Origin: Desulfovibrio mangrovi
GTDB taxonomy: Bacteria; Desulfobacterota; Desulfovibrionia; Desulfovibrionales; Desulfovibrionaceae
Assembly: GCF_026230175.1 (NCBI RefSeq)
Contig: NZ_CP104208.1
Coordinates: 1,054,001 to 1,118,000, forward strand
Direction: 5' to 3'
DNA length: 64,000 nt
The translations under genes and the position numbers were made by a program. The notes below the pieces were generated by a model, which saw only the letters and a list, made by a program, of their open reading frames with translations, was not told the DNA's origin and searched no databases. Shown here one piece after another: positions 1 to 64,000 of the stretch; the stretch's first letter is position 1, and each line of letters opens with the position of its first letter.

Positions 1-537
1 CACCAGCGCCTTGGATAGCCACCCCATAATCTCGTCCACATTGTCACGGATACTGTAGGGGAATCCCGTTGCGATCAGGGCGTGTTCCAGATTGTCAGTG
101 CCGGTCACGTACATCGGTTGGCCGTTCAAAGCGGCGCCCTGCCCGCGGGCAGCGGTGAAACACTCCCGCAAAATGGGCGCATTCACGATGCCGAGCACCA
201 TCCTGCCCTTGTGCCACAGCCCCACTGAGGAAGCCACTAAAGGAATCTGATGGGCAAAATTGGTGGTACCGTCCACCGGATCGATGATCCATGCCAGATC
301 GGTCAGCGGTGCAGTTCCCGCACTTTCTTCCGCCAGAAAGGATGCTTCCGGAAGAATGGCGTGCAGGCGGCGCTTCAGATCCTCTTCAACGGCAACATCG
401 GTTTCCGTCACCAGATCAATTCGCCCCTTCAGAGTTATCTTGCGCGGCTTGTACCAGCTATCCAGTATGACGTTGCCGGACTCGCACACGGCAGCGGTTG
501 CTTCTTCCAGAAGCGATGCATATCCAAACTCATCCAT
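1..537 (-). CDS. Inositol monophosphatase family protein (SuhB/IMPase-like), 3' end cut by window
   Basis: The first 179 residues of an FIG-superfamily sugar/inositol phosphatase are present; the C-terminal third lies outside the window. The reading frame is open to base 1. The metal-binding signature is clear: EE at residues 70-71 and WIIDPVDGTTNFAH at about 83-96, with Asp86 and Asp89 as expected Mg2+ ligands. The family hydrolyses phosphate monoesters such as inositol-1-phosphate, and some members (SuhB) also act with NusA on rRNA transcription; the sequence alone does not say which role applies here. The start is the ATG giving MDEFGYASLL. The gene lies 83 bases downstream of mreB on the same strand, with an mreB terminator between them. 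Confidence 0.9.
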   Translation of the reverse strand, partial: MDEFGYASLLEEATAAVCESGNVILDSWYKPRKITLKGRIDLVTETDVAVEEDLKRRLHAILPEASFLAEESAGTAPLTDLAWIIDPVDGTTNFAHQIPLVASSVGLWHKGRMVLGIVNAPILRECFTAARGQGAALNGQPMYVTGTDNLEHALIATGFPYSIRDNVDEIMGWLSKALV

Positions 538-577
538 AACATTGTCCTTTTCGCACTCACTGCAATTTTCCCGCAAC

Positions 578-603
578 AAAAAAGCGGCCCGGAGGCCGCC
601 TTT
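578..603 (-). terminator. Intrinsic terminator after mreB
   Basis: A 6-bp GCGGCC/GGCCGC stem with a four-base loop is followed on the minus strand by a run of six T. It lies 18 bases beyond the mreB stop and separates mreB from the inositol-phosphatase gene. Confidence 0.75.
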
Positions 604-620
604 CTGGCGAAAGGGAAAAC

Positions 621-1643
621 TTAGTTGATGTACACCTTGCTGTAGAACTTGCGGTCATCAAGGGTACGACCGGTACCGCGAACCACCGTGGTAAGGGGAT
701 CGTCATCGATCACAACCTTGAGATTGGTTTCCTTGGTGATCAGGGTATTCAATCCCTTCAGCAGGGCGCCGCCACCGGCCAGCAGCAAACCATTGTCTGC
801 AATATCGCCAGCAAGTTCCGGGGGTGTCTTCTCAAGCGATTTACGAACGGCCATGACAATGGCTTTAACGGGGTCTGCAAGGGCTTCACGCACATGCCCG
901 TCCGTGACGAGCACGGATTTAGGCGTGCCGGTTACCATGTCCTTGCCGGAAACATCCATGGAAAGGGTTTCAGGCAGCGGGTGCGCGGACCCGATTCTGA
1001 TCTTGATACGTTCGGCCATGTTCTCGCCGATAAGCAGCTTGAACTCTTCCTGAAAATAGCGTTGCACGGCACTGTTCATAGCATCGCCTGCCACGCGGAC
1101 AGACTCTGCATAGGCAATGGCGGAAAGCGAAATAACGGCCACTTCCGTGGTGCCGCCGCCGATATCAACGACCATGTTGCCCATGGGCTGGTGAATAGGC
1201 ATATCGGCCCCGATGGCTGCCGCCATGGGTTCCTCAACAAGCCGCACATCGCGGGCACCGGCCTGCTGTGCAGATTCTATGACGGCCCTTTTCTCAACCT
1301 GCGTAATGCCGGTAGGAACACAGATAACAATATTGGGCTTGGCAAGGGAAAAACCGGTAATGACCTTCTTGATAAAGAAGGAAATCATCTGCTTGGTGAC
1401 TTCAAAGTCGGCAATAACACCATCCTTCATGGGGCGGATGGCACGGATGCGCTGGGGGGTACGGCCGAGAAATTCCTTGGCTTCCTTACCCACCGCAAGC
1501 ACGGTGTTCCGATCGTTATCTATGGCAACAACGGACGGTTCGTTCAGCACGATCCCATCGTTCTTGGTATACAAAAGCGTGTTGGCGGTGCCGAGGTCCA
1601 TGGCAAGGTCTTTGCCGAACAGTCCTAACAATTTGCCGAACAT
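621..1643 (-). CDS. mreB: Rod shape-determining protein MreB
   Basis: A bacterial actin of 340 residues, the usual MreB length. It polymerises under the inner membrane and positions the elongation machinery for lateral cell-wall synthesis. Visible actin-fold motifs are the phosphate-1 loop DLGTANTLLY (about residues 16-25), the phosphate-2 loop VDIGGGTTEVAV (about 160-171) and the adenosine motif LLAGGGALLKG near 290. mreC, mreD, pbp2 and rodA do not follow. The gene is second in a two-gene operon: its ATG directly abuts the stop codon of the upstream GAF-domain gene, so translation is probably coupled. Confidence 0.97.
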   Translation of the reverse strand: MFGKLLGLFGKDLAMDLGTANTLLYTKNDGIVLNEPSVVAIDNDRNTVLAVGKEAKEFLGRTPQRIRAIRPMKDGVIADFEVTKQMISFFIKKVITGFSLAKPNIVICVPTGITQVEKRAVIESAQQAGARDVRLVEEPMAAAIGADMPIHQPMGNMVVDIGGGTTEVAVISLSAIAYAESVRVAGDAMNSAVQRYFQEEFKLLIGENMAERIKIRIGSAHPLPETLSMDVSGKDMVTGTPKSVLVTDGHVREALADPVKAIVMAVRKSLEKTPPELAGDIADNGLLLAGGGALLKGLNTLITKETNLKVVIDDDPLTTVVRGTGRTLDDRKFYSKVYIN

Positions 1644-2702
1644 TTAGGCACTCTCTTCTTGGGTCGAGGTGGAAAAATCAAATTCAAAGTCCTCAGACTG
1701 CTCTGTTTTTGTTGCTGCCGCCTGCTGCAACTGATGCAATTGTTGAGCGGCTTCATGCAGCCGACTCCGTAAATACAAGTTTTCAAGAAATAATGCCAGA
1801 TGTTCGGAAGCCATCTGGCAAAAAACCTTAAGCTCGTCCGGAATTTCCTTAGGATTTTCGCTCGCAAAGACAAGCACACCGCGGGTGATGCGTCCGATGG
1901 TCAAAGGCAGACAAATGACGCTTTGAAAGCCGGGGTGCGTGGAGACTTTGCCGTACAGCGGAGAAGACTGCGTGCCCGAATCGGAGCCGCCCATGAAAAC
2001 AGGCTTGCTGTTCTTGAACACCCACCCCACAAGTCCCGTGCCATAAGGAATGGCCTGTGCTTCACCCTGAACGTAGGACTGGGTTTCGTCTTCGATGTAA
2101 TAGTTGTGCCCTGCTTCGTCTCTAGAGGCAAAACTGCAATAAGAAAAACCGGATGTCTCGGCCATTATGCCGAGATATTGTTCAAGAAACTTTGACCAGT
2201 TCTTGTGCCGTTTGCGCAGACCGTAAATCAGCTGCAGGCAGCTGTAATACTTGCTCAGATTCACCTGCTCGGCAGCGAGGCAGGAGCTGGACTGAACCTC
2301 GTACACAAGGTCGGCAAAAAGCTGAAGAATCTTCTGGTCCTTGTTGGAGAAGGAGTACTGACGCTTACTGTCGAGGCAAAGCGCTCCGGTACCGTTCCTG
2401 AGAGGAACCCCCATAAAGGCCTTTATCTTCGATTCCTCGTTGCTGGAATAATAACCGAGATGATACTGGCGCGTATCGAAATCGTTGACGAGCATTGGCC
2501 CCTGATTGCTGACAATCCAACCGACAAGCCCTTTGCCGGGCACAAACTGCGCCCCCTTGTCGACAAGGTCGCCCAGGCTGAAGCTGCCGACAACGGCAAA
2601 CTCTCTTCCGGAGTTGTCGGGCATTATCAGAACAGCCGAATACGCATCAAAGACGCTGCAGATTATTCCGAGAATGCGTTCATAGCAGGACTTGGTATTC
2701 AT
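1644..2702 (-). CDS. Tandem GAF-domain protein, co-transcribed with mreB
   Basis: A soluble 352-residue protein with two GAF-like domains, roughly residues 10-150 and 180-320. Each has the GxGLVGWI/VxxxxxPxxxxD-type core (GKGLVGWIVSNQGPMLVND; GTGLVGWVFKNSKPVFMGG). No catalytic output domain follows: the C-terminal tail is a Gln/Ala-rich, probably coiled segment ending in acidic residues. GAF domains bind small ligands such as cyclic nucleotides or haem, or mediate dimerisation. I infer a sensory or scaffold role because the stop codon touches the mreB start. Start ATG (MNTKSCYERI). The ligand and function are unknown. Confidence 0.8.
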   Translation of the reverse strand: MNTKSCYERILGIICSVFDAYSAVLIMPDNSGREFAVVGSFSLGDLVDKGAQFVPGKGLVGWIVSNQGPMLVNDFDTRQYHLGYYSSNEESKIKAFMGVPLRNGTGALCLDSKRQYSFSNKDQKILQLFADLVYEVQSSSCLAAEQVNLSKYYSCLQLIYGLRKRHKNWSKFLEQYLGIMAETSGFSYCSFASRDEAGHNYYIEDETQSYVQGEAQAIPYGTGLVGWVFKNSKPVFMGGSDSGTQSSPLYGKVSTHPGFQSVICLPLTIGRITRGVLVFASENPKEIPDELKVFCQMASEHLALFLENLYLRSRLHEAAQQLHQLQQAAATKTEQSEDFEFDFSTSTQEESA

Positions 2703-3169
2703 TAAAATATACCTGCCGATTCAATTGGAATCGGCTAGAGTTAGCATGCTTCTATGTAGTAAAGAGCGTTGCCTGTCAGGACAGTTGCGTTGCAGCTCAA
2801 GCCCCCCCTTCTGACCGCCATCTGTGCGAAAACAGTGGCCTGTCATAAGCCACTGACTCAAGGCGTGCAGGGTGAGACATGAAGAACAGGTCAACAAGGC
2901 TCCCAATTCCGCATATTAATATAGTAATCCTGCGGTTGTTTCAATCACCGCTTATAGTCACCTGAAAGCGGAACTCGTCATAAACACGCTAACACCATGC
3001 AATCATTAGCTCATTTTTTTCTACGAAGCCATTTGTCCGCCTAGTGGGTATTTTCATGAAATGGTAGAAATTTTTTAGAGAATACAATACGATGTCCAGA
3101 AAGAAGCTGGGCATTCACCATGACGCGCCCCGCAAGTAATTTCATGCTTCACGACAGGGATTCTACTCC
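2703..3169. other. Divergent intergenic region
   Basis: This 467-base gap separates the GAF-mreB operon from the 575-residue gene on the other strand. It has AT-rich stretches (about 2910-2945 and 3000-3090) suited to divergent promoters. I see no convincing small gene, RNA or operator beyond the promoter listed separately. Confidence 0.5.
2916..2944 (-). promoter_or_regulatory. Candidate sigma70 promoter for the GAF-mreB operon
   Basis: On the minus strand TTGAAA is separated by 17 bases from TATTAA, about 215 bases upstream of the GAF-protein start. The implied leader is long, so a second, closer promoter is possible. Confidence 0.4.
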
Positions 3170-4897
3170 ATGAGTTTCGATTGGAAAAAGGCGTTCACCA
3201 AATGTGGCATTCCATGGGATGACCACAACACATTTGCTGCGCCGGTCAATCTGAACTCGCTCATGGAATTGAAACAATTCCTGGACATAATCCACACAAA
3301 GTTCTGCCTCCTCAAACCCTACTTCGAGAATCCGGATTATCCCGTTGTGGACAACAGGGAACTGCTTCCCTCTTTTGAATCCGACATATGGGAACACAAG
3401 AATCTTCCCGGCTTTTCCATGGTAGCGTTTGACCGTCAGATCAACTATTTTTCGGAAATTTTCCAGTTCGACATACTGCATTCGCTGATGGATGAAACTG
3501 CAAATGCTGAAGGTAAATCCTGCCCGCTTGAGCATACTGTCATCTCACAGAACGTGCAGGCCATGCAGAACCGCATGCCCAAAAAGCTGCAGGAATCCTT
3601 TAAGCAGCGTTTTATGAAGTATGATGTTTCAGTATTGGATCATTACCCAATGCTGCTTCCATATCTGCTCGAAATGGACCGCGCGCAGGTAATGGCTCTT
3701 GATTCATTCGGGAACTATTACCTTTCAGGAATTTACGCATCATTCCCATCGGAGTTGGATGCAGAAATAAAGCGCTTCGGCATGCGTACGGGCAAATTCA
3801 GCATCGGTGACAATGAAAAATACGAACGCAATCGTCTGTTCGTATATCAGTATTTGATGGAGTTGTACGGATTCCCCATTGTTTCCGAACGCAGAACATC
3901 AAGTGCCTTGTTTTCGCGCCGTTTGCACAAGATGGGTGAACGATTCCTTGTACGCGTGCTCGGGCAAAGCGATCGCACTCTCACCACGCTGTACACGCCG
4001 ACCAAGCGCAAACACTACCCGACCATTGAAAAGATTGCTCTGGTCAAGGTGCACAACGACCAGACTGAAGTCATCCGCAGGCTGGAAGAAGGTGGTTTCT
4101 TTGTCGACGAACAAAAACGCGTGGTCATTTTGCGCGTCACCTACTCCCAGCACAAATTCAACCCCGACAACGTGCGCCAGGAACGCGCTCTTTCCGTGGT
4201 CAAGCAAGAGGTAATACACCCCATCACAGCACGGGTGGTAGACGACCTCAACATCATCAAGGATACGACCAACATGTTCCTGCGCCTCAACGACATAGTC
4301 CGGGGCGAATACACGGGACGCATCACGTACAAGCGAAATGAGATCGTAGAAAACACGGATACAGACGAAAAAAGGCTCAAATTCCTCTACGCATGGCTCT
4401 CCAAGCACCAGCGGCGAATCATCGGTTATTCCGACGAATTCTTCGGCAATGTCGTCAAGGTGCTGGACGGCTATCTTCTCTCGCCGGACAATTACGAGGT
4501 GTTTGGCAACCTCAATGATCTGTATCAGGAAGTCTGGGCTCGCTACAGTTTCATCCAGCAGGCGCGCAAGATCCGTATTCTTGAAGACCTCCGCACCCGC
4601 GAATACAAGGGAGAGCGGATAAGTTACGGCACCATGCTCTCAGAAGCCGTGAATCTGCTGCACGGCCTGAAATTCGAGATCGTCAGCTATTTCGATGAAC
4701 TTGTGGCCAGCGTTATTTCCATTGCCGAGTCCATTCTCAACGACCGCTATATCATCCGCAATTACATCGACAAGAAAGACGACCAGCTCTCGCCGTACGG
4801 ACTGGAGATGAAAAAACAGTACAGAAAACTCGTCTCTCTACTTGACGAATTCAAAGCAATCCGCAAATCTCGTCGCGAGTTCAGCCAGAATCGATAA
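3170..4897 (+). CDS. Conserved-looking protein of unknown function, 575 aa
   Basis: I do not recognise this protein. It is a soluble, charged 575-residue product with no signal peptide, membrane segment, P-loop or metal-binding Cys/His cluster visible. The last 170 residues look mostly helical and very basic at the end. The middle (about 255-330) has alternating beta-like segments. ATG start (MSFDWKKAF) with only a weak AGGGA upstream. It is monocistronic: divergent from the GAF-mreB operon and 72 bases before gcvT. Codon use resembles its neighbours, so recent transfer is not indicated. Confidence 0.8.
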   Translation: MSFDWKKAFTKCGIPWDDHNTFAAPVNLNSLMELKQFLDIIHTKFCLLKPYFENPDYPVVDNRELLPSFESDIWEHKNLPGFSMVAFDRQINYFSEIFQFDILHSLMDETANAEGKSCPLEHTVISQNVQAMQNRMPKKLQESFKQRFMKYDVSVLDHYPMLLPYLLEMDRAQVMALDSFGNYYLSGIYASFPSELDAEIKRFGMRTGKFSIGDNEKYERNRLFVYQYLMELYGFPIVSERRTSSALFSRRLHKMGERFLVRVLGQSDRTLTTLYTPTKRKHYPTIEKIALVKVHNDQTEVIRRLEEGGFFVDEQKRVVILRVTYSQHKFNPDNVRQERALSVVKQEVIHPITARVVDDLNIIKDTTNMFLRLNDIVRGEYTGRITYKRNEIVENTDTDEKRLKFLYAWLSKHQRRIIGYSDEFFGNVVKVLDGYLLSPDNYEVFGNLNDLYQEVWARYSFIQQARKIRILEDLRTREYKGERISYGTMLSEAVNLLHGLKFEIVSYFDELVASVISIAESILNDRYIIRNYIDKKDDQLSPYGLEMKKQYRKLVSLLDEFKAIRKSRREFSQNR

Positions 4898-4969
4898 TAT
4901 GAACACGCGATTCTGCGGGAACCAGCAACCACACCACAACATCCACCATCAACCGCTCAGGAGGACGCC

Positions 4970-6067
4970 TTGTCTGACCTGCTCCAAACACCGTTAACGT
5001 CGTGGCACAAGGCTCAGGGCGCCAAAATGGCCCCCTTTGCCGGCTGGGATATGCCCATTCAGTACAAAGGCATCATCGTCGAGCACAACCACACCCGTGA
5101 GCATGCCTCCATCTTCGACATCTGCCACATGGGCGAATTCACGCTCAAGGGCGCAGGTGCGAAGGATGCTCTGTCCAAGATCGTGACCCACAATCTGGAC
5201 ACCCTCGGGCCCGGCAAATGCCGTTATGGTTTTCTGCTGAACGAGGAAGGCTGCATTCTGGACGACCTCATCGTCTACTGCATGGCTGAAGACGATTACA
5301 TGCTGGTGGTCAACGGCGCCTGCACCGAATCCGACTTTGCATGGATCGCCAAGCATCTGCCCGCCACTCTCTCCTTTACAGATGTTTCCGCTCAGACCGC
5401 CAAGATCGACCTTCAGGGCCCCGAAGCCTATGACGTGCTTGAAGCAGTTCTCGGCACCGGCTACCGTTCGCTCAAGTATTTCTGCCATGTCACTGCGGAA
5501 TTCAACGGCGGCCCCATTATCATCAGCCGCACTGGCTACACTGGTGAACTGGGCTATGAGTTCTACCTGCCTTCCGAAAACGCTGCCGCCCTCTGGGACA
5601 AGCTCATGGCAGACGAGCGTGTAGAAGCCGCAGGCCTTGGCGCACGAGACACTCTTCGTCTTGAAGTGGGTCTGCCCCTCTACGGACAGGATCTCGACAC
5701 CAAGCACAATCCCACGGAAGCCGGCATGGGCTGGCTGCTCAAGTCCCCTGCCGCTTACATCGGCAAAGGCAAGGACGCAGAAGTACGTGAAATGCTCGTT
5801 CCGCTTACCATTCCCGGCCGCCGCGCGGCACGTCATCACGACGTGGTCTGCCTGCCTGAGGCCAAGGGCGGAAAGGAAGTGGGCGTTGTCACCAGCGGTT
5901 CCTTCTGTCCTTCCGTAGGCAACTCCGTGGCGCTGGCCTTTGTTGCCAAGGAATACGCTGACGAGCCTGCGTTTATAGTCAAAGCCGCTCGCGTAAACCT
6001 TGAAGCCACCCGCTCCGACCTTCCTTTCTTCAAAGGCGGCACGGCCCGCAAGAAGCTGGAAGAGTAA
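4970..6067 (+). CDS. gcvT: Glycine cleavage system T protein (aminomethyltransferase)
   Basis: GcvT moves the methylene group from the aminomethyl-lipoyl arm of GcvH to tetrahydrofolate and releases ammonia. The protein has 365 residues, a normal length. It begins LLQTPLTSWHKAQGAKMAPFAGWDMPIQY and carries the folate-domain segments SRTGYTGELGYEFYLP and GLGARDTLRLEVGLPLYGQDLD. The start is a TTG with a strong AGGAGGA six bases upstream; no in-frame ATG fits better. gcvH and gcvP are not next to it, so the remaining subunits must be elsewhere. No glycine riboswitch is visible in the short leader. Confidence 0.96.
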   Translation: MSDLLQTPLTSWHKAQGAKMAPFAGWDMPIQYKGIIVEHNHTREHASIFDICHMGEFTLKGAGAKDALSKIVTHNLDTLGPGKCRYGFLLNEEGCILDDLIVYCMAEDDYMLVVNGACTESDFAWIAKHLPATLSFTDVSAQTAKIDLQGPEAYDVLEAVLGTGYRSLKYFCHVTAEFNGGPIIISRTGYTGELGYEFYLPSENAAALWDKLMADERVEAAGLGARDTLRLEVGLPLYGQDLDTKHNPTEAGMGWLLKSPAAYIGKGKDAEVREMLVPLTIPGRRAARHHDVVCLPEAKGGKEVGVVTSGSFCPSVGNSVALAFVAKEYADEPAFIVKAARVNLEATRSDLPFFKGGTARKKLEE

Positions 6068-6095
6068 GACGTTATCCGTTCATTCCCGTACACTT

Positions 6096-6127
6096 AAAGG
6101 GGCAGCTTAGGCTGCCTCTTTTCGTTT
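6096..6127 (+). terminator. Intrinsic terminator after gcvT
   Basis: An 11-bp stem (AAAGGGGCAGC with one G-T pair) with a TTAG loop is followed by TTTTCGTTTT. It lies 28 bases past the gcvT stop. Confidence 0.8.
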
Positions 6128-6173
6128 TCCCGGTCTTCGGGCAAGTTCATCAAGGGAACACAGCGCATTGGAG

Positions 6174-6202
6174 TTGGCAGAGTGCGCCATGCCTGTTAAT
6201 AC
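6174..6202 (+). promoter_or_regulatory. Candidate promoter for the rsmE operon
   Basis: TTGGCA and TAATAC are separated by 17 bases, and the -10 is preceded by TGT (extended -10 form). It lies 64 bases upstream of the proposed rsmE TTG start. Confidence 0.45.
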
Positions 6203-6265
6203 TGCGCAATACCGTTGCCGTCTTCAACCGGCAGCCATTGCACATCATCTCCACCGGAGCACGAC

Positions 6266-7027
6266 TTGAAAACGTTCTATCTGCCGCCAGAAGAATGGCG
6301 GGAACCATATACGCTTGAAGGACAGGAAGCCAAGCATCTCGTCAAAGTGCTGCGCGCCCGCGAAGGGGACGCCATTCGCCTGCTCGATGGCCGCGGACGC
6401 GAAGGCATGTTCCGCATTACCGCAACCGAAAAGCACCGCGTTCACCTTACACTTGAAGAATTGGTTGAACATCCGGAACCGGTCGGTTCCGCGGTGCTGG
6501 CGCTTGGCTGGGCAAAGTCCGTCAGACGCGGCTGGTTGCTGGAAAAGGCTGTGGAGCTGGAAGCCGGGGGCATCTGGCTCTGGCAGGCTGACCGTTCGCA
6601 ATCAAGCGTTCCCACTGACATCAAGGACTCGTGGGAAGGCCAGATGATTGCTGGTGCCAAACAGAGCCTCAACCCGTGGCTGCCGGAACTGCGAACCATA
6701 CCGGACGGCGTTGAAGGGCTCGTGAGATTGGCATCGGCATTCGACAACATCTTCATTCTCTGGGAAGGCCAGTCCCCTTCCGCTCTCCTTTCGCCTGCCA
6801 TGCTTGGCGGCAAGGGACGAACCCTGTTCGTGGTTGGTCCTGAAGGCGGCTTTTCGGACAGGGAAGTTCGCGTGCTCACGGAAGGCGGCTTTACACCCGT
6901 CAGCCTTGGGCGACGCATTCTCCGCTGGGAAACTGCCGCCCTGCTCTGTCTCGGACTGGACTGGTGGCACCGCGAGCTTGTGGAATCCTCTGAAACGGAA
7001 CATGAACAATCGGGAGGCGCAGCGTGA
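6266..7027 (+). CDS. rsmE: 16S rRNA (uracil(1498)-N(3))-methyltransferase RsmE
   Basis: RsmE methylates N3 of U1498 in helix 44 of 16S rRNA and belongs to the SPOUT (knotted) class. The product is 253 residues when begun at TTG 6266, which has GGAG six bases upstream; the same frame is open upstream to 6215 but lacks a ribosome site. The N-terminal PUA-like part reads FYLPPEEW and EAKHLVKVLRAREGD. The C-terminal knot has FVVGPEGGFSDREV and LGRRILRWETAAL, the classic SAM-binding motifs. The stop overlaps the rarA start by four bases (GTGA), the first of several tight couplings in this operon. Confidence 0.95.
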   Translation: MKTFYLPPEEWREPYTLEGQEAKHLVKVLRAREGDAIRLLDGRGREGMFRITATEKHRVHLTLEELVEHPEPVGSAVLALGWAKSVRRGWLLEKAVELEAGGIWLWQADRSQSSVPTDIKDSWEGQMIAGAKQSLNPWLPELRTIPDGVEGLVRLASAFDNIFILWEGQSPSALLSPAMLGGKGRTLFVVGPEGGFSDREVRVLTEGGFTPVSLGRRILRWETAALLCLGLDWWHRELVESSETEHEQSGGAA

Positions 7028-8238
7028 GCGTACGCCAGCCTCTGGCAGACAGAATCCGGCCCGAGTCCTTTGACGATTTTGTGGGACAGGAACACCTGAA
7101 GGCACGGATCACCGCACTGGGTAACGCAAAAAGGCTCCCAAGTCTGCTTCTGTTCGGCCCTCCCGGATGCGGCAAATCTACCCTTGCATTACTTCTTGCG
7201 CGACAGACAGGACAAAACTGGCTGCGTGTGAGCGCACCGGAAGCGGGCCTGCAGCAACTACGCAAATCCCTCACCGGTGTGGATGTGCTGGTGTTGGATG
7301 AGTTGCACCGTTTTTCCAAGGCACAGCAGGACTTTTTTCTGCCCCTGCTGGAATCCGGTGAAGTCACCCTTATTGCCACGACCACGGAGAACCCCTCTTT
7401 CAGCGTCACACGGCAGCTGCTTTCCAGACTACATGTCCTGCGCCTGCGTCCCCTGAGCAGACCGGAGATGATTCAGCTTGCCAGACGGGGCTCAGAGGCC
7501 AGCGGCTTCACCCTTGAAGATCAGTCCTACGACTTTATCGCGGGTGTTGCCCACGGCGATGCACGCACCATGCTTAACCTCATGGAGTACATTGCGGCCT
7601 TGCCTGAGGAATCCCGTTCGTTCGAGAATCTCCGCACTGCGCTTCCTGAAGTGGTCATCCGCCATGACAAAGATGGAGACAATCACTACGAACTGGCCTC
7701 AGCACTCATCAAATCCATTCGCGGCAGCGATCCTGATGCAGCCTTGTATTATCTTGCCTGCCTGCTGGAAGGCGGCGAAGATCCCCGCTTCATCACACGC
7801 AGACTCATTCTTTCCGCTTCCGAGGACATAGGACTGGCAGACCCCACAGCCCTGCAGTTGGCTGTCGCCTGCCAGCAGGCCATTGAGTTCGTCGGCATGC
7901 CGGAAGGATTTATCCCGCTTGCGGAATGCGTGGTTTATCTGGCCCTTTCCAAGAAGAGTAATTCCACCTACGCCGCCTATCTGGCCGCCGCCAAGGAAAT
8001 ACGTACCAATGGTCCCCGCCCTGTGCCCCTGCACCTGCGCAATCCTTCCACCAAATTGCAGAAGGACTGGGGGTACGGAAAGAACTACCTGTATCCGCAC
8101 AACTACCCTGAAGGGCACGTGGAACAGCAGTACCTGCCTGACGGACTTGAGGACAGGCATTTCTATCAGCCCAAGGACCATGGCATAGAACCCCGCATCG
8201 CCGCATGGTATAAACAGCTGCACAAGAAACGCCCATAA
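7024..8238 (+). CDS. rarA: Replication-associated recombination protein A (AAA+ ATPase)
   Basis: RarA (MgsA, the WRNIP1/Mgs1 family) is a tetrameric clamp-loader-like ATPase that acts at stalled forks. The 404 residues include RPESFDDFVGQEHL near the N-terminus, Walker A GPPGCGKST (about 43-51), Walker B LVLDELHRF (about 89-97), sensor 1 ATTENPSF and the C-terminal tetramerisation region with YGKNYLYPHNYPEGHVEQQYLP. Start GTG inside the rsmE stop. It is somewhat shorter than the E. coli protein (about 447 residues). Seventeen bases separate it from the glycosyltransferase gene. Confidence 0.96.
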   Translation: MSVRQPLADRIRPESFDDFVGQEHLKARITALGNAKRLPSLLLFGPPGCGKSTLALLLARQTGQNWLRVSAPEAGLQQLRKSLTGVDVLVLDELHRFSKAQQDFFLPLLESGEVTLIATTTENPSFSVTRQLLSRLHVLRLRPLSRPEMIQLARRGSEASGFTLEDQSYDFIAGVAHGDARTMLNLMEYIAALPEESRSFENLRTALPEVVIRHDKDGDNHYELASALIKSIRGSDPDAALYYLACLLEGGEDPRFITRRLILSASEDIGLADPTALQLAVACQQAIEFVGMPEGFIPLAECVVYLALSKKSNSTYAAYLAAAKEIRTNGPRPVPLHLRNPSTKLQKDWGYGKNYLYPHNYPEGHVEQQYLPDGLEDRHFYQPKDHGIEPRIAAWYKQLHKKRP

Positions 8239-8255
8239 CCCGACGGAATGCGCCC

Positions 8256-8930
8256 ATGGCAACAGCCCCTCTCTACAGCATAATCACCCCCAGCGCGGGC
8301 AAGCGCCCTGCTGCGCTTGGGCATGCCATAGACAGCGTCCATGAGGCGATGATCCGTGCCGGTCTTGATCAGGATTCCGTGGAAATGCTTGTCGGATATG
8401 ACGGCATACAGGGACCGGCGGTCCGCGAGTATCCTTTCGTACAGTTCCTGAACCTGCCGCAGCAGGGAAATTTCGGCAACGGCATACGCCAGATGCTGCT
8501 GCGTGTCTCAAAAGGGAATAGGATCATTTTTCTTGATGACGACAACGCGCTGACCCCCGATGCACTTGCCGTTTACAGCCGGTATCCGGACACGGAACTG
8601 GTGATTGCCCGCATAGATGTAAGCCGCGCGTTCGCCAACCCTTATTTGCCGGAACAGGTTGAAGGCCGTGACCTTTTTCGTCCTACCAACGTAGATCCTT
8701 TGTGTATGTGTCTTTCACGGGATCTGGTACAGGACCGATGCGGAGGCTGGGAGATTTACGAAGGCTACGAATCGGATTATCGTAATCTTGTGCGTTATTA
8801 TCGCAGAGCACATTCCGTCACCATTACGAACGACATTGTAGGTATTTATGATGCGGGACGCGGCATGGATCAGGGGGGCATGAACCGCAGACAACAGCAA
8901 ACCGAATCACCACAGGAGATAACAGAATGA
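8256..8930 (+). CDS. GT-A fold glycosyltransferase-like protein
   Basis: A 224-residue soluble protein with the layout of a small family-2 glycosyltransferase: an N-terminal YSIITPSAGKRPAAL strand-loop, then the likely metal- and nucleotide-sugar-binding motif FLDDDNALTPDAL (about residues 90-102). No membrane anchor is visible. The acceptor and sugar are unknown. It sits between rarA and a BON-domain lipoprotein and overlaps the latter by four bases (ATGA), so it is translated as part of the rsmE operon. Confidence 0.75.
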   Translation: MATAPLYSIITPSAGKRPAALGHAIDSVHEAMIRAGLDQDSVEMLVGYDGIQGPAVREYPFVQFLNLPQQGNFGNGIRQMLLRVSKGNRIIFLDDDNALTPDALAVYSRYPDTELVIARIDVSRAFANPYLPEQVEGRDLFRPTNVDPLCMCLSRDLVQDRCGGWEIYEGYESDYRNLVRYYRRAHSVTITNDIVGIYDAGRGMDQGGMNRRQQQTESPQEITE

Positions 8931-9481
8931 AAAGAGCCATATTGATCCTTGCTGGCCTGCTGCTTCTTTCCATGACCACAGGCTGCGGCACCATCTACAA
9001 GACAGCCGTTGATGAGCGAAACGTGAAAACCGTTGCCTCGGATGAATATATTACCGCAGAAATCAAAGCCCGCTTCCTTGATGACAAGCTCGTCAGCGTG
9101 CTGGACATCGGTGCAAACGTCTATGAAGGGCATGCGTACCTTTATGGCGAGTATGAAAGCGACGCACAGCGCGCACGGGCAATATCCATTGCCAGCAACG
9201 TTGAAGGCGTGACGGAAGTCACCTACTACCTGCTTCCCAAGGTAAAGAGTGATACCTGCGGCACAACGGACAACCTGATGATTCGCGGCTCCTTGGAAAA
9301 GGAGCTGATCTCGGATGACAGGATATGGTCCACGAACGTGGATGTGGCCGTTATCCAGTGCAACGTCGTATTGATGGGCCTTGTAGGAACGCAGAAAGAG
9401 ATAGACCTCTCCATTAAGTATGCAAAAGAGATTGAGGGGGTGCGGCGGGTACGTTCCTACCTCAAGGTCATCAGCAAATAG
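8927..9481 (+). CDS. BON-domain lipoprotein (OsmY/DolP-like)
   Basis: A 184-residue exported protein. The signal peptide ends in a lipobox (MTTGC, Cys about residue 20), so it is likely anchored in the outer membrane. Two BON domains follow: about 40-110 (ITAEIKARFLDDKLVS ... NVEGVTEVTYYLL) and 118-183 (LMIRGSLEKELISDDR ... EIEGVRRVRSYLK). E. coli DolP and OsmY, which share this build, protect the envelope under stress. It is the last gene of the rsmE-rarA-glycosyltransferase operon. Confidence 0.88.
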   Translation: MKRAILILAGLLLLSMTTGCGTIYKTAVDERNVKTVASDEYITAEIKARFLDDKLVSVLDIGANVYEGHAYLYGEYESDAQRARAISIASNVEGVTEVTYYLLPKVKSDTCGTTDNLMIRGSLEKELISDDRIWSTNVDVAVIQCNVVLMGLVGTQKEIDLSIKYAKEIEGVRRVRSYLKVISK

Positions 9482-9506
9482 CTCCTGCCCCTTTTCAAAC
9501 ATAACA

Positions 9507-9542
9507 GCGCCCCCGATCTCTCAAGGTCGGGGGCGCTTGATA
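9507..9542. terminator. Shared terminator between convergent genes
   Basis: A 10-bp perfect stem (GCGCCCCCGA/TCGGGGGCGC) with a 10-base loop lies between the BON lipoprotein and the HAO-like gene. The T-run is poor on both strands. Confidence 0.6.
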
Positions 9543-9579
9543 TTGGGGAGGCTGCCAACCTCTCCCGGCATTAGTGCTG

Positions 9580-10974
9580 CTACTTCTTGCCGAATATCAC
9601 CTCGGGCTTGGTCGTATCGCCGCCGGTGTTCGGGAAATCAGGATAGCGGTAAGCGGGCTTATTGTGCTCTATCAGCTCGCGTGCGCCTTCCATGAACCGG
9701 TTGAAACGGTTCTTGCACTCGTAGAAGCCGTGCCACCACGCGTAGTCCGGAGCCATCATCATGGCGCCCATGCGTGCGCGACGGCCTTCGTGATGCCAAA
9801 GCTCGTAATATTCCACTTCAAGTTCTTCGTCGAAGAACGTGGTGTTATCAAGAAGCTTCTTGGCATACAGATCGTCCAGCATGGCCTTGGCAGGCTTAAA
9901 GTACTTTTCATTGTATTCTTCAACAGCGTTGTCGAAATCCACATAGAAGTCGTCCACCCATGCCACGCCGTGACATTGCAGACACACTTCCTTCATCTTT
10001 GCACGCTCTGCCTTCCAGTCTGTCTTGGCCGGGAACGCCTTGAACTCAGAGGGGCGCACCGTCAGAGGAGCCTGTGTTTCCCAAGACAGACGTTCCGTTA
10101 CGTCATGGCTGGTCATGACCTTGCCGGAGCCGGACATATGACACCCCGCACAGGTGGGGGCGCGGTAATCAACGCCTGCCGTCCATGTTCCGCCTGCAGC
10201 ATTCCAGTTGTACTGATCGCCGAAGGTATCATAGATATCGCCGTGCTTGGATTCCTTGTAGATTTCGATCTGCGGGTGGTCCGGACCAAGGTGACACTGG
10301 CCACAAGCCTCGGGCTTGCGCGCTTCCATGACCGAGAAACGGTGACGGGTATGGCAACTGGTACAGGAACCCAGCGAACCGTCAAGGTTCACTCTGCCCA
10401 CGCCGACATTGGGCCACGTGGAGGAATCAAGCTTGCCATCCTTAACTTTCAGGATGGTGCCGTGGCAGTAGTAACAACCGGTTTTGCGTTCGTTATCCGA
10501 ATTCATGCCCTTGTTGAGCCACGGGTCGATCTTCCACATGATCTCAATGGTGTTGGCATGCTTGGAACGGCTGTACTGGGTTACTTCGTCAGGGTGACAG
10601 CGGGAACAGTCCTTGGGCGTTACAACCGCTGCAACGGGGATTTTGTACTGTGACTTGCCATAAGGCATGTCGCTGCGATTGTAGTATTCAAAATGAGCCT
10701 TTGAAACATCGGCATCTTCATCCGAAGCCTGGTGGCAATCCAGACAGGTGATGTTGGCGGCCGCATGACGGCTTGCCGCCCAGTCTGCAAACAGGCCGGG
10801 GGTGGTTACACGGTGACATTCGATGCAGGCTACAGCCTGTTCCGGCATACTTCTCTCAATCCGGAATTCCTTGAGTTTTGGATAGTTGTTCGCAGCAAAA
10901 GCACTGGCACAGACAAGGACCAAAACCAGGGCAACGATCAATGACAGCCAACCCTTCTTCAACATTGATTTCAT
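9580..10974 (-). CDS. Octahaem c-type cytochrome, hydroxylamine oxidoreductase-like (HAO family)
   Basis: A periplasmic cytochrome of 464 residues with a cleavable signal (VLVCASAFAA). Eight CxxCH motifs are visible, in order CIECH, CLDCH, CSRCH, CYYCH, CTSCH, CGQCH, CAGCH and CLQCH. The spacing and the WWHGFYECKNRFNRF region near the C-terminus match the octahaem HAO family. In non-nitrifiers, members paired with a NapC-type partner (for example Campylobacter epsilon-HAO) are thought to work reductively, turning nitrite or hydroxylamine into ammonium. Whether the tyrosine that cross-links haem P460 in nitrifiers is present cannot be settled without alignment. It lies 17 bases after its partner gene. 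Confidence 0.88.
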   Translation of the reverse strand: MKSMLKKGWLSLIVALVLVLVCASAFAANNYPKLKEFRIERSMPEQAVACIECHRVTTPGLFADWAASRHAAANITCLDCHQASDEDADVSKAHFEYYNRSDMPYGKSQYKIPVAAVVTPKDCSRCHPDEVTQYSRSKHANTIEIMWKIDPWLNKGMNSDNERKTGCYYCHGTILKVKDGKLDSSTWPNVGVGRVNLDGSLGSCTSCHTRHRFSVMEARKPEACGQCHLGPDHPQIEIYKESKHGDIYDTFGDQYNWNAAGGTWTAGVDYRAPTCAGCHMSGSGKVMTSHDVTERLSWETQAPLTVRPSEFKAFPAKTDWKAERAKMKEVCLQCHGVAWVDDFYVDFDNAVEEYNEKYFKPAKAMLDDLYAKKLLDNTTFFDEELEVEYYELWHHEGRRARMGAMMMAPDYAWWHGFYECKNRFNRFMEGARELIEHNKPAYRYPDFPNTGGDTTKPEVIFGKK

Positions 10975-10991
10975 CGGGCATGCCTCCTCAA

Positions 10992-11579
10992 TTACCTGAT
11001 TTGAAGCTGAAAGTTGAGCCCCGTAGCTCTGTACGGAGGCAGGAACTGCTTGTACTGATAGTGTTGACGATCAACATGGACCAGGTTTCTGTGACAGTCC
11101 ACGCACTTGCGCTCGTAACCGGGGCGTGGATTCAGGATCGTTCGATGCGCGAGCATTGCGCCCCTGTTACCGGGGAGGTACAGGATGTTACGATGACACT
11201 TCTGGCATTGCTCATTCTTGAAGCTTGCATAGGCGCGCTCCCGCATGGCTGGCCTGTCGTATTCCTCGACAGGATTGCTCATGGTGAAATGGGCATATAC
11301 ATCCTTCAAGCCATGGTAGGTTTTCGAGTAGAAGAAGTTCACCGTATCATGCGGTGCTGGCAGGTGGCAGTCCATGCAGTCCGCAACAAAGCCTTGCGCA
11401 TTGTTGACATGGGTGGATGTTTTCCACGCTTCCCATGCCGGACGGATTTCATGACAGGAAGCACAGAAGCCGGGCGTTGAGGTGCGAACCATTGTATAAT
11501 AGGTCATGCTGAACACGGGAAAGCCGAGCAGCACTCCTACAAAAGTCCACACGGCCGGCTTGTACCAACGCATACGCAC
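10992..11579 (-). CDS. NapC/NirT/NrfH-family tetrahaem cytochrome c, partner of the HAO-like protein
   Basis: A membrane quinol dehydrogenase of 195 residues. One N-terminal membrane helix (about 8-27) is followed by four haem motifs: CASCH, CMDCH, CQKCH and CVDCH. The first has the SxxxxCASCHEIRP form typical of NapC. It is expected to take electrons from menaquinol and hand them to the octahaem protein in the periplasm. ATG start with AGGGGG upstream. It is first in a two-gene operon, behind a candidate sigma54 promoter. Confidence 0.9.
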   Translation of the reverse strand: MRMRWYKPAVWTFVGVLLGFPVFSMTYYTMVRTSTPGFCASCHEIRPAWEAWKTSTHVNNAQGFVADCMDCHLPAPHDTVNFFYSKTYHGLKDVYAHFTMSNPVEEYDRPAMRERAYASFKNEQCQKCHRNILYLPGNRGAMLAHRTILNPRPGYERKCVDCHRNLVHVDRQHYQYKQFLPPYRATGLNFQLQIR

Positions 11580-11619
11580 CCCCTTTGGGCGCCTACGCCC
11601 AGTTCAAGGTTTGGTATCG

Positions 11620-11634
11620 GCAAGCATTAAGCCA
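11620..11634 (-). promoter_or_regulatory. Candidate sigma54 (-24/-12) promoter of the HAO-like operon
   Basis: On the minus strand TGGC and TTGC are placed so that exactly 10 bases separate the GG and GC pairs, the sigma54 spacing. It would start transcription about 30 bases before the NapC-type gene. A GGGCG/CGCCC hairpin (about 11583-11596) follows in the leader, close to the ribosome site. Confidence 0.5.
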
Positions 11635-11682
11635 AGATAGATTCAACAATACCAAGCGTGGCAGTAAGCCCAATTATAATCT

Positions 11683-11720
11683 GAAAAAAAAAGAGAGGCG
11701 GAACATGTCCGCCTCTCTTC
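11683..11720 (-). terminator. Intrinsic terminator of ettA
   Basis: A 10-bp perfect stem (GAGAGGCGGA/TCCGCCTCTC) with loop ACATG is followed on the minus strand by nine T. It lies 25 bases past the ettA stop. Confidence 0.9.
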
Positions 11721-11744
11721 ATGAGTGATGTAAAAAAGTACGCG

Positions 11745-13430
11745 TTAGCGGGTAAGCTTGCGGTACTTGATACGGGTGGGCTGGTCTGCGTCCTTGCCGA
11801 GGCGCTTCTTACGGTCTGCTTCGTATTCGCTGTAGTTGCCGTCGAAGAATACTACGGAAGAATCGCCCTCAAACGCGAGGATATGCGTTGCGATGCGGTC
11901 GAGGAACCAGCGGTCATGCGAAATGACCAGCACGCAGCCGGCAAAGTTCTCAATGCCTTCTTCCAGGGCGCGCATGGTGTTTACGTCGAGGTCGTTGGTG
12001 GGTTCGTCAAGAAGGATGACGTTGGCGCCGGACTTAAGGGTACGGGCCAGATGCACACGGTTGCGCTCACCACCGGAAAGCACGTCCACCACCTTCTGCT
12101 GGTCGGAGCCTGTGAGGCCGAAACGCGAGCAGTAGGCGCGGGAGTTTACTTCCCTGTTGCCCAGCTTGATCGTGTCGTAGCCATCGGAAATGACATCATA
12201 CACGGTCTTGCCGGCGGTAAGGGTGTCACGTCCCTGATCTACATAGGACAGCTTAACGGTCTCACCCAGCTTCATTTCACCGCCATCGGGCGTTTCGGAA
12301 CCGATGATCATTTTGAACAGCGTGGACTTACCGGCACCGTTGGGGCCGATGATGCCAACTACGGAGCCGGGCTGGATAAGGAAGCTCATGTTGTCCACGA
12401 GCAGCTTTTCACCCATGGACTTCTGTACACCCACAGCCTCGATGACAGACTTGCCGAGACGCGGTCCCGGAGGAATGTAGATTTCCAGATCCTTGGCATG
12501 CTTCTCGGACTCGGTGGTCAGAAGGGATTCGTATGCATTGATACGAGCCTTGGACTTGGCATGGCGGCCCTTGGGAGACATGCGGATCCACTCAAGTTCG
12601 CGCTGCAGAGTCTTCTGACGCTCGGATTCCTGCTTTTCTTCCACAGAAAGCCGCTGCTGCTTCTGCTCCAACCAGCTGGAGTAGTTACCCTTCCACGGAA
12701 TGCCGCGGCCGCGATCGAGTTCAAGAATCCAGCCCGCCACGTTATCAAGGAAGTAACGGTCATGGGTTACGGCAATAACGGTACCGGGGAAGGTCTGGAG
12801 GAAACGCTCCAGCCATGAGACGGATTCAGCGTCAAGGTGGTTGGTGGGTTCGTCGAGCAACAGAATGTCGGGGTTCTGCAGCAGCAGACGGCACAGAGCC
12901 ACACGACGCTTTTCGCCGCCGGAGATAACGGAAACAGGGGTGTCGGCAGGCGGACAACGCAGGGCATCCATGGCCATTTCAAGGCGGGAATCGATATCCC
13001 AGCAGCCCTTGTTGTCCATGAGTTCCTGAACAACGGCCTGGCGCTCGATAAGAGCATCCATTTCCTCGGGCTCCATGGGCTCGGCGAACTTGGCGTTGAT
13101 CTCGTTGAATTCCTTGATGATGTTCATCTCTTCGCCAACGCCTTCTTCAACAACCTCGCGTACGGTGCGGGTTTCGTCCACCAGAGGCTCCTGTTCAAGG
13201 TAGCCTATGGTGAAACCGGGCGAACACGCGGTTTCGCCGTCAAAATTCTTGTCCACGCCTGCGAGAATCTTCAACAGAGAGGATTTACCGGAACCGTTAA
13301 GGCCCAGCACGCCGATCTTGGCGCCGTAGAAATAGGAAAGGGAAATATTTTTCAATACTTCGCGCTGCCCGTGACGCTTGGTCACGCGCATCATGGAATA
13401 AATTATCTTATCCGGTTCATTCTGGCTCAT
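11745..13430 (-). CDS. ettA: Energy-dependent translational throttle protein EttA (ABC-F ATPase)
   Basis: EttA binds the ribosomal E site and gates the first peptide bond according to the ADP/ATP ratio. The 561 residues hold two ABC domains with Walker A GLNGSGKSS and GPNGAGKST, signatures ISGGEKRR and LSGGERNR, and Walker B LLLDEPTNHLD and ILLDEPTNDLD. The arm and linker are present (KGRHAKSKARINAYE). I chose the ATG at 13430 (MSQNEPDK), which has GGAG five bases upstream and matches the usual N-terminus; the frame is open 10 codons further. It is transcribed alone, upstream of the HAO-like operon. Confidence 0.96.
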   Translation of the reverse strand: MSQNEPDKIIYSMMRVTKRHGQREVLKNISLSYFYGAKIGVLGLNGSGKSSLLKILAGVDKNFDGETACSPGFTIGYLEQEPLVDETRTVREVVEEGVGEEMNIIKEFNEINAKFAEPMEPEEMDALIERQAVVQELMDNKGCWDIDSRLEMAMDALRCPPADTPVSVISGGEKRRVALCRLLLQNPDILLLDEPTNHLDAESVSWLERFLQTFPGTVIAVTHDRYFLDNVAGWILELDRGRGIPWKGNYSSWLEQKQQRLSVEEKQESERQKTLQRELEWIRMSPKGRHAKSKARINAYESLLTTESEKHAKDLEIYIPPGPRLGKSVIEAVGVQKSMGEKLLVDNMSFLIQPGSVVGIIGPNGAGKSTLFKMIIGSETPDGGEMKLGETVKLSYVDQGRDTLTAGKTVYDVISDGYDTIKLGNREVNSRAYCSRFGLTGSDQQKVVDVLSGGERNRVHLARTLKSGANVILLDEPTNDLDVNTMRALEEGIENFAGCVLVISHDRWFLDRIATHILAFEGDSSVVFFDGNYSEYEADRKKRLGKDADQPTRIKYRKLTR

Positions 13431-13726
13431 GAGCACTCCGACGTTGGAAATTTCTGCCATCGTATGGCTTGTGAAGCTTTTGCCGTGAAAATCGCAGGTT
13501 GTCCAGAAGAGAACGCAAATACCCTACAGCGCCAAGGCCACAGGCGAGTTGCCTGCAATACGGGGGGTGCATGATTGCTTTTAGAGGCAAGAGCGCGTAG
13601 GTTTCGCGCCGTTGGCATTGTGACAAACAAGTCACAGCCAATTCTTCAGTACAAAAAAATCATGATGTTAGCGCCCAAACTGGCTGCGCGACAACAGCAA
13701 TTCATTTACGACGCAAAGGAAGGTTC

Positions 13727-14506
13727 ATGGCCGCTTATCCTGTAATGTACGGCAACACCTATCACACCCCGGAAAACGCTTCCAACCCGATTGCCCGCAT
13801 TCTCCCGAACCTGTTCTTCTACCCTTCAATGCTTGCCACAGTAGGCTGGGCATCCCGCCTTGCGAAGTTGGACAAACTGACTCCGGAAGCATGGGTCAAC
13901 AGCAGCCTTGGCATCATTCGAGCCTTTGAACGCGTTGGGGTCACCTTTCATTTCGAAAACCTGCAGGCCTTTGCCCAGCTGAATACCCCATGCGTCTTCG
14001 TCGGCAACCACATGAGCACGTTGGAGACCTTTGTACTCCCTGCTCTGATACAGCCCTATCGTAACGTCACCTTTGTCGTGAAACAGAGTCTGATGGAATA
14101 TCCCTTCTTCAGATGGATAATGCATTCCCGCGACCCCATTGCTGTTGGCCGCACAAACCCCAGAGAAGATCTCAGAGCCGTGCTTGATGGCGGCATCCAG
14201 CGTCTGGAGAAAGGCATTTCCGTTGTCGTGTTCCCGCAGGCCACACGCAGTGTTGAGCTTGATCCTGCCCATTTCAACAGTATCGGCATCAAACTCGCCA
14301 AGAAGGCTGGAGTACCTGTTGTACCTCTGGCTCTGAAAACAGATACATGGGGTGTTGGGGCCCTCATCAAGGATTTCGGTCCGGTCAATCCGGCCATCCC
14401 TGTCCGGATGCGGTTCGGTAACCCCATATCCATTGAAGGCAATGGCAAAGCTGAACACCAGCACGTTTGTGACTTCATAGCCAACGCGCTTAAGGAATGG
14501 GCATAG
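13727..14506 (+). CDS. PlsC-like acyltransferase with altered catalytic motifs
   Basis: A 259-residue protein of the lysophosphatidate/glycerophosphate acyltransferase fold. Block I reads VGNHMSTLET (His95), so the usual HxxxxD is HxxxxE. Block III reads FPQATRS (169-175) where FPEGTRS is usual. VPVVPLALKTD corresponds to block IV. The His is kept, so activity is plausible, but the replaced acid and Glu-Gly pair could change rate or substrate. No clear transmembrane helix. Start ATG with GGAAGG upstream. It is divergent from ettA and stands alone. Confidence 0.8.
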   Translation: MAAYPVMYGNTYHTPENASNPIARILPNLFFYPSMLATVGWASRLAKLDKLTPEAWVNSSLGIIRAFERVGVTFHFENLQAFAQLNTPCVFVGNHMSTLETFVLPALIQPYRNVTFVVKQSLMEYPFFRWIMHSRDPIAVGRTNPREDLRAVLDGGIQRLEKGISVVVFPQATRSVELDPAHFNSIGIKLAKKAGVPVVPLALKTDTWGVGALIKDFGPVNPAIPVRMRFGNPISIEGNGKAEHQHVCDFIANALKEWA

Positions 14507-14657
14507 TTCCTCACCCCGCACACGCATATGTCTTTGTACACATCCTGTGCGGGCAAACACTCTTGCCAATCGCACCAAAGTTCATTTTAAAAAGATCGGC
14601 ATATCAGCATATTAGCTGATGCACCTACAACAGGAAGAACATTTTCTCTCTTTTTTG

Positions 14658-14686
14658 TTGACAGACAGGAGTGAGGATACTAATTA
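14658..14686 (+). promoter_or_regulatory. Candidate promoter of a small RNA
   Basis: A perfect TTGACA -35 lies 17 bases before TAATTA, a poor -10. The predicted start is near 14693. Confidence 0.35.
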
Positions 14687-14692
14687 CAGACA

Positions 14693-14845
14693 TCGACTGT
14701 TTGAGCGCACAGTTCAAGAAATGAAGCTCGGATCGTCTTCCGCATCAGATCTGGGTTTCGTCAGCATGAGCCGCAAGCTCAGACTGTACTATATTTCTAA
14801 CACGCTCCTCTTCTCTCTTAGCCCCCGCAAGGGGGCTCTTTTTTT
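14693..14845 (+). ncRNA. Candidate small RNA, about 150 nt
   Basis: This segment is bounded by a TTGACA-containing promoter candidate and a strong intrinsic terminator (14820-14845: AGCCCCC/GGGGGCT, GCAA loop, T7) that belongs to neither flanking gene. An 82-codon frame overlaps it, but it starts upstream of the promoter, has no ribosome site and shows no domain. An orphan terminator in a wide gap is the main reason for the call; no known RNA family was recognised. Confidence 0.35.
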
Positions 14846-15163
14846 AAAAGATAACGGAAGAGTTTAAAGAGTGGCGAAAGACAACCCATTGGTAAGACGC
14901 TACGACATTCCAAACAATTGTATGACGCAGCCCACTTCACACCTCTGAATAATGAACTGCTGCTAAACCATACGAGAGTTGTACTGAAGTGAAGATGTCA
15001 ATAGTCTTCAGACGGTTGATTGACTGTTCGACTATTGTGAGCTAATGGACTTTTGGGTGCTCAAACAGTGTTCTAACTCACGGCTTGAAGGGCAATTCTT
15101 CCGCCGGTTGCAATGGGCTGCAGCCGGGTATTGCCTAAACCACATAAATAATGGGCCAAGTGT

Positions 15164-15742
15164 ATGACAATTACTAAAAAGGATGCGCTGCTCCTTGCAG
15201 CCAAGGAGCTATTCGGGGAGTACGGATACGCTGAGACGACCTTCAAGAAGATTTCCGAACGCGCTGGGGTTGCGCTGGGTCTTCTTACCCATCACTACGG
15301 CAACAAGGAAAAGCTGTTCCTTGCCGCAGGACTGGATGTCCTGGACAACTTTCTTGTTCACCTGCGCGAAGCATGTGCCCGTGGAGAGAACGGATACGAA
15401 TCCGTCATCAACTTCAGCAAGGCATATCTTGAGTTCTCCGTGGACAAGGATTCCTACTTCATGGTTCTGGTTCGTTGTTCCCCTTATTCGGACATGAAGA
15501 CCAAAACCGATCGGGACACCATGTACGAAAAGTTCAATCAGGTTCCCCGCGAACTGGAGTACCATGTTCGTCGCGGTATTGAGGACGGATCCATAAAGAA
15601 GGACCTGCCCCCTCATGAAACCTCAACTGCCATCCAGTGCAATCTGGTTGGCGCCATCCGTACCAAGTTGCTGACGCCTTACGCTCCTCCGAGCCTGTAT
15701 GACGAAATGGTACGTTTCATCTCCAGAAGCATCAAAGCGTAA
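15164..15742 (+). CDS. TetR/AcrR family transcriptional regulator
   Basis: A 192-residue repressor-type protein. The N-terminal TetR DNA-binding domain covers about residues 8-52 (AAKELFGEYGYAETTFKKIS, then AGVALGLLTHHYGNKEKLF). The C-terminal helical domain would bind an unknown ligand. There is no adjacent efflux or metabolic gene: it sits between a wide gap and nrfA on the opposite strand, so its targets cannot be inferred from context. Confidence 0.92.
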   Translation: MTITKKDALLLAAKELFGEYGYAETTFKKISERAGVALGLLTHHYGNKEKLFLAAGLDVLDNFLVHLREACARGENGYESVINFSKAYLEFSVDKDSYFMVLVRCSPYSDMKTKTDRDTMYEKFNQVPRELEYHVRRGIEDGSIKKDLPPHETSTAIQCNLVGAIRTKLLTPYAPPSLYDEMVRFISRSIKA

Positions 15743-15763
15743 CGCTAGTTGCTGGTTGCACTA

Positions 15764-15793
15764 AAAGGCGGAAGGGAAACCTTCCGCCTTTTT
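15764..15793 (+). terminator. Terminator of the TetR gene
   Basis: An 11-bp stem AAGGCGGAAGG/CCTTCCGCCTT with a GAAA loop, followed by TTT. Confidence 0.85.
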
Positions 15794-15837
15794 CATGGTC
15801 GATCACCAATACCCCCTACTCTCCTGTTATTATTCAA

Positions 15838-15868
15838 AATAAAAAAGGGGGCTCATTTCTGAGCCCCC
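15838..15868 (-). terminator. Terminator of nrfHA
   Basis: A 9-bp stem GGGGGCTCA/TGAGCCCCC with a four-base loop is followed on the minus strand by six T, 19 bases past the nrfA stop. Confidence 0.9.
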
Positions 15869-15887
15869 TTCATCAGTTCGGCGCAAC

Positions 15888-17456
15888 CTAGCTCTTGGCA
15901 GGTTCAGGCACAAGTCGCTTGTTTCCTTCCCACACCTTTTCGGACTTGGGGAAAGGCTTGAGGTACTTGAACCACTCATGCGTCTGCAGGTGGGCAGGAT
16001 CCATCATCAACTCGCGGCTGTGTTCCTTGATCGGAGGAACCAGTTCCTTGATGTCACGATCCATTTCCTTTGCAATAGCGTAGTTTGTGGCGCTTATAGC
16101 TGCTTCTACAGACTTCTGGCTGTATTGCTGAGACTTGGCAAGGGTATCCAGCGCCTTGGTGGGGTTGTGGAAACCGACACTGTTTTCAGCGGATACATAA
16201 TCCCAGAAGAACTGGCCCTTACGGCACCATTCACGGGCTTCGATCATCAGGTCTTCATAGTTGGCAGGCTTGGGACCGGTGAATTCGGACGCCCGGCGAA
16301 TGGCCTCATGCGCACGTACAGAAATATCCTGAGCAATGAGCAACTGGGAGAACACCTTTTCCTGCGTGTTCACTACACGTTCCTTCAGATACTCGGGAGT
16401 CTTGTCGGTATGGCACTGACGGCAAGCATTCAGGTTGGCATCCTTGAGCGGAGACATCCACTGGTGGTCGGAGATCTTCTTCTTACCGTCCAGACGCTTG
16501 TAGGGCATATGGCAATCAGCACAGGAGACACCGGCAGAACCGTGAGGACCGTTGACCCAGGTTTCATACTCAGGGTGCTGCGCCTTCAGCATAGGCGTTT
16601 TGGAGACAGGGTGAATCCAATCATAGAACTGTCCTTCAAAGCCCTTGATCTTCGAATTACCATGCCCTTTGTAGTAGGTGTAGATATTCTCGGGATCAAA
16701 GCCTTCAGTCCACGGGAACACGGGACGCTGGGCAGCACCGAACTCGGGCTTCTGGAAGTAGTATTCCACGTGGCACTGCCCGCACATAAGGGCGCGCTTT
16801 TCGTTACGCGGAATATCCTTCCATTCCCTGCCCTGAGCCTTGATGAAATCCTGCAACGGTTCGCTGTAAGGCTGCAGCTCCATGGTTTCGGCTTCATGGC
16901 AGTTGGTGCAGCCGATGGCGTGATCCTTCACATCCATGGCCTGACGGAACTCGTTGAAGTCCTTTTTCCAGAAGTCGTCACCGTACTTCTCAATGAACTG
17001 GGGCATCATGGTCGTCTTGCAGTTCCAGCAGGTGGAAGGCAGGCCGCCCTTTTCGCTGTAACGGTTAATGCGGTCGATGTTCATGATGTCTTCAAGAGCA
17101 TAGGTATGGCCACGAGCAGCACGATATTCAAAACTGAACGCATAGCCGAGCCACAGATTCTTCAGATAGGGCTGCGCATGCTTATAACCCTTGGGCAGAG
17201 GATTAACGTTGTCATGCTTGTCATACGGCACGGACCCGCCGTATTCGGTCATGATCTTATCTTCATTGTTGCGAAGATAGGTCTGGTAATGAAGCGGAAA
17301 TACCTTTCCGAATTCGGAGTTGCGGATTTCCTTCTTATCAAGGTTGGTTTTGAACGTGGGGGTCATAGGCTCAACGGCATCGGAACAGCCGGTCAGCGCA
17401 ACAGCAGCACCCAGCACGATGACACCGGCAACGGCAGATAATTTCTTCTTAAGCAT
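15888..17456 (-). CDS. nrfA: Ammonia-forming cytochrome c nitrite reductase, catalytic subunit NrfA
   Basis: NrfA reduces nitrite to ammonium by six electrons in the periplasm. Five haem motifs are visible: CWNCK, whose Lys is the distinctive axial ligand of the active-site haem, then CTNCH, CGQCH, CADCH and CRQCH. The 522-residue form starts at ATG 17456, which overlaps the nrfH stop by eight bases; the frame is open 16 codons upstream but without support. The signal ends in a lipobox (LTGC), so NrfA is probably a lipoprotein held at the membrane with NrfH, as in Desulfovibrio vulgaris. Confidence 0.98.
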   Translation of the reverse strand: MLKKKLSAVAGVIVLGAAVALTGCSDAVEPMTPTFKTNLDKKEIRNSEFGKVFPLHYQTYLRNNEDKIMTEYGGSVPYDKHDNVNPLPKGYKHAQPYLKNLWLGYAFSFEYRAARGHTYALEDIMNIDRINRYSEKGGLPSTCWNCKTTMMPQFIEKYGDDFWKKDFNEFRQAMDVKDHAIGCTNCHEAETMELQPYSEPLQDFIKAQGREWKDIPRNEKRALMCGQCHVEYYFQKPEFGAAQRPVFPWTEGFDPENIYTYYKGHGNSKIKGFEGQFYDWIHPVSKTPMLKAQHPEYETWVNGPHGSAGVSCADCHMPYKRLDGKKKISDHQWMSPLKDANLNACRQCHTDKTPEYLKERVVNTQEKVFSQLLIAQDISVRAHEAIRRASEFTGPKPANYEDLMIEAREWCRKGQFFWDYVSAENSVGFHNPTKALDTLAKSQQYSQKSVEAAISATNYAIAKEMDRDIKELVPPIKEHSRELMMDPAHLQTHEWFKYLKPFPKSEKVWEGNKRLVPEPAKS

Positions 17457-17925
17457 CGGCGGCCTTCCTCGTCGAAATTGGCTTCTTGGGGGTATGGGGA
17501 ACATGGCGGTGGCAGGACATGCAGTTTTCCTTACTTCCCATGTTCACGGTCATCACGGTGGCAGAATGGCAGCGAACACAGTTGGCCTGAACGACCTTCA
17601 GGGTATCCCCCTGAGGATGAATCAGATCCGGAATGGTTCCCAACGTGTTGACATAGATATCCTTTGTCCCTGCAGCGGCCTTGAACGGAATCTTGGCCAT
17701 GAGATTGTTGGGTGCATGACACTCGTTACAGGACAGTTTGGCATGAACCGACTGCTTGTGCGTAAGCGCCGCTTCAGCCATGGCATGACAACTCCCGCAG
17801 AACCCAGCCTTGTCGGTAGTCACCATTGCCAGCCCCGCACCGAAGGTCAGCGCAACACCAGCCAATCCGGCCAGCAGCATGGCTCTCCACCTTCGACCGG
17901 AACGGCCATCATTGGTCAACGACAT
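17449..17925 (-). CDS. nrfH: Cytochrome c nitrite reductase, quinol dehydrogenase subunit NrfH
   Basis: A 158-residue tetrahaem NapC/NirT-family protein that oxidises menaquinol and feeds NrfA. One membrane anchor (about 16-37) precedes CGSCHAM, CNECH, CVRCH and CMSCH. The Met two residues after the first haem His is the known unusual ligand in D. vulgaris NrfH. I chose ATG 17925 (AGGAGG six bases upstream) over the adjacent GTG at 17928. It is first in nrfHA and its stop overlaps nrfA. Confidence 0.97.
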   Translation of the reverse strand: MSLTNDGRSGRRWRAMLLAGLAGVALTFGAGLAMVTTDKAGFCGSCHAMAEAALTHKQSVHAKLSCNECHAPNNLMAKIPFKAAAGTKDIYVNTLGTIPDLIHPQGDTLKVVQANCVRCHSATVMTVNMGSKENCMSCHRHVPHTPKKPISTRKAADA

Positions 17926-18028
17926 CACTTTCCTCCTGAATGGCTTCCCTTCACACTATTGGACAATAACCATGAGATATTCATGGTTGTTCATCGCCTT
18001 GCGACGAATAATTACACTATGGATCACT

Positions 18029-18043
18029 CCAAGATACGTGCCA
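18029..18043 (-). promoter_or_regulatory. Sigma54 promoter of nrfHA
   Basis: On the minus strand TGGCACG, four bases, then TTGG: a perfect -24 element and a -12 element with GC changed to GG at the correct 10-base spacing. Transcription would begin near 18018, about 90 bases before nrfH. The sigma54 activator gene nrfR is two genes away on the other strand. Confidence 0.7.
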
Positions 18044-18133
18044 GAAACCAAACAGGATAAGCAAGAAATTTTATCCATATTATCAGCATGATATATATAA
18101 TAATATAACCAGATAGACCATTTTCAGAACATG

Positions 18134-18196
18134 TGTCATATTTTTATGACACAGTAGTCATATATTCCTGACAAGTGCTGTCATAAATTCCTGACA
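18134..18196. promoter_or_regulatory. Array of three TGTCA-N8-TGACA sites, probable NrfR enhancer
   Basis: Three 18-bp sites occur at 18134-18151 (inside a 22-base perfect palindrome, 18132-18153), 18156-18173 (AGTCA in the left half) and 18179-18196. Centre spacing is 22 and 23 bp, about two helical turns, so they lie on one DNA face. They lie 91-167 bp upstream of the nrfHA sigma54 promoter, typical for activator sites, and just before the nrfS start, so autoregulation is also possible. Binding by NrfR is inferred. Confidence 0.7.
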
Positions 18197-18222
18197 ACCA
18201 ATTATCTGAGCAGGATACCACC

Positions 18223-20574
18223 ATGCGTTTACATCAGAAGATACCTTTTCTGCCCGGCCTGTTTCTCCTGGTCTGGACTCTCCTACTGCTCGCCCTGTTC
18301 AGCTGGAGTGCTATCAGCGAAAAGAAACACGTCAACGATGTCGCCCTGCGACAGGCACGGGCGTTTTTCATGCAGATTGTTACCACCAGACAGTGGAACG
18401 CTGCGCATGGCGGTGTGTATGTCCTTGAAGTGGATGGCGTGAGACCCAACCCCTACCTTGATGATCCCAACCGCGATCTGGTCACCACCAACGGCGAACG
18501 CCTCACCAAAATTAATCCGGCTTACATGACCCGACAGATTTCCGAGATTCTGTCGGACAATGAAGGGGTGAGCTTCCACATCACGAGCTTAAGGCCTTTG
18601 CGCCCCAATAACGCCCCGGACTTGTGGGAACACAATGCGCTGAAAAAATTTGATAGTGGAGACAAGGAAGATTTCCAACTCATTAACGAACTGGATGAAC
18701 AGGCCCGATTCCGCTATATGGCCCCGCTTGTTGCCACAAAAGCCTGCCTGAACTGCCACAAGGAACCGGAAGACAAGGTTGGAGGTGTGCGCGGGGGCAT
18801 AAGTGTTACCATTGCAGCCGCCCCGCTCCTTCAATTAGGGCAGGACAATATCAATCGCATGGGTATGGGCTACTTCCTCATCGGTATTGTGGGCCTGATC
18901 GGTATCGGCACCTCTACATTCCAGATCATGCGCAAACGCGAACAGGCGGAAGTGGCCAACCAGATGAAAAGCATGTTCCTTGCGAACATGAGCCACGACA
19001 TGCGCACGCCGCTTACGGGCATCATCGGCATGGCTGAACTGCTGCACCGCGATGCCAAGACCTCTGACCAGACAGAATACGCGGCTCAGCTCCAGCTTTC
19101 CGCCGAAACCCTTCTCGATATTGTTAATGATATTACAGACTTTTCTCGCATTGAGTCTGGCAGAATGGAACTGACCATAGCTCCGTTCTCTCTCCCGGCG
19201 CTTGTGCAGAACTCCATGAAGGTGGTCCAATTCTCATGCAACAGAAAGGGCATTTCCCTTTCATCATCCATAGCGCCGGATGTTCCGGCAACGCTGGTGG
19301 GAGACGCTTTCCGGCTCAGACAGATGCTCGGCAATCTTCTCGGCAATGCCGTCAAATTCACTGAAAAAGGAAGCATCACCATCTCGGTGACGCTGGTGAA
19401 AGAGACACCGGAAGGATGTGTTCTCTCCTTTGCCGTCAGCGACACAGGCATGGGCATCCATCCAAGCCAGCATTCGGCCATATTCGAAAGCTTCACGCAG
19501 GGAACTGAGGCACGCACAAAAGGTCATGTGGGAACAGGTCTCGGTCTGGCAATCACCAGACAGCTTGTGGAGATGATGGGCGGCACCATCACCGTTTCAA
19601 GCTTACCCGGAAAAGGCTGCACCATATCTTTCACCGCCCTGTTCTCTCCTTGCGATACCGAGATTCCGGCCGAAGCCCAGCCCCCGGCATCACATGAATT
19701 GCCTTGTCTCAAAATTCTTGCGGCTGACGACAACCAGCTGAACAGAACCTATCTGAAAGATGTGCTGACAGGCTTTGGACACGATGTTCAGGTGGTTTCA
19801 AACGGCAAGGAGACACTGAACGAACTGCGGAAGACACACTATGACGTCGTACTCATGGACGTTCAGATGCCGGAAATGGACGGGGTGGAAGCCACGCGAG
19901 CCATTCGCTCCGGGATGCATCCGGACATTCCCAAGGATATTCCCGTTATTGCAGTAACCGCATTTACCGTTGAAGGAGACAAGGAGCGTTTTCTTGATGC
20001 CGGCATGAACGCTTATGTGAGCAAGCCCATGACGTCCAGATCGCTTGCCGCAGCCCTGTGCAGCATCTTCCCTGATTCGGTGGCACATTCGCCAGATACT
20101 CTGACTTTGGCGACCGTAGAAACAGATCAGCCCGGCTCAACCGCTGTGGTCAGTGAGGGGGAGCCCAACACGCCGCTGCAGGCAAGTACTATCCCCCCAA
20201 CATCAGTCCCATATTCCCCTGCTCCACCCATGGACCGGAACAAGGCACTGGTCGGCATGGGAGATAACAAAAGGCTCCTGCTCAGACTCTGTTCGGCCTT
20301 CCTCGAAGAAGTCCCTGCCCGGTGCACCGAATTGCAGGTTGCCGTGCAGCAACGGGACTGGCTTGAATCACGGCGTCTTGCACATGCCATCAAGAATTCG
20401 GCAGCCATGCTTTATGCGTCGCAACTCTTCGAATCTGCAAAACAAATTGAAGAATTGTGTTCAAAGCAGGATGTGCAGGCAGATTTTGCCCTTAAAGCGT
20501 TGCTTGAACTCCTCCCCCCACTACAGGAATACATACTCTCCATCCTGAACGAAGGTGACAACTCTGATGTCTAG
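18223..20574 (+). CDS. nrfS: Hybrid sensor histidine kinase with periplasmic c-haem motif (NrfS)
   Basis: A 783-residue membrane kinase. Order: helix 1 (about 11-30); periplasmic sensor (about 35-212) resembling the Tll0287-like/DUF3365 haem domain with CLNCH at 175-179; helix 2 (216-234); HisKA with SHDMRTPL (His258); HATPase with [18 protein letters not shown]; receiver with [11 protein letters not shown]; and a C-terminal HPt domain ([10 protein letters not shown]). The signal would pass His-Asp-His to NrfR. A covalent haem suggests sensing of nitrite, NO or redox state. The stop overlaps nrfR by eight bases. Confidence 0.93.
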
Positions 20575-22006
20575 AATAGTGATTGTTGATGATGAGCTGA
20601 TGGTACGCACGATGCTGGGCGATGTTGCCGAAAGCATGGACCATGAGGTACACGCCGCCCCAGACATTTCGGGAGGTCTCGCACTGGCCCGGGAAACCGG
20701 TTGCGACATTGTATATCTGGATGTTCTGCTGCCTGACGGTAACGGGCTGGAGCACCTGTCTGCCTTCAAACAACTGCCATCACAGCCTGAAATCATCGTC
20801 ATAACCAGCTTTGGTGATCCGGACGGTGCGGAGCTGGCCGTACGTCATGGTGTGTGGGACTACCTGCAAAAGCCGCTCGTGGTTGATCAGGTTAAACTGT
20901 CTCTCGCACGGGCCCTTGCCTTTCGTCAGCAAAAGGAAAACGCCAACAACCTCAAGGCCTTTTCCAGACCGGAGATCATCGGCAACAGCCCTGCACTGCA
21001 ACAAGCCATCAGCCTTGCCAAGGAAGCTGCCTCAACCAGTGTCAACGTGCTGCTGCAGGGCGAAACAGGCACCGGCAAGGAGCTGTTTGCGAGAGCCATA
21101 CACCAGAACAGTCCGCGCAGCGCCCGACCTTTTGTCACGCTGGATTGCGCCTCCATCACGGAATCCCTTCTGGAAAGCCAACTGTTCGGTCACGTGAAGG
21201 GATCCTTTACCGGTGCCGACAGAAGCCGGGAAGGTCTTCTGAAGCTGGCCCACGGCGGCACGCTGTTTCTGGATGAAATCGGCGACCTGCCCCTGCATAT
21301 TCAGGGGGCTTTTCTCAGGGCGCTGGAAACCAAAAGGTTTCGGCCCCTGGGGGCAACGCTGGAGCTTGAGAGTGACTTCCGCCTCATTGCCGCGACAAAC
21401 AAGGATCTGCATGAAATGGTCAGACTCGACATGTTCCGTGCAGACTTACTCTACCGCCTGCGCGGCATGACCATCACCCTGCCCCCGCTGCGTGAAAGGC
21501 AGGAGGATCTCCCCCTGCTCATCGGGCATTATCTGGACAAGCATTGTACTCGCTACGGCGTATGCAACAAGGTGCCTTCAGATGACTTTCTGGAGGCCAT
21601 CGCAACCTATGACTGGCCCGGGAACATCCGTGAGCTTGTACATGCCCTTGACCGCGCGTGCACAGCTTCCATCGATGATCCGGTACTTTTCGCCCGTCAG
21701 CTTCCCACTGAGATTCGCGTTCAGGTGGCCCGCACTGCAACCGGCAGAAACGGCAATTCGTCAACTTCGCAGGTAATGCGTCCAGTCAGCCCCACGCCCT
21801 CGGCACAGTTGTCAGAAGTCATGTCTCCGATTGCGCCGCCACAGGCTCCTCCAACGCTCAAGGAACACCGGCAGCTCACAGAATTTCAATACCTGCAGGA
21901 TGTCCTCCGGCATGTCTCCGGCAACATACCCGCCGCAGTTGAAATAACAGGAGTATCTCGGGGACACCTGTATGAGCTTCTTAAAAAGCACGGCATAACC
22001 CCATAA
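20567..22006 (+). CDS. nrfR: Sigma54-dependent response regulator NrfR
   Basis: An NtrC-family activator of 479 residues. Receiver domain 1-120 (phospho-acceptor Asp52 in YLDVLLPDG); AAA+ domain about 140-375 with Walker A GETGTGKE, the sigma54 loop as GSFTGA (usual form GAFTGA), Walker [14 protein letters not shown] and the arginine-finger region; a Pro-rich linker; and a Fis-type helix-turn-helix at the end ([22 protein letters not shown]). ATG 20567 lies inside the nrfS stop region, with AAGGTG nine bases upstream. In D. vulgaris the equivalent regulator (DVU0621) controls nrfHA, which matches the operator array here. Confidence 0.93.
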
Positions 22007-22036
22007 AAAAACGGCACCTTCGGGTGCCGTTTTTTA
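22004..22036. terminator. Bidirectional UUCG-loop terminator
   Basis: An 8-bp stem ACGGCACC/GGTGCCGT with a TTCG loop is flanked by A-rich and T-rich runs, so it can serve nrfR and the convergent 22058 gene. Confidence 0.92.
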
Positions 22037-22057
22037 TGTATCACTAAAGATAATCTG

Positions 22058-22441
22058 CTAATTGAAACGGATGTAGATCGGAATGGTGTGAATCTCGCGA
22101 GACTGTTCTCTGGTAGGGCCAAGTTCATACTTGATGGCACCGGGATCGGTCTGCAATTCGCGGGCAACGGATTCAACAAACCCTTTAAGGTTGATGATGG
22201 GATGCCTCATGAACACCTGCGGCAACCCATAGGTCAGATTGCATGCCAGACACTTGCCGGGGCGCTGGCGCAACACAAAGGCGAACTGTGCCTCCTTGGC
22301 ATTTCCCTTCACGAAATCTACCGAAATATCATAGGAACCATCTTCTGCGCCGCCAAACAAGGCATCGAAAAAGGCGTCTGTCCGCTCCTGAGGAAACAGC
22401 ACATCCAACTTCTCTCGCGTAAAAATCAGCTCAAAATCCAT
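22058..22441 (-). CDS. Small conserved-looking hypothetical protein
   Basis: I do not recognise a functional domain. The 127-residue cytoplasmic protein begins MDFELIFTREKLDVLFP after a good GGGAGG site; the frame is open 11 codons upstream without one. It has a CLAC pair near residue 63 in a strand-rich segment and ends with an IPIYIRFN strand. Convergent with nrfR and monocistronic. Its place next to nrfSR may be chance. Confidence 0.75.
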   Translation of the reverse strand: MDFELIFTREKLDVLFPQERTDAFFDALFGGAEDGSYDISVDFVKGNAKEAQFAFVLRQRPGKCLACNLTYGLPQVFMRHPIINLKGFVESVARELQTDPGAIKYELGPTREQSREIHTIPIYIRFN

Positions 22442-22615
22442 ACATGCCTCCCTGGCGCAATCCCCTCTTAACACAGAGAACGCACTGTTTTTTCAAACAA
22501 TATTACCGACGCGCGATTGCCGGAAAACATTGGCTAGCATGACGCGGCAAAGACGGCAAGGAGAAACCCGCCCTTCCCATCGGGCAACCAATACTCTGCC
22601 CGGCCTGCCAACAGC

Positions 22616-23632
22616 CTATAATGATGAAAGAACGTTGATGATATCTTGCTCAAGTACGACACGTACCGGCGGCACCTTTTCCAGCATGAACGAATGGCTG
22701 AATGCCTCCGGTCTCGCTGGTGCCGGTTCGGGCTGCAAACCGGCACGAAACGCCAGATAGCCGACAACAGCCTCGGGCCGGACCCCCGCCTCGCGAAGCA
22801 TACGCAGCTCAAAGTGGTGATGGCGTTTGGCAAGACGTTCCCCTTCATGGTCGAAAACAAGAGGAACATGGGCATAGGAAGGAGCCGGTTTGCCCAGAAG
22901 GTGATAGATGAGAACCTGACGCGGGGTGCAATGCAGAATATCGTCCCCGCGCACGATCTGCGTAATATGCTGATCAGCATCGTCTATGACAACGGCGAGC
23001 TGATAGGCAAAAACGCCATCAGACCGGCGCACGGCAAAATCACCGCCGCACTCTTCCCATGTCAGACAGATATCTCCGCGAAGCAAATCATGAAACCCGA
23101 GGGAATGGTCGCCACAGTGCAGACGCAGGGCTGCGTTGCGGCCCTGAGCCGTGCGTTCTTCCCTTTCCGCCTGCGTCAGGTTCAGGCACAGGCCGGGGTA
23201 GGCTGCGCCGTAGTCCTCTGCATGGGGGGCCGAGGCAAGGGCACGCAGCTCCTTGCGGGTGCAGAAGCAGGGATAGACATGCCCTTGTTCCTGCAACTGG
23301 CGGATGACCTCTTCATACCGGTCATACCGCTGGCTCTGCACGTACGGACCATAGGGTCCGCCCACATCCGGCCCCTCGTCCCAGTTCAGTCCCAGCCATT
23401 CAAGGTCGCGCATAATGCCGTCCACATACTCGGGACGGGAGCGGTCGGGATCAATATCCTCCATCCGGAGAACCAGCGTTCCCCCTTTGCTGCGGACGGA
23501 AAGCCAGCACAACAGAAAGGACCACGCATTGCCAAGATGCATATACCCTGTCGGCGAAGGGGCAAGTCTTCCCCTGACGGAGGCAGGCTGTAGCAAGCCG
23601 ATCCTCGCGGATTCTGGAACGATATTCGTCAT
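22616..23632 (-). CDS. gluQ: Glutamyl-Q tRNA(Asp) synthetase
   Basis: GluQRS is a truncated glutamyl-tRNA synthetase lacking the anticodon domain; it attaches glutamate to queuosine in the tRNA-Asp anticodon. The 338 residues show GRLAPSPTGYMHLGNA (HIGH region), the Zn-site pattern CFC ... Y ... GLC (about 123-150) and a relaxed KMSKS equivalent (GERLAKRHH). ATG 23632 is chosen; no clear Shine-Dalgarno precedes it, and the open frame 29 codons upstream has no family similarity. Queuosine synthesis genes are not nearby. Confidence 0.92.
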   Translation of the reverse strand: MTNIVPESARIGLLQPASVRGRLAPSPTGYMHLGNAWSFLLCWLSVRSKGGTLVLRMEDIDPDRSRPEYVDGIMRDLEWLGLNWDEGPDVGGPYGPYVQSQRYDRYEEVIRQLQEQGHVYPCFCTRKELRALASAPHAEDYGAAYPGLCLNLTQAEREERTAQGRNAALRLHCGDHSLGFHDLLRGDICLTWEECGGDFAVRRSDGVFAYQLAVVIDDADQHITQIVRGDDILHCTPRQVLIYHLLGKPAPSYAHVPLVFDHEGERLAKRHHHFELRMLREAGVRPEAVVGYLAFRAGLQPEPAPARPEAFSHSFMLEKVPPVRVVLEQDIINVLSSL

Positions 23633-23811
23633 GAAGATTCTGGAACCATGAGCCCTGCCAAAAGTCAAGCGCGACCACCACGGTATCCTGTCGCAACCTG
23701 CTGACAAAACGGGAGACATTGTTTAGCGGAAAGCCCATGCCTTGACACCGCTTCCGCAATAACCTACATATCCAAGCCTCTTGTACAGGCCAGCTCCAAT
23801 CGGCCTGGCGT

Positions 23812-23888
23812 GCGCCCGTAGCTCAGTTGGATAGAGCGGCGACCTCCTAAGTCGTAGGCCACAGGTTCGATTCCTGTCGGGCGCACCA
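23812..23888 (+). tRNA. tRNA-Arg (anticodon CCT)
   Basis: A 77-nt cloverleaf with a 7-bp acceptor stem (GCGCCCG/CGGGCGC), D-arm, anticodon loop CTCCTAA giving CCT, GGTTCGATTCC T-arm and an encoded CCA end. It decodes AGG. Confidence 0.97.
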
Positions 23889-23898
23889 CCGCACCTCC

Positions 23899-23929
23899 AA
23901 GCCGCACTCTTGTGCGGCTTTTTGTTTTT
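23899..23929 (+). terminator. Terminator of tRNA-Arg
   Basis: A 9-bp stem AAGCCGCAC/GTGCGGCTT with loop TCTT, then TTTGTTTTT. Confidence 0.9.
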
Positions 23930-23994
23930 CTGAACTGCACGCAGACAAACAATAATCCCTTCACTCCCAGCACTATAGACAATGCAATACTATT

Positions 23995-24013
23995 GTATAC
24001 CAGATTGGTATAC
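23995..24013. promoter_or_regulatory. Palindromic operator candidate upstream of tmc
   Basis: GTATACC, five bases, GGTATAC: perfect 7-bp arms in an AT-rich region about 170 bases upstream of the -10 candidate. The half-sites are not the TTGTGA type of Rex or HcpR, so the regulator is unknown. Confidence 0.4.
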
Positions 24014-24182
24014 TAATAGTTCCTTTGCGCATCATTCCAGACCACGACGGTACGCTTTATACAACACTTAACAGGTTGAATATAACGAACACAACTCTCT
24101 TCGCATAAGACGCCGAATTCAAGTGAAATAATACAATACCTGATTTGTAGTATTTATTTTATACCCACCACCTCTCCTACTA

Positions 24183-24188
24183 TATAAT
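24183..24188 (+). promoter_or_regulatory. Candidate -10 box of the tmc operon
   Basis: A perfect TATAAT lies about 150 bases upstream of tmcD. The -35 region is poor (TATACC at 17-base spacing), which would fit an activated promoter. Confidence 0.35.
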
Positions 24189-24240
24189 TAAAATACCTTT
24201 ACGAGATGCGATGTTGTGATAACTATACTTGCAAGATAGA

Positions 24241-24287
24241 GTTAGTCGCGTGCAGCAAAATGCCACATGCGACCACATGCGACTAAC
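24241..24287 (+). repeat. Inverted repeat with duplicated right arm in the tmc leader
   Basis: The left arm 24241-24252 pairs with 24276-24287 over 12 bp, with one G-T pair. The loop holds a second copy of the right arm's core, because CCACATGCGA is repeated in tandem at 24263-24272 and 24273-24282. The left arm could therefore pair with either copy. It ends 53 bases before tmcD. Confidence 0.55.
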
Positions 24288-24339
24288 ATACCTTGAAGAT
24301 ACAACATTGTGTATCAAGTGGTGCAACAAGGAGGCGTGC

Positions 24340-25596
24340 ATGCAACTTTCCGATTCGTGGGATTGGGAAAGCGGAGAGCGTGTCGTCGCGGAATCGTTGG
24401 CTCCCATGGAGGAGCATAAATGGCAGGAAGAAATTCAGGTTTCGCCGGATGGTGAAACCGCTGCCGCCATCGTGTGCATTGATGACGGAGAATTCGGACT
24501 GCGCATGAACGACACCGTGCTCGACAACACGTTCGAGAAGGCTTGGAGGCCCTGCTTCTCGCCGGATGGGCGGTACTGTGTCTTCGTACAACAGGATGAG
24601 GAGTGGACCCTCGCTGAAAACGGGGAACCGTGGGAAGAACGCTACGGCTTCATCTGGAACCCGCAGTTCAGTGCAGAGGGGAACGTCATTGCCACGGCAG
24701 TTCAGCAGGACATGGAATACGGCATGTCCGTCAACGGAACCGCGTGGGAAAACCTTTATGAAAACGCCAACGGGTTTACCCTGAGCGCCAACGGCAAACG
24801 AAGCGCTGCCGTGGTGCAGGTAAAGTCGCTGGGACAAGCCGACCTTTCCACCTTCAGGGAAGGTATCTACACCGTGGCCGTGGACGGCGAGGCGTGGGAA
24901 AGCACATTCATGAATGCGTGGGACCCCGTCTTCAGCCCTTACGCCCACAGAGTGGCGGCCCAGGTCAGACTGAGTCTTTACGACTACACCATTGCAGTGG
25001 AAGGCACCCCTTGGCCCATCCACTTCCAATGCGTCTGGAATCCCTGCTTCCACCCCAACAGCAGTTCCGTGGCTGCTCCGGTCCGACAGGGCGGCAAGTG
25101 GGGCGTTGCTGAAGACGGCAACATGCTCTGGAAGCCCCGCTACTTCAACTGCTGGCAGCTTCAATACTCGCCGGACGGCAGCAGGCTCTATGCCGTTGTC
25201 GCCCCCGAATACGGCAGGTTCACCGTTGCCATGAATGAAAAGCCGTGGACCATCACCGCCCCCGTCGTCACCGACCTCACCCTCTCCCCGGACGGAACAC
25301 GCGCCGCAGCCCTCGGAAACCATGACAACAAGGCATGGCACATCATGCTGGACGGCAAGGCATGGCAGGGGCGTTACGACATGGCATGGAAGCCCGTTTT
25401 CAGCGCAGACAGCAGAAGTGTTGCCGCCCGCGTTCGAATCAACGGCAAATACGCCATTATCGTCAACGACAGACATGTGAACGGTGAGTTCGACAAGGTA
25501 TGGGACCCCGCCTTCAGCCCCGACGGGTCAAAGGTGCTCATCCGCGGCATGCGGAACAACACCCTGCGCCGCATCGTGGCGGATGTACCCCGATAA
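24340..25596 (+). CDS. tmcD: TmcD, Trp-rich protein of the Tmc transmembrane complex
   Basis: A 418-residue Trp-rich protein with repeated blades of the form W-x-P-x-FSxDG-x-x-AA, as in beta-propellers, and no signal peptide or membrane helix, so it is probably cytoplasmic. In Desulfovibrio TmcD is a subunit of the complex that links periplasmic type-II cytochrome c3 to the membrane and cytoplasm; its own chemistry is not known. ATG 24340 has AAGGAGG five bases upstream; the open frame continues 37 codons upstream through the leader repeat. First gene of tmcDCBA. Confidence 0.88.
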   Translation: MQLSDSWDWESGERVVAESLAPMEEHKWQEEIQVSPDGETAAAIVCIDDGEFGLRMNDTVLDNTFEKAWRPCFSPDGRYCVFVQQDEEWTLAENGEPWEERYGFIWNPQFSAEGNVIATAVQQDMEYGMSVNGTAWENLYENANGFTLSANGKRSAAVVQVKSLGQADLSTFREGIYTVAVDGEAWESTFMNAWDPVFSPYAHRVAAQVRLSLYDYTIAVEGTPWPIHFQCVWNPCFHPNSSSVAAPVRQGGKWGVAEDGNMLWKPRYFNCWQLQYSPDGSRLYAVVAPEYGRFTVAMNEKPWTITAPVVTDLTLSPDGTRAAALGNHDNKAWHIMLDGKAWQGRYDMAWKPVFSADSRSVAARVRINGKYAIIVNDRHVNGEFDKVWDPAFSPDGSKVLIRGMRNNTLRRIVADVPR

Positions 25597-25611
25597 CCGT
25601 GGAGGCAGGAA

Positions 25612-26271
25612 ATGAACACATTCTATAACTTCGTGACCGGCCCCCTTGCATGGGCGTCCTTTGCCATCTTCATCGGCGGATCAATCTACCGGATATGGTC
25701 CATGATACAGCTGGCCAAGCAGAAAGAAGCGGCATTCATCAGCTACATGAGCCTGCCGCATGCCCTGCGCTCCATTCTCAGGTGGCTTACCCCCTTTGCA
25801 ACCTTGGGCTGGAAGGAGAATCCGGCACTCACTACGGCAACGTTCCTGTTCCATGCATGCCTTTTCACGCTGGTGCTCTTTACACCAGCCCATGAAGTGC
25901 TGTGGGACTATGCTTTCGGCATCAGCTTCCCTGCCCTGCCGCAGACAGCCTCTGATGTGTTGACCCTTATCGTCATCGGCGCATGCTGTTTCTTCGTGCA
26001 CCGCAGACTCACCAACGCACAGGTCCGCTATGTCTCCACCGGCAAGGACTGGCTGGCCCTCGGCATTGCCACGGCTCCTTTTGTTACCGGCTTCCTCGCT
26101 TCGCAGCAGTTCGGCAATGGACAGATCATGACCTTGCTGCATGTGCTGAGTGGTGAAGCCATGCTGATAGCCATTCCCTTCACCCGCCTCTCGCATGCCC
26201 TGTTCCAGCCGCTCACCCGCGCCTATATCGCGTCGGAATTCGGTGCGGTTCGCCACGTACAGGACTGGTAG
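25612..26271 (+). CDS. tmcC: TmcC, membrane cytochrome b-like subunit
   Basis: A 219-residue integral membrane protein with about five helices, like NarI and DsrM. His residues within helices (for example in LFHACLFTLVLF and MTLLHVLSGEAML) are candidate b-haem ligands. It would exchange electrons with menaquinone or pass them across the membrane between TmcA and TmcB. It lies 15 bases after tmcD and 21 before tmcB, both with good ribosome sites. Confidence 0.92.
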   Translation: MNTFYNFVTGPLAWASFAIFIGGSIYRIWSMIQLAKQKEAAFISYMSLPHALRSILRWLTPFATLGWKENPALTTATFLFHACLFTLVLFTPAHEVLWDYAFGISFPALPQTASDVLTLIVIGACCFFVHRRLTNAQVRYVSTGKDWLALGIATAPFVTGFLASQQFGNGQIMTLLHVLSGEAMLIAIPFTRLSHALFQPLTRAYIASEFGAVRHVQDW

Positions 26272-26292
26272 CAGCACAACAGGAGGTATGAA

Positions 26293-27612
26293 ATGTCCAT
26301 TCTGGATAGAAAGATAGAGGATACCGAGCTTAACCGCGCTACCGCCTCGCTCACCCCGGACCGCATTGAACAGGTCATAAACAGCGTTCTGCAAGGTGAA
26401 ACCGGTGCGCGGCTCAAGGCGTACAGCGAAACCTGCATGCGATGCGGCATGTGCGCACAGGCCTGCCATTACTGCATCTCGCATGATATGGAGCCCAGCT
26501 ATTCGCCGGTAGGCAAGGTGGAACAGACCATGGGGCTCATATTGCGAAAGCATGGCCGCCTTACTCCCGACGAGGTGTACGGCATGGCCCAGCTGGCCTA
26601 TACGGAGTGCAACCTCTGCCGCCGCTGCGTGCATTACTGCCCCATCGGCGTGGACACGGGCTATATCATCAGCACCGTGCGCCGCATCTGCCACAAGCTG
26701 GGCGTCACCCCCATGTATATTCAGGATACTGCGCACAGCCACTCCGGCACCATGAACCAGATGTGGGTCAAGGAAGACGAGTGGGTAGACAGCCTGATGT
26801 GGCAGGAAGACGAAGCCCGTGACGAGTTCCCCGGCCTGCGGATTCCCATGGATGTGGAAGGCGCGGACATACTCTATTCGGTCATCGCACCGGAACCCAA
26901 GTTCCGCACCCAGCTCATCTATCAGGCCGCAGCCATTCTCAACCATGTGGGGGCGGACTGGACCATGCCCTCCACGCCGGGTTGGGACAACAGTGACATG
27001 TGCATGTTCACGGGCGACTTCGAGATGATGGGCAGGCTCAAGCGTTGCCACTTTGAAGCGGCGCAGAAGCTGAAGGTCAGACGCATTGTCATGGGCGAAT
27101 GCGGGCACGCCTTCCGCTCGGTTTACGACGTCGGCAACCGCTGGCTAGGCTGGAAGAACCACCCCGTTCCCGTAGTACACTCCGTGGAATACTTCTGGGA
27201 GCTGTTCAACGAAGGCAAGATCCGCCTGACAAGGCAATTTGAGGAACCGGTCACCATTCACGACCCCTGCAACATCATCCGCGGTCGCGGCCTCATGGAC
27301 AAACTGCGCGAGGTCACCCGCCATCTGTGCAAGGAAGTTGTAGAGATGTCACCCAACCGCGAGCACAACTTCTGTTGTGCAGCAGGCGGCGGTGTCATCA
27401 ACTGCGGACCGCCCTTCAAGAGCGTGCGCCTTGAAGGCAACAGGATCAAGGCAGACCAACTTCGTGACACGGGCGTCAAGGTTGTGGTGGCCCCCTGCCA
27501 CAACTGCCACGGCGGGCTTGAAGACATCATCCATCATTATCAACTCGGCATTCACACCAAGTTCCTCGGCGACCTGATCTATGAACTGATGGAAAAGCCG
27601 GAACCGGAATAG
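26293..27612 (+). CDS. tmcB: TmcB, HdrD/DsrK-like iron-sulfur subunit
   Basis: A 439-residue cytoplasmic protein. Two ferredoxin-type clusters are near the N-terminus: CMRCGMCAQAC (about 47-57) and CNLCRRCVHYCP (about 105-116). A C-terminal CCG-type domain follows with HDPCN, NFCCAAGGG and CHNCH at the expected spacing; the Gly after the Cys pair is Ala here. In HdrD-like proteins this domain holds the special [4Fe-4S] cluster that works on disulfides. Its cytoplasmic partner in Desulfovibrio is not established. Confidence 0.93.
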   Translation: MSILDRKIEDTELNRATASLTPDRIEQVINSVLQGETGARLKAYSETCMRCGMCAQACHYCISHDMEPSYSPVGKVEQTMGLILRKHGRLTPDEVYGMAQLAYTECNLCRRCVHYCPIGVDTGYIISTVRRICHKLGVTPMYIQDTAHSHSGTMNQMWVKEDEWVDSLMWQEDEARDEFPGLRIPMDVEGADILYSVIAPEPKFRTQLIYQAAAILNHVGADWTMPSTPGWDNSDMCMFTGDFEMMGRLKRCHFEAAQKLKVRRIVMGECGHAFRSVYDVGNRWLGWKNHPVPVVHSVEYFWELFNEGKIRLTRQFEEPVTIHDPCNIIRGRGLMDKLREVTRHLCKEVVEMSPNREHNFCCAAGGGVINCGPPFKSVRLEGNRIKADQLRDTGVKVVVAPCHNCHGGLEDIIHHYQLGIHTKFLGDLIYELMEKPEPE

Positions 27613-27628
27613 CGTAAAGGAGACCACC

Positions 27629-28036
27629 ATGAACAAGCGTGTACGCAACATACTTGCCCTGCTGGCTTCCCTGCTGCTTCTGGTGCTCGGCCTCAGTCTC
27701 GCACCTGTATCGGCGCAGGAGGAAATGAAGCAGCTGCGACCGGATGCGTTGCAGCCGGCCACACGTCCGGCAGCGGTGTTCAACCATGATGAACACAACG
27801 CCAAGGCGAATCTGGAAGACAATTGCATCGCCTGCCACCACAGCGGAGCCGACGGCAAGCTCGTGGCCGAAGAATCCTCGGAAGGCACGGCATGTGCGGA
27901 CTGCCACAGTGCGAAGGGTAGCAGCAAGGAAACACCGCTTCGGCGGGCATACCACCGGCAGTGCATGAACTGCCACAAGGCAAACAACGGCGGCCCCACG
28001 CATTGCAGCGGGTGCCACGACAATCGTCATCCCTGA
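27629..28036 (+). CDS. tmcA: TmcA, type II (acidic) cytochrome c3
   Basis: A periplasmic tetrahaem cytochrome of 135 residues with a signal peptide (cleavage after VSAQ region, about residue 30) and haem motifs CIACH, CADCH, CMNCH and CSGCH. The HH after the first motif and FNHDEHN upstream are cytochrome c3 features. TmcA accepts electrons from periplasmic hydrogenases through type I cytochrome c3 and passes them to TmcBCD. It lies 16 bases after tmcB. Confidence 0.94.
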   Translation: MNKRVRNILALLASLLLLVLGLSLAPVSAQEEMKQLRPDALQPATRPAAVFNHDEHNAKANLEDNCIACHHSGADGKLVAEESSEGTACADCHSAKGSSKETPLRRAYHRQCMNCHKANNGGPTHCSGCHDNRHP

Positions 28037-28060
28037 TGACCCTGACGGCAGGAAAGGCAT

Positions 28061-28645
28061 ATGGATACGGTAACACTCACCAGAGACGGCAGATTGCTGA
28101 GCGGACAGCCTGAGCACCATGCCGGAGACATTCGGGAGCACAGGCAGGAGGCCTCTGACATCCTCCCTTGTCTGGGAAGCCGTGTGCAGTTGGAAGAAGG
28201 CTTCACCCTAAGGTCATTCTTTACGCTGACCGAGCGTTATCCCGACCTCAGACGCATGAGTCAGTTTCTCATCGCAGCCGCATCCGAAGCAAACAACTGC
28301 CCGTCAAACGGATGTACCACACCGGACTTCACGGAACTGGTCTTTGCTAAAACCGTGGAACTTACCGGAGCCCCGGGAGAACCTGTCATGAACGTATTCA
28401 CGACTTTCCGCGGCATGCTCCCAGACGAGGGCATGGCCCCCAGAAGCGGCGAAATACGCTTTCACAGTCTGAACATGCTCCTCGACATGCCCATCCGGCT
28501 CGGCCGACTGCGCCATGTGGTCTTCGGCGACCGGACCAGCATGCTGGAGTGCGACACCACGTTCTCCCTATTCGAAATAATTGAAGGAATCGCATGGGAA
28601 CTGGGTTTTCAGGGCGGTTCTCAACAATGCAGCCTCAGGAGGTAG
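28061..28645 (+). CDS. Hypothetical protein of the tmc operon
   Basis: No domain recognised. The 194-residue protein is soluble, with a Cys pair in NNCPSNGCTTPD (about 87-98) and a C-terminal strand-rich half. The order tmcA, this gene, universal stress protein, response regulators matches what is known around tmc in D. vulgaris (DVU0262 in that position), so it is probably an accessory Tmc factor. AGGAAAGG precedes the ATG. Its stop is three bases before the stress-protein start. Confidence 0.8.
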   Translation: MDTVTLTRDGRLLSGQPEHHAGDIREHRQEASDILPCLGSRVQLEEGFTLRSFFTLTERYPDLRRMSQFLIAAASEANNCPSNGCTTPDFTELVFAKTVELTGAPGEPVMNVFTTFRGMLPDEGMAPRSGEIRFHSLNMLLDMPIRLGRLRHVVFGDRTSMLECDTTFSLFEIIEGIAWELGFQGGSQQCSLRR

Positions 28646-28648
28646 CGT

Positions 28649-29557
28649 ATGTTTAAGAAGATTCTGTTCGCTACATCGGCTTCCCCGGCTTGTGACAACG
28701 CCGCCAAGGTCGCCTTTGACCTCGCAAAGCGCAACGGCGCGAAGTTGTATCTGTTCCACGTGCTCGGCGTTCCCAGCAGGGGCTTCAGCACTACGGTACG
28801 CGACCTGCGTTCCGGTGAAGACGAAGCCGTGGATGGTGATTACAGGGCATGGGTTGAAGAAGAAGTCCGCACCACCTACGCGGAACAATTCGAAGAATAT
28901 GGCGACAAAACTACCATGCAATTGGCCGTGGGTGTTCCGGCAACGGAAATCCTGCGCTTCGCCCGCAAGGAAGATGTGGACCTCATCGTCATGGGGGCTA
29001 ACACCCGCGACGACGACCCCGAATCAGCCCGAGCACGTTCCATCGTAGGACGCACCATGGAAAAGGTGGCCCGCCTCGCCAAGTCGCCGGTGCTCATCGT
29101 CAACCGTCCCTGCACCACCTGCTGGAACCTCTTCTCCAACATCGTGTATTGCACGGACTTCTCCAAGGCAGCCGACCAGGCTTTCAAGTTCGCCAACAGC
29201 ACGGCGCAGACCATCGGCGCCAAGCTCTATATCTTCCATGCCTTCGATATCACGAGCGCAAAGCTCGGCGTTTTCCCGGGACAGGCAGACATAGAGCGGC
29301 ACATTGAACGCGCCCACGAAAAGATCAAGGAACGCTACATCTCCCAGCTGGGCGACTACGACAACTATGCTGTGGAAATATGGGAAGGAACGCCCTATGT
29401 TGAAATCCTGAAGTTCGCTCGGGAAAAGAAGGCCGACCTGATCATCATGGCCCATCACACCAAGGAAGTGGAACCGGAAGAGGCCTCCATAGGCTCAACG
29501 GTGGAACAGGTGGTGGTTCGTTCCGCCTGTCCCGTAGCCAGTGTAGCGCGCGCATAG
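28649..29557 (+). CDS. Tandem universal stress protein (two UspA domains)
   Basis: A 302-residue protein with two UspA folds, about 1-145 and 160-300. Each starts with a hydrophobic strand (FKKILFATSASPACDNAAKVAF; FSNIVYCTDFSKAADQAF) and ends with a nucleotide-binding-type stretch (VMGANTRDD ... GRTMEKVARLAKSPVLIV; IIMAHHTKEVEPEEASIGSTVEQVVVRSACPV, read as separate segments). Usp proteins bind ATP or act in stress signalling. It is coupled to the previous gene and precedes two response regulators. Confidence 0.93.
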   Translation: MFKKILFATSASPACDNAAKVAFDLAKRNGAKLYLFHVLGVPSRGFSTTVRDLRSGEDEAVDGDYRAWVEEEVRTTYAEQFEEYGDKTTMQLAVGVPATEILRFARKEDVDLIVMGANTRDDDPESARARSIVGRTMEKVARLAKSPVLIVNRPCTTCWNLFSNIVYCTDFSKAADQAFKFANSTAQTIGAKLYIFHAFDITSAKLGVFPGQADIERHIERAHEKIKERYISQLGDYDNYAVEIWEGTPYVEILKFAREKKADLIIMAHHTKEVEPEEASIGSTVEQVVVRSACPVASVARA

Positions 29558-29588
29558 CGCCCGGAACACCTCAACCTCGGAGGTGCTC

Positions 29589-30014
29589 ATGGGTGGGCCT
29601 TGTATTCTGGTGGTGGACGATGAACTCAGCTTCAGGCTCTTTCTGAAGACCCTCTTCGAAACGGGCGGTTATCAGGTAATAGCCGCCCGCAACGGAAAGG
29701 AAGGGTTGGAAAAGGCCCGCACCAAGCGCCCGGCGTGCATCGTGCTTGATGTGATGATGCCGGAACGCGGAGGACTTGAGATGTACAAGGGGTTGAAAAC
29801 AACCTCTGAACTGCGGGACATTCCCGTGGTGATGCTCTCTGCGGTGGCAGCCAAGGGATTCGCCCACGCACTGAAGATGATAGGATTGGCAGCGGGAGAG
29901 CTTCCCCCTCCCGAAGCGTATGTGGAGAAGCCCCCGAGACCGGGGCCGCTGCTGGAAGTAGTTCGCGGATTGGTGGACCAGCCTCTGCCCCCGCACGATA
30001 CCAAAACAGGCTAA
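29589..30014 (+). CDS. Single-domain response regulator (CheY-like)
   Basis: A 141-residue receiver with no output domain. The acidic pair is in VVDDE, the phospho-acceptor Asp in IVLDVMMPE, and the conserved Lys in AYVEKPPRP. ATG 29589 follows CGGAGG by five bases; a GTG two codons earlier is less likely. It could relay phosphate from one of the local kinases. Third regulatory gene of the tmc operon, 22 bases before the next receiver. Confidence 0.88.
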   Translation: MGGPCILVVDDELSFRLFLKTLFETGGYQVIAARNGKEGLEKARTKRPACIVLDVMMPERGGLEMYKGLKTTSELRDIPVVMLSAVAAKGFAHALKMIGLAAGELPPPEAYVEKPPRPGPLLEVVRGLVDQPLPPHDTKTG

Positions 30015-30036
30015 GGAAACCTCAGGGAGTGTAGCA

Positions 30037-30429
30037 ATGCCGCACAAGATCCTTGTCATAGACGACGATCCATACATCGTTAAATACCTCGTGGATATCC
30101 TGAGCGACAACGGATACGCCACATGCTCCGCCTCGGACGGGGCGGAAGGACTGGAGCTTCTGAAAAAGGAAAAGCCGGACCTCGTTACCCTGGACCTTGA
30201 AATGCCCAACGAATGGGGCCCGCGCTTCTACCGCAAGATGACCAAGGAACCAGAGTTCAAGGAAATGCCGGTTATCGTCATAAGCGGCCTTTCGGGAATT
30301 CATCTGGCCATCCGCAACGCGGTTGCCTCGTTGAAGAAACCCTTTGATCCCAACCAGCTGCTCGAAATCATAAGAGAGACTTTGAACAGCAAGGACAGCA
30401 CGGGAAAGGTGCCCCTGAAGGACGATTAG
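30037..30429 (+). CDS. Single-domain response regulator (DivK-like position)
   Basis: A 130-residue receiver: DDD acidic cluster near the N-terminus (VIDDDPY), phospho-acceptor in VTLDLEMPNEWG and Lys in LKKPFDPNQ. The equivalent D. vulgaris gene (DVU0259) is annotated divK. No output domain, so it must act through a partner. A GC-rich hairpin lies between it and the kinase gene. Confidence 0.9.
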   Translation: MPHKILVIDDDPYIVKYLVDILSDNGYATCSASDGAEGLELLKKEKPDLVTLDLEMPNEWGPRFYRKMTKEPEFKEMPVIVISGLSGIHLAIRNAVASLKKPFDPNQLLEIIRETLNSKDSTGKVPLKDD

Positions 30430-30472
30430 ACTCCGGCGCAGCCTGAACCGCCATAAACGGCTCATGTACCAA

Positions 30473-30499
30473 TCGGGCGCCGCTACAAGCGGCGCCCGA
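30473..30499 (+). other. Intra-operon GC-rich hairpin
   Basis: A 12-bp perfect stem (TCGGGCGCCGCT/AGCGGCGCCCGA) with loop ACA and no T-run, in the 172-base spacer between the second receiver gene and the kinase gene. It may stabilise or process the upstream mRNA. Confidence 0.6.
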
Positions 30500-30601
30500 C
30501 TCCTCCCCTTGCCCATTCCCCACAAACGGGGTATGGAATCAACTAGCTGTACTCGCAGAACTTTTCTCCTCAGCCATTCCAACTCGCGCACAGGGGGTTC
30601 C

Positions 30602-32572
30602 ATGCAGCATGTCGTACTGCTTGTCGATGACGAAGAGGGTATCCGCACTGTCCTTGGACTTTCCTTGGCAGACATGGGATATCGCGTACACACCGCCGCA
30701 AATGGCGAAGAGGCCCTGCGCGTCTTCGAAGAAGTACGCCCCCACATTGTCCTGACCGACATCAAGATGCCCGGACTCTCGGGCATAGACCTGCTGGAAC
30801 GCATCAAAAAGACATCGCCGGAAACCGAGGTGATAATGATCACCGGCCATGGCGACATGAACCTTGCCATCCAGAGCATCAAGAAAGACGCTACCGACTT
30901 CATCACCAAGCCCATCAATGACGATGTGCTTGAGATAGCCCTCAAGCGCGCGCATGAACGCATAACCATGCGCGCCAGCCTGAACCGGCACACCGAAAAC
31001 CTTGAACAAATGGTTGAAGAACAGGCTGCGCGGCTCATCGAACAGGAACGGCAGCTTGCCGCCCTGCAGGTGGCGGAGGGCTTTGCGGACGGCATGCGCG
31101 CCCTGTGCAATTCCATCGACGGCGCAGAGGGCATGTTCAACCAGCTCCCCTGTTTTGTTGCCGTACATAACGCCAAGATGGAAATCATCGCCTCAAACCC
31201 ACTGTACAAGGAACGCCTTGCTTCCGGCATCGGCGCCCGGAGTTGGGACGTATATCCCTACTGCAAAGGCGGCGGCGACGAAGCCTGCCCCGTACGCAAG
31301 GTCATTGAAACGGGAGAGGGGCAGCGGTGTCAGGAGTTCGTACGCGACAAGGATGGGCAGGATATTCCCGTCATCGTGAACGCAGCCCCCATTCTGGACA
31401 ACAATGGCGAAATAGAACTGGTGCTGGAAATCGCTGCAGACATCACGGAAGTGAAACGACTGCAGGAAGAACTGCGCCTGTCACGCCACCGGTATCAGCA
31501 ACTTTTCGAGGAATCGCCCTGCTACATCAGCGTGCAGAACCGCGACCTCAAGATCGTGGCCAGCAACCGCCTGTTCCGAGACGATTTTGATGAGACAGCC
31601 GGTTGTTTCTGCTATGAGGTTTATGCCCACAGAACCACCCCCTGCGCCGGATGCCCCGTCATAAAGACCTTTGAGGACGGACAGCCGCACCAGTTCGAAA
31701 CCGTGGTCACTTCACGCCGGGGCGAACAGCGCAACGTGCTGGTCTGGACCGCCCCCATCCGCGACGCCAACGGCCAGATCAGAGAAGTCATGGAAATGTC
31801 AACGGACATCACGCAGCTCCGCACCCTGCAAGACAGACTCTCCAACCTCGGCCTGCTCCTCGGCTCCACTGCCCACGGCATCAAGGGCCTGCTCACCGCA
31901 CTTGACGGGGGCGTCTACCGTCTCGGCTCCGGCATAGACAAGAGCAACCCGGAACGCATCAAGGACAGCTATCAGGATATCCGCCTCCTTGTGGAACGCC
32001 TGCGTAAGATGGTGCTCGACATCCTCTACTACGCCAAGAAACGCGCCCTGCAGTGGGAAGTGGTCATGGCCTCGCGCCTTGCCGAAGATGTGGCTGCACT
32101 TGTAGAGCCCAAGGCAAAGGAAGCGGGCGTGGATTTCTCGCTGGAGGTGGCTGCGGATGCCGGCACCTTTGAAGCGGACGCCGGAGCCTTTTCCGCCGCC
32201 ATGGTGAATATTCTGGAGAACGCTGTGGATGCCTGCACCGCCTCGCGCAGACGCGAACCGCACTTTGTCCGGTTTGCCGTCCATGGCACCGCGAGCGAGG
32301 TGGAATTCACTATCCGGGACAATGGCGTGGGCATGGATCGCGAAACCCGCGACAAGCTCTTTACCCTCTTTTTCTCCTCCAAGGGCTCTTCAGGGACAGG
32401 CATCGGCCTTTTCGTGGCCAATCAGGTGGTGCAGCAGCACGGAGGCAGGATTATCGTGGCTTCCGAGACAGGCAAGGGCAGCACCTTTACCATCACCATG
32501 CCCAGACGCCTTTCTGAAGATGCCAAACAAAGCACGGAACCGGCGGGGATCGAGCTCATGCCGAACGCCTAG
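30602..32572 (+). CDS. REC-PAS-PAS histidine kinase of the tmc operon
   Basis: A cytoplasmic kinase of 656 residues from ATG 30602 (GGGG upstream; the frame is open 46 codons more). Order: receiver (1-120; acceptor in LTDIKMPG), coiled coil, two PAS domains, phospho-His region STAHGIKG, then HATPase with NILENAVDA, NGVGM and GTGIGLFVA. The second PAS holds CYEVYAHRT followed by CAGCPVIKTF; the first has a weaker CKGGGDEACPV version. With no membrane helix it senses an internal signal, probably redox. Confidence 0.9.
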   Translation: MQHVVLLVDDEEGIRTVLGLSLADMGYRVHTAANGEEALRVFEEVRPHIVLTDIKMPGLSGIDLLERIKKTSPETEVIMITGHGDMNLAIQSIKKDATDFITKPINDDVLEIALKRAHERITMRASLNRHTENLEQMVEEQAARLIEQERQLAALQVAEGFADGMRALCNSIDGAEGMFNQLPCFVAVHNAKMEIIASNPLYKERLASGIGARSWDVYPYCKGGGDEACPVRKVIETGEGQRCQEFVRDKDGQDIPVIVNAAPILDNNGEIELVLEIAADITEVKRLQEELRLSRHRYQQLFEESPCYISVQNRDLKIVASNRLFRDDFDETAGCFCYEVYAHRTTPCAGCPVIKTFEDGQPHQFETVVTSRRGEQRNVLVWTAPIRDANGQIREVMEMSTDITQLRTLQDRLSNLGLLLGSTAHGIKGLLTALDGGVYRLGSGIDKSNPERIKDSYQDIRLLVERLRKMVLDILYYAKKRALQWEVVMASRLAEDVAALVEPKAKEAGVDFSLEVAADAGTFEADAGAFSAAMVNILENAVDACTASRRREPHFVRFAVHGTASEVEFTIRDNGVGMDRETRDKLFTLFFSSKGSSGTGIGLFVANQVVQQHGGRIIVASETGKGSTFTITMPRRLSEDAKQSTEPAGIELMPNA

Positions 32573-32607
32573 CCGATCAGGAACATACCAGCCCCATGAA
32601 ACAGGAA

Positions 32608-32644
32608 CAGGGCGGAAGCTGCACGCTTCCGCCCTGCTTTTCTT
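32608..32644. terminator. Terminator between convergent kinase genes
   Basis: A 12-bp stem CAGGGCGGAAGC/GCTTCCGCCCTG with a five-base loop, then CTTTTCTT on the plus strand. Confidence 0.85.
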
Positions 32645-32663
32645 ATCAGAACCAGACTGACAT

Positions 32664-33848
32664 TTATTTCGGTTTAAGCGGCAGGCGCAACGTGGCACGC
32701 ACCCCGCCCTGAATACCGTTTTCCAGCACCAGCTCTCCCCCCATCTCACGTGCGGCTTTACGGGTAGCCATAAGCCCGAAGCCTGTGCCTCTGGCCTTGG
32801 TGGTAAACATGCCGTCATCGATGCTCGCGAACACCTCGTCGGAAAGCCCGCGCCCGTTGTCTTCAACAACATAACACACCTGCCCGCCGTTACATTCCGT
32901 ATGCAGAATCACCCTGCCGTCACCATGGTCTATGCGTCCGGCCTGAATGGCTTCCTCAACGGCTTCCACGGCGTTGGTGGCAAGGTTCATGATGCAGGCA
33001 TGAATGGCTTCAGGGTCAAGCATGGCCTCAGGCTGCGGGGCTGATGCATGCATGAGTGTACCGCCCGCTTCACGAATACGCGAAGCCAGAAGTTCCGCCA
33101 CCTCGCGTACCGGCTGATCAGGATCGATAGGTTCAGGACGAATCTCCATGGGACGGGAAAGCTGCAGCATGTTCATGGTCAGATCGCGCACGCGGGTGAC
33201 ATCCCGCTTCACCATGCCCCATCCTTGTTCAAGATATTCGCGCTTGTTAAGCTCCAGTCCTTTTTCAAGAACAAAAAGCGCGCCTTCAAGACCACCGGCA
33301 ATATTCTTGATGGCATGCGCCATACCCGCAACGGTCTCCCCCATGGCCGCAAGGCGCTCGGCCTGCAGCAATTCACGAGTCCTTTGTTCAACCATCTTCT
33401 CGAGATTCTCTGTATACCTGCGCACAGTCTCGCGCAGTACGACCCGCTCAACGGAACGACGCAGGGCGAACTCCAGCAGATCCGGATTGATCGGCTTGGT
33501 CAGAAAGTCCGTGGCGCCCAGCCGCAGACTCTCTATGGCCAATCCCATATCCGCATGCCCAGTGCTCATTATCACTTCCGTATCCGGCCACTGCTTCTTG
33601 ATCTGGCGCAGCAGCTGTACTCCATCCATCCCTGGCATGCGAATATCCGTAATCACAACCGGAATGGCCTGTGCGGACAAGAGGTTCAACGCCTCCTCAG
33701 CCGATTGTGCAGGAAGCACGCAGTAGCCCATATCCGCAATCAAAGCGCTCAGCACCTTCAGGATGCCTGCCTCGTCGTCAATGAGCAGCACTTCCGGCAA
33801 CACATCAGACTCGCAACCGTTATGAACGTTATTCAAACTCGTGGACAT
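32664..33848 (-). CDS. REC-histidine kinase
   Basis: A soluble protein of 394 residues from ATG 33848. The N-terminal receiver (acceptor in VITDIRMPGMDG, Lys in FLTKPINPD) is joined by a coiled coil to a HisKA-like helix (VAGMAHAIKNIAGGL) and a HATPase domain (NLATNAVEAVEEA, DNGRGLS, GTGFGLMATRKAA). Its receiver-linker region closely resembles that of the REC-PAS-PAS kinase facing it (YTENLEKMVEQ in both), so the two may have arisen by duplication. It lies 74 bases after the dihaem kinase on the same strand and may take its phosphoryl input there. Confidence 0.9.
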   Translation of the reverse strand: MSTSLNNVHNGCESDVLPEVLLIDDEAGILKVLSALIADMGYCVLPAQSAEEALNLLSAQAIPVVITDIRMPGMDGVQLLRQIKKQWPDTEVIMSTGHADMGLAIESLRLGATDFLTKPINPDLLEFALRRSVERVVLRETVRRYTENLEKMVEQRTRELLQAERLAAMGETVAGMAHAIKNIAGGLEGALFVLEKGLELNKREYLEQGWGMVKRDVTRVRDLTMNMLQLSRPMEIRPEPIDPDQPVREVAELLASRIREAGGTLMHASAPQPEAMLDPEAIHACIMNLATNAVEAVEEAIQAGRIDHGDGRVILHTECNGGQVCYVVEDNGRGLSDEVFASIDDGMFTTKARGTGFGLMATRKAAREMGGELVLENGIQGGVRATLRLPLKPK

Positions 33849-33922
33849 ATATCCTCTCGGTCTTCTGCGACACGGTTTCGACCCGGATCCCCCCTTGAAC
33901 CACACCAAGGAACTGCATCATT

Positions 33923-36301
33923 CTACAGCAAACTGGTTGCCGGAGGAGTCTCTCCGCCCTCTTCCGAGGCTGCTTCTACGTCACTCCCATCCTTGCCGCA
34001 CGCGCTTCCAGCGCGTTCCGTGCCGCCCGATGCGCCCCCTGTGGACGACGGAAACTTCAAGGTAAAGCGGGCACCGGAACCTTGGGTATTCTCAGCCTGA
34101 ATACTGCCTCCAAAATCCCTTACCAAACCGTAGCTGATGGACAGCCCCAGCCCCGTGCCCTTGCCGACCTTCTTTGTGGTGAAAAAGGGTTCAAAAATCT
34201 TGTTTTGCAAAGACTTGGGAATGCCTGTTCCCGTATCTTCAATCATCACTTCAACTTCTCTGCCCCTGCTCTTGGTCGTCAGGGTGATGCGACGGGGCGC
34301 GTGGGGATTGGAACCACTGCGTTCTTCAATGGCATCACGGGCGTTGAGCAGGAGGTTCATGAACACCTGCTCAAGACGGTTGGGCATGGCGAGGACAAGC
34401 GGGATATCCTCATCCAGATTCCATTCCACCGAGATCTCGCGGGAGGACAATTGACGATAGAAGAACTCGAAGGAAGAACGAAGCACAACGTTGAGATCGA
34501 CCAATTCAAGGTTCAGGTCAGATTGCCGCCCGAATTCGCGCATATGATTGATGATCTGGCTGGCTCGATCCACATGGGAATCAATCTCTGCAGCCATGGT
34601 CTGCAAGATCTCGGGCGTCATGGCATCGCCTCTGCGAATCTTGCGCATGATGAAGCTGCTGGCTGTCTTGATGACGGTGAGGGGCTGGTTCAACTCATGT
34701 GCCACACCAGTCGCCATCTCGCCCAGCGTAGCCATTTTGCCTGCTTGAATGAGTTTACGCTCCGTTTCAAGGCGTTCAGTGATGTCGTTGGTTGTCACCA
34801 GCAGTATCTGCCGCTCGTGATACTCGGCAGGTGAAAGCATGATATCCACATAAAACGGGCTGCCGTCGCTGCGGAAGTTGCGCGCTCTGTTCAGCACCGT
34901 GAAGGCACGCAACTGGGAGGCGTATCTGTCCTGTTCTTCGGGAGAGAACCTTGAAAGGAAGGATTCCCCGCGAATACGAGCCCGTTCCACCCCGTACACA
35001 AGCTCGGCAGTGGTGTTGCAGTCTATAATCTCAAGCGATTGTGCATCCAGTACGAAGACCGAGTTGGGGATGTTGTCAAAGATGGCGTGATACTTCTGCT
35101 CCGAACGCCGTAAACGCTCTTCCACGGCACGACGGGCAGAAATGTCCAGACTCATTTCCATTGCGGCCACCACATTGCCCGCATCATCAAACACCGGCGA
35201 CGTGTGAACCAGCCAATATGCGCGGGTGCCGTCAGGGTTCACCCGACTTTCCTCCGAACAATGGGCAAGTCCCGTGGCGAACGTCTTCTCCACGGGACAA
35301 TTGGGGCATTTATCCGTCCGGCCCTTGTAGGCTTCATAGCAATGGATGCCGGAGGCAGGATTGAACCTCTCAGCAAACTCCCTGTTATATTGGATAAGCT
35401 TGTAGTCGCGATCCTGCACGGTGATACTGCAGGGCACCTGCTCGAAGAGATGCTGATACTCCTTGCGTTGACGCTCCAGCGCTTCGCGCTTTTCAGCCAC
35501 CTCCAGCTGCATGCGGGCAAGGGCCGTTGCCAATTCGCCCATCTCGCCAAGCCCTACCATGTGCCCGAAAATGACACGCTCGCCCCGCCCGATACGCTTG
35601 GCGGAATCAATCAGCATGGCCGCTGGGCGCGTGATAAAACGCCGCAATAACATGATGATGAGTGTGGATGCAGCCAGAAACACGCCCGCCGTGAGCATCA
35701 ACACACGGTTCTGAAAAGTTATAATGTCCTGCTCGGCAGAGTCGGCTCTGAGCACCACATCCAGCGCCCCGAGCACAATCTTGTCCGGTTCATGCGCGTG
35801 GCAGGCATCCTCCGCACAGCCTTTCTCATTCTTGATGGGCATAAGGCTGCCCAGTCTCGGGGCTCCGGCTTCGTCATCAAAAACACGGATGCGCTCTTCC
35901 ACTGTCAGGCTTGTCTTGGGCGTATCTGTAACATGGCAGGCATGGCAGGCTGTGGCACGGATATCCGTACGGGTATCAACTTCTTCAGGGTGATTCGAGA
36001 ACTTGATCTCGCCAGCCTTGTTGTAGATGCGAATGGAAACGATATCGGGGTGTTCCGCCACGTCGCTGATGATCTGATTCAACTCGTGCCGAGCATTCCC
36101 CATCATGGCGTACCGTGTACCCAGCAGAATGGTCTGCCCCATGCGGTCTGCACCGGCGATCAACTCTTTTTCTGCGTGTGAGTGCTGATAACGGATGCTC
36201 AGCCATGCGTGCAGACCAAGGCACACGAACAGGGTTATGCCAGTAATGGCCAGAATACGTACGGCCAGCGAAGCCCGCAGAAAGTGTAGGTAGCTGTTCA
36301 A
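33923..36301 (-). CDS. Membrane sensor histidine kinase with two c-haem motifs
   Basis: A 792-residue kinase. I prefer TTG 36301 (GGAAGGGG seven bases upstream) to the GTG at 36352. Order: helix 1 (about 13-35); periplasmic domain with CHACH at 119-123 and CAEDACH, a CX4CH motif, at 162-168; helix 2 (about 200-222); HAMP; PAS with CYEAYKGRT then CPNCPVEKTF; a second PAS; HisKA (GVAHELNQPL); HATPase (NLLLNARDAIEE, GTGLGLSISYG). Two covalent haems would make it a redox or gas sensor. Second gene after the Rrf2 regulator. Confidence 0.9.
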   Translation of the reverse strand: MNSYLHFLRASLAVRILAITGITLFVCLGLHAWLSIRYQHSHAEKELIAGADRMGQTILLGTRYAMMGNARHELNQIISDVAEHPDIVSIRIYNKAGEIKFSNHPEEVDTRTDIRATACHACHVTDTPKTSLTVEERIRVFDDEAGAPRLGSLMPIKNEKGCAEDACHAHEPDKIVLGALDVVLRADSAEQDIITFQNRVLMLTAGVFLAASTLIIMLLRRFITRPAAMLIDSAKRIGRGERVIFGHMVGLGEMGELATALARMQLEVAEKREALERQRKEYQHLFEQVPCSITVQDRDYKLIQYNREFAERFNPASGIHCYEAYKGRTDKCPNCPVEKTFATGLAHCSEESRVNPDGTRAYWLVHTSPVFDDAGNVVAAMEMSLDISARRAVEERLRRSEQKYHAIFDNIPNSVFVLDAQSLEIIDCNTTAELVYGVERARIRGESFLSRFSPEEQDRYASQLRAFTVLNRARNFRSDGSPFYVDIMLSPAEYHERQILLVTTNDITERLETERKLIQAGKMATLGEMATGVAHELNQPLTVIKTASSFIMRKIRRGDAMTPEILQTMAAEIDSHVDRASQIINHMREFGRQSDLNLELVDLNVVLRSSFEFFYRQLSSREISVEWNLDEDIPLVLAMPNRLEQVFMNLLLNARDAIEERSGSNPHAPRRITLTTKSRGREVEVMIEDTGTGIPKSLQNKIFEPFFTTKKVGKGTGLGLSISYGLVRDFGGSIQAENTQGSGARFTLKFPSSTGGASGGTERAGSACGKDGSDVEAASEEGGETPPATSLL

Positions 36302-36382
36302 GACAACACCCCTTCCATCCGAGGTCAGTTGCAAAGCCTGTATGTCCGGCACTCATTACGAGAGCCGCAACATAGGGTACAT

Positions 36383-36919
36383 CTATAAGAAATCCTCAAG
36401 ACCTGTCAGCGTCACATCCGCCAGGGAACACTTTGACGAAACGGGAATCTCCCGTTTGAATTCAGGGTGCTCGGTAATGGTCCGAACGCAATAGTCGCCG
36501 AACTTCACCCCTTTCTCCGCATAATTCACAAGCTCTCCAAAACAGAACTTATCCAGATGCGTATACATGGCCAGGCTCGCTTCCTTCCAGAGCAGGCGGG
36601 TAAGACAGCCCGGGGCATGAGTACAGGTAACAGCATCCTTGCCGCACCCTACCAGATCGGTTCCTCCTTCAAGTAGCCGCACCACTTCACCTACGGTGAT
36701 GGAAGAAGGCTCCACCGCCAGCATGTGCCCGCCATTGGGACCGCGTCTTGTCGTCAGATACCCACCATTCTTGAGTTGGCGGGCAATCTTCTCCAGATAT
36801 TTCTGAGAAATACCGAGCCGCTTGGCAGAATCACGCATCAAGACGGGTTCTTCCCGCCCATGAACGGCTATGTCGAGCAATAGCCGCGTACCGTACCGAC
36901 TGTTCGTTAGTAACCGCAT
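36383..36919 (-). CDS. Rrf2-family transcriptional regulator
   Basis: A 178-residue regulator with an N-terminal winged helix (residues 1-65; GISQKYLEKIARQLKNGGYL) and the family's glycine wing (RRGPNGGHML). Three cysteines at about 92, 98 and 104 (CGKDAVTC, then six residues to CL) fit the Fe-S-binding pattern of IscR, NsrR and RsrR. It is longer than most family members, with an extra C-terminal part of about 40 residues holding three further cysteines. It heads the operon with the dihaem kinase, so it probably reads Fe-S, NO or redox state. Confidence 0.93.
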   Translation of the reverse strand: MRLLTNSRYGTRLLLDIAVHGREEPVLMRDSAKRLGISQKYLEKIARQLKNGGYLTTRRGPNGGHMLAVEPSSITVGEVVRLLEGGTDLVGCGKDAVTCTHAPGCLTRLLWKEASLAMYTHLDKFCFGELVNYAEKGVKFGDYCVRTITEHPEFKREIPVSSKCSLADVTLTGLEDFL

Positions 36920-37393
36920 AAAGCCACGCCTCCCTGTTTACCCAAACCCGGCGTTACCACCACTTTCCTGACCAGACATACTCCAAACAAGGGCCCCCCA
37001 ACCCCATGCAAGGAAGTGCTCACTAACCAGACACAGCCTACTTACCTCAATATACCCTACCTGAAAAGTAGGTACAACGAAAAACTAAACCAAACCCTCA
37101 AGGTAGACTATTCATGATTTCAATAAGATCGGAAGGAAAATGGGGGACAGTTCGCCCCCAGAAAACGTAGGCGGACTGTATTGTCGACAGCATGCATACA
37201 ACCAGGCACCTGGTCGGAATATTTTCTGAAGTATTTGTGGTCGTTTTGCAGACAATGCTATTCAGAAAAACAGTACTAATGTCACACAGAGATTAGCTGC
37301 ATGATTATTTACCTGACCCATCATGCTTGCATTGCAAACATGAAAACCTGTGCTACTGTGCACGATGCGAACATCACATGTTTGGAGGCAACC
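36920..37393. other. Divergent intergenic region upstream of the Rrf2 gene
   Basis: A 474-base gap. It holds an inverted-repeat operator candidate (37058-37074, listed separately) and a GGGGG/CCCCC hairpin at 37141-37160 followed by TTTT on the minus strand. The remainder is AT-rich with no convincing gene. Confidence 0.5.
37058..37074. promoter_or_regulatory. Candidate Rrf2 operator
   Basis: TACCT, seven bases, AGGTA, a perfect inverted repeat 139 bases upstream of the Rrf2 start. Its arms resemble the ACCT-type half-sites of IscR-like regulators. Confidence 0.35.
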
Positions 37394-37636
37394 ATGAACA
37401 AGGCAACATTGTTACAGGGACCATGTAACGGCTGCGCTTTTCATCAAAAGGCGTGCAGCCCCGGAATCAAAGGCATATACGGTGCATTTTGCAGGGAATT
37501 TGTTCCCATGTGCCTGACCTGCCAGTACCCGAATCACTTCTGCGCAACCTGCTCCATCAGGCGTTACAGCAGCCTGAAGCCCATGCCGCGAGAGCTTCCG
37601 TCACAACCGGAACACACATACGCCTGCCGTTGGTAA
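37394..37636 (+). CDS. Small Cys-rich protein, 80 aa
   Basis: Function not recognised. ATG 37394 follows GGAGG; the frame continues upstream without support. Nine cysteines occur at 11, 14, 21, 33, 40, 43, 50, 53 and 78, including the pairs CNGC, CLTC and CATC, so two metal sites (Zn or Fe-S) are likely. No signal peptide. It has its own strong terminator and lies next to redox signalling genes. Confidence 0.7.
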   Translation: MNKATLLQGPCNGCAFHQKACSPGIKGIYGAFCREFVPMCLTCQYPNHFCATCSIRRYSSLKPMPRELPSQPEHTYACRW

Positions 37637-37665
37637 CTCTGAATTTTCCACCTGCCACAAAACGA

Positions 37666-37701
37666 AAGTGCCGTCCCCGGCTAGCCGGAGCGGCACTTTT
37701 T
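37666..37701. terminator. Bidirectional terminator
   Basis: An outer stem AAGTGCCG/CGGCACTT with an inner CCGGC/GCCGG stem, then TTTTT. It serves the Cys-rich gene and the convergent 37721 gene. Confidence 0.8.
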
Positions 37702-37720
37702 CGTGACGTGCAATGGAAGT

Positions 37721-37957
37721 TTAACAGGCCAGCAGACCTTCAAGATCCTGTTGGATGCTCTTGATGAACTGACTAGCCTTCTGGCGGCGTTCTTCAGTCA
37801 GTTCTGTCCACCGCTCTGCCACGTTCATGGTACACTTTTCACCGGTTTCAACGTCGATGTATACCATGCCGTTCTCACCAACTTCAACTTCGATACGCTC
37901 TCCGTTCGGTTTGGTAAGCACGACTTCCACCCTGCCCAAAGAAGTAGACTTGCCCAT
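37721..37957 (-). CDS. Small hypothetical protein, 78 aa
   Basis: No known domain. It begins MGKSTSLGRVEVVL, has a strand-rich first half with the turn VEVGENGMVYIDVETGEKC, then a charged helix (AERWTELTEERRQKASQF) and an acidic end. AAGGAG lies seven bases upstream of the ATG. Monocistronic. Probably a small cytoplasmic protein. Confidence 0.7.
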   Translation of the reverse strand: MGKSTSLGRVEVVLTKPNGERIEVEVGENGMVYIDVETGEKCTMNVAERWTELTEERRQKASQFIKSIQQDLEGLLAC

Positions 37958-38280
37958 TAGTCATCTCCTTACAGGTAGAAGGTTTAACGGAAAATCCCGA
38001 AATCCCTGCGTACACTACCACAGGATTAAAAACCCGCAAGCGCGCACCCACTTTGCCCACACGACTTGTGAAGTTACGCACTAACCGGTAATTTCAGTAT
38101 TTTTTTCCGTTTTCTCTATTTCCCCTATAGAAACTGGACCCTTCTAGTCCAAATTTAACCTTTTGTGAAAGATTATTTTTGCAGCCTGCAATTGATTGAC
38201 TATACAATCACAACAGACAATGCAAAAAGGGCCGCCCAATGGGGACGGCCCTGCTGTTTTACATCAGTTAAAGGAACGAA
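37958..38280. other. Intergenic region
   Basis: A 323-base gap upstream of the 37721 gene and downstream of the Lon-like gene. Apart from the Lon-gene terminator near 38224 and a minor GGAC/GTCC hairpin (about 38137-38151), I see nothing in it. Confidence 0.5.
38224..38260 (-). terminator. Terminator of the hsp20-Lon operon
   Basis: A stem GGGCCG/CGGCCC with inner CC/GG pairs is followed on the minus strand by TTTTT, 30 bases past the protease stop. Confidence 0.75.
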
Positions 38281-40770
38281 CTATTCATCATTCTCCACTC
38301 CGTTCCCATTTCCATTTCCATTGGACGCTCCCTTTGCCTTGGCAAAGTCACGAAGCCCCTCGGCCAGAGAACGCAATTTCTCATTAACAAGCGCATTAAT
38401 GGAGCCTTCCGGATAACATCCCTCGGGGTCACGCTCACCGGCAGCATGGTCTGTCAGAATCTCAATGCCTTCATTGATGGAAGCAACCGACCAGACGTGG
38501 AAAGTGCCATTCTTCACGGCATCCACCACTTCATCCTTGAGCATCAGGTCCTTCACATTGGCCTTGGGGATCATAACCCCCTGTTCTCCTGTAAGACCAC
38601 GGGACTTACAAACCTTGTAAAAGCCCTCAATTTTCTCGTTCACGCCGCCAATGGGCTGTACTTCGCCCTTCTGGTTGACTGAACCGGTTACGGCTATGCC
38701 CTGTTTGATGGGAACTTCCGACAAGCTGGAGAGCAATGCATACAACTCAGTGGAAGAAGCCGAATCACCATCGATTCCTCCATAGGACTGCTCGAAGGCT
38801 ATGGAAGCCGCAAGGGTCAAAGGCTTATCCTGAGCAAAGTTCCTGCGCAGATACCCGCCGAGAATAAGGACACCCTTGTTGTGCGTGGAACCTGAAAGAT
38901 CAGCTTCTCGTTCAATATTGATGATACCATCCTTGCCTATCGAGGTAGCACAGGTAATGCGCGAAGGCTTGCCAAAGGCATAATCGCCAAGGGAATACAC
39001 CGCCAATCCGTTAATCTGGCCGACCACGGCACCTTCCGTGTCAATGAACACGCTGCCGCGATCAATCATTTCCTGCATGCGGTCTTCCATCTGGTTCGTG
39101 CGATAGATGCGCGCATCATTGGCCTTGCATACATGCTCACCCCGGACAACGGATTCTCCCGCCTCTTTCGCTATGAAGTTGGCCTCTTCCATGATGTCGC
39201 TGAGGATGGGGAAAGCCGTGGAAATGCGCTCCTGCCTGCCGGAGATACGCACCCCGTGCTCCATGAGCGCGGCTACGGCATCCGCATGGAAAGGCATGAG
39301 CTCATTGTCCGCGACAAACGTCTTTATGAGACGGCTAATCTCCTGCACGGCCTTGTCGTCCCGGAGCATGGAGGATTCAAAATCCGCACGAACCTTGAAG
39401 ATCTTGTCCACGTCTTCATCATAATTCCGCAACATATGGTACAAGTAAGGGGTTGCAATGACGACGACCTTTACTTCCATGGAGATGGATTCCGGCTTCA
39501 ACGAAGTCGTCGCCATAAGATAGTACGGATCAAAGGTCTGAATCTCGATCTCTGAAGTTTTGAGAGCACGCTTGAGCGTCTGCCATACTCCGGGCTCCAG
39601 AATGGCATCCATGAGATTGATGACCAGATACCCGCCATTCGCCCTGATGAACGAACCGGCAAGAATCTTCTTGTAGTCGGTGCGCCACAGTCCGTTGCGG
39701 TCCATGACACGCTCAATGCTGCCGAACAGGTTTCGGTACGTGGGATGTGACTCCACAATAACGGGCGGCCCCTCGCTTTCGCTATTGTCTACGAGCAGGT
39801 TCACACCGTACGGGTGCAGAACGGCCTCTGCGGAAGCACCGGGGAAACTCATACCCATGGGCCCCTGCTGAGGCTGCCCGATGGACTTGATGGCATCAAG
39901 ATTCTCGGCCATATCTTCCAGCATGGCATCCACGTGCTTCTTCACTTTTTCCGAGTCACGCCAGCCGTTCAGCAAAGGCTCTGCCAGTTCCCGTGCGATG
40001 TTTATGAACATGAGCTTGTCCACTTCCTCGCTACGGCGCTTCACTTCCTTCTGCAACGTGCGTACTTCAAGAAAAATGGCGTCGATATCTTCCTTCAGTT
40101 CCTTGTATTTAGAGCTCAGCTGTTGAAACTCCTCGCGGGGGAAGCGCCCTTTCTCCACAAGCTCTTCAAGCTTGAGCAGATGAACCGGTTCGCCATCTAT
40201 GACGGGCACGATGTCCGGACGCTGGATCTGGCCCATCTGCATGTTCACCATGACGAACCCCGCATCCTTCACCCGCTCTTCTAGCCCCTTGAAGAACTCG
40301 CGAGTTTTCTTGTCGTGCTCTTCTATGATGGCATTCTTGCTGTTGATGTACTCCTGACTTTCGAAAAGCTGGGGTACTTCGCGCTTGATGCCTTCAAGAT
40401 ACTTATCCACGGCATTCTTGAACTTGACGCCGTTTCCGGCAATAAAACGAAGCAGGATAGGTTCTTCCGGCGTTTTGAAGTTGTTAACGTAGCAAATGTC
40501 ATCCGGCGTTTCCTGCTTGCGGGTCGAATTCTCAAGAAGGCGCTTCACCACCGCCATCTTGCCAAGATTCACTGAACCCGTGACAAAAATATTATACCCC
40601 TTGGTCTCCATGCCCATGCCGAACTTGAAGGCCTCTACCCCGCGATCCTGGCCTATGATCTTGTCCTGCACTTCAAGCTCATCGGTTGTGCTAAAGGGCA
40701 AGGTTGCAGGATCAAGCCTCCAGCGCAGATCTTCCACGGCAACTTTCGCAATATCTCTGATAGCAGTCAT
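38281..40770 (-). CDS. Lon-like ATP-dependent protease (AAA_32/peptidase S16 type)
   Basis: An 829-residue protein of the YcbZ/LonB-like group. The N-terminal half holds a diverged AAA module with a long coiled-coil insert (about 150-265). The C-terminal peptidase S16 domain has the Ser nucleophile in GIDGDSASSTEL and the Lys in GGVNEKIEGFYKVC. The nucleotide loop reads GSVNLGKM (65-72) instead of GxxGxGKT/R-T, and Walker B is the family's GGYLVINLMDA. The Gly/Asn-rich tail is low complexity. It lies 18 bases after hsp20, a proteostasis pair. Confidence 0.9.
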   Translation of the reverse strand: MTAIRDIAKVAVEDLRWRLDPATLPFSTTDELEVQDKIIGQDRGVEAFKFGMGMETKGYNIFVTGSVNLGKMAVVKRLLENSTRKQETPDDICYVNNFKTPEEPILLRFIAGNGVKFKNAVDKYLEGIKREVPQLFESQEYINSKNAIIEEHDKKTREFFKGLEERVKDAGFVMVNMQMGQIQRPDIVPVIDGEPVHLLKLEELVEKGRFPREEFQQLSSKYKELKEDIDAIFLEVRTLQKEVKRRSEEVDKLMFINIARELAEPLLNGWRDSEKVKKHVDAMLEDMAENLDAIKSIGQPQQGPMGMSFPGASAEAVLHPYGVNLLVDNSESEGPPVIVESHPTYRNLFGSIERVMDRNGLWRTDYKKILAGSFIRANGGYLVINLMDAILEPGVWQTLKRALKTSEIEIQTFDPYYLMATTSLKPESISMEVKVVVIATPYLYHMLRNYDEDVDKIFKVRADFESSMLRDDKAVQEISRLIKTFVADNELMPFHADAVAALMEHGVRISGRQERISTAFPILSDIMEEANFIAKEAGESVVRGEHVCKANDARIYRTNQMEDRMQEMIDRGSVFIDTEGAVVGQINGLAVYSLGDYAFGKPSRITCATSIGKDGIINIEREADLSGSTHNKGVLILGGYLRRNFAQDKPLTLAASIAFEQSYGGIDGDSASSTELYALLSSLSEVPIKQGIAVTGSVNQKGEVQPIGGVNEKIEGFYKVCKSRGLTGEQGVMIPKANVKDLMLKDEVVDAVKNGTFHVWSVASINEGIEILTDHAAGERDPEGCYPEGSINALVNEKLRSLAEGLRDFAKAKGASNGNGNGNGVENDE

Positions 40771-40788
40771 GGTTTCCTCCTGGCAGGC

Positions 40789-41217
40789 TTAGGGCTTCTG
40801 CTTCAAAACAACCGGAATGCGACGCGATTCCGGCTTTCTGCATTTAGGCATGGTAATCCGCAGCAAAGCTCCGTTGAGTTCTGCCACAACCTCTTCAGAC
40901 CGCACCTTGCAGGGCAGCCTGAAACGATGCTCCATCACACTGGTCTGGGTACCTGACTCGCTGACTTCCTGCTCCCTGCAGCTGATCGTAAGAAGTGTAT
41001 CATCAATCACTATGCTGATATCCTCGGGTGAAACGCCGGGCAACTGGGCCTCGACGACCACCTCGTCCGGCAAGTCCTTGATGGTAAGATCCACCTCCAT
41101 CAAAGGCTGACACACGGAAGGCAGCCCGAATTCCGAGCACAATCTGTCGAAAAGCCGCTCGCTGTCATTTCTGAGTCTCTGCAACTGCTGGCTTTTCCAA
41201 ATCTTCAAGTTGGGCAT
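40789..41217 (-). CDS. Small heat-shock protein (Hsp20/alpha-crystallin)
   Basis: A 142-residue chaperone that holds unfolding proteins. The alpha-crystallin domain spans about 40-132 (VVVEAQLPGVSPEDISIVID; ELNGALLRITMP). The C-terminal IPV matches the I-x-I/V oligomer motif. I chose ATG 41217, with AGGAGG seven bases upstream; the frame is open 27 codons further. No CIRCE element or clear sigma32 promoter was seen upstream. Co-transcribed with the Lon-like protease. Confidence 0.94.
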   Translation of the reverse strand: MPNLKIWKSQQLQRLRNDSERLFDRLCSEFGLPSVCQPLMEVDLTIKDLPDEVVVEAQLPGVSPEDISIVIDDTLLTISCREQEVSESGTQTSVMEHRFRLPCKVRSEEVVAELNGALLRITMPKCRKPESRRIPVVLKQKP

Positions 41218-41549
41218 ATCCCATCCTCCTGATACAAAAGCCTGGGCTGTCGGCACCCTCTCTAACCTGTAAGGAACGGGCTGCCGGATCGATCTCATAA
41301 GTTCTAACCATAGTTATACATTTTTTCCTATGAAAGGGAATGACTAATAGGCTATTTTCTTTCTCGGATGTTCGCCAAGGTGCAACTCCTCCTTGACCAA
41401 CAGGCCACAATGACTTACCCAAGCATTTCGGCGGACGTTGTTCGAAGTCCAACCAATTCCGACTCCGCCTCTCTGCTGTCACCGGCACAACCGCCGATCT
41501 GACCATCCCCGAAAAAACAGATTAGAATGATTGTAAGGATACGCAAAGA

Positions 41550-42038
41550 ATGGATACTATCCCGATTTCCGTTGAAGGTTTCAAAAAGCTCGAGCGAGAA
41601 CTCGATGGACTGAAGAAGGAACGCCCGGCCATCATTCAGGCTATCAAAGAAGCCCGCGAGGAAGGCGATCTTTCGGAAAATGCCGGATATGATGCTGCCC
41701 GCGAACGCCAGGGAATGCTTGAGGCACGCATCAACTACATTGAATCGCGTATGCCCAAGTTCAATGTCATCGATATCAATACGCTGAGCGGCCCCAAGGC
41801 CATCTTCGGCTCCACGGTGACGGTAGAAGATCTGGAGAGCGGCGAGCAGAAGACCTACACCATGCTGGGCCCGGATGAAGCCGATTTCAACAACGGCAGC
41901 ATCTCCATCCTCTCCCCCGTCGCCAAGGCCATTCTCGGCAAGCAGGTAGGTGACGAGGTTGTGGTAAACGCACCCAAGGGCCGCATTGAGTACGAAATTA
42001 TCTCCATCCAATTCAAGGGCTCTTCCCCTGCGGCCTAA
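41550..42038 (+). CDS. greA: Transcription elongation factor GreA
   Basis: GreA rescues backtracked RNA polymerase by stimulating transcript cleavage. The 162 residues show the N-terminal coiled coil with the acidic tip EEGDLSENAGYDAA (about 36-49) and the C-terminal FKBP-like domain with VTVEDLESGEQKTYTMLGPDEAD and PVAKAILGKQVGDEV. Own terminator follows. Confidence 0.97.
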   Translation: MDTIPISVEGFKKLERELDGLKKERPAIIQAIKEAREEGDLSENAGYDAARERQGMLEARINYIESRMPKFNVIDINTLSGPKAIFGSTVTVEDLESGEQKTYTMLGPDEADFNNGSISILSPVAKAILGKQVGDEVVVNAPKGRIEYEIISIQFKGSSPAA

Positions 42039-42065
42039 CACCGCAAGGTAGATTTTGTATGCAAT

Positions 42066-42099
42066 ACCGGCCAGCCTGCGCTGGCCGGTTTCTTTTTTT
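42066..42099 (+). terminator. Terminator of greA
   Basis: A 10-bp stem ACCGGCCAGC/GCTGGCCGGT with loop CTGC, then TTTCTTTTTTT. Confidence 0.92.
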
Positions 42100-42103
42100 G
42101 GGC

Positions 42104-42132
42104 AAAAGAAAAGGCGGCCTGCAAAGACCGCC
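42104..42132 (-). terminator. Terminator of the parvulin gene
   Basis: A 7-bp GGCGGTC/GGCCGCC stem (one wobble) with a six-base loop is followed on the minus strand by TTTTCTTTT. Confidence 0.6.
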
Positions 42133-42170
42133 GATCTCTACCGCCACAAGGCGGAGCAATACAGAAAAAA

Positions 42171-42452
42171 CTAGTCCACGCGTTCGGTCACTTCAACAAG
42201 ATGATAGCCGAACTGGGTGCGCACGGGGCCGTGCACTACGCCAACAGCTTCGTTGAAGCAGACATAGTCGAACTCGGGAACCATCTGACCGGGGCGGAAC
42301 TGACCCAGTTCGCCACCACGGCGGCCGGAGGGACACTTGGAATACTGCTTGGCCACCTCGGCAAAATCTTCGCCGCCTTCGATGCGGTTTTTCAGTTCGA
42401 CGCAGGTAGCTTCGGAATCAACAAGAATGTGACGCGCTTTGGCTGTTGCCAT
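42171..42452 (-). CDS. Small parvulin-type peptidyl-prolyl isomerase
   Basis: A 93-residue stand-alone PpiC-type rotamase. The start ATG 42452 follows AAGGAG by six bases. Motifs: KARHILV at the start, FAEVAKQYSKCPSGRRGGELGQF in the middle and GVVHGPVRTQFGYHLVEV at the end, covering the whole parvulin fold. No signal peptide, so cytoplasmic, like E. coli PpiC. Confidence 0.94.
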   Translation of the reverse strand: MATAKARHILVDSEATCVELKNRIEGGEDFAEVAKQYSKCPSGRRGGELGQFRPGQMVPEFDYVCFNEAVGVVHGPVRTQFGYHLVEVTERVD

Positions 42453-42619
42453 TGAATGCTCCTTATAATTCATTTTGTCGGAAAAGAATGCCATGCCTTC
42501 GCTTGCGAGGCAACATGTGCCTGGCCCCTTTTTCGTTCTTGCTTCTCAGGCAGATGAAAGATATAGCCCCCTAATCAATTTCATGAACCTTTAACAGTGA
42601 TGTTTTCAAGGAGAACTGG

Positions 42620-44098
42620 ATGGCCGGTTCCGACGACAGCCGCCAGATGGGCGCTGAAGAAAGTTTTGAAGCGATGCTGGATGCCTACACGGGCTCCATG
42701 GGTGAAAGCCTTAAGGTTGGCGACCGCGTGAAAGGCACGGTCATCAGCATTACCGCTGACAGCGTGTTTGTGGACACCGGCACCAAGGTAGACGGCGTTG
42801 CCGAGCGCAACGAATTCCTTGATGATGCAGGCGAACTGACCATCAAGGACGGCGACGAAGTTGAACTCTACGTCATGGCCGCTTCGGCACAGGAAATTCG
42901 CCTGTCCAAGGCTCTTTCCGGAGTTGGCGGTGCCGCCATTCTGGAAGATGCCTACAAAGCCAATTTGCCTGTAGAAGGCCGCGTTGTTGCCACCCGCAAG
43001 GGCGGCTACGATGTTGAAGTGCTCAAGCGCCGTGCATTCTGCCCCGTCAGCCAGATCGACACCCGCTTCGTGGAAGACGCGGAAGCCTATGTCGGTCAGA
43101 CCTTCCAGTTCCAGATCATCAAGTTTGAACAGAACGGCCGCAACGTAGTTGTTTCCCGCCGCGTACTGCTTGAGAAGGAGCAGGAAGCCAAGCGTGCCGA
43201 GTTCCTTGCCGAGATCAAGGAAGGCTCCGTTGTTGACGCCAAGATCGTCCGCCTTGCTCCCTTCGGCGCTTTTGCCGAAATCCAGCCCGGCATTGAAGGC
43301 CTGATTCATGTTTCCGAGCTCTCCTGGGCCCGTATCGGCGCTGCCGATGAAGCCGTGAGCGAAGGCGACGTAGTTCGTGCCAAGATTCTTTCCATTGAGA
43401 CCGACAAGAAGGGCCAGCTGCGCATCTCCATGTCTGCCAAGCAGGTTATGGAAAACCCCTGGACCCGTGTTGCCGAAGACCTCAAGGAAGGCGAAGTACG
43501 TGAAGGCAAGGTTGTACGCCTCACCAACTTCGGCGCATTCGTTGAAGTGCTGCCCGGCATTGACGGTCTGGTTCACATTTCCGAAATGTCCTACACCAAG
43601 CGTGTTCACAAGCCCGGCGACATGGTTGCCGTGGGTGACAAGGTCATGGTGAAGGTCAAGGGCATCGACCTCAACGCACAGCGCGTTTCCCTGAGCATGA
43701 AGGAAGCAGAAGGCGACCCGTGGGCAGGCGTTGAAGAGCGCTTTGCTGCCGGCTCCACCGTGGAAGGCAAGGTTGAATCCCGCACCGACTTCGGTCTGTT
43801 CGTGGCACTTGCCCCCGGCATTACCGGCCTTATGCCCAAGTCCAACATGGCCAAGGCTGACAAGGCCGCCAATCTGGACAACGCAAAGCCCGGCGACACC
43901 CTGCAGGTTACTGTGGCTCAGGTTCGCACCGCCGAACGCAAGATCACCCTTGCCCCCGTGGGCGTGGAAACCGAAGAAGACACCTCCTGGAAGGAATACC
44001 GCAAGCCCAAGGCCGAAAAGACCACGGTTTCCGGTGACACCTCCGCCTTCTCCAACACGCTGGGCGCAGCTCTCAAGAACGCCCTGAAGAACAAGTAA
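42620..44098 (+). CDS. S1 RNA-binding domain protein (30S ribosomal protein S1 family), five S1 repeats
   Basis: A 492-residue protein with five S1 OB-folds at about 32-104, 115-185, 200-272, 285-362 and 372-447. Repeats 3-5 carry the FGAFAEIQPGIEGLIHVSEL and FGLFVALAPGITGLMP type cores. An acidic helix precedes them (ESFEAMLDAY). Most ribosomal S1 proteins have six repeats, and Desulfovibrio genomes often hold a second, longer S1 elsewhere, so this may be the minor paralogue or the main S1. Followed by its own terminator and htrA. Confidence 0.88.
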   Translation: MAGSDDSRQMGAEESFEAMLDAYTGSMGESLKVGDRVKGTVISITADSVFVDTGTKVDGVAERNEFLDDAGELTIKDGDEVELYVMAASAQEIRLSKALSGVGGAAILEDAYKANLPVEGRVVATRKGGYDVEVLKRRAFCPVSQIDTRFVEDAEAYVGQTFQFQIIKFEQNGRNVVVSRRVLLEKEQEAKRAEFLAEIKEGSVVDAKIVRLAPFGAFAEIQPGIEGLIHVSELSWARIGAADEAVSEGDVVRAKILSIETDKKGQLRISMSAKQVMENPWTRVAEDLKEGEVREGKVVRLTNFGAFVEVLPGIDGLVHISEMSYTKRVHKPGDMVAVGDKVMVKVKGIDLNAQRVSLSMKEAEGDPWAGVEERFAAGSTVEGKVESRTDFGLFVALAPGITGLMPKSNMAKADKAANLDNAKPGDTLQVTVAQVRTAERKITLAPVGVETEEDTSWKEYRKPKAEKTTVSGDTSAFSNTLGAALKNALKNK

Positions 44099-44121
44099 GC
44101 TTCTTCACATCTGAGTATATG

Positions 44122-44149
44122 AAAGGCCGGTCTCTGACCGGCCTTTTTT
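44122..44149 (+). terminator. Terminator of the S1-domain gene
   Basis: A 10-bp stem AAAGGCCGGT/ACCGGCCTTT with loop CTCTG, then TTT. Confidence 0.9.
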
Positions 44150-44159
44150 ATTTTTCCGG

Positions 44160-44187
44160 TTTACAAGCTGAAAAAACGGACTATTAT
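44160..44187 (+). promoter_or_regulatory. Promoter of htrA
   Basis: TTTACA, 16 bases, TATTAT: five of six matches in each box, 64 bases before the start codon. Confidence 0.55.
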
Positions 44188-44250
44188 CTAGGGGTCGGAA
44201 ATTCTGCCGTTGCTACCCATTTTCATGCAGAATTCTCAAGGAGAACCGAA

Positions 44251-45687
44251 ATGAATCGTCATACCCCAAAAGCTCTTGTCGTTTCCCCACTGCTGGTGCT
44301 GCTCATGGCTGCAGCCGCAATTGCGGCAAACCTGCCCGACTTTACCGTCCTTGCAAAGAAGGCCGGTCCCGCCGTGGCCAACATCAGCACGGAAAAAACC
44401 GTTGAAGCATCCAACAATAAAGGGTTGCAGGACTTTTTGCGCAAGCATCCGCGCGGCACTCCCTTTGACGACTTTTTTGACCAGTTCGACCAGTTTTTCG
44501 GCAACCGCGGAGATCAGCAGCCCCGCAAGGAACGCTCTCTGGGCTCCGGCTTCATTATCTCGCCTGACGGCTATGTGGTAACCAACAACCACGTCATCGA
44601 AAATGCGGATATCATCCGCGTAAACATCGAAACCGGCCAGAACAGCTCCGAATCCTTCATCGCCAAGGTCATCGGTGCCGACCCAGAGACCGACCTTGCG
44701 CTTCTGAAGGTGGAAGCCAAGCGCGCCCTGCCCTTCGTCAGCTTCGGTAATTCGGACAACCTTGAAGTAGGCGAATGGGTCATGGCCATCGGCAACCCCT
44801 TCGGGCTTGACCATACCGTGACCGCGGGCATTGTCAGCGCAAAGGGCCGCAACATCCGCTCCGGCCCGTTTGACAACTATCTGCAGACCGACGCCTCCAT
44901 CAACCCCGGCAACTCCGGCGGTCCCCTTATCAACGGCGACGGTGAGGTCATCGGCATCAACACCGCCATCATTGCGCGCGGTCAGGGCATCGGCTTTGCC
45001 ATTCCCAGCAACATGGCCAAGCGCATCATCAACCAGTTGAAGACTGACCAGACCGTGCGCCGAGGCTGGATTGGCGTAAACATCACCGATGTGGACGAAA
45101 ACACCGCCAAGGCTCTCGGCCTCAAGAGTGACAAAGGCGCATTCGTTGCAGGCGTCATTCCCGGCCAGCCTGCGGACAAGGCCGGTCTCAAATCCGGCGA
45201 CGTCATCACCAGCGTGAACGAAAAGGAAATCACCTCCTCCAGCGAGTTGATCAATGCCATTGCCAACCTGCCCCCCGGCGACAAAGCCAAGCTGACCATC
45301 GTACGTGAAGGCAAGCCCCGCACCGTACTGATCACCCTTGGTGAACGCAGCAAGGAAGTGGCCAAGGCTCCCAGCCAGCCCTCCAAGGAGGCCAGCTTTG
45401 ACCAGCTCGGCATCAAGCTTCGCCCCGTGACAGCCACGGAAGCCAAGGCGCTTGGTCTGGATGCGGTTGCCGGCATTCTCGTCACCGAAGTTGATCAGAC
45501 CAAGGCGGCAGCAGAAGCTGATATCCGCCCCGGAGATGTCATTCTGCAGGCCAACCTCAAGCCCGTGAACACCGTTGAGGAGTTCAGCAAGATCCTCAAG
45601 GAGGAAGGCGAAGCCCGCGGTGCCATCATGCTGCAGATCAAGCGGCGCGGCATTGTGCAGTTCCGTTCCATCGCCATCACCCGATAA
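44251..45687 (+). CDS. htrA: HtrA/DegP-family periplasmic serine protease
   Basis: A 478-residue Do-type protease and chaperone. Signal peptide ending near residue 26 (AAAIAA). Catalytic triad: His in VTNNHVI, Asp in DLALLK, Ser in GNSGGP. Two PDZ domains follow, about 270-365 and 380-475 (GWIGVNI; IRPGDVILQANLKPV). It degrades misfolded envelope proteins. ATG 44251 follows AAGGAGA; the open frame upstream runs back into the terminator of the previous gene and is not coding. Confidence 0.96.
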   Translation: MNRHTPKALVVSPLLVLLMAAAAIAANLPDFTVLAKKAGPAVANISTEKTVEASNNKGLQDFLRKHPRGTPFDDFFDQFDQFFGNRGDQQPRKERSLGSGFIISPDGYVVTNNHVIENADIIRVNIETGQNSSESFIAKVIGADPETDLALLKVEAKRALPFVSFGNSDNLEVGEWVMAIGNPFGLDHTVTAGIVSAKGRNIRSGPFDNYLQTDASINPGNSGGPLINGDGEVIGINTAIIARGQGIGFAIPSNMAKRIINQLKTDQTVRRGWIGVNITDVDENTAKALGLKSDKGAFVAGVIPGQPADKAGLKSGDVITSVNEKEITSSSELINAIANLPPGDKAKLTIVREGKPRTVLITLGERSKEVAKAPSQPSKEASFDQLGIKLRPVTATEAKALGLDAVAGILVTEVDQTKAAAEADIRPGDVILQANLKPVNTVEEFSKILKEEGEARGAIMLQIKRRGIVQFRSIAITR

Positions 45688-45703
45688 TTCATGACAAAAG
45701 AAC

Positions 45704-45734
45704 GCGGGCGTTCCGACCGGAGCGCCCGCTTTTT
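45704..45734 (+). terminator. Terminator of htrA
   Basis: An 11-bp stem GCGGGCGTTCC/GGAGCGCCCGC (one G-T) with loop GACC, then TTTTT. Confidence 0.9.
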
Positions 45735-45736
45735 CA

Positions 45737-45765
45737 TTGGCTTTCACCCTCTCCCCTGCTACTAT
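45737..45765 (+). promoter_or_regulatory. Candidate promoter of hslU
   Basis: TTGGCT, 17 bases, TACTAT, ending 43 bases before the hslU ATG and directly after the htrA terminator. Confidence 0.4.
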
Positions 45766-45807
45766 TCCGGCCCGCTGCACGGATAATTACAGCTTTCAGG
45801 AGTTTCC

Positions 45808-47166
45808 ATGAGCGCTCTTACGCCTAGAGAAATCGTTTCCGAACTGGATAAGTATATCATCGGCCAGAAGGATGCCAAACGCATGGTGGCAGTCGCCATG
45901 CGCAACCGCTGGAGACGCCAGCAGATTGAGCCCGCCCTTCGCGACGAAATAGCCCCCAAGAATATCATCATGATGGGTCCCACCGGCGTGGGCAAGACCG
46001 AAATCGCCCGCCGTCTCGCCAAGCTTTCCGCCTCCCCCTTCGTGAAGGTGGAAGCCACCAAGTTCACCGAAGTAGGCTATGTGGGACGCGACGTGGAATC
46101 CATGATCCGCGACCTGATGGAACTGGGCATCGCACTCATCCGCGAGGAAGAGACGGAGCGCGTCCGCACCAAGGCCGAGGCCAATGCCGAAGAAAGCCTG
46201 CTGGACCTGCTGTTGCCCGGCTCCCGCGCCTCTTCCCCCATGACCTCTTTCGACGCTCCTACGCCATCTCCCGCGCCTGCGGGCGACTCCACCCGCGACA
46301 AGATGCGCCAGTTGTTCCGTCAGGGAAAACTGGATGATCGCGAAGTGGAGATGGAAGTGGAAATGCAGGCCGGTCCCCATCTTGAGGTAATGACCATTCC
46401 CGGCATGGAAGAGATCGGCTCCCAGTTCAAGGATGTATTCAGCAAGGCTTTTCCCGCCAAGAGAAAGAAGCGCCGCATGCGTGTAGGCGACGCCTTTGCC
46501 CTGCTCATAGAACAGGAAGCCGCACGCCTGATTGATCCCGACAAAGTCTCAGAAATGGCCCGCGAACGCGTGGAGCAGACGGGCATCATCTTCATCGACG
46601 AAATCGACAAGATTGCCAGCTCCCAGCATGGCGGAAAATCCGCCGACATTTCCCGCGAGGGTGTGCAGCGCGACCTGCTCCCCATTGTGGAAGGCAGCGT
46701 GGTGAACACCAAGTACGGCATGGTGCGCACAGACCACATCCTTTTCATCGGTGCAGGCGCATTCCACTACTCCAAGCCTTCGGACCTCATTCCCGAGCTG
46801 CAGGGCCGCTTCCCACTGCGCACGGAGCTTTCCGCTCTAGGCAAGGACGAATTCCTTCGCATTCTCAAGGAACCGAAGAACGCCCTTACCATCCAGTACA
46901 AGGCCCTTCTGGCCACGGAAGGCGTCACCATAGAGTTCACCGAAGACGGGCTTGAAGAGATTGCCTCCTTTGCCGAACTGACGAACCAGGAAACCGAGAA
47001 TATCGGTGCCCGCCGCCTCTATACAATCATGGAACGCATACTTGCGGATATCTCGTTTGAAGCGCCGGACCGTTCAGGCGACTCCCTCGTGATAGACCGC
47101 GCCTTTGTACAGCAGCAACTGGCCGACGTCCGCGAAGACCGCGACCTTAGCCGGTACATTCTGTAA
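45808..47166 (+). CDS. hslU: ATP-dependent protease ATPase subunit HslU
   Basis: HslU (ClpY) unfolds substrates for the HslV peptidase. The 452 residues show Walker [11 protein letters not shown] (about 52-61), the family's [15 protein letters not shown], the inserted I-domain (about 115-245, here with a low-complexity Ser/Pro/Ala stretch), Walker [13 protein letters not shown] and the C-terminal DLSRYIL that docks in HslV. hslV is not adjacent; the next gene is argB, 39 bases on. Confidence 0.97.
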
Positions 47167-47205
47167 CCCTGACACAGAAACTCGATTAGTACGGGAGCAT
47201 AGTGC

Positions 47206-48102
47206 ATGGACCAGCATGAAAAAGACAAAATGAAGTCGCGGGTTCTTATCGAATCCCTGCCCTATATGCGCCAGTTCCACGGCGAGACCGTCGTCATCAA
47301 GTACGGCGGCCACGCCATGAAGGATGCTGAACTCGGCCGTGCCTTTGCTCTGAACATCGTACTGCTCAAATATGTGGGCATTAACCCCGTGGTCATTCAC
47401 GGCGGCGGCCCGCAGATTGGCAGGATGCTGGAAGCGCTGAACATTCAGAGCCACTTCCGCGAAGGACTGCGCGTGACCGACGATGCCACCATGGACGTGG
47501 TGGAAATGGTGCTCGTAGGCAAGGTGAACAAGGAAATCGTGAACATGCTCAACCTTGCGGGGTGCAAGGCTGTGGGGCTCTCCGGCAAGGACGGCAGACT
47601 CATCCGCGCCCGCAAGATGGAGATGGTCATTGAAAACTTCAAGCGCACCCCCGAGATCATCGACCTCGGCAAAGTGGGCGAGGTTGTGGGCGTGGAAACC
47701 TCTCTGCTCCGCTCGCTGGAACGCGATGGATATGTTCCCGTTATCGCCCCCGTGGGCGTAGACGAAGAAGGCATCACCTACAACATCAACGCAGACGCCG
47801 TAGCCGGTGCTGTGGCCGGTGCTCTCAAGGCCAAACGCCTGCTGCTGCTCACGGACGTTCCCGGCATTCTGGACAAGAACAAGGAGTTGCTCTCCTCCCT
47901 CACGGTTCGCCAGGTACACGGCCTCTTTGAGCAGGGCATCCTGCAAGGCGGCATGATCCCCAAGGTGAAATGCTGTCTTGAAGCCCTTGAAGAAGGGGTG
48001 GAAAAAGCCATGATCATTGACGGCCGCGTTGAGAACTCCGTGCTGCTCGAACTCTTCACCGACAAGGGCATAGGCACCCAGATCACTCAGGACGCCAGCT
48101 AA
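47206..48102 (+). CDS. argB: Acetylglutamate kinase
   Basis: ArgB phosphorylates N-acetylglutamate, the second step of arginine synthesis. The 298 residues hold [10 protein letters not shown] (phosphate loop), [11 protein letters not shown] (substrate loop), [28 protein letters not shown] read in two parts, and [14 protein letters not shown]. The N-terminal 15-residue helix is of the kind found in arginine-sensitive hexameric enzymes, so feedback control is likely. It is probably co-transcribed with hslU; no other arg gene is near. Confidence 0.97.
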
Positions 48103-48124
48103 CAGCCCCGCCTCTCACAAACAT

Positions 48125-48156
48125 AAGCCCCTGCCACATTACGCGGCAGGGGCTTT
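48125..48156 (+). terminator. Terminator of argB
   Basis: An 11-bp stem AAGCCCCTGCC/GGCAGGGGCTT with a nine-base loop, then a T-containing tail. Confidence 0.85.
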
Positions 48157-48256
48157 CTGCTTTTCTGAAGACAGGATTATCATACCTAATCTCATGATTC
48201 CGGTTATTCTTTTATAGTAATTAGAACTACTATCTCTCAATACCGGGAGGCGCGCC

Positions 48257-49816
48257 ATGAGCATACGATTTCGATTGATTCTACCCGTCTGTGTCCTATT
48301 CCTTATTATAGTCGCCATGTTCGGGGGCACTCTCTATGTAACCCAACATCAGGCAAAAGATGGTCTTGCAATCAATCTTGGCGGTCGCCAGCGAATGCTG
48401 ACCCAAAAGATCGCCAAAGAAACACTCGGCTTCATGACTGCGGAGGATAAAACAACCGCAGAAAAACAGGTTCGTGCCTCCATGGAAGTATTCGAGGTGT
48501 CGCTCGATTCGCTGATAAACGGAGGCTATGCGCCGCTAACTCTCGATATCTCAGGCCCCAAAGGCTTTCTCCCGATACCGGATGCTGATGTTCAGCAGCA
48601 GCTCACAAAGGGCAGAACTATCTGGTCAGAATATAAAGGAATGATCGAAGCCGCCCTGAAAGGTGACACCACTGCAGTCAAACAGCTCACCGGATTCAGC
48701 GTGAACGTGCTGGCTGCCATGAACAAGGCTGTCGTCATGTTGCAGGACAAGGCAGAAACCAACATCCGCACCCTGCTCATCATTCAGGCTTCATGCCTTG
48801 GTCTGGCAGTTCTTGCTACTGCCGCCATTCTGTACATCCTGAAGAAACGCATTCTTGCTCCGCTGGACAACTGCGTGAATGCTGCCAAGGAAGTGGCTGC
48901 CGGCAATCTGGGTACACGCGTCAACGTATCCGGCAATGACGAACTCGGCTCTCTGGCAATGGCGCTGCAAACCATGATAGACGAAACCAGACGAGTCGTA
49001 GCCAGCGTTCAGTCCAGTTCGTCAAGCCTGAACACAAGCATGCACGAGCTTTCCAACTCCAGCAAAACCCTCTCCGATGGCGCAACCGAGCAGGCTGCCG
49101 CCGTTGAAGAAATATCCGCTTCGGTGGAAGAAATGACTTCCAATATCAAGCAGAACGCCGAAAACACGCGCAAGACGGAACACATGGCTCTGCAAGCAGC
49201 GAAGGATGCCGAAGAAGGTGGCGAAGCGGTTAACAAGACCGAGTCCGCCATGAAAACCATCTCCGAAAAAATCATCATCATTGAAGAGATTGCCCGGCAG
49301 ACCAACTTGCTGGCCCTGAATGCCGCCATCGAAGCCGCCCGCGCTGGTGAACACGGCAAGGGATTTGCCGTCGTCGCGTCAGAAGTCCGCAAACTCGCGG
49401 AACGCTCGGGGTCTGCAGCATCCGAGATCAGCATCCTTTCCGTTTCAAGCGTCAAAATCGCACAGGAGGCCGGTGCCAAGCTCCGCTCCGTTGTGCCCAG
49501 CATCCGTCAAACTGCGGGACTGGTTCAGGAAATCACTGCGGCAAACAATGAACAATACGCAGGTGCGGAACAAGTAAACAAGGCCATTCAGCAGCTGGAC
49601 TCTGTTGTACAGAGCAATGCGGCAGCTTCTGAGGAACTGGCGGCGTCTTCGGTCCAACTTTCCGATCAGGCCCAGAACCTCATGGATGCCATCAGCTTCT
49701 TCTCACTCGGAAAAATGACCACCACTACATTCTCTCTGGCGCATACCTATGCTCCCGAAGAAGAGCTGGAGGAAGATGAGGATGGCCTGATTCCCGTACC
49801 GGCAGAACTGAGATGA
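48257..49816 (+). CDS. Methyl-accepting chemotaxis protein with PilJ-type N-terminal sensor
   Basis: A 519-residue transducer. Helix 1 (about 7-28); periplasmic helical sensor (30-170) that opens with [16 protein letters not shown], the signature of the PilJ/NarX-like four-helix domain; helix 2 (175-195); HAMP (196-250); and a signalling coiled coil with tip [22 protein letters not shown] split across about 335-360. In NarX-type sensors this periplasmic domain binds nitrate or nitrite, but the ligand here is unknown. No CheR-binding pentapeptide at the acidic C-terminus. Confidence 0.92.
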
Positions 49817-49921
49817 TTATATCGGAGTTTGCAAAGAGGCGCACTTGACATTGCCTTCCCTCCCACTACCCTTCATATAGGAACCATGCCGGAGTTGCTG
49901 ATTTCGAAGGAGGTACGTACC

Positions 49922-50161
49922 ATGAAAGGCACAGGTTGTTACACGTGGCCCACAAGCTTTAAGGACACCATGATGTGCGCCACCTTCGCAGAAGCCAATC
50001 TGGAATGCCCGTGCGCCGAATGGAGAGCATGCAAGACTTCTTGTGAAATCTGCAACCGTCCGAGATCCTATGAGGATACGCTTACCTGTATCCCGTACGC
50101 TGAAGCCGGTGTGGATTGTCCTTGCACGTGCGGCAAGTCCGACAACAACGCAACCCATTGA
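49922..50161 (+). CDS. Small Cys-rich protein with an internal duplication, 79 aa
   Basis: Function not recognised. ATG 49922 follows AAGGAGG by eight bases. Eleven cysteines (6, 19, 29, 31, 37, 41, 44, 56, 66, 68, 70). Residues 12-31 and 49-68 are two copies of S-[FY]-[KE]-D-T-x2-C-x2-[FY]-A-E-A-x3-C-P-C, offset by 37. Between them lies CKTSCEIC. No signal peptide. The repeat suggests two equivalent metal sites, perhaps for Zn, Cu or an Fe-S cluster. Own promoter unclear; a very strong terminator follows. Confidence 0.75.
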   Translation: MKGTGCYTWPTSFKDTMMCATFAEANLECPCAEWRACKTSCEICNRPRSYEDTLTCIPYAEAGVDCPCTCGKSDNNATH

Positions 50162-50187
50162 GCACATCTGTTCGAACGGAACTCATG

Positions 50188-50225
50188 AAGAAGGGAGCAT
50201 TCCCGACAGGAATGCTCCCTTCTTT
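50188..50225. terminator. Bidirectional terminator with a 16-bp perfect stem
   Basis: AAGAAGGGAGCATTCC pairs perfectly with its complement around a five-base loop, between the Cys-rich gene and the convergent glycosyltransferase gene. Confidence 0.9.
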
Positions 50226-50247
50226 ACGTCCACATGAAGAATCGCAG

Positions 50248-51528
50248 TTACTTCTGGTACTGCTTCTTCCACTCGTCCAGAAAAAGCACCGCTGTCTCTA
50301 CCGAAGACAACTGCCCGTTCTGCTGCCTGATGGCCCATACGATATCCTGAAATGCCGCATCGGCCGGTATGTTGAGCCGCTGCATCAGTGCGGCAAGTTC
50401 AACACGCAGTTCCTCCGGAATATCATCGGGCAGCATGGCTGATTCGCTGCGGGGGACAGGCCACCCTTCTCTGCGGGAAGCAATGAACTCCGTAAGCGTG
50501 CGCATGCGATTGGCGTAGGTGTGATCACGAAGCACGCGGGCCTGAGCCTTTTCCGCAATGGCCTGCCGTTCGGCTTCATCGCCGAGGTAAGTCTGAATCT
50601 TATCGAGCATCTCTTCCATTGAACCAAAGGTAACCAGCTCGTCAGAGTCAAACAGGTCGCTCATGAGCGAACGACGGTCCACCAGCTGGAAAGCGCCACA
50701 TGCGGCAAGCTCAAACGTTCTGGGATTGACGAAATCGCCGCCGCTGACCAGTTCTCTGGCGTTGACGCTGGAATGCAGGTTCAGGTTGATCTTGGTGGCA
50801 TTGTAAATCTTTACGCAATCCTCGGAGGAAATGCGCGCGCCCTTCATCTGCACGTGCCGCTCCAGCAAGGGTTCACCGTCCCATTCCGTCCCCCATATCT
50901 TGAAGTCCAGATGAGTCAGCTGCCGGAATGCAATGCGCCGGTTCGGATAGCCCGCCCCGAGGAAGGAAACGTCCGATCCGTACTTACGCTGCTCCATGGG
51001 TGAAAGCTCCAGCTTTCTGTGCATGGAGGGCAATGCGGCCATGGGGAGATAAAGGGCGTTATCCACGCCGATGTCCCGTAATTCGCTGATAAAGGGCTCA
51101 TACTGGATAACAGCGAAATAGTCGTAGAACGGGGCAAAACTGCGCCAGTAGGTAAAGAGTCGGAAATCTTCAACAAACCACATGGCCGTGGCGACTCCGT
51201 CCTTGCGCAGTCGCTTGAGCGCCTGACGATTCAACGGAGCCTGTGCAAGACAGAACACAAGATCAGGCTCAAAGGTCTCCACTTTGGCCAGCACGGCCTG
51301 CGAAACGACTTGCAGGAAACTGTTCTCAAGATACTCAAGCCTGTCCGTGGTGACGCGCAGGTCTTTCAGTGCGGAAAATGCGGAATGAAAGGAAGGAGCT
51401 TCAAACACTTCCACGGTATGCCCCAGTTCCTTGAGAGCTTCCACGCAGAAGCGCCCCACCGGAAGCGAGCCGCCGTAGAGGGGAAGCACCACCAGAACAC
51501 GCAGGGAACGTGATAACGTCGTCATCAT
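50248..51528 (-). CDS. CgeB-like glycosyltransferase (GT-B type)
   Basis: A 426-residue cytoplasmic protein. The N-terminal Rossmann part (LRVLVVLPLYGGSLPVGRF; PDLVFCLAQAPL) and the C-terminal NLHSSVNARELVSGGDFVNPRTFELAACGAFQ motif (read as two halves at about 245-278) match the CgeB/DUF3880 glycosyltransferases. A C-terminal helical tail of about 60 residues follows. It lies 36 bases after the GT9 gene and likely acts in the same surface-glycan pathway; donor and acceptor unknown. Confidence 0.82.
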   Translation of the reverse strand: MMTTLSRSLRVLVVLPLYGGSLPVGRFCVEALKELGHTVEVFEAPSFHSAFSALKDLRVTTDRLEYLENSFLQVVSQAVLAKVETFEPDLVFCLAQAPLNRQALKRLRKDGVATAMWFVEDFRLFTYWRSFAPFYDYFAVIQYEPFISELRDIGVDNALYLPMAALPSMHRKLELSPMEQRKYGSDVSFLGAGYPNRRIAFRQLTHLDFKIWGTEWDGEPLLERHVQMKGARISSEDCVKIYNATKINLNLHSSVNARELVSGGDFVNPRTFELAACGAFQLVDRRSLMSDLFDSDELVTFGSMEEMLDKIQTYLGDEAERQAIAEKAQARVLRDHTYANRMRTLTEFIASRREGWPVPRSESAMLPDDIPEELRVELAALMQRLNIPADAAFQDIVWAIRQQNGQLSSVETAVLFLDEWKKQYQK

Positions 51529-51564
51529 ACTGTCCTTGTGAGATTATTCATCTTTCGCATGCAG

Positions 51565-52812
51565 CTACTCGTCGCCGGGCGCAGTGCGTTCATGCGAAAG
51601 CATCCAGTCCGATTCCTGATACAGGGAGGCGGCTTGCGTGTTATCCGCCACGGGGGCCAGTTCCATAAGCCCGAACCGCTCGGCCACAAGGCCGCGCTGG
51701 TCCTTGCGCTGCGGAGTGCCGTCGTCTAGTCCGAAAACGGGCATATACGTCACCCCAACAGCATCCAGCATGCTTACAAGACCAATGATATTCGCGGGGT
51801 AGTCGTCATCAAACTTGCCTGCCAGAATTCGCAGGTACTTGGGATCAGCAAAGGCATTCAGGCATTGGGTGTCGATGGGGCATGGCCGGGATTCAAGACA
51901 GGGAGAGCACGGCAGCACGGCCTGCCAGATGCGATGCCCAAGTCCGTAGGGCCCTGTTTCGTGTGCCCATGCCGATGAGAGGAAGAAGGCTTGCACAGGG
52001 GTACCCAGATGGGCCGCAAGGTGCATGGTTCCGGTGTCCGGTGTAAGCAGCACATCCAGCCCGCCTACGGTATCGATCAACCCTGAAAAATCCGTACGGC
52101 CCACAAGGTTCTCCGTACGCTGCAAAAGCGGCCCGCTGAACTTGCGCATGAGCTGGCTGCCCAGTTGCGCTTCCGCCTTGGTGCCAAGCAGCGTCACCTT
52201 CGGGCCACCGTGGGCTTCGAACACGGCCTGTACGCAATCGGCCAGCATGTCCACAGGCAGAGAACGACGGGAGTTGCGTCCGGCGAGCACCACACCAAGG
52301 CCCCCGCCCTTACGCATGGCAATGGGGTTAACGGCTTCCGGAACTATGGGGGCAGGGGCAAGAAGTCCCCAGAAATCCATGAGGTTCAGCGGGCTTGTCC
52401 TGCGGTTACGCGTCCAGCGAAAGGCAAGGCGCATCCATTGATCCTTCAACGGCTGCCCGCCTTCGCTGCGATAGCCATGAACCGTTTCCGGATCAAACAA
52501 CGTGGCTATGGCAAAGCTCAACCCGGAAAAATTGAGATTGTAGACGGCATCGTACTTTTCCGCCTGCATGGCGGAAAACACGGTCAGATTCGCAAAAAGC
52601 ACCTCTTCGGCTGTGGACGTGCCGTGAGCCTTGATGGCGTGCACCTTCACGTCAGGATATACATGTGCTGCAAGTGCCGAAAGGGATGAATCAATACACA
52701 GGTGCACCTCGGCAGCCCCCTGCCCCAAATCCTGCTGCAAAGAAAGGATGAGCCGCTTTGTTTGCAGAAGGTCACCGAACCGCGCCAATTGGATAACCAG
52801 ATATTTTGCCAT
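51565..52812 (-). CDS. Glycosyltransferase family 9 (heptosyltransferase-like)
   Basis: A 415-residue GT-B enzyme of the ADP-heptose:LPS heptosyltransferase family. N-terminal VIQLARFGDLLQTKRLI; C-terminal donor-site motifs LLTPDTGTMHLAAHLGTPV and AHETGPYG. A Cys-rich loop CSPCLESRPC is typical of the group. It likely adds a sugar to LPS core or another surface glycan. First gene of the pair with the CgeB-like enzyme. Confidence 0.92.
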   Translation of the reverse strand: MAKYLVIQLARFGDLLQTKRLILSLQQDLGQGAAEVHLCIDSSLSALAAHVYPDVKVHAIKAHGTSTAEEVLFANLTVFSAMQAEKYDAVYNLNFSGLSFAIATLFDPETVHGYRSEGGQPLKDQWMRLAFRWTRNRRTSPLNLMDFWGLLAPAPIVPEAVNPIAMRKGGGLGVVLAGRNSRRSLPVDMLADCVQAVFEAHGGPKVTLLGTKAEAQLGSQLMRKFSGPLLQRTENLVGRTDFSGLIDTVGGLDVLLTPDTGTMHLAAHLGTPVQAFFLSSAWAHETGPYGLGHRIWQAVLPCSPCLESRPCPIDTQCLNAFADPKYLRILAGKFDDDYPANIIGLVSMLDAVGVTYMPVFGLDDGTPQRKDQRGLVAERFGLMELAPVADNTQAASLYQESDWMLSHERTAPGDE

Positions 52813-53051
52813 TTCTTTTCCAACTGAAACGGGAAGGACGGCTCAAAAGCTGCGGCCCGCCCGTTTGATCTGATGACATATGACTACGCCTCTTCCGCAC
52901 GCTGAAATGCGCTCGAAAGGACATGCAATTCTTGAAAATGGATACCTATTTCCCCGACATCATTACCGGATTGGCACCCATACGGCAAGGGTGCAGCATA
53001 CGCGGGCATCGTCGCCGCCAAAACAAGTCCCGACCGCAGGCAAATTCGTGT

Positions 53052-53080
53052 TTTACTTTACGGTTACGCCTCTGTATAAA
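53052..53080 (+). promoter_or_regulatory. Promoter candidate giving a leaderless precorrin-2 dehydrogenase mRNA
   Basis: TTTACT, 17 bases, TATAAA. The -10 ends five bases before the ATG, so transcription should start at or next to the start codon. Confidence 0.45.
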
Positions 53081-53085
53081 GCCCC

Positions 53086-53775
53086 ATGCGGTATTATCCA
53101 ACCTTTCTAGACATGCGTGGCAAGCGTTGCCTCATCGTCGGCATTGGCGATGTGGGACGCCGCAAACTCACGTCGCTGCTGGCGGCAAATCCTGAAGAAG
53201 TGCTGGTGTTGGACACGTTCCTTTTTGTGGAAATCGCCGATCCTGAACTGAAGGAATTGCTCTCCCACCCTGCCGTGACCTATCAGCACCGGCCCTTCGT
53301 CAGTTCAGACGTTCAGGGACGCGCGCTGGTATTTGCCTGCACGGGCAGCCGCACCGTGAACGAAACCGTAGCCCGCGCCTGTGACAAGCGCACAGTTCTG
53401 TGCAACGTCATAGATGCACCGGACGAGGGAGACTTCATCGTTCCGGCGCATTTTGATGCGGGCGAACTGATTGTGGCCATCAGCACTGGCGGCAACAGCC
53501 CTGCTCTGGCGCGCCGTATCCGCATGGAACTGCAGGAATTCGTAGGCAACCGCTTTTCCCGCCTGGTCACGCTCATGGGCCGGCTCCGCCCGCTAGTCCT
53601 TGCGCGCGGCGCAGAGACAGGGCACAATACCAAGCTGTTTCGCAACATCGTCGGCTCCGACCTCATGGACGCCCTGCAGGACAGGGACAGAGGCAGATCC
53701 GAAACAATACTGACAGAACTGTTACCGCAAGAACTGCACCCCCACATAGGAGAGTTGCTGCATGAACTTGTCTGA
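53086..53775 (+). CDS. Precorrin-2 dehydrogenase (CysG N-terminal/Met8-like)
   Basis: An NAD-dependent enzyme converting precorrin-2 to sirohydrochlorin on the way to sirohaem, the cofactor of dissimilatory sulfite reductase. The 229 residues open MRYYPTFLDMRGKRCLIVGIGDVG, the family's start and dinucleotide loop, and contain AISTGGNSPALARRIR. No Shine-Dalgarno precedes the ATG. It overlaps the HemX-like gene by 14 bases and heads a tetrapyrrole operon. Whether it also chelates metal, as Met8 does, is not visible from the sequence. Confidence 0.92.
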   Translation: MRYYPTFLDMRGKRCLIVGIGDVGRRKLTSLLAANPEEVLVLDTFLFVEIADPELKELLSHPAVTYQHRPFVSSDVQGRALVFACTGSRTVNETVARACDKRTVLCNVIDAPDEGDFIVPAHFDAGELIVAISTGGNSPALARRIRMELQEFVGNRFSRLVTLMGRLRPLVLARGAETGHNTKLFRNIVGSDLMDALQDRDRGRSETILTELLPQELHPHIGELLHELV

Positions 53776-54583
53776 GCTGTTCTCTCTGCTCATTATCGTC
53801 CTCTATGCTCTCGGCACCCTGTTCATCATTGCTGGTACCGCACTGAGAAAGGACCCGCTCAAAAAACTGTCCAACTGGTCGGCAGTGGCCGGTTTCGGCC
53901 TGCACAGCGCCATGCTGCTGTTTGCCATGGTGGGCAGCGACTTTGACCTGTCCAAGGGCTATTACATCCAGTTCCTCTCATGGAGCCTGCTGTTCATCTA
54001 TTTCTTCCTGTGGTGGCGCATGCGCCTTTCCTTCCTCGGGCTTACGGCAGCGCCCCTGGCCATGCTGCTGTTCATAGGCTCCTTCACGCTCACCACAGTG
54101 CAGGGCAAATTGCCTGAAGAATGGACTGGCATGTTCTTCGGCCTGCATATCGGCACGCTGTTCCTCAGCTTCGGCCTTCTGGCCATGGCGTTCGGCGCGG
54201 GTCTTATTTTCATCCGTCTGGAACGCAAGATTAAATCCAAGGAACAGCTTACCGAATTCGACAAGGATATGCCCGCGCTGGCCACCTTCGACCGCGTGAA
54301 TCACGTTGCGGTCATGGCCGGTTTCCCCTTATACACCATCGGCATGGCATCGGGCTTCATCTGGGCGCGCCTTGCATGGGGCAGGTTGCTTTCCGCAGAC
54401 CCCAAGGAAATCGTTTCCATTTTCGTCTGGTTCGTCTTCGCGTGGCTGTTCCATCAGCGCCTTACGGCGGGCTGGCGCGGACGCAAAGCGGCCAAGGCCG
54501 TCATCTGGCTGTTTGCCATCAGCGTTTTTTCTCTCATCGGAATCAACGTCTTCATGCCTACTCACCACAGCTTCATTCAGTAG
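53762..54583 (+). CDS. HemX/CcsA-like cytochrome c assembly membrane protein
   Basis: A 273-residue membrane protein with about eight helices, of the CcmC/CcsA/HemX superfamily. Conserved His residues lie in helices (GFGLHSAML, FGLHIGTLFLSFG, DRVNHVAVM, FAWLFHQRLT). The full tryptophan-rich WWD haem-handling loop is not seen, which favours a HemX-type role near hemA over haem lyase. It is coupled to the upstream precorrin-2 dehydrogenase and nine bases before hemA. Confidence 0.88.
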   Translation: MNLSELFSLLIIVLYALGTLFIIAGTALRKDPLKKLSNWSAVAGFGLHSAMLLFAMVGSDFDLSKGYYIQFLSWSLLFIYFFLWWRMRLSFLGLTAAPLAMLLFIGSFTLTTVQGKLPEEWTGMFFGLHIGTLFLSFGLLAMAFGAGLIFIRLERKIKSKEQLTEFDKDMPALATFDRVNHVAVMAGFPLYTIGMASGFIWARLAWGRLLSADPKEIVSIFVWFVFAWLFHQRLTAGWRGRKAAKAVIWLFAISVFSLIGINVFMPTHHSFIQ

Positions 54584-54592
54584 TAGTTGAAC

Positions 54593-55906
54593 ATGGATCG
54601 CGATATATATCTCATCGGCCTCAATCATAAGACCGCCAGTGTTGAAGTGCGCGAAAAATTCGCGCTGACCGACTGCAAACACCTTGAACCGGGCGTTGTA
54701 CCCGTTGAAGGCTGCATCAAGGAAGCCATGGTTCTCTCCACCTGCAACCGCGTGGAGCTTATCGTGGTGGGCGAAGGCGACGGCGTCATCAATCATGTCA
54801 TCAAATGCTGGGCAGATGCACGCGGACAACGCGTGGATGACCTCGAACCCTATGTATACAAGCATAAGGGTCTGGAAGCGGTGCAACACCTCTTCACCGT
54901 TGCGTCAAGCCTCGACTCCCTTGTTGTGGGCGAACCCCAGATTCTTGGGCAGCTCAAGACAGCCTACCATGAAGCGGTGGACCGCAACGCCACCCGTGTC
55001 ATTCTGAACCGGCTTCTGCACAAGGCATTTTCCGTTGCCAAGCGCGTTCGTACCGAAACGGGCGTGGCATCCAGCGCGGTATCCATTTCCTATGCTGCGG
55101 TTGAGCTTGCAAAGCGCATCTTCGGCGACATGGGCGAATACACCGCAATGCTCATCGGCGCAGGCGAAATGGCTGAACTTGCGGCAACCCATCTGCTGAA
55201 CAACGGCATAAAGAAGATCTACGTTGCCAACCGCACGTTCGAGCGCGGGCAACTGCTCGCCGAACAGTTCAACGGTGAAGCCATCGCCTTTTCCGACCTT
55301 TTCACCCAGCTGGAGAAGGTGGACATCATCATCTCCTCCACCGGTGCGCATGAGGCCGTCATCCGCGCCAAGGACATCCGCACCGTCCTGAAAAAGAGAA
55401 AGAACCGCCCCATGTTCTTCATCGACATCGCGGTTCCCCGCGACATCGATCCGGACGTGAACGCGCTGGACAACGTCTATCTCTACGACATTGACGACCT
55501 GAAGGAAGTGGTGGAGGAAAACCTCGCCCAGCGTCAGGAAGAGGCCCAGAAGGCCCGCGCCATTGTTGAAAGTGAAACCCAGACATTCAGCAAGTGGCTG
55601 CGCTCGCTGGAATTGCAACCCACGATCGTGGATCTTGTAAACCGTTCCGAAAACATTGTTGAAGAAGAACTCATCAAGTGCATGAAACGCCTTGAAGGCG
55701 CCAACGGCGAAACAGAAAAGATTCTGCGTTGCGCCATGACCGCCGTGGCAAAGAAGATGAACCACGAGCCCATCTCCTTCCTCAAGCGCAGACACGAGGA
55801 AGAAGAGGCCGGGGACCGCTACATAGACATCACGCGCCGCATGTTCAATCTGGACGACGATCCCGTACGCGCAGATGCGCACGGCCATCGCCGCAAGAAG
55901 CACTAG
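54593..55906 (+). CDS. hemA: Glutamyl-tRNA reductase
   Basis: HemA makes glutamate-1-semialdehyde, the first step of C5-pathway tetrapyrrole synthesis. The 437 residues show the catalytic Cys in LSTCNRVELI (about 50), GLNHKTASVEVREKFAL near the start, SLVVGEPQILGQLK, GAGEMAELAATHLL (NADPH loop) and a C-terminal dimerisation helix. ATG 54593 is preferred to a TTG two codons upstream; no clear ribosome site, so translation may depend on coupling to the HemX-like gene. Confidence 0.97.
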   Translation: MDRDIYLIGLNHKTASVEVREKFALTDCKHLEPGVVPVEGCIKEAMVLSTCNRVELIVVGEGDGVINHVIKCWADARGQRVDDLEPYVYKHKGLEAVQHLFTVASSLDSLVVGEPQILGQLKTAYHEAVDRNATRVILNRLLHKAFSVAKRVRTETGVASSAVSISYAAVELAKRIFGDMGEYTAMLIGAGEMAELAATHLLNNGIKKIYVANRTFERGQLLAEQFNGEAIAFSDLFTQLEKVDIIISSTGAHEAVIRAKDIRTVLKKRKNRPMFFIDIAVPRDIDPDVNALDNVYLYDIDDLKEVVEENLAQRQEEAQKARAIVESETQTFSKWLRSLELQPTIVDLVNRSENIVEEELIKCMKRLEGANGETEKILRCAMTAVAKKMNHEPISFLKRRHEEEEAGDRYIDITRRMFNLDDDPVRADAHGHRRKKH

Positions 55907-55959
55907 CATACACTGATCTGCACTCTACTACTCGGCATACTGATATTCGGAGACAAAGC

Positions 55960-56292
55960 ATGCGACTCTACGTACTGGAAGATCTGACTGCGGAAGACCT
56001 GAAAAAGGTTCAGGGCCATCTGGATGCCATGGAACTTTCCGGCGGCATGCCGGGCATCTACTGGCTGCCCCTGCCCAAGGACATGCTCAACGAAGTGCAG
56101 CTTGAACACACGGAATGTGCCCCGCATTGCATGGCTCTGGAGATAGTGGGCGACTCCCTGCGCATGGAACTGCTGGTCCGTGCCCGCAACAAACTGCGCT
56201 GCGACTGCGTATCCTATCCATCACCGGAACTGCGGGCACACATGATCCAGTACATGGACGACATGCTCAAAGACCTCGGCATCTACGTATAA
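55960..56292 (+). CDS. Conserved-looking hypothetical protein in the hemA operon, 110 aa
   Basis: No domain recognised. It begins MRLYVLEDLTAEDLKKVQGHL after CGGAGA. Cysteines at CAPHC (about 51-55) and CDC (about 83-85) are notable. A central strand-rich part (MALEIVGDSLRMELLVRA) is followed by a C-terminal helix. It lies 53 bases after hemA and may be part of the tetrapyrrole operon. Soluble. Confidence 0.75.
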   Translation: MRLYVLEDLTAEDLKKVQGHLDAMELSGGMPGIYWLPLPKDMLNEVQLEHTECAPHCMALEIVGDSLRMELLVRARNKLRCDCVSYPSPELRAHMIQYMDDMLKDLGIYV

Positions 56293-56486
56293 TCCGGCCA
56301 GCGTTATGGCAGCCATCTCCCTGCCATTCCGTCGAAAGTCCCTTCGTTTTGCAGACTGATGCCGGTGCATTTCTGCCAGCCGTATCGCCCATACAGCGCC
56401 GAAGATGCTGAGGGCAACCTGAACACAAAGCTTCAGGCTCAAGGGCTTGCCGGTTCTTGGCGAACCGGGACGACGGAAGGAACATC

Positions 56487-57635
56487 ATGACGCCAGAAAC
56501 AGTTACGCTACCGCAACACCTCCCCCGATCCTTACGCGAGCTTACTCCCGCGCAGGCTCGTCTCTGTCTGCAGGCGGAGCAATTCCTGCGCGAAGGCTCA
56601 GGCCTTGAAAAAAACGCCCTTACCGGCAAAGGCCTGCTCATCGCCTGCTCCGGCGGCTGCGATTCCACTGCCCTGCTCTTCATCCTGCTGTGTCTGAAAA
56701 ACCGTCTTGGCTGCCGCCTTACAGTGGCGCACCTTGACCACTGCCTGCGCCCTGAATCCGCTGTTGAAGCCGACCATGTCCGCCGTCTGTGCGCCCTGCT
56801 TGATCTACCCTGCTCTGTGGGCAGGGAAGATGTAGCAGCACGGGCACGGCAACACGGCATCGGTATTGAGGAAGCGGCCCGCGACGCCCGTTATGCTTTT
56901 CTGGAAAAAGCGCGGCAGGAGCATGCCTGCGACTTTATCGCCACGGCCCATCACCTGAACGATCTGGCGGAAGATGTGCTCATGCGTCTGCTGCGTGGTA
57001 CAGGTTGGCCGGCATTGGGGGGTATGGAGGCGTTTTGCACCGATAGACAGCTCATTCGGCCCCTGCTTGTGACAGAACGGAACAAGCTGGAAACATTTCT
57101 TGCAGAATCCGCCATCGGCTGGTGCGAAGATGCATCAAATGCCGATCCTGCCTACCTTCGCAACCGTATTCGTGCAGACTTTCTGCCCCTGTTCCTGCGG
57201 GAGAACCCCGCGTTTCTCACATCCATTGCCGGATTATGGCGTCTGGCCCGGACAGATGCGGAACACTGGACCTCCGCTGAAGAGAACATCCTTTCATCAT
57301 TGAAGAAAACAACTTCTGCGAAAGATTCTCTAGAGTCTTTCTCTGAACATAAAGAAGGAACAGCCCCGCTTTCTCCTCCTCCCGCTTTCCCCGGTTATGA
57401 CAAGAAGCAGGATATTCTGCTGCCCAAAAAGCACTTGGCAAGTGCAGGAAAAGCCCTGCGATTACGGCTGTATAAACGGTGTCTGGAAAAACTCGGCACT
57501 GGACAGGCGCTTTTAGAGGGGTTGGAAAAGCTTGATGCCGTATGGCTGCGCAATGAAGGGGGCAAAACCATACAGTTCCCCGGCGGAAAAACCGCAACGA
57601 TCACAGGCGGAAATATTCTGTTTTCACGGGGATAA
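56487..57635 (+). CDS. tilS: tRNA(Ile)-lysidine synthetase
   Basis: TilS converts C34 of the CAU-anticodon tRNA-Ile to lysidine so that it reads AUA. The 382 residues start at ATG 56487 (GAAGGA upstream). The PP-loop reads ACSGGCDST (about 53-61), followed by AHLDHCLRPES, ATAHHLNDLAEDVLMRLLRGTG and NRIRADFLPLF. The C-terminal tRNA-binding part is shorter than in E. coli (432 residues). A CCGGTTC/GAACCGG hairpin sits just before the ribosome site (56450-56468). 84 bases upstream of adk. Confidence 0.94.
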   Translation: MTPETVTLPQHLPRSLRELTPAQARLCLQAEQFLREGSGLEKNALTGKGLLIACSGGCDSTALLFILLCLKNRLGCRLTVAHLDHCLRPESAVEADHVRRLCALLDLPCSVGREDVAARARQHGIGIEEAARDARYAFLEKARQEHACDFIATAHHLNDLAEDVLMRLLRGTGWPALGGMEAFCTDRQLIRPLLVTERNKLETFLAESAIGWCEDASNADPAYLRNRIRADFLPLFLRENPAFLTSIAGLWRLARTDAEHWTSAEENILSSLKKTTSAKDSLESFSEHKEGTAPLSPPPAFPGYDKKQDILLPKKHLASAGKALRLRLYKRCLEKLGTGQALLEGLEKLDAVWLRNEGGKTIQFPGGKTATITGGNILFSRG

Positions 57636-57719
57636 TCCGGCTTTTTCACATGCCTGCCGTTGACAGTAAGTCTTGCTTCACGCTAAGAGCATGTGAAATA
57701 TTTGACAAGGAGGAATGAG

Positions 57720-58391
57720 GTGAACATTCTCACTTTCGGACCTAACGGCAGCGGCAAGGGCACCCAGGGTGCTCTGGTGAAGAAAAAATACGACCTTGAC
57801 CACATCGAATCCGGTGCAATCTTCCGTCAGCACATCGGCGGCGGCACCGAACTCGGCAAGAAGGCCAAGGAATACATCGACCGCGGCGACCTCGTACCGG
57901 ACGACATCACCATTCCCATGGTTCTGGAAACCCTGAAGGGTGCTGGTCCCAACGGCTGGCTGCTCGACGGTTTCCCCCGCAACATGGTTCAGGCCGAGAA
58001 GCTGTACGACGCTCTGCAGGCTGAAGGCATCAAGCTGGATTACGTTATCGAAATCCTCCTGCCCCGCGAAGTTGCCAAGAACCGCATCATGGGTCGTCGT
58101 CTCTGCAAGAACGACAACAACCACCCCAACAACATCTTCATCGACGCTATCAAGCCCAACGGCGACGTTTGCCGTGTATGTGGCGGTGATCTGTCCTCCC
58201 GTGCTGACGACCAGGACGAGGGTGCCATCAACAAGCGTCATGACATCTACTACAACACCGAAGACGGCACCCTCGCTGCTGCCTACTTCTACAAGGATCT
58301 CGCTGCCAAGGGTGAGACCAAGTACATCGAACTGAACGGTGAAGGCACCATTGATTCCATCAAGGAAACCCTTCTCGCCCAGCTCGCCTAG
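57720..58391 (+). CDS. adk: Adenylate kinase with a metal-binding LID (D. gigas type)
   Basis: Adk interconverts ATP, ADP and AMP. The 223-residue form starts at GTG 57720, with AAGGAGG five bases upstream. P-loop GPNGSGKGT (7-15), AMP site LLDGFPRN (81-88). The LID holds Cys129-X5-His135-X15-Cys151-X2-Cys154, the motif known to bind Zn, Co or Fe in D. gigas adenylate kinase. The usual G-x-P-G-x-G-K loop is GPNGSGKG here. Own terminator follows. Confidence 0.95.
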   Translation: MNILTFGPNGSGKGTQGALVKKKYDLDHIESGAIFRQHIGGGTELGKKAKEYIDRGDLVPDDITIPMVLETLKGAGPNGWLLDGFPRNMVQAEKLYDALQAEGIKLDYVIEILLPREVAKNRIMGRRLCKNDNNHPNNIFIDAIKPNGDVCRVCGGDLSSRADDQDEGAINKRHDIYYNTEDGTLAAAYFYKDLAAKGETKYIELNGEGTIDSIKETLLAQLA

Positions 58392-58424
58392 TTCCCTCGT
58401 TCGTTACATACCTATGGGTACAAT

Positions 58425-58455
58425 AAAAGCCCCCTGCAATCGCAGGGGGCTTTTT
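58425..58455. terminator. Bidirectional terminator of adk and ilvN
   Basis: A 12-bp stem AAAGCCCCCTGC/GCAGGGGGCTTT with loop AATC, flanked by A and T runs. Confidence 0.92.
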
Positions 58456-58476
58456 GCATGCTTCGCTACACGACGA

Positions 58477-58767
58477 CTACTGTGCCATCACGGTGCCGAG
58501 CTGACTGAACACGGCCGTATGTTCACTGCTAACGCGCACGTCGTGCACGTCCTGCAGCTTGCGCATCTGACGGATCATCTGCTCAAGACGGTCATCCTCA
58601 TTCACGAGCAGCCAGATGCGGCTGACCTCGCCGCCATTCACCGGCAGACAGAGAATGGCTTCCACGTTGAAGGCGCGGCGGGAGAAGAGGCCGCACACAT
58701 GCGACATAACGCCGGGGTGGTTGCTCACCGTTACATCAAGAACCGTACGGGCAATCTGATTAGGCAT
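58477..58767 (-). CDS. ilvN: Acetolactate synthase small (regulatory) subunit
   Basis: A 96-residue single ACT-domain subunit, the size of E. coli IlvN and shorter than IlvH-type subunits. It binds valine and confers feedback inhibition on IlvB. ACT core: TVSNHPGVMSHVCGLFSRRAFNVEAI, split at about residues 12-37. ATG 58767 follows AAGGAG and overlaps the ilvB stop by eight bases, so the subunits are translationally coupled. Confidence 0.95.
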   Translation of the reverse strand: MPNQIARTVLDVTVSNHPGVMSHVCGLFSRRAFNVEAILCLPVNGGEVSRIWLLVNEDDRLEQMIRQMRKLQDVHDVRVSSEHTAVFSQLGTVMAQ

Positions 58768-60439
58768 TGGCTTCTCCTTCAATCATCATGCGGTTGGCCG
58801 CTCCGGGGGGAACCATGGGCAATACCTTTTCCTCCCTGCTCACAGGCACATGCACAAGGCACGGTCCGCGCTGGGCAAAGGCATCCTTCAGGTCGGCGTC
58901 GGGATCTTCGCTCTTGGCCAGATCAACGGTGCGCCAGCCGAAGCCTTCGGCAATCTTCATGAAATCCACTGCAATCTGGTATTCAGAGGAGAAGTAATTC
59001 GCCTTGAAGAACAGCTCCTGCTGCTGGTGTACCAGCCCGAGGCAGTTGTTGTTCAGCAACACCACGGTCACGTTCACGCGCTGCTCGGCCGCCGTAGCAA
59101 ATTCCTGAATATTCATCAGCAGGCTGCCGTCACCGCTGAAACACACAACCTTGCGCTCGGGAGCTGCCAGAGATGCACCAATGGCTGCCGGAAGACCAAA
59201 ACCCATGGTGCCGAGGCCGCCGGAGGTAAGCCACTGGCGCTCCTGCTTGAAGGGATAGCTTTGCGCCGTCCACATCTGGTGCTTGCCCACGTCGGTGCAG
59301 ACGATGGTGTTGTCGTCCACCAGTTCGCCAATACGGCGGATGAGCTTCTGAGGGCTTTCATAACCGCCTTCAAGCGGTGCCTGCTGCGGGAACGCGTTGC
59401 GAAGCGCAGAAATGAAGTCCAGCCACTCGGCACGGGGGTTCTTCTGCACCTTGGGCAACAGGGCATCCATGACATCGGCAATGTCACCGAGAATGCCGAC
59501 AGATGCCGTGCGGATCTTGTCGATCTCGCTATGATCGATGTCTATGTGGATAACCTTGGCCGTGGGACAGAATTCCTGCACCTTACCCGTTGCCCGGTCG
59601 TCAAAGCGCACCCCGGCCGCGATGATGAGATCGCAGGCTTCCAGCGCCATGTTCGTATAGCGCTCAGCATGCATGCCCAGCATACCAATGGACAGCGGAT
59701 GATCCTTGGGAATGGCCCCAAGGCCCATCAAAGTCATGGTCACCGGCATGGACGACTTGGTGGCCAGTTCAAGAATTCTGTCACTGGCGCCACCGGCCAC
59801 AACACCGCCGCCAACCCACAGCACAGGGCGCTTTGCAGCGTTGATCATGCCTGCGGCAGCTTCCAGATCAGCATCAAAGGCACGGGGCGCAGGATCGGCG
59901 TCTCCGGCTTCAGGCCACTTGGCAAAGGAAACTTCGCCCACCTGAATGTCGCGGGGAATGTCGATCAATACCGGACCGGGTCGTCCCGAGGAGGCAATCC
60001 GGAAGGCTTCGGGAATGACAGAAAGCAGTTCCTCACCCGAACGTACAAGGAAATTGTGCTTGGTGATGGGAATGCTCATGCCGTAGGTGTCCACTTCCTG
60101 AAAAGCATCCGTGCCCATCAAGGGGCTGGGCACCTGTCCGGTGATGCAGATGACGGGAACCGAGTCCAGCTTCGCATCCGCAATGGCGGTAAGAATGTTG
60201 GTCACTCCGGGACCGGAGGTTGCAAAACAGACTGCGGGGCTGCCGGTAACTCGCGCCATGCCCTGCGCGATGAAGCCTGCCCCCTGCTCATGACGGGCCA
60301 GAACATGATGAATATGGGTACTGCGGGAAAGCGCATCGTACAAAGGCAGGTTCGCACCACCGGGGATGCCGGAAATGATACGCACGCCCTGCCGTTCAAG
60401 CAGCTGTATGGTAAGCTCTGCGCCTGTCATCCTGAACAT
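58760..60439 (-). CDS. ilvB: Acetolactate synthase large (catalytic) subunit
   Basis: A thiamine-diphosphate enzyme making acetolactate and acetohydroxybutyrate, the first common step of Val, Leu and Ile synthesis. The 559 residues show the catalytic Glu region in ARHEQGAGFIAQG, SGPGVTNILTAIADA, the FAD-domain segment RFDDRATGK and the ThDP motif GDGSLLMNIQEFATAAE ... NNNCLG. ATG 60439 follows GAGGAG by six bases; the 17 upstream codons in frame cross the attenuator and are not coding. Controlled by the Val-rich leader. Confidence 0.97.
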   Translation of the reverse strand: MFRMTGAELTIQLLERQGVRIISGIPGGANLPLYDALSRSTHIHHVLARHEQGAGFIAQGMARVTGSPAVCFATSGPGVTNILTAIADAKLDSVPVICITGQVPSPLMGTDAFQEVDTYGMSIPITKHNFLVRSGEELLSVIPEAFRIASSGRPGPVLIDIPRDIQVGEVSFAKWPEAGDADPAPRAFDADLEAAAGMINAAKRPVLWVGGGVVAGGASDRILELATKSSMPVTMTLMGLGAIPKDHPLSIGMLGMHAERYTNMALEACDLIIAAGVRFDDRATGKVQEFCPTAKVIHIDIDHSEIDKIRTASVGILGDIADVMDALLPKVQKNPRAEWLDFISALRNAFPQQAPLEGGYESPQKLIRRIGELVDDNTIVCTDVGKHQMWTAQSYPFKQERQWLTSGGLGTMGFGLPAAIGASLAAPERKVVCFSGDGSLLMNIQEFATAAEQRVNVTVVLLNNNCLGLVHQQQELFFKANYFSSEYQIAVDFMKIAEGFGWRTVDLAKSEDPDADLKDAFAQRGPCLVHVPVSREEKVLPMVPPGAANRMMIEGEANA

Positions 60440-60489
60440 TGTGCACTCCTCTTCTGACCCGTTTTCTTCAACCGGTGGGGGGCGGGTCA

Positions 60490-60529
60490 AACAAGAACCC
60501 CCACCGGTGCCTGAGCGCTGGCGGGGGTT
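60490..60529 (-). terminator. ilvBN attenuator terminator
   Basis: On the minus strand AACCCCCGCC pairs with GGTGGGGGTT (one G-T), 50 bases before ilvB, then TCTTGTTT. The competing antiterminator pairs 60563-60575 with 60505-60517 over 12 of 13 bases, the latter lying in this hairpin's loop and 3' arm. Confidence 0.75.
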
Positions 60530-60556
60530 GATTTCAGTTTGTTCTGAACGAGCCCG

Positions 60557-60691
60557 TTACATCGCTGAGGCACCGACGCCATGCGAGACGATGACGTTGA
60601 CGACGACGTTGACGACGACCACTAGAACGACCACAGCCTGAATCAGGCTGTCAGCGATGAATGCTTGGGCGTTTTGAGTGGTATGTCGCAT
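60557..60691 (-). CDS. ilvBN leader peptide, Val-rich, 44 aa
   Basis: A short frame MRHTTQNAQAF... with 13 Val, 3 Ile and 2 Leu among 44 residues; residues 20-35 contain 11 of the Val, in runs VVV, VVVV and VVV. It ends just before the attenuator. A ribosome at its stop would cover the antiterminator's left strand (60563-60575); one stalled at the Val codons would leave it free. This is the design of E. coli ilvBN (ivbL) attenuation. The ribosome site is weak (GGGA). Confidence 0.8.
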   Translation of the reverse strand: MRHTTQNAQAFIADSLIQAVVVLVVVVNVVVNVIVSHGVGASAM

Positions 60692-60733
60692 GTGGGTTCC
60701 CGTTCTTATTCAGGAAAAACGTTTGTTTTCGGG

Positions 60734-60763
60734 AGAGTAGTTCCAGAAAAGCAGAATTGTCAA
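60734..60763 (-). promoter_or_regulatory. Promoter of ilvBN
   Basis: On the minus strand a perfect TTGACA lies 18 bases before TACTCT, giving a start about 36 bases before the leader-peptide ATG. Confidence 0.45.
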
Positions 60764-60959
60764 GGTATGGAGTACAATTGATGGGGAGTGATGTGATTAC
60801 TCCGGTGAACGGTAGAATATGCTCGGTGAACGGTAAACACGCTCGAACAGGCGCCATGATAGGGGCACCGCACAGCCGTCTGAAGAAAGCCACAAGCGGG
60901 AGGTCGTCCGATACACAAATGAAAAAGGGTCCGACATTTCTGTCGAACCCAGATTCTCT

Positions 60960-61036
60960 TGGTAGCGGGGGCAGGATTTGAACCTACGGCCTTCGGGTTA
61001 TGAGCCCGACGAGCTACCGAGCTGCTCCACCCCGCG
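60960..61036 (-). tRNA. Initiator tRNA-fMet (anticodon CAT)
   Basis: A 77-nt cloverleaf with encoded CCA. The first base C is unpaired (opposite T), and the anticodon stem has three consecutive G-C pairs (GGG/CCC), both marks of an initiator tRNA. Anticodon loop CTCATAA. Confidence 0.95.
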
Positions 61037-61125
61037 TCACGTGTGAAAGGGGGTTTACGTTGAAGCGGCAGAACTGTCAATCACTGATTTACATTAATCG
61101 GCCAATTCGCTATTAGTGCCCGGTT

Positions 61126-61848
61126 ATGACAACAATCAATTCAATCTCCATAGTTGTTCCCGTATATAACGAAGAAGACAACCTCCCCATTCTGTTCGCC
61201 GAAATCGATCGCGCCATGTCGCGCACCGACAAGGACTGGCATGTCATCTTTGTGGATGACGGCAGCAAGGACAGAAGCCTTGAGGTCATGCGTCAGCTTG
61301 CGGAAAAGCACAGCACCGTCCGCTACGTAGCCTTTGCCCAGAACTGCGGCCAGTCCGCAGGCTTCAAGGCCGGCTTCGATGCAGCAACCGGTGATGTTGT
61401 CGTCACCATGGACGCCGATCTTCAGAATGACCCTGCCGATATTCCTGCCATGCTCAAGGAGTACGAGCGCGGCTTTGACATGGTCATCGGCTGGCGCGCC
61501 AAGCGTCAGGACTCCATTGTAAAGAAGATCGTCTCCAAGATCGGCAACGGCATCCGCAACCGCCTGAGCAACGAAACCGTGAAGGATACCGGCTGCTCGC
61601 TCAAGGTGATGCGAACCAGCATGGCGCAGAGCATTCCCATGTTCACGGGCATGCACCGTTTCCTGCCCACGCTGATGAAGATGCAGGGAGCCACTGTTTC
61701 CGAAATCCGCGTCAACCACAGGGCACGCCAGCACGGTGTTTCCAAGTATGGCGTATGGGATCGTACCAAGGCTACCTTCTTCGATCTGCTTGCGATCCGC
61801 TGGATGCAGAGACGCTCCTTCCGGTACACGATCAAAGAACAGAAGTAA
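61126..61848 (+). CDS. Family 2 glycosyltransferase (DPM1/polyprenyl-phosphate type)
   Basis: A 240-residue GT-A enzyme: IVVPVYNEEDNLP at the start, FVDDGSKDRSLEVM, MDADLQNDP (DxD, about residues 95-103) and FLPTLMKMQGATVSEIRVNHRARQ split near 190-210. This is the form that transfers a sugar to a polyprenyl phosphate. It lacks the two C-terminal membrane helices of ArnC/GtrB proteins. The next genes encode membrane proteins, which may serve as its membrane partners. Confidence 0.92.
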   Translation: MTTINSISIVVPVYNEEDNLPILFAEIDRAMSRTDKDWHVIFVDDGSKDRSLEVMRQLAEKHSTVRYVAFAQNCGQSAGFKAGFDAATGDVVVTMDADLQNDPADIPAMLKEYERGFDMVIGWRAKRQDSIVKKIVSKIGNGIRNRLSNETVKDTGCSLKVMRTSMAQSIPMFTGMHRFLPTLMKMQGATVSEIRVNHRARQHGVSKYGVWDRTKATFFDLLAIRWMQRRSFRYTIKEQK

Positions 61849-61871
61849 CCGGACAAGGCGCAGGATACCGA

Positions 61872-62216
61872 ATGGAATTCTGGCTGCAATGGACAAGCAC
61901 ACTTCTCGGGGCGGCTCTGCAGGCCGCCTCTGTCATTCGGATTATCATCCAATCCGTCCGTAGCCGTGTTCCCTTCCCCGCTCCTTTCAGGTATGCGAAA
62001 AAAGGCAACGCGACTGCAGTTGCGTCCACCTGTGACCGGCTCTGGCTCGCCGTCTCCCAGAGCTCATGCATACTGATCGGACTCCCTGCCGTAATGGACA
62101 GAGATCCTGTCACCCTTGCAGGACAAATACTTCTGGCCTTCTTTTTCCATACCGACTTTCAACGCCGGAATCCGGTACAATCATTACCTGAGACAAGACA
62201 AGGATACATAGATTGA
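61872..62216 (+). CDS. Small membrane protein, possibly LABN-like
   Basis: A 114-residue protein from ATG 61872 (AGGA upstream), 23 bases after the glycosyltransferase. It has two or three hydrophobic segments and ends DPVTLAGQILLAFFFHTDFQRRNP, which resembles the DPVxxxGQ...RN end of the lipid-A-disaccharide synthase N-terminal (LABN) domain; its early QAASVIRIIIQSV fits the first helix of that domain. Similarity is partial. The order GT2, LABN-like, VTT is consistent with a lipid-linked sugar pathway. Its stop overlaps the next start. Confidence 0.65.
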   Translation: MEFWLQWTSTLLGAALQAASVIRIIIQSVRSRVPFPAPFRYAKKGNATAVASTCDRLWLAVSQSSCILIGLPAVMDRDPVTLAGQILLAFFFHTDFQRRNPVQSLPETRQGYID

Positions 62217-62884
62217 TCAACGCCAAGACCAGAAAGGCCATCCTCAAGGCCTTCTTCATATTCGCGGTGCTGGCAGCCGTCATATATCTGTTCAGAGTTT
62301 CCGGGCTGAACGAAGTGCTGGACAAGCACTGGATGGATGTCCACATCCGCGACCAAGGCCTTTCCGGCTATGTCCTCTTTCTGGCCATTGCCGCAGGCTT
62401 TACCGCAGCAGGCTTCCCCAGACAGATGATCAGCTTCTTTGCAGGATACGTCTTCGGCGCAGTGACCGGAACTGTTATGGGTACCGTGGGAACCGCCCTC
62501 GGCTGTGCCGTGGCGTTCTATTATGCCCGCTACGCCGGACGAGCAGCCATCGAACGCAAGCTGGGCAAAAAAACAGCCAAGCTCAACGCCTTCCTACAAC
62601 GCGAGCCCTTCCAGATGACCGTGGTCATCCGTCTGCTGCCTGTGGGCAGCAATATTCTGACCAACCTGCTGGCAGGCATCACCTCCATATCCTCCCTGTC
62701 CTTTCTCGGCGGCTCCACGCTGGGCTACATCCCCCAGACGTTCATCTTCGCCCTTCTGGGCAGCGGCGTTAATGTGGACCCAGTCTGGCGCACTACAGTC
62801 AGCGCGCTGCTCATGATCATATCCAGCCTGCTGGGATACCGGCTCTACAGAAAGTATCGCGTCGAATCCGAACTGGAATCATAA
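62213..62884 (+). CDS. VTT (TVP38/TMEM64, DedA-like) membrane protein
   Basis: A 223-residue membrane protein with five to six helices. The VTT core reads GFTAAGFPRQMISFFAGYVFG, then GTALGCAVAFYYARYAGR and VIRLLPVGSNILTNLLAGITSI (about residues 62-165). VTT/DedA proteins can act as lipid scramblases or undecaprenyl-phosphate translocases, which would fit the adjacent polyprenyl-phosphate glycosyltransferase. TTG start overlapping the previous TGA (TTGA), with AAGGA upstream. Confidence 0.9.
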   Translation: MINAKTRKAILKAFFIFAVLAAVIYLFRVSGLNEVLDKHWMDVHIRDQGLSGYVLFLAIAAGFTAAGFPRQMISFFAGYVFGAVTGTVMGTVGTALGCAVAFYYARYAGRAAIERKLGKKTAKLNAFLQREPFQMTVVIRLLPVGSNILTNLLAGITSISSLSFLGGSTLGYIPQTFIFALLGSGVNVDPVWRTTVSALLMIISSLLGYRLYRKYRVESELES

Positions 62885-62885
62885 A

Positions 62886-62920
62886 AAAAACGCCCCGCCG
62901 ATTATCGACGGGGCGTTTCA
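62886..62920 (+). terminator. Terminator of the GT2-VTT operon
   Basis: A 10-bp stem AAACGCCCCG/CGGGGCGTTT with an 11-base loop, directly after the VTT stop. Confidence 0.8.
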
Positions 62921-63040
62921 TATTTTGCGTAAATCGCACAATCCCAACGTCTTCGCCCCCCTTCCCTTCAACGCCCATAGCGGCATTCTTCCTGATTAAT
63001 GACAAGAACAGTTCGCTTCTGACGACGGTGAACAGGTACA

Positions 63041-63077
63041 AAAACACGCCCTGCCGCGATTAACGGCAGGGCGTGTT
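63041..63077 (-). terminator. Terminator of trkH
   Basis: A 14-bp perfect stem AACACGCCCTGCCG/CGGCAGGGCGTGTT with a seven-base loop, then TTTTT on the minus strand counting the stem end. Confidence 0.9.
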
Positions 63078-63106
63078 CTTTCTGGGATCCTGCTGGATAC
63101 TCAAGC

Positions 63107-64000
63107 CTACTTACGCCAGAACTCCGGCACAAAAAGGATGAATACAGTGTAAATCTCAAGACGGCCAAGCAACATGCACCATGTGAGAATCCATTTGGCC
63201 GCCAAAGGCAGATGCGCAAAGTTCTCCGCAGGGCCTACAGTCCCAAGACCGGGGCCAATGTTGCCGATACAGGCCGCCACTGCCGCAAAGGCCGTCAGCA
63301 CATCAATACCCAGCGCAGAGAGCAGGAAGCTTGAAACTACAAAGAGTGCCACATAGAGGATGAAAAAGCCCCATATGCCGGACATGACCTCAGCAGGTAC
63401 AATACGCCCCCCCAGCTTGATGTGCTTTACCGCTCTGGGGTGCACCAGCCTGAAAAGCTCATGGTAGCCCTGCTTCAGCAACAACAGGACACGCATGCAC
63501 TTGATACCACCGCCCGTTGAACCGGCGCAGCCGCCAAGAAACATGAGAAATAGCAGAAGCGCCTGCGGGAAAGGCAGCCACAATTCGTAGTCCGCCGTGG
63601 CAAAACCGGTTGTCGTGCAGATGGAAACCACCTGAAACGCGGCATACTGCAGGGATTCAGCCACGCCGGTTGCGTTGCGCCCGTAGATATAGACGGCAAT
63701 CAACCCGGTAAAAATGATCGTGGTGACTGTGTAGAAACGGAATTCGGAATCCTTCCAGAAACAACGCACATCGCCCAGAAGCGCCCTGTAATGCAGAGAG
63801 AAGTTGGCTCCGGCGATGAACATGAAAATGGTGATCACCCAGTGGATGTAGGCGCTGTCGTAGTGTCCGACCGAAGCATTCTTGGTGGAGAAACCACCCG
63901 TCGCCATGGTGCCGAACGTGTGGCAGATGGCGTCAAACAAGGTCATTCCGCCAACCATGAGCAGCAGGCACTGTGCGACGGAAATGCCCACATAGACCTT
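63107..64000 (-). CDS. trkH: TrkH/KtrB-family potassium uptake protein, N-terminus outside window
   Basis: The last 297 residues of a K+ transporter membrane subunit; the frame is open to the window edge. Three of the four selectivity-filter repeats are visible: MATGGFST, CTTTGFATAD and IGNIGPGLG, with GGCAGSTGGGIKCMR, the conserved TrkH intramembrane segment, between the last two. The C-terminus GRLEIYTVFILFVPEFWRK is typical. A TrkA/KtrA partner would lie upstream, beyond this window. Confidence 0.93.
   Translation of the reverse strand, partial: KVYVGISVAQCLLLMVGGMTLFDAICHTFGTMATGGFSTKNASVGHYDSAYIHWVITIFMFIAGANFSLHYRALLGDVRCFWKDSEFRFYTVTTIIFTGLIAVYIYGRNATGVAESLQYAAFQVVSICTTTGFATADYELWLPFPQALLLFLMFLGGCAGSTGGGIKCMRVLLLLKQGYHELFRLVHPRAVKHIKLGGRIVPAEVMSGIWGFFILYVALFVVSSFLLSALGIDVLTAFAAVAACIGNIGPGLGTVGPAENFAHLPLAAKWILTWCMLLGRLEIYTVFILFVPEFWRK

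Follow-up and report, generated by a model that had tools for sequence, protein, structure and literature searches.

A valine-rich leader that probably attenuates ilvBN in Desulfovibrio mangrovi, with likely kinship to Escherichia coli ivbL

The ilvBN operon of Desulfovibrio mangrovi is preceded by a valine-rich leader that probably switches the enzyme on only at valine shortage. We analysed a window of 64,000 nucleotides (NZ_CP104208.1, positions 1,054,001 to 1,118,000) from a genome that forms a single contig of 3.95 Mb. Comparative sequence data strongly support ribosome-mediated valine attenuation of ilvBN. With good confidence, we read the leader as a classical attenuator that senses charged Val-tRNA and controls ilvBN, passed down along with AHAS I and sharing ancestry with Escherichia coli ivbL. 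Promoter use, termination, stalling, the response to valine and the common descent of the leaders are all points that we infer from the sequence parts, their conservation and covariation, the identity of the enzyme, the ivbL-like RNA and the codon bias. The mechanism itself is ordinary and already known; the downstream S1/S2 pairing is a new candidate element.

Table 1. Features of the ilvBN leader region, in positions of the window.
Feature	Position	Strand	Remarks
-35 box TTGACA	60763-60758	-	perfect consensus; from sequence
-10 box TACTCT	60739-60734	-	weak; spacer 18; chosen by eye
Leader ORF	60691-60557	-	44 aa, 13 Val
Likely control codons V20-V35	60634-60587	-	in leader ORF
Leader stop codon	60559-60557	-	from sequence
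Antiterminator, left strand	60575-60553	-	last codons, stop codon and post-stop CGGG; 18 pairs
Antiterminator, right strand	60525-60505	-	part of terminator left arm, loop and first base of right arm
Intrinsic terminator hairpin	60529-60520 / 60505-60496	-	10 bp, one G-U, 14-nt loop
T-rich tail of terminator	60495-60489	-	from sequence
S1a CCGGTGGGGG	60507-60498	-	overlaps terminator right arm; complementary to 60481-60472
S1b CCCCCACCGG	60481-60472	-	complement of S1a; 3' of terminator
S2 hairpin TGACCCG (60489-60483) / CGGGTCA (60461-60455)	60489-60455	-	encloses S1b; adjoins ilvB Shine-Dalgarno
ilvB Shine-Dalgarno AGAGGAG and ATG start	60452-60437	-	by eye
ilvB, AHAS I catalytic subunit	58760-60439	-	NCBIfam PRK08155
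ilvN, AHAS I small subunit	58477-58782	-	101 aa, TTG start as listed; NCBIfam PRK08178

A preliminary description of this DNA had listed a promoter, a 44-residue peptide with 13 valines, a terminator and an antiterminator of 12 out of 13 bp as a complete attenuator. The peptide was confirmed as described (Table 1), its Val codons being 10 GTC, 2 GTG and 1 GTT, and the terminator is indeed present downstream of the leader, with a predicted hairpin energy of -22.6 kcal/mol followed by CTTGTTT. The promoter is putative. Its -35 box is a perfect TTGACA, located 288-325 nt ahead of the ilvB match in all ten sequences of the genus (the window's counted), but the -10 box is weak, and a consensus scan of the window listed neither the leader promoter nor the terminator. 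The ribosome site of the leader itself, judged by eye, is likewise weak. The antiterminator pairs of 60575-60563 with 60505-60517 are exact but had been drawn too short, as the best duplex has 18 pairs and runs across the leader stop codon. Nor was the list of parts complete, the downstream S1/S2 element having been missed.

The length of the duplex matters for the switch. Most of its first 12 pairs fall in the terminator loop, and a single stem base (60505) takes part. The remaining six (60561-60560 with 60519-60520, and 60556-60553 with 60522-60525) enter the left arm of the terminator, where the post-stop CGGG pairs with CCCG; terminator and antiterminator are therefore mutually exclusive. 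The predicted fold of the whole leader, in which the antiterminator is preferred, beats 200 of 200 shuffles (z -3.74). RNA freed by a ribosome stalled at V33 (60578-60505) is predicted to take the antiterminator fold (-31.4 kcal/mol), and RNA freed by a ribosome at the leader stop the terminator fold only. Over 90 nt past the V33-stalled ribosome, the predicted energies are -34.2 for the antiterminator and -34.0 for the terminator; with the two states within 0.2 kcal/mol of each other, the order of synthesis would decide. A 98-nt piece from 60586 prefers the terminator (-37.1), and a piece from 60578 the antiterminator. In these models, thermodynamics alone cannot choose between the two states.

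We propose that, when valine is ample, the ribosome reaches the leader stop and would cover 60575-60553, upon which the terminator would form and the transcript end near 60489. With valine scarce, the ribosome would stall within V20-V35 and leave the left strand of the antiterminator free. The 18-pair antiterminator would then take up part of the terminator left arm, and RNA polymerase would continue into ilvB. Given the size of the ribosome footprint, a stall at V39, whose codon overlaps the antiterminator strand, would hide that strand.

Orthologues of ilvB are present in ten of ten genomes of the genus, the window's among them, and in 67 of 149 family genomes at E 1e-180. The conservation set comprised all 68 upstream regions from genus and family genomes. 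Over the analysis as a whole, L003 and L004 were dropped as distant paralogues, and L158, which is the contig of L007, was not counted a second time. A script accepted as a leader any ORF of 12-75 codons whose last 28 residues hold three or more Val, including an adjacent pair, and which has a terminator-like hairpin 8-62 nt after it. Such a Val-run leader with terminator was called in 67 of the 68 regions, and in 59 when a more stringent rule required Val, Ile or Leu at 8 of 14 residues. A comparison of ilvB leaders among Desulfovibrionaceae, which the preliminary description had proposed as a check, has thus found the Val runs kept. The sole uncalled region, L042, has a Val-poor leader, yet its RNA scores 47.8 bits with R1, a covariance model of which it is no part. 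Family f4, of the same order, has a Val-run leader at ten of ten loci (L083-L092). Eight of these were called by script, and L083 and L085 were found on a corrected reading outside the script count. These two loci and L216 each have a Val-run leader (R1 scores of 56.0, 59.7 and 17.4, respectively), but are short and absent from the script, antiterminator, S1, S1+S2-search and codon counts.

As a control, the script was run on 62 loci whose acetolactate synthases are less similar (44-49% identity; L118-L181 minus L119 and L158). It called 14 of them and found no leader at 48. The calls consisted of 12 Val/Ile/Leu-rich leaders, which we take to be of the ilvL kind, one ambiguous case (L148) and one that is apparently spurious (L150). 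The genus's second ilvB showed no Val leader by eye, and no R1 match at six of its loci. Leader architecture varied in places. Tandem Val-leader and terminator units stand ahead of ilvB in L053, in L111, L112 and L113 (Desulfoluna) and in L211, which makes two or three lineages with tandem attenuators, L211 and Desulfoluna being weak tree neighbours. In L067, L070 and L072, three genomes of the genus g40, the leader has a single three-Val run and a TGA stop, and may be a pared-down attenuator.

Base pairing is conserved along with the Val run. Of 46 lineage representatives, which include E. coli and two other gammaproteobacteria, 38 make up alignment A2. Three of the rest (E. coli, L115 and L116) were set aside deliberately; the other five (L037, L041, L053, L111 and L113) had low terminator scores, unusual ends or tandem copies. 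Terminator pairing is standard in 432 of 456 cells over the 38 sequences. Across the 46 lineages, native antiterminator strands pair at a mean of -23.9 kcal/mol versus -19.5 when permuted, and none of 5000 permutations was as good, in a count that, like the covariation counts, is inflated by kinship among the sequences. The native partner was best of all in eight of the 46 lineages, and in L102 the native partner is outdone by 36 of 45 foreign ones. Among the 38 aligned leaders, 83.4% of antiterminator cells are paired, versus 80.9% in shuffles (0/500) and 37-55% with the partner slid. Cells changed on both sides numbered 12 versus 4.6 in shuffles (0/500), and the number of pairs with double changes was matched by 44 of 500 shuffles. 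Column-wise covariation of the antiterminator is modest.

The Val and Leu codons of the leaders tend to be those that the same ilvB rarely uses. Over 60 loci, the 549 leader Val codons comprise 195 GTA, 213 GTC, 95 GTG and 46 GTT, versus 131 GTA, 626 GTC, 1041 GTG and 387 GTT among 2185 in the ilvB genes of these loci. Leader Val codons are rarer on average than those of their own ilvB at 54 of the 60 loci; the bias is missing at the other six, for example L104. GTC makes up 10/13 leader versus 6/40 ilvB Val codons in the window, and 8/10 versus 0/43 in the low-GC relative L009. Many other loci favour GTA, such as L023 with 7/7 in the leader versus 0/29 in ilvB. For leucine, CTA accounts for 49 of 153 codons in leaders versus 12 of 3167 in ilvB genes, and between leaders and genes Ala and Ser are nearly unbiased and Ile slightly biased. 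Across 47 ORFs of the window, GTC accounts for 308 of 1271 Val codons and is thus not rare, so that rarity is a property of ilvB and not of the genome. With Val codons mostly of the kind rare in its own ilvB, the attenuator would be expected to be sensitive. In leaders such as L087 and L024, Leu CTA often stands just ahead of the Val run, and such leaders may also sense leucine. The tRNA loci scanned carried the Val anticodons CAC, TAC and GAC, the last once within the scanned part of 59 matches; a GAC tRNA would presumably read 11 of the 13 Val codons of the window leader. Theory holds that leaders pick the codon whose isoacceptor loses its charge first, and the part of the same source available to us also cautions that codon rarity alone is an oversimplification (PMC1183508).

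By its sequence, the window operon is an AHAS I orthologue. IlvB reaches 926.1 bits with NCBIfam PRK08155 (cut-off 870) and IlvN 146.8 bits with PRK08178 (cut-off 128), at identities to the E. coli proteins of 59%, and of 58% over 83 aa, respectively. E. coli IlvB shares 52-62% identity with the IlvBs that have a Val leader and no more than 48% with the remaining types listed. A tree of 73 selected IlvB rows has a 100/100 branch with all 40 Val-leader rows, one T-box row and three uncertain ones on one side and 29 others on the opposite side; E. coli is among the 40, its exact place inside being weakly supported. The T-box row touches on Clostridium bovifaecis L110 (L110:900-1150), where the enzyme falls in this AHAS I clade and lies under a T-box of 121.4 bits, with no Val leader. 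The ilvB of the window's genus is 73-76% identical to that of family f4 versus at most 67% to that of its own family's other genera, a pattern suggesting that the operon was transferred along with its leader.

The 38 leaders behind R1 include none labelled Gammaproteobacteria: 28 come from the window's order, seven are labelled Thermodesulfobacteriota and three have uninformative labels (L103, L104 and L108), of which two group with Desulfocapsa and Desulfobulbus at 100/100 and L108 is outside the tree. R1 gave 50.4 bits for E. coli ivbL (in a 4-kb stretch), 52.4 for Stenotrophobium and 54.0 for Steroidobacter, and in the genomes of the latter two the top match is the ilvB leader. AHAS I was found in eight of 274 gammaproteobacterial genomes at E 1e-175, and R1 scored 43-60 bits upstream of five of these eight ilvB genes, the Stenotrophobium locus being repeated among them. 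Five of five further loci of the phylum matched at 31.7 to 71.9 bits, one of which (L205) belongs to the same genome as L107, whose leader A2 includes, and is no independent match. R1 does not separate leaders cleanly from other terminators. Off-target places in whole genomes, presumably ordinary terminators, reach 43.2 bits, and low scores were seen ahead of AHAS I at the other three of the eight gammaproteobacterial loci, L212 (26.9), L216 (17.4, with a Val-run leader) and L219 (8.9), as well as for the first Desulfoluna unit (28.0, 27.6 and 11.4 bits).

E. coli ivbL and the window leader share AHAS I, a Val-rich leader, a leader end like GCGCCGTAGGG and a terminator of the form AACCCC-GCCGGCGC..CGGGG. 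From leader stop to ilvB, the distance is 105 nt in E. coli and 117 nt in the window. In contrast to ivbL, the window peptide is longer, its Val codons are mainly GTC, and S1/S2 is present, for which the same search gave no candidate in E. coli. Pfam PF08049 (IlvB_leader) matches the E. coli peptide at 72.6 bits but none of ten other leader peptides including the window's, which is outside that family. The ilvL attenuator of ilvGMEDA (AHAS II) has the mechanism, the pathway and a Val/Leu/Ile-rich leader in common with the window, but belongs to another enzyme clade in the IlvB tree, and four ilvL-type leaders score 16-23 bits with R1.

These data bear on the suggestion in the preliminary description that the likeness to IvbL may be convergent. 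That the same mechanism arose here independently of ivbL is consistent with the restriction of PF08049 matches to ivbL among the peptides tested, with peptide N-terminal halves that differ greatly among the leaders, with the overlap of R1 scores with other terminators, and with the thought that function could force GC-rich complementarity. We nevertheless regard an independent origin as unlikely, as R1 scores ivbL well above AHAS II leaders that share its mechanism, the 40 Val-leader IlvB rows all group together at the 100/100 branch, and intermediate lineages have both the leader and the enzyme. The operon being an AHAS I orthologue with ivbL-like RNA around the leader stop and the terminator, convergence is not supported; common descent fits better, because of the R1 score on ivbL and the 100/100 branch, and is the better reading, not proof.

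Two other explanations were weighed. The peptide might act in trans like peTrpL, with attenuation secondary: the ORF is kept throughout a family, and PMC7298713, in the part consulted, reports an attenuator peptide that acts in trans. The peptides vary freely except at the Val run and at the 3' end, and RNA pairing accounts for the latter, which makes this reading very improbable. Even less credible is another amino-acid RNA sensor, a T-box or riboswitch, with the ORF as a by-product of GAC/GTC repeats. The T-box on the same-clade enzyme of C. bovifaecis speaks for such a sensor, but the window leader had no match in Rfam 15, T-box RF00230 included, and relatives keep Val while swapping GTC, GTA and GTG, unlike chance repeats. 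A Val run born of chance GAC/GTC repeats was accordingly rejected, relatives encoding Val by other codons. On the E. coli ivbL stretch, Rfam 15 found nothing but the neighbouring istR. One published result counts against the attenuation of ilvBN preferred here: at Streptomyces coelicolor ilvB, leader codon replacement was without effect, according to the portion of PMC1262725 at hand.

Branched-chain-rich uORFs before ilvB are known from actinobacterial ilvB leaders and from the ilvB-II, ilvB-OMG and Leptospira ilvB motifs, as far as the excerpts of PMC10272879 and PMC1262725 go. In the same excerpts, ilvB-II (Corynebacterium) and the Leptospira ilvB motif are other motifs, and the window leader matches neither in Rfam. 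We found no paper on a Desulfovibrio ilvB attenuator in the open-access library searched, which is weak evidence of novelty, and the terms 'leader peptide' and 'ilvB' are both absent from the accessible text of PMC545781, on delta-proteobacterial regulation.

S1a, in the right arm of the terminator, is complementary to S1b, within the hairpin that adjoins the ilvB Shine-Dalgarno, in ten sequences of Halodesulfovibrio (probably the window's genus, the window being one of the ten) and in eight of family f4; by eye, the S1/S2 element is present in L083 and L085 as well. Since the MAFFT alignment A1 did not align S2 between lineages, pairs were counted on helices chosen by hand, which leans towards structure; so counted, the 8-bp S1 core is paired in 18 of 18 sequences and the S2 strands fully paired in 18 of 18. 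Most S1 pairs are invariant. Double changes in S1 are C-G to T-A in the window and G-C to A-T in low-GC species, and in S2 GACCC/GGGTC to GATCC/GGATC and TCGGCTC/GAGCCGA to TCAGCTC/GAGCTGA. The S1+S2 score was above all shuffles (500 block and 500 single-base each) in nine of ten sequences; in L006, one block shuffle equalled it, and the search chose an S2 helix different from the one counted by eye.

Across 101 AHAS I regions, S1+S2 beat all 20 shuffles in 30, namely the 18 genus and f4 sequences and 12 others with scores of 31-45. No candidate was found in 39 regions, E. coli among them, and 32 were matched by at least one shuffle. With 30 of 101 regions above all shuffles, a pseudoknot common to all leaders was rejected. 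S1 alone, over 45 lineages, pairs at -18.4 versus -16.8 when swapped (0/5000), and is weak or absent in several.

The freed terminator arm and the hairpin before the ilvB Shine-Dalgarno could possibly form an H-type pseudoknot; alternatively, S1 pairing would open the S2 hairpin. A second switch, in which 60507-60498 pairs with 60481-60472 after antitermination and couples ilvB translation or stability to it, is a tentative proposal to which we grant a little less than an even chance. Because S1 pairing would be incompatible with the terminator, leaked transcripts and starvation transcripts would differ at the ribosome site. The element may act as a pseudoknot, as a translational switch or as a lock on the antiterminated form. 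The LEU element of actinobacterial leuA likewise combines a leader peptide with a conserved pseudoknot near the Shine-Dalgarno; as described in part of PMC1262725, its Leu codon run pairs with the Shine-Dalgarno, whereas in the window the partners would be an arm of the terminator and the loop of a hairpin downstream of it.

Our results place ivbL-like attenuation well outside the gammaproteobacteria and tie it to one enzyme clade. The codon data from 60 loci lend themselves to a natural test of the theory that selective charging governs which codons leaders use. If real, S1/S2 would join control of termination and of translation in one leader. The attenuator would also be traceable as the inherited companion of a gene, replaced by a T-box in Clostridium and doubled in a few lineages.
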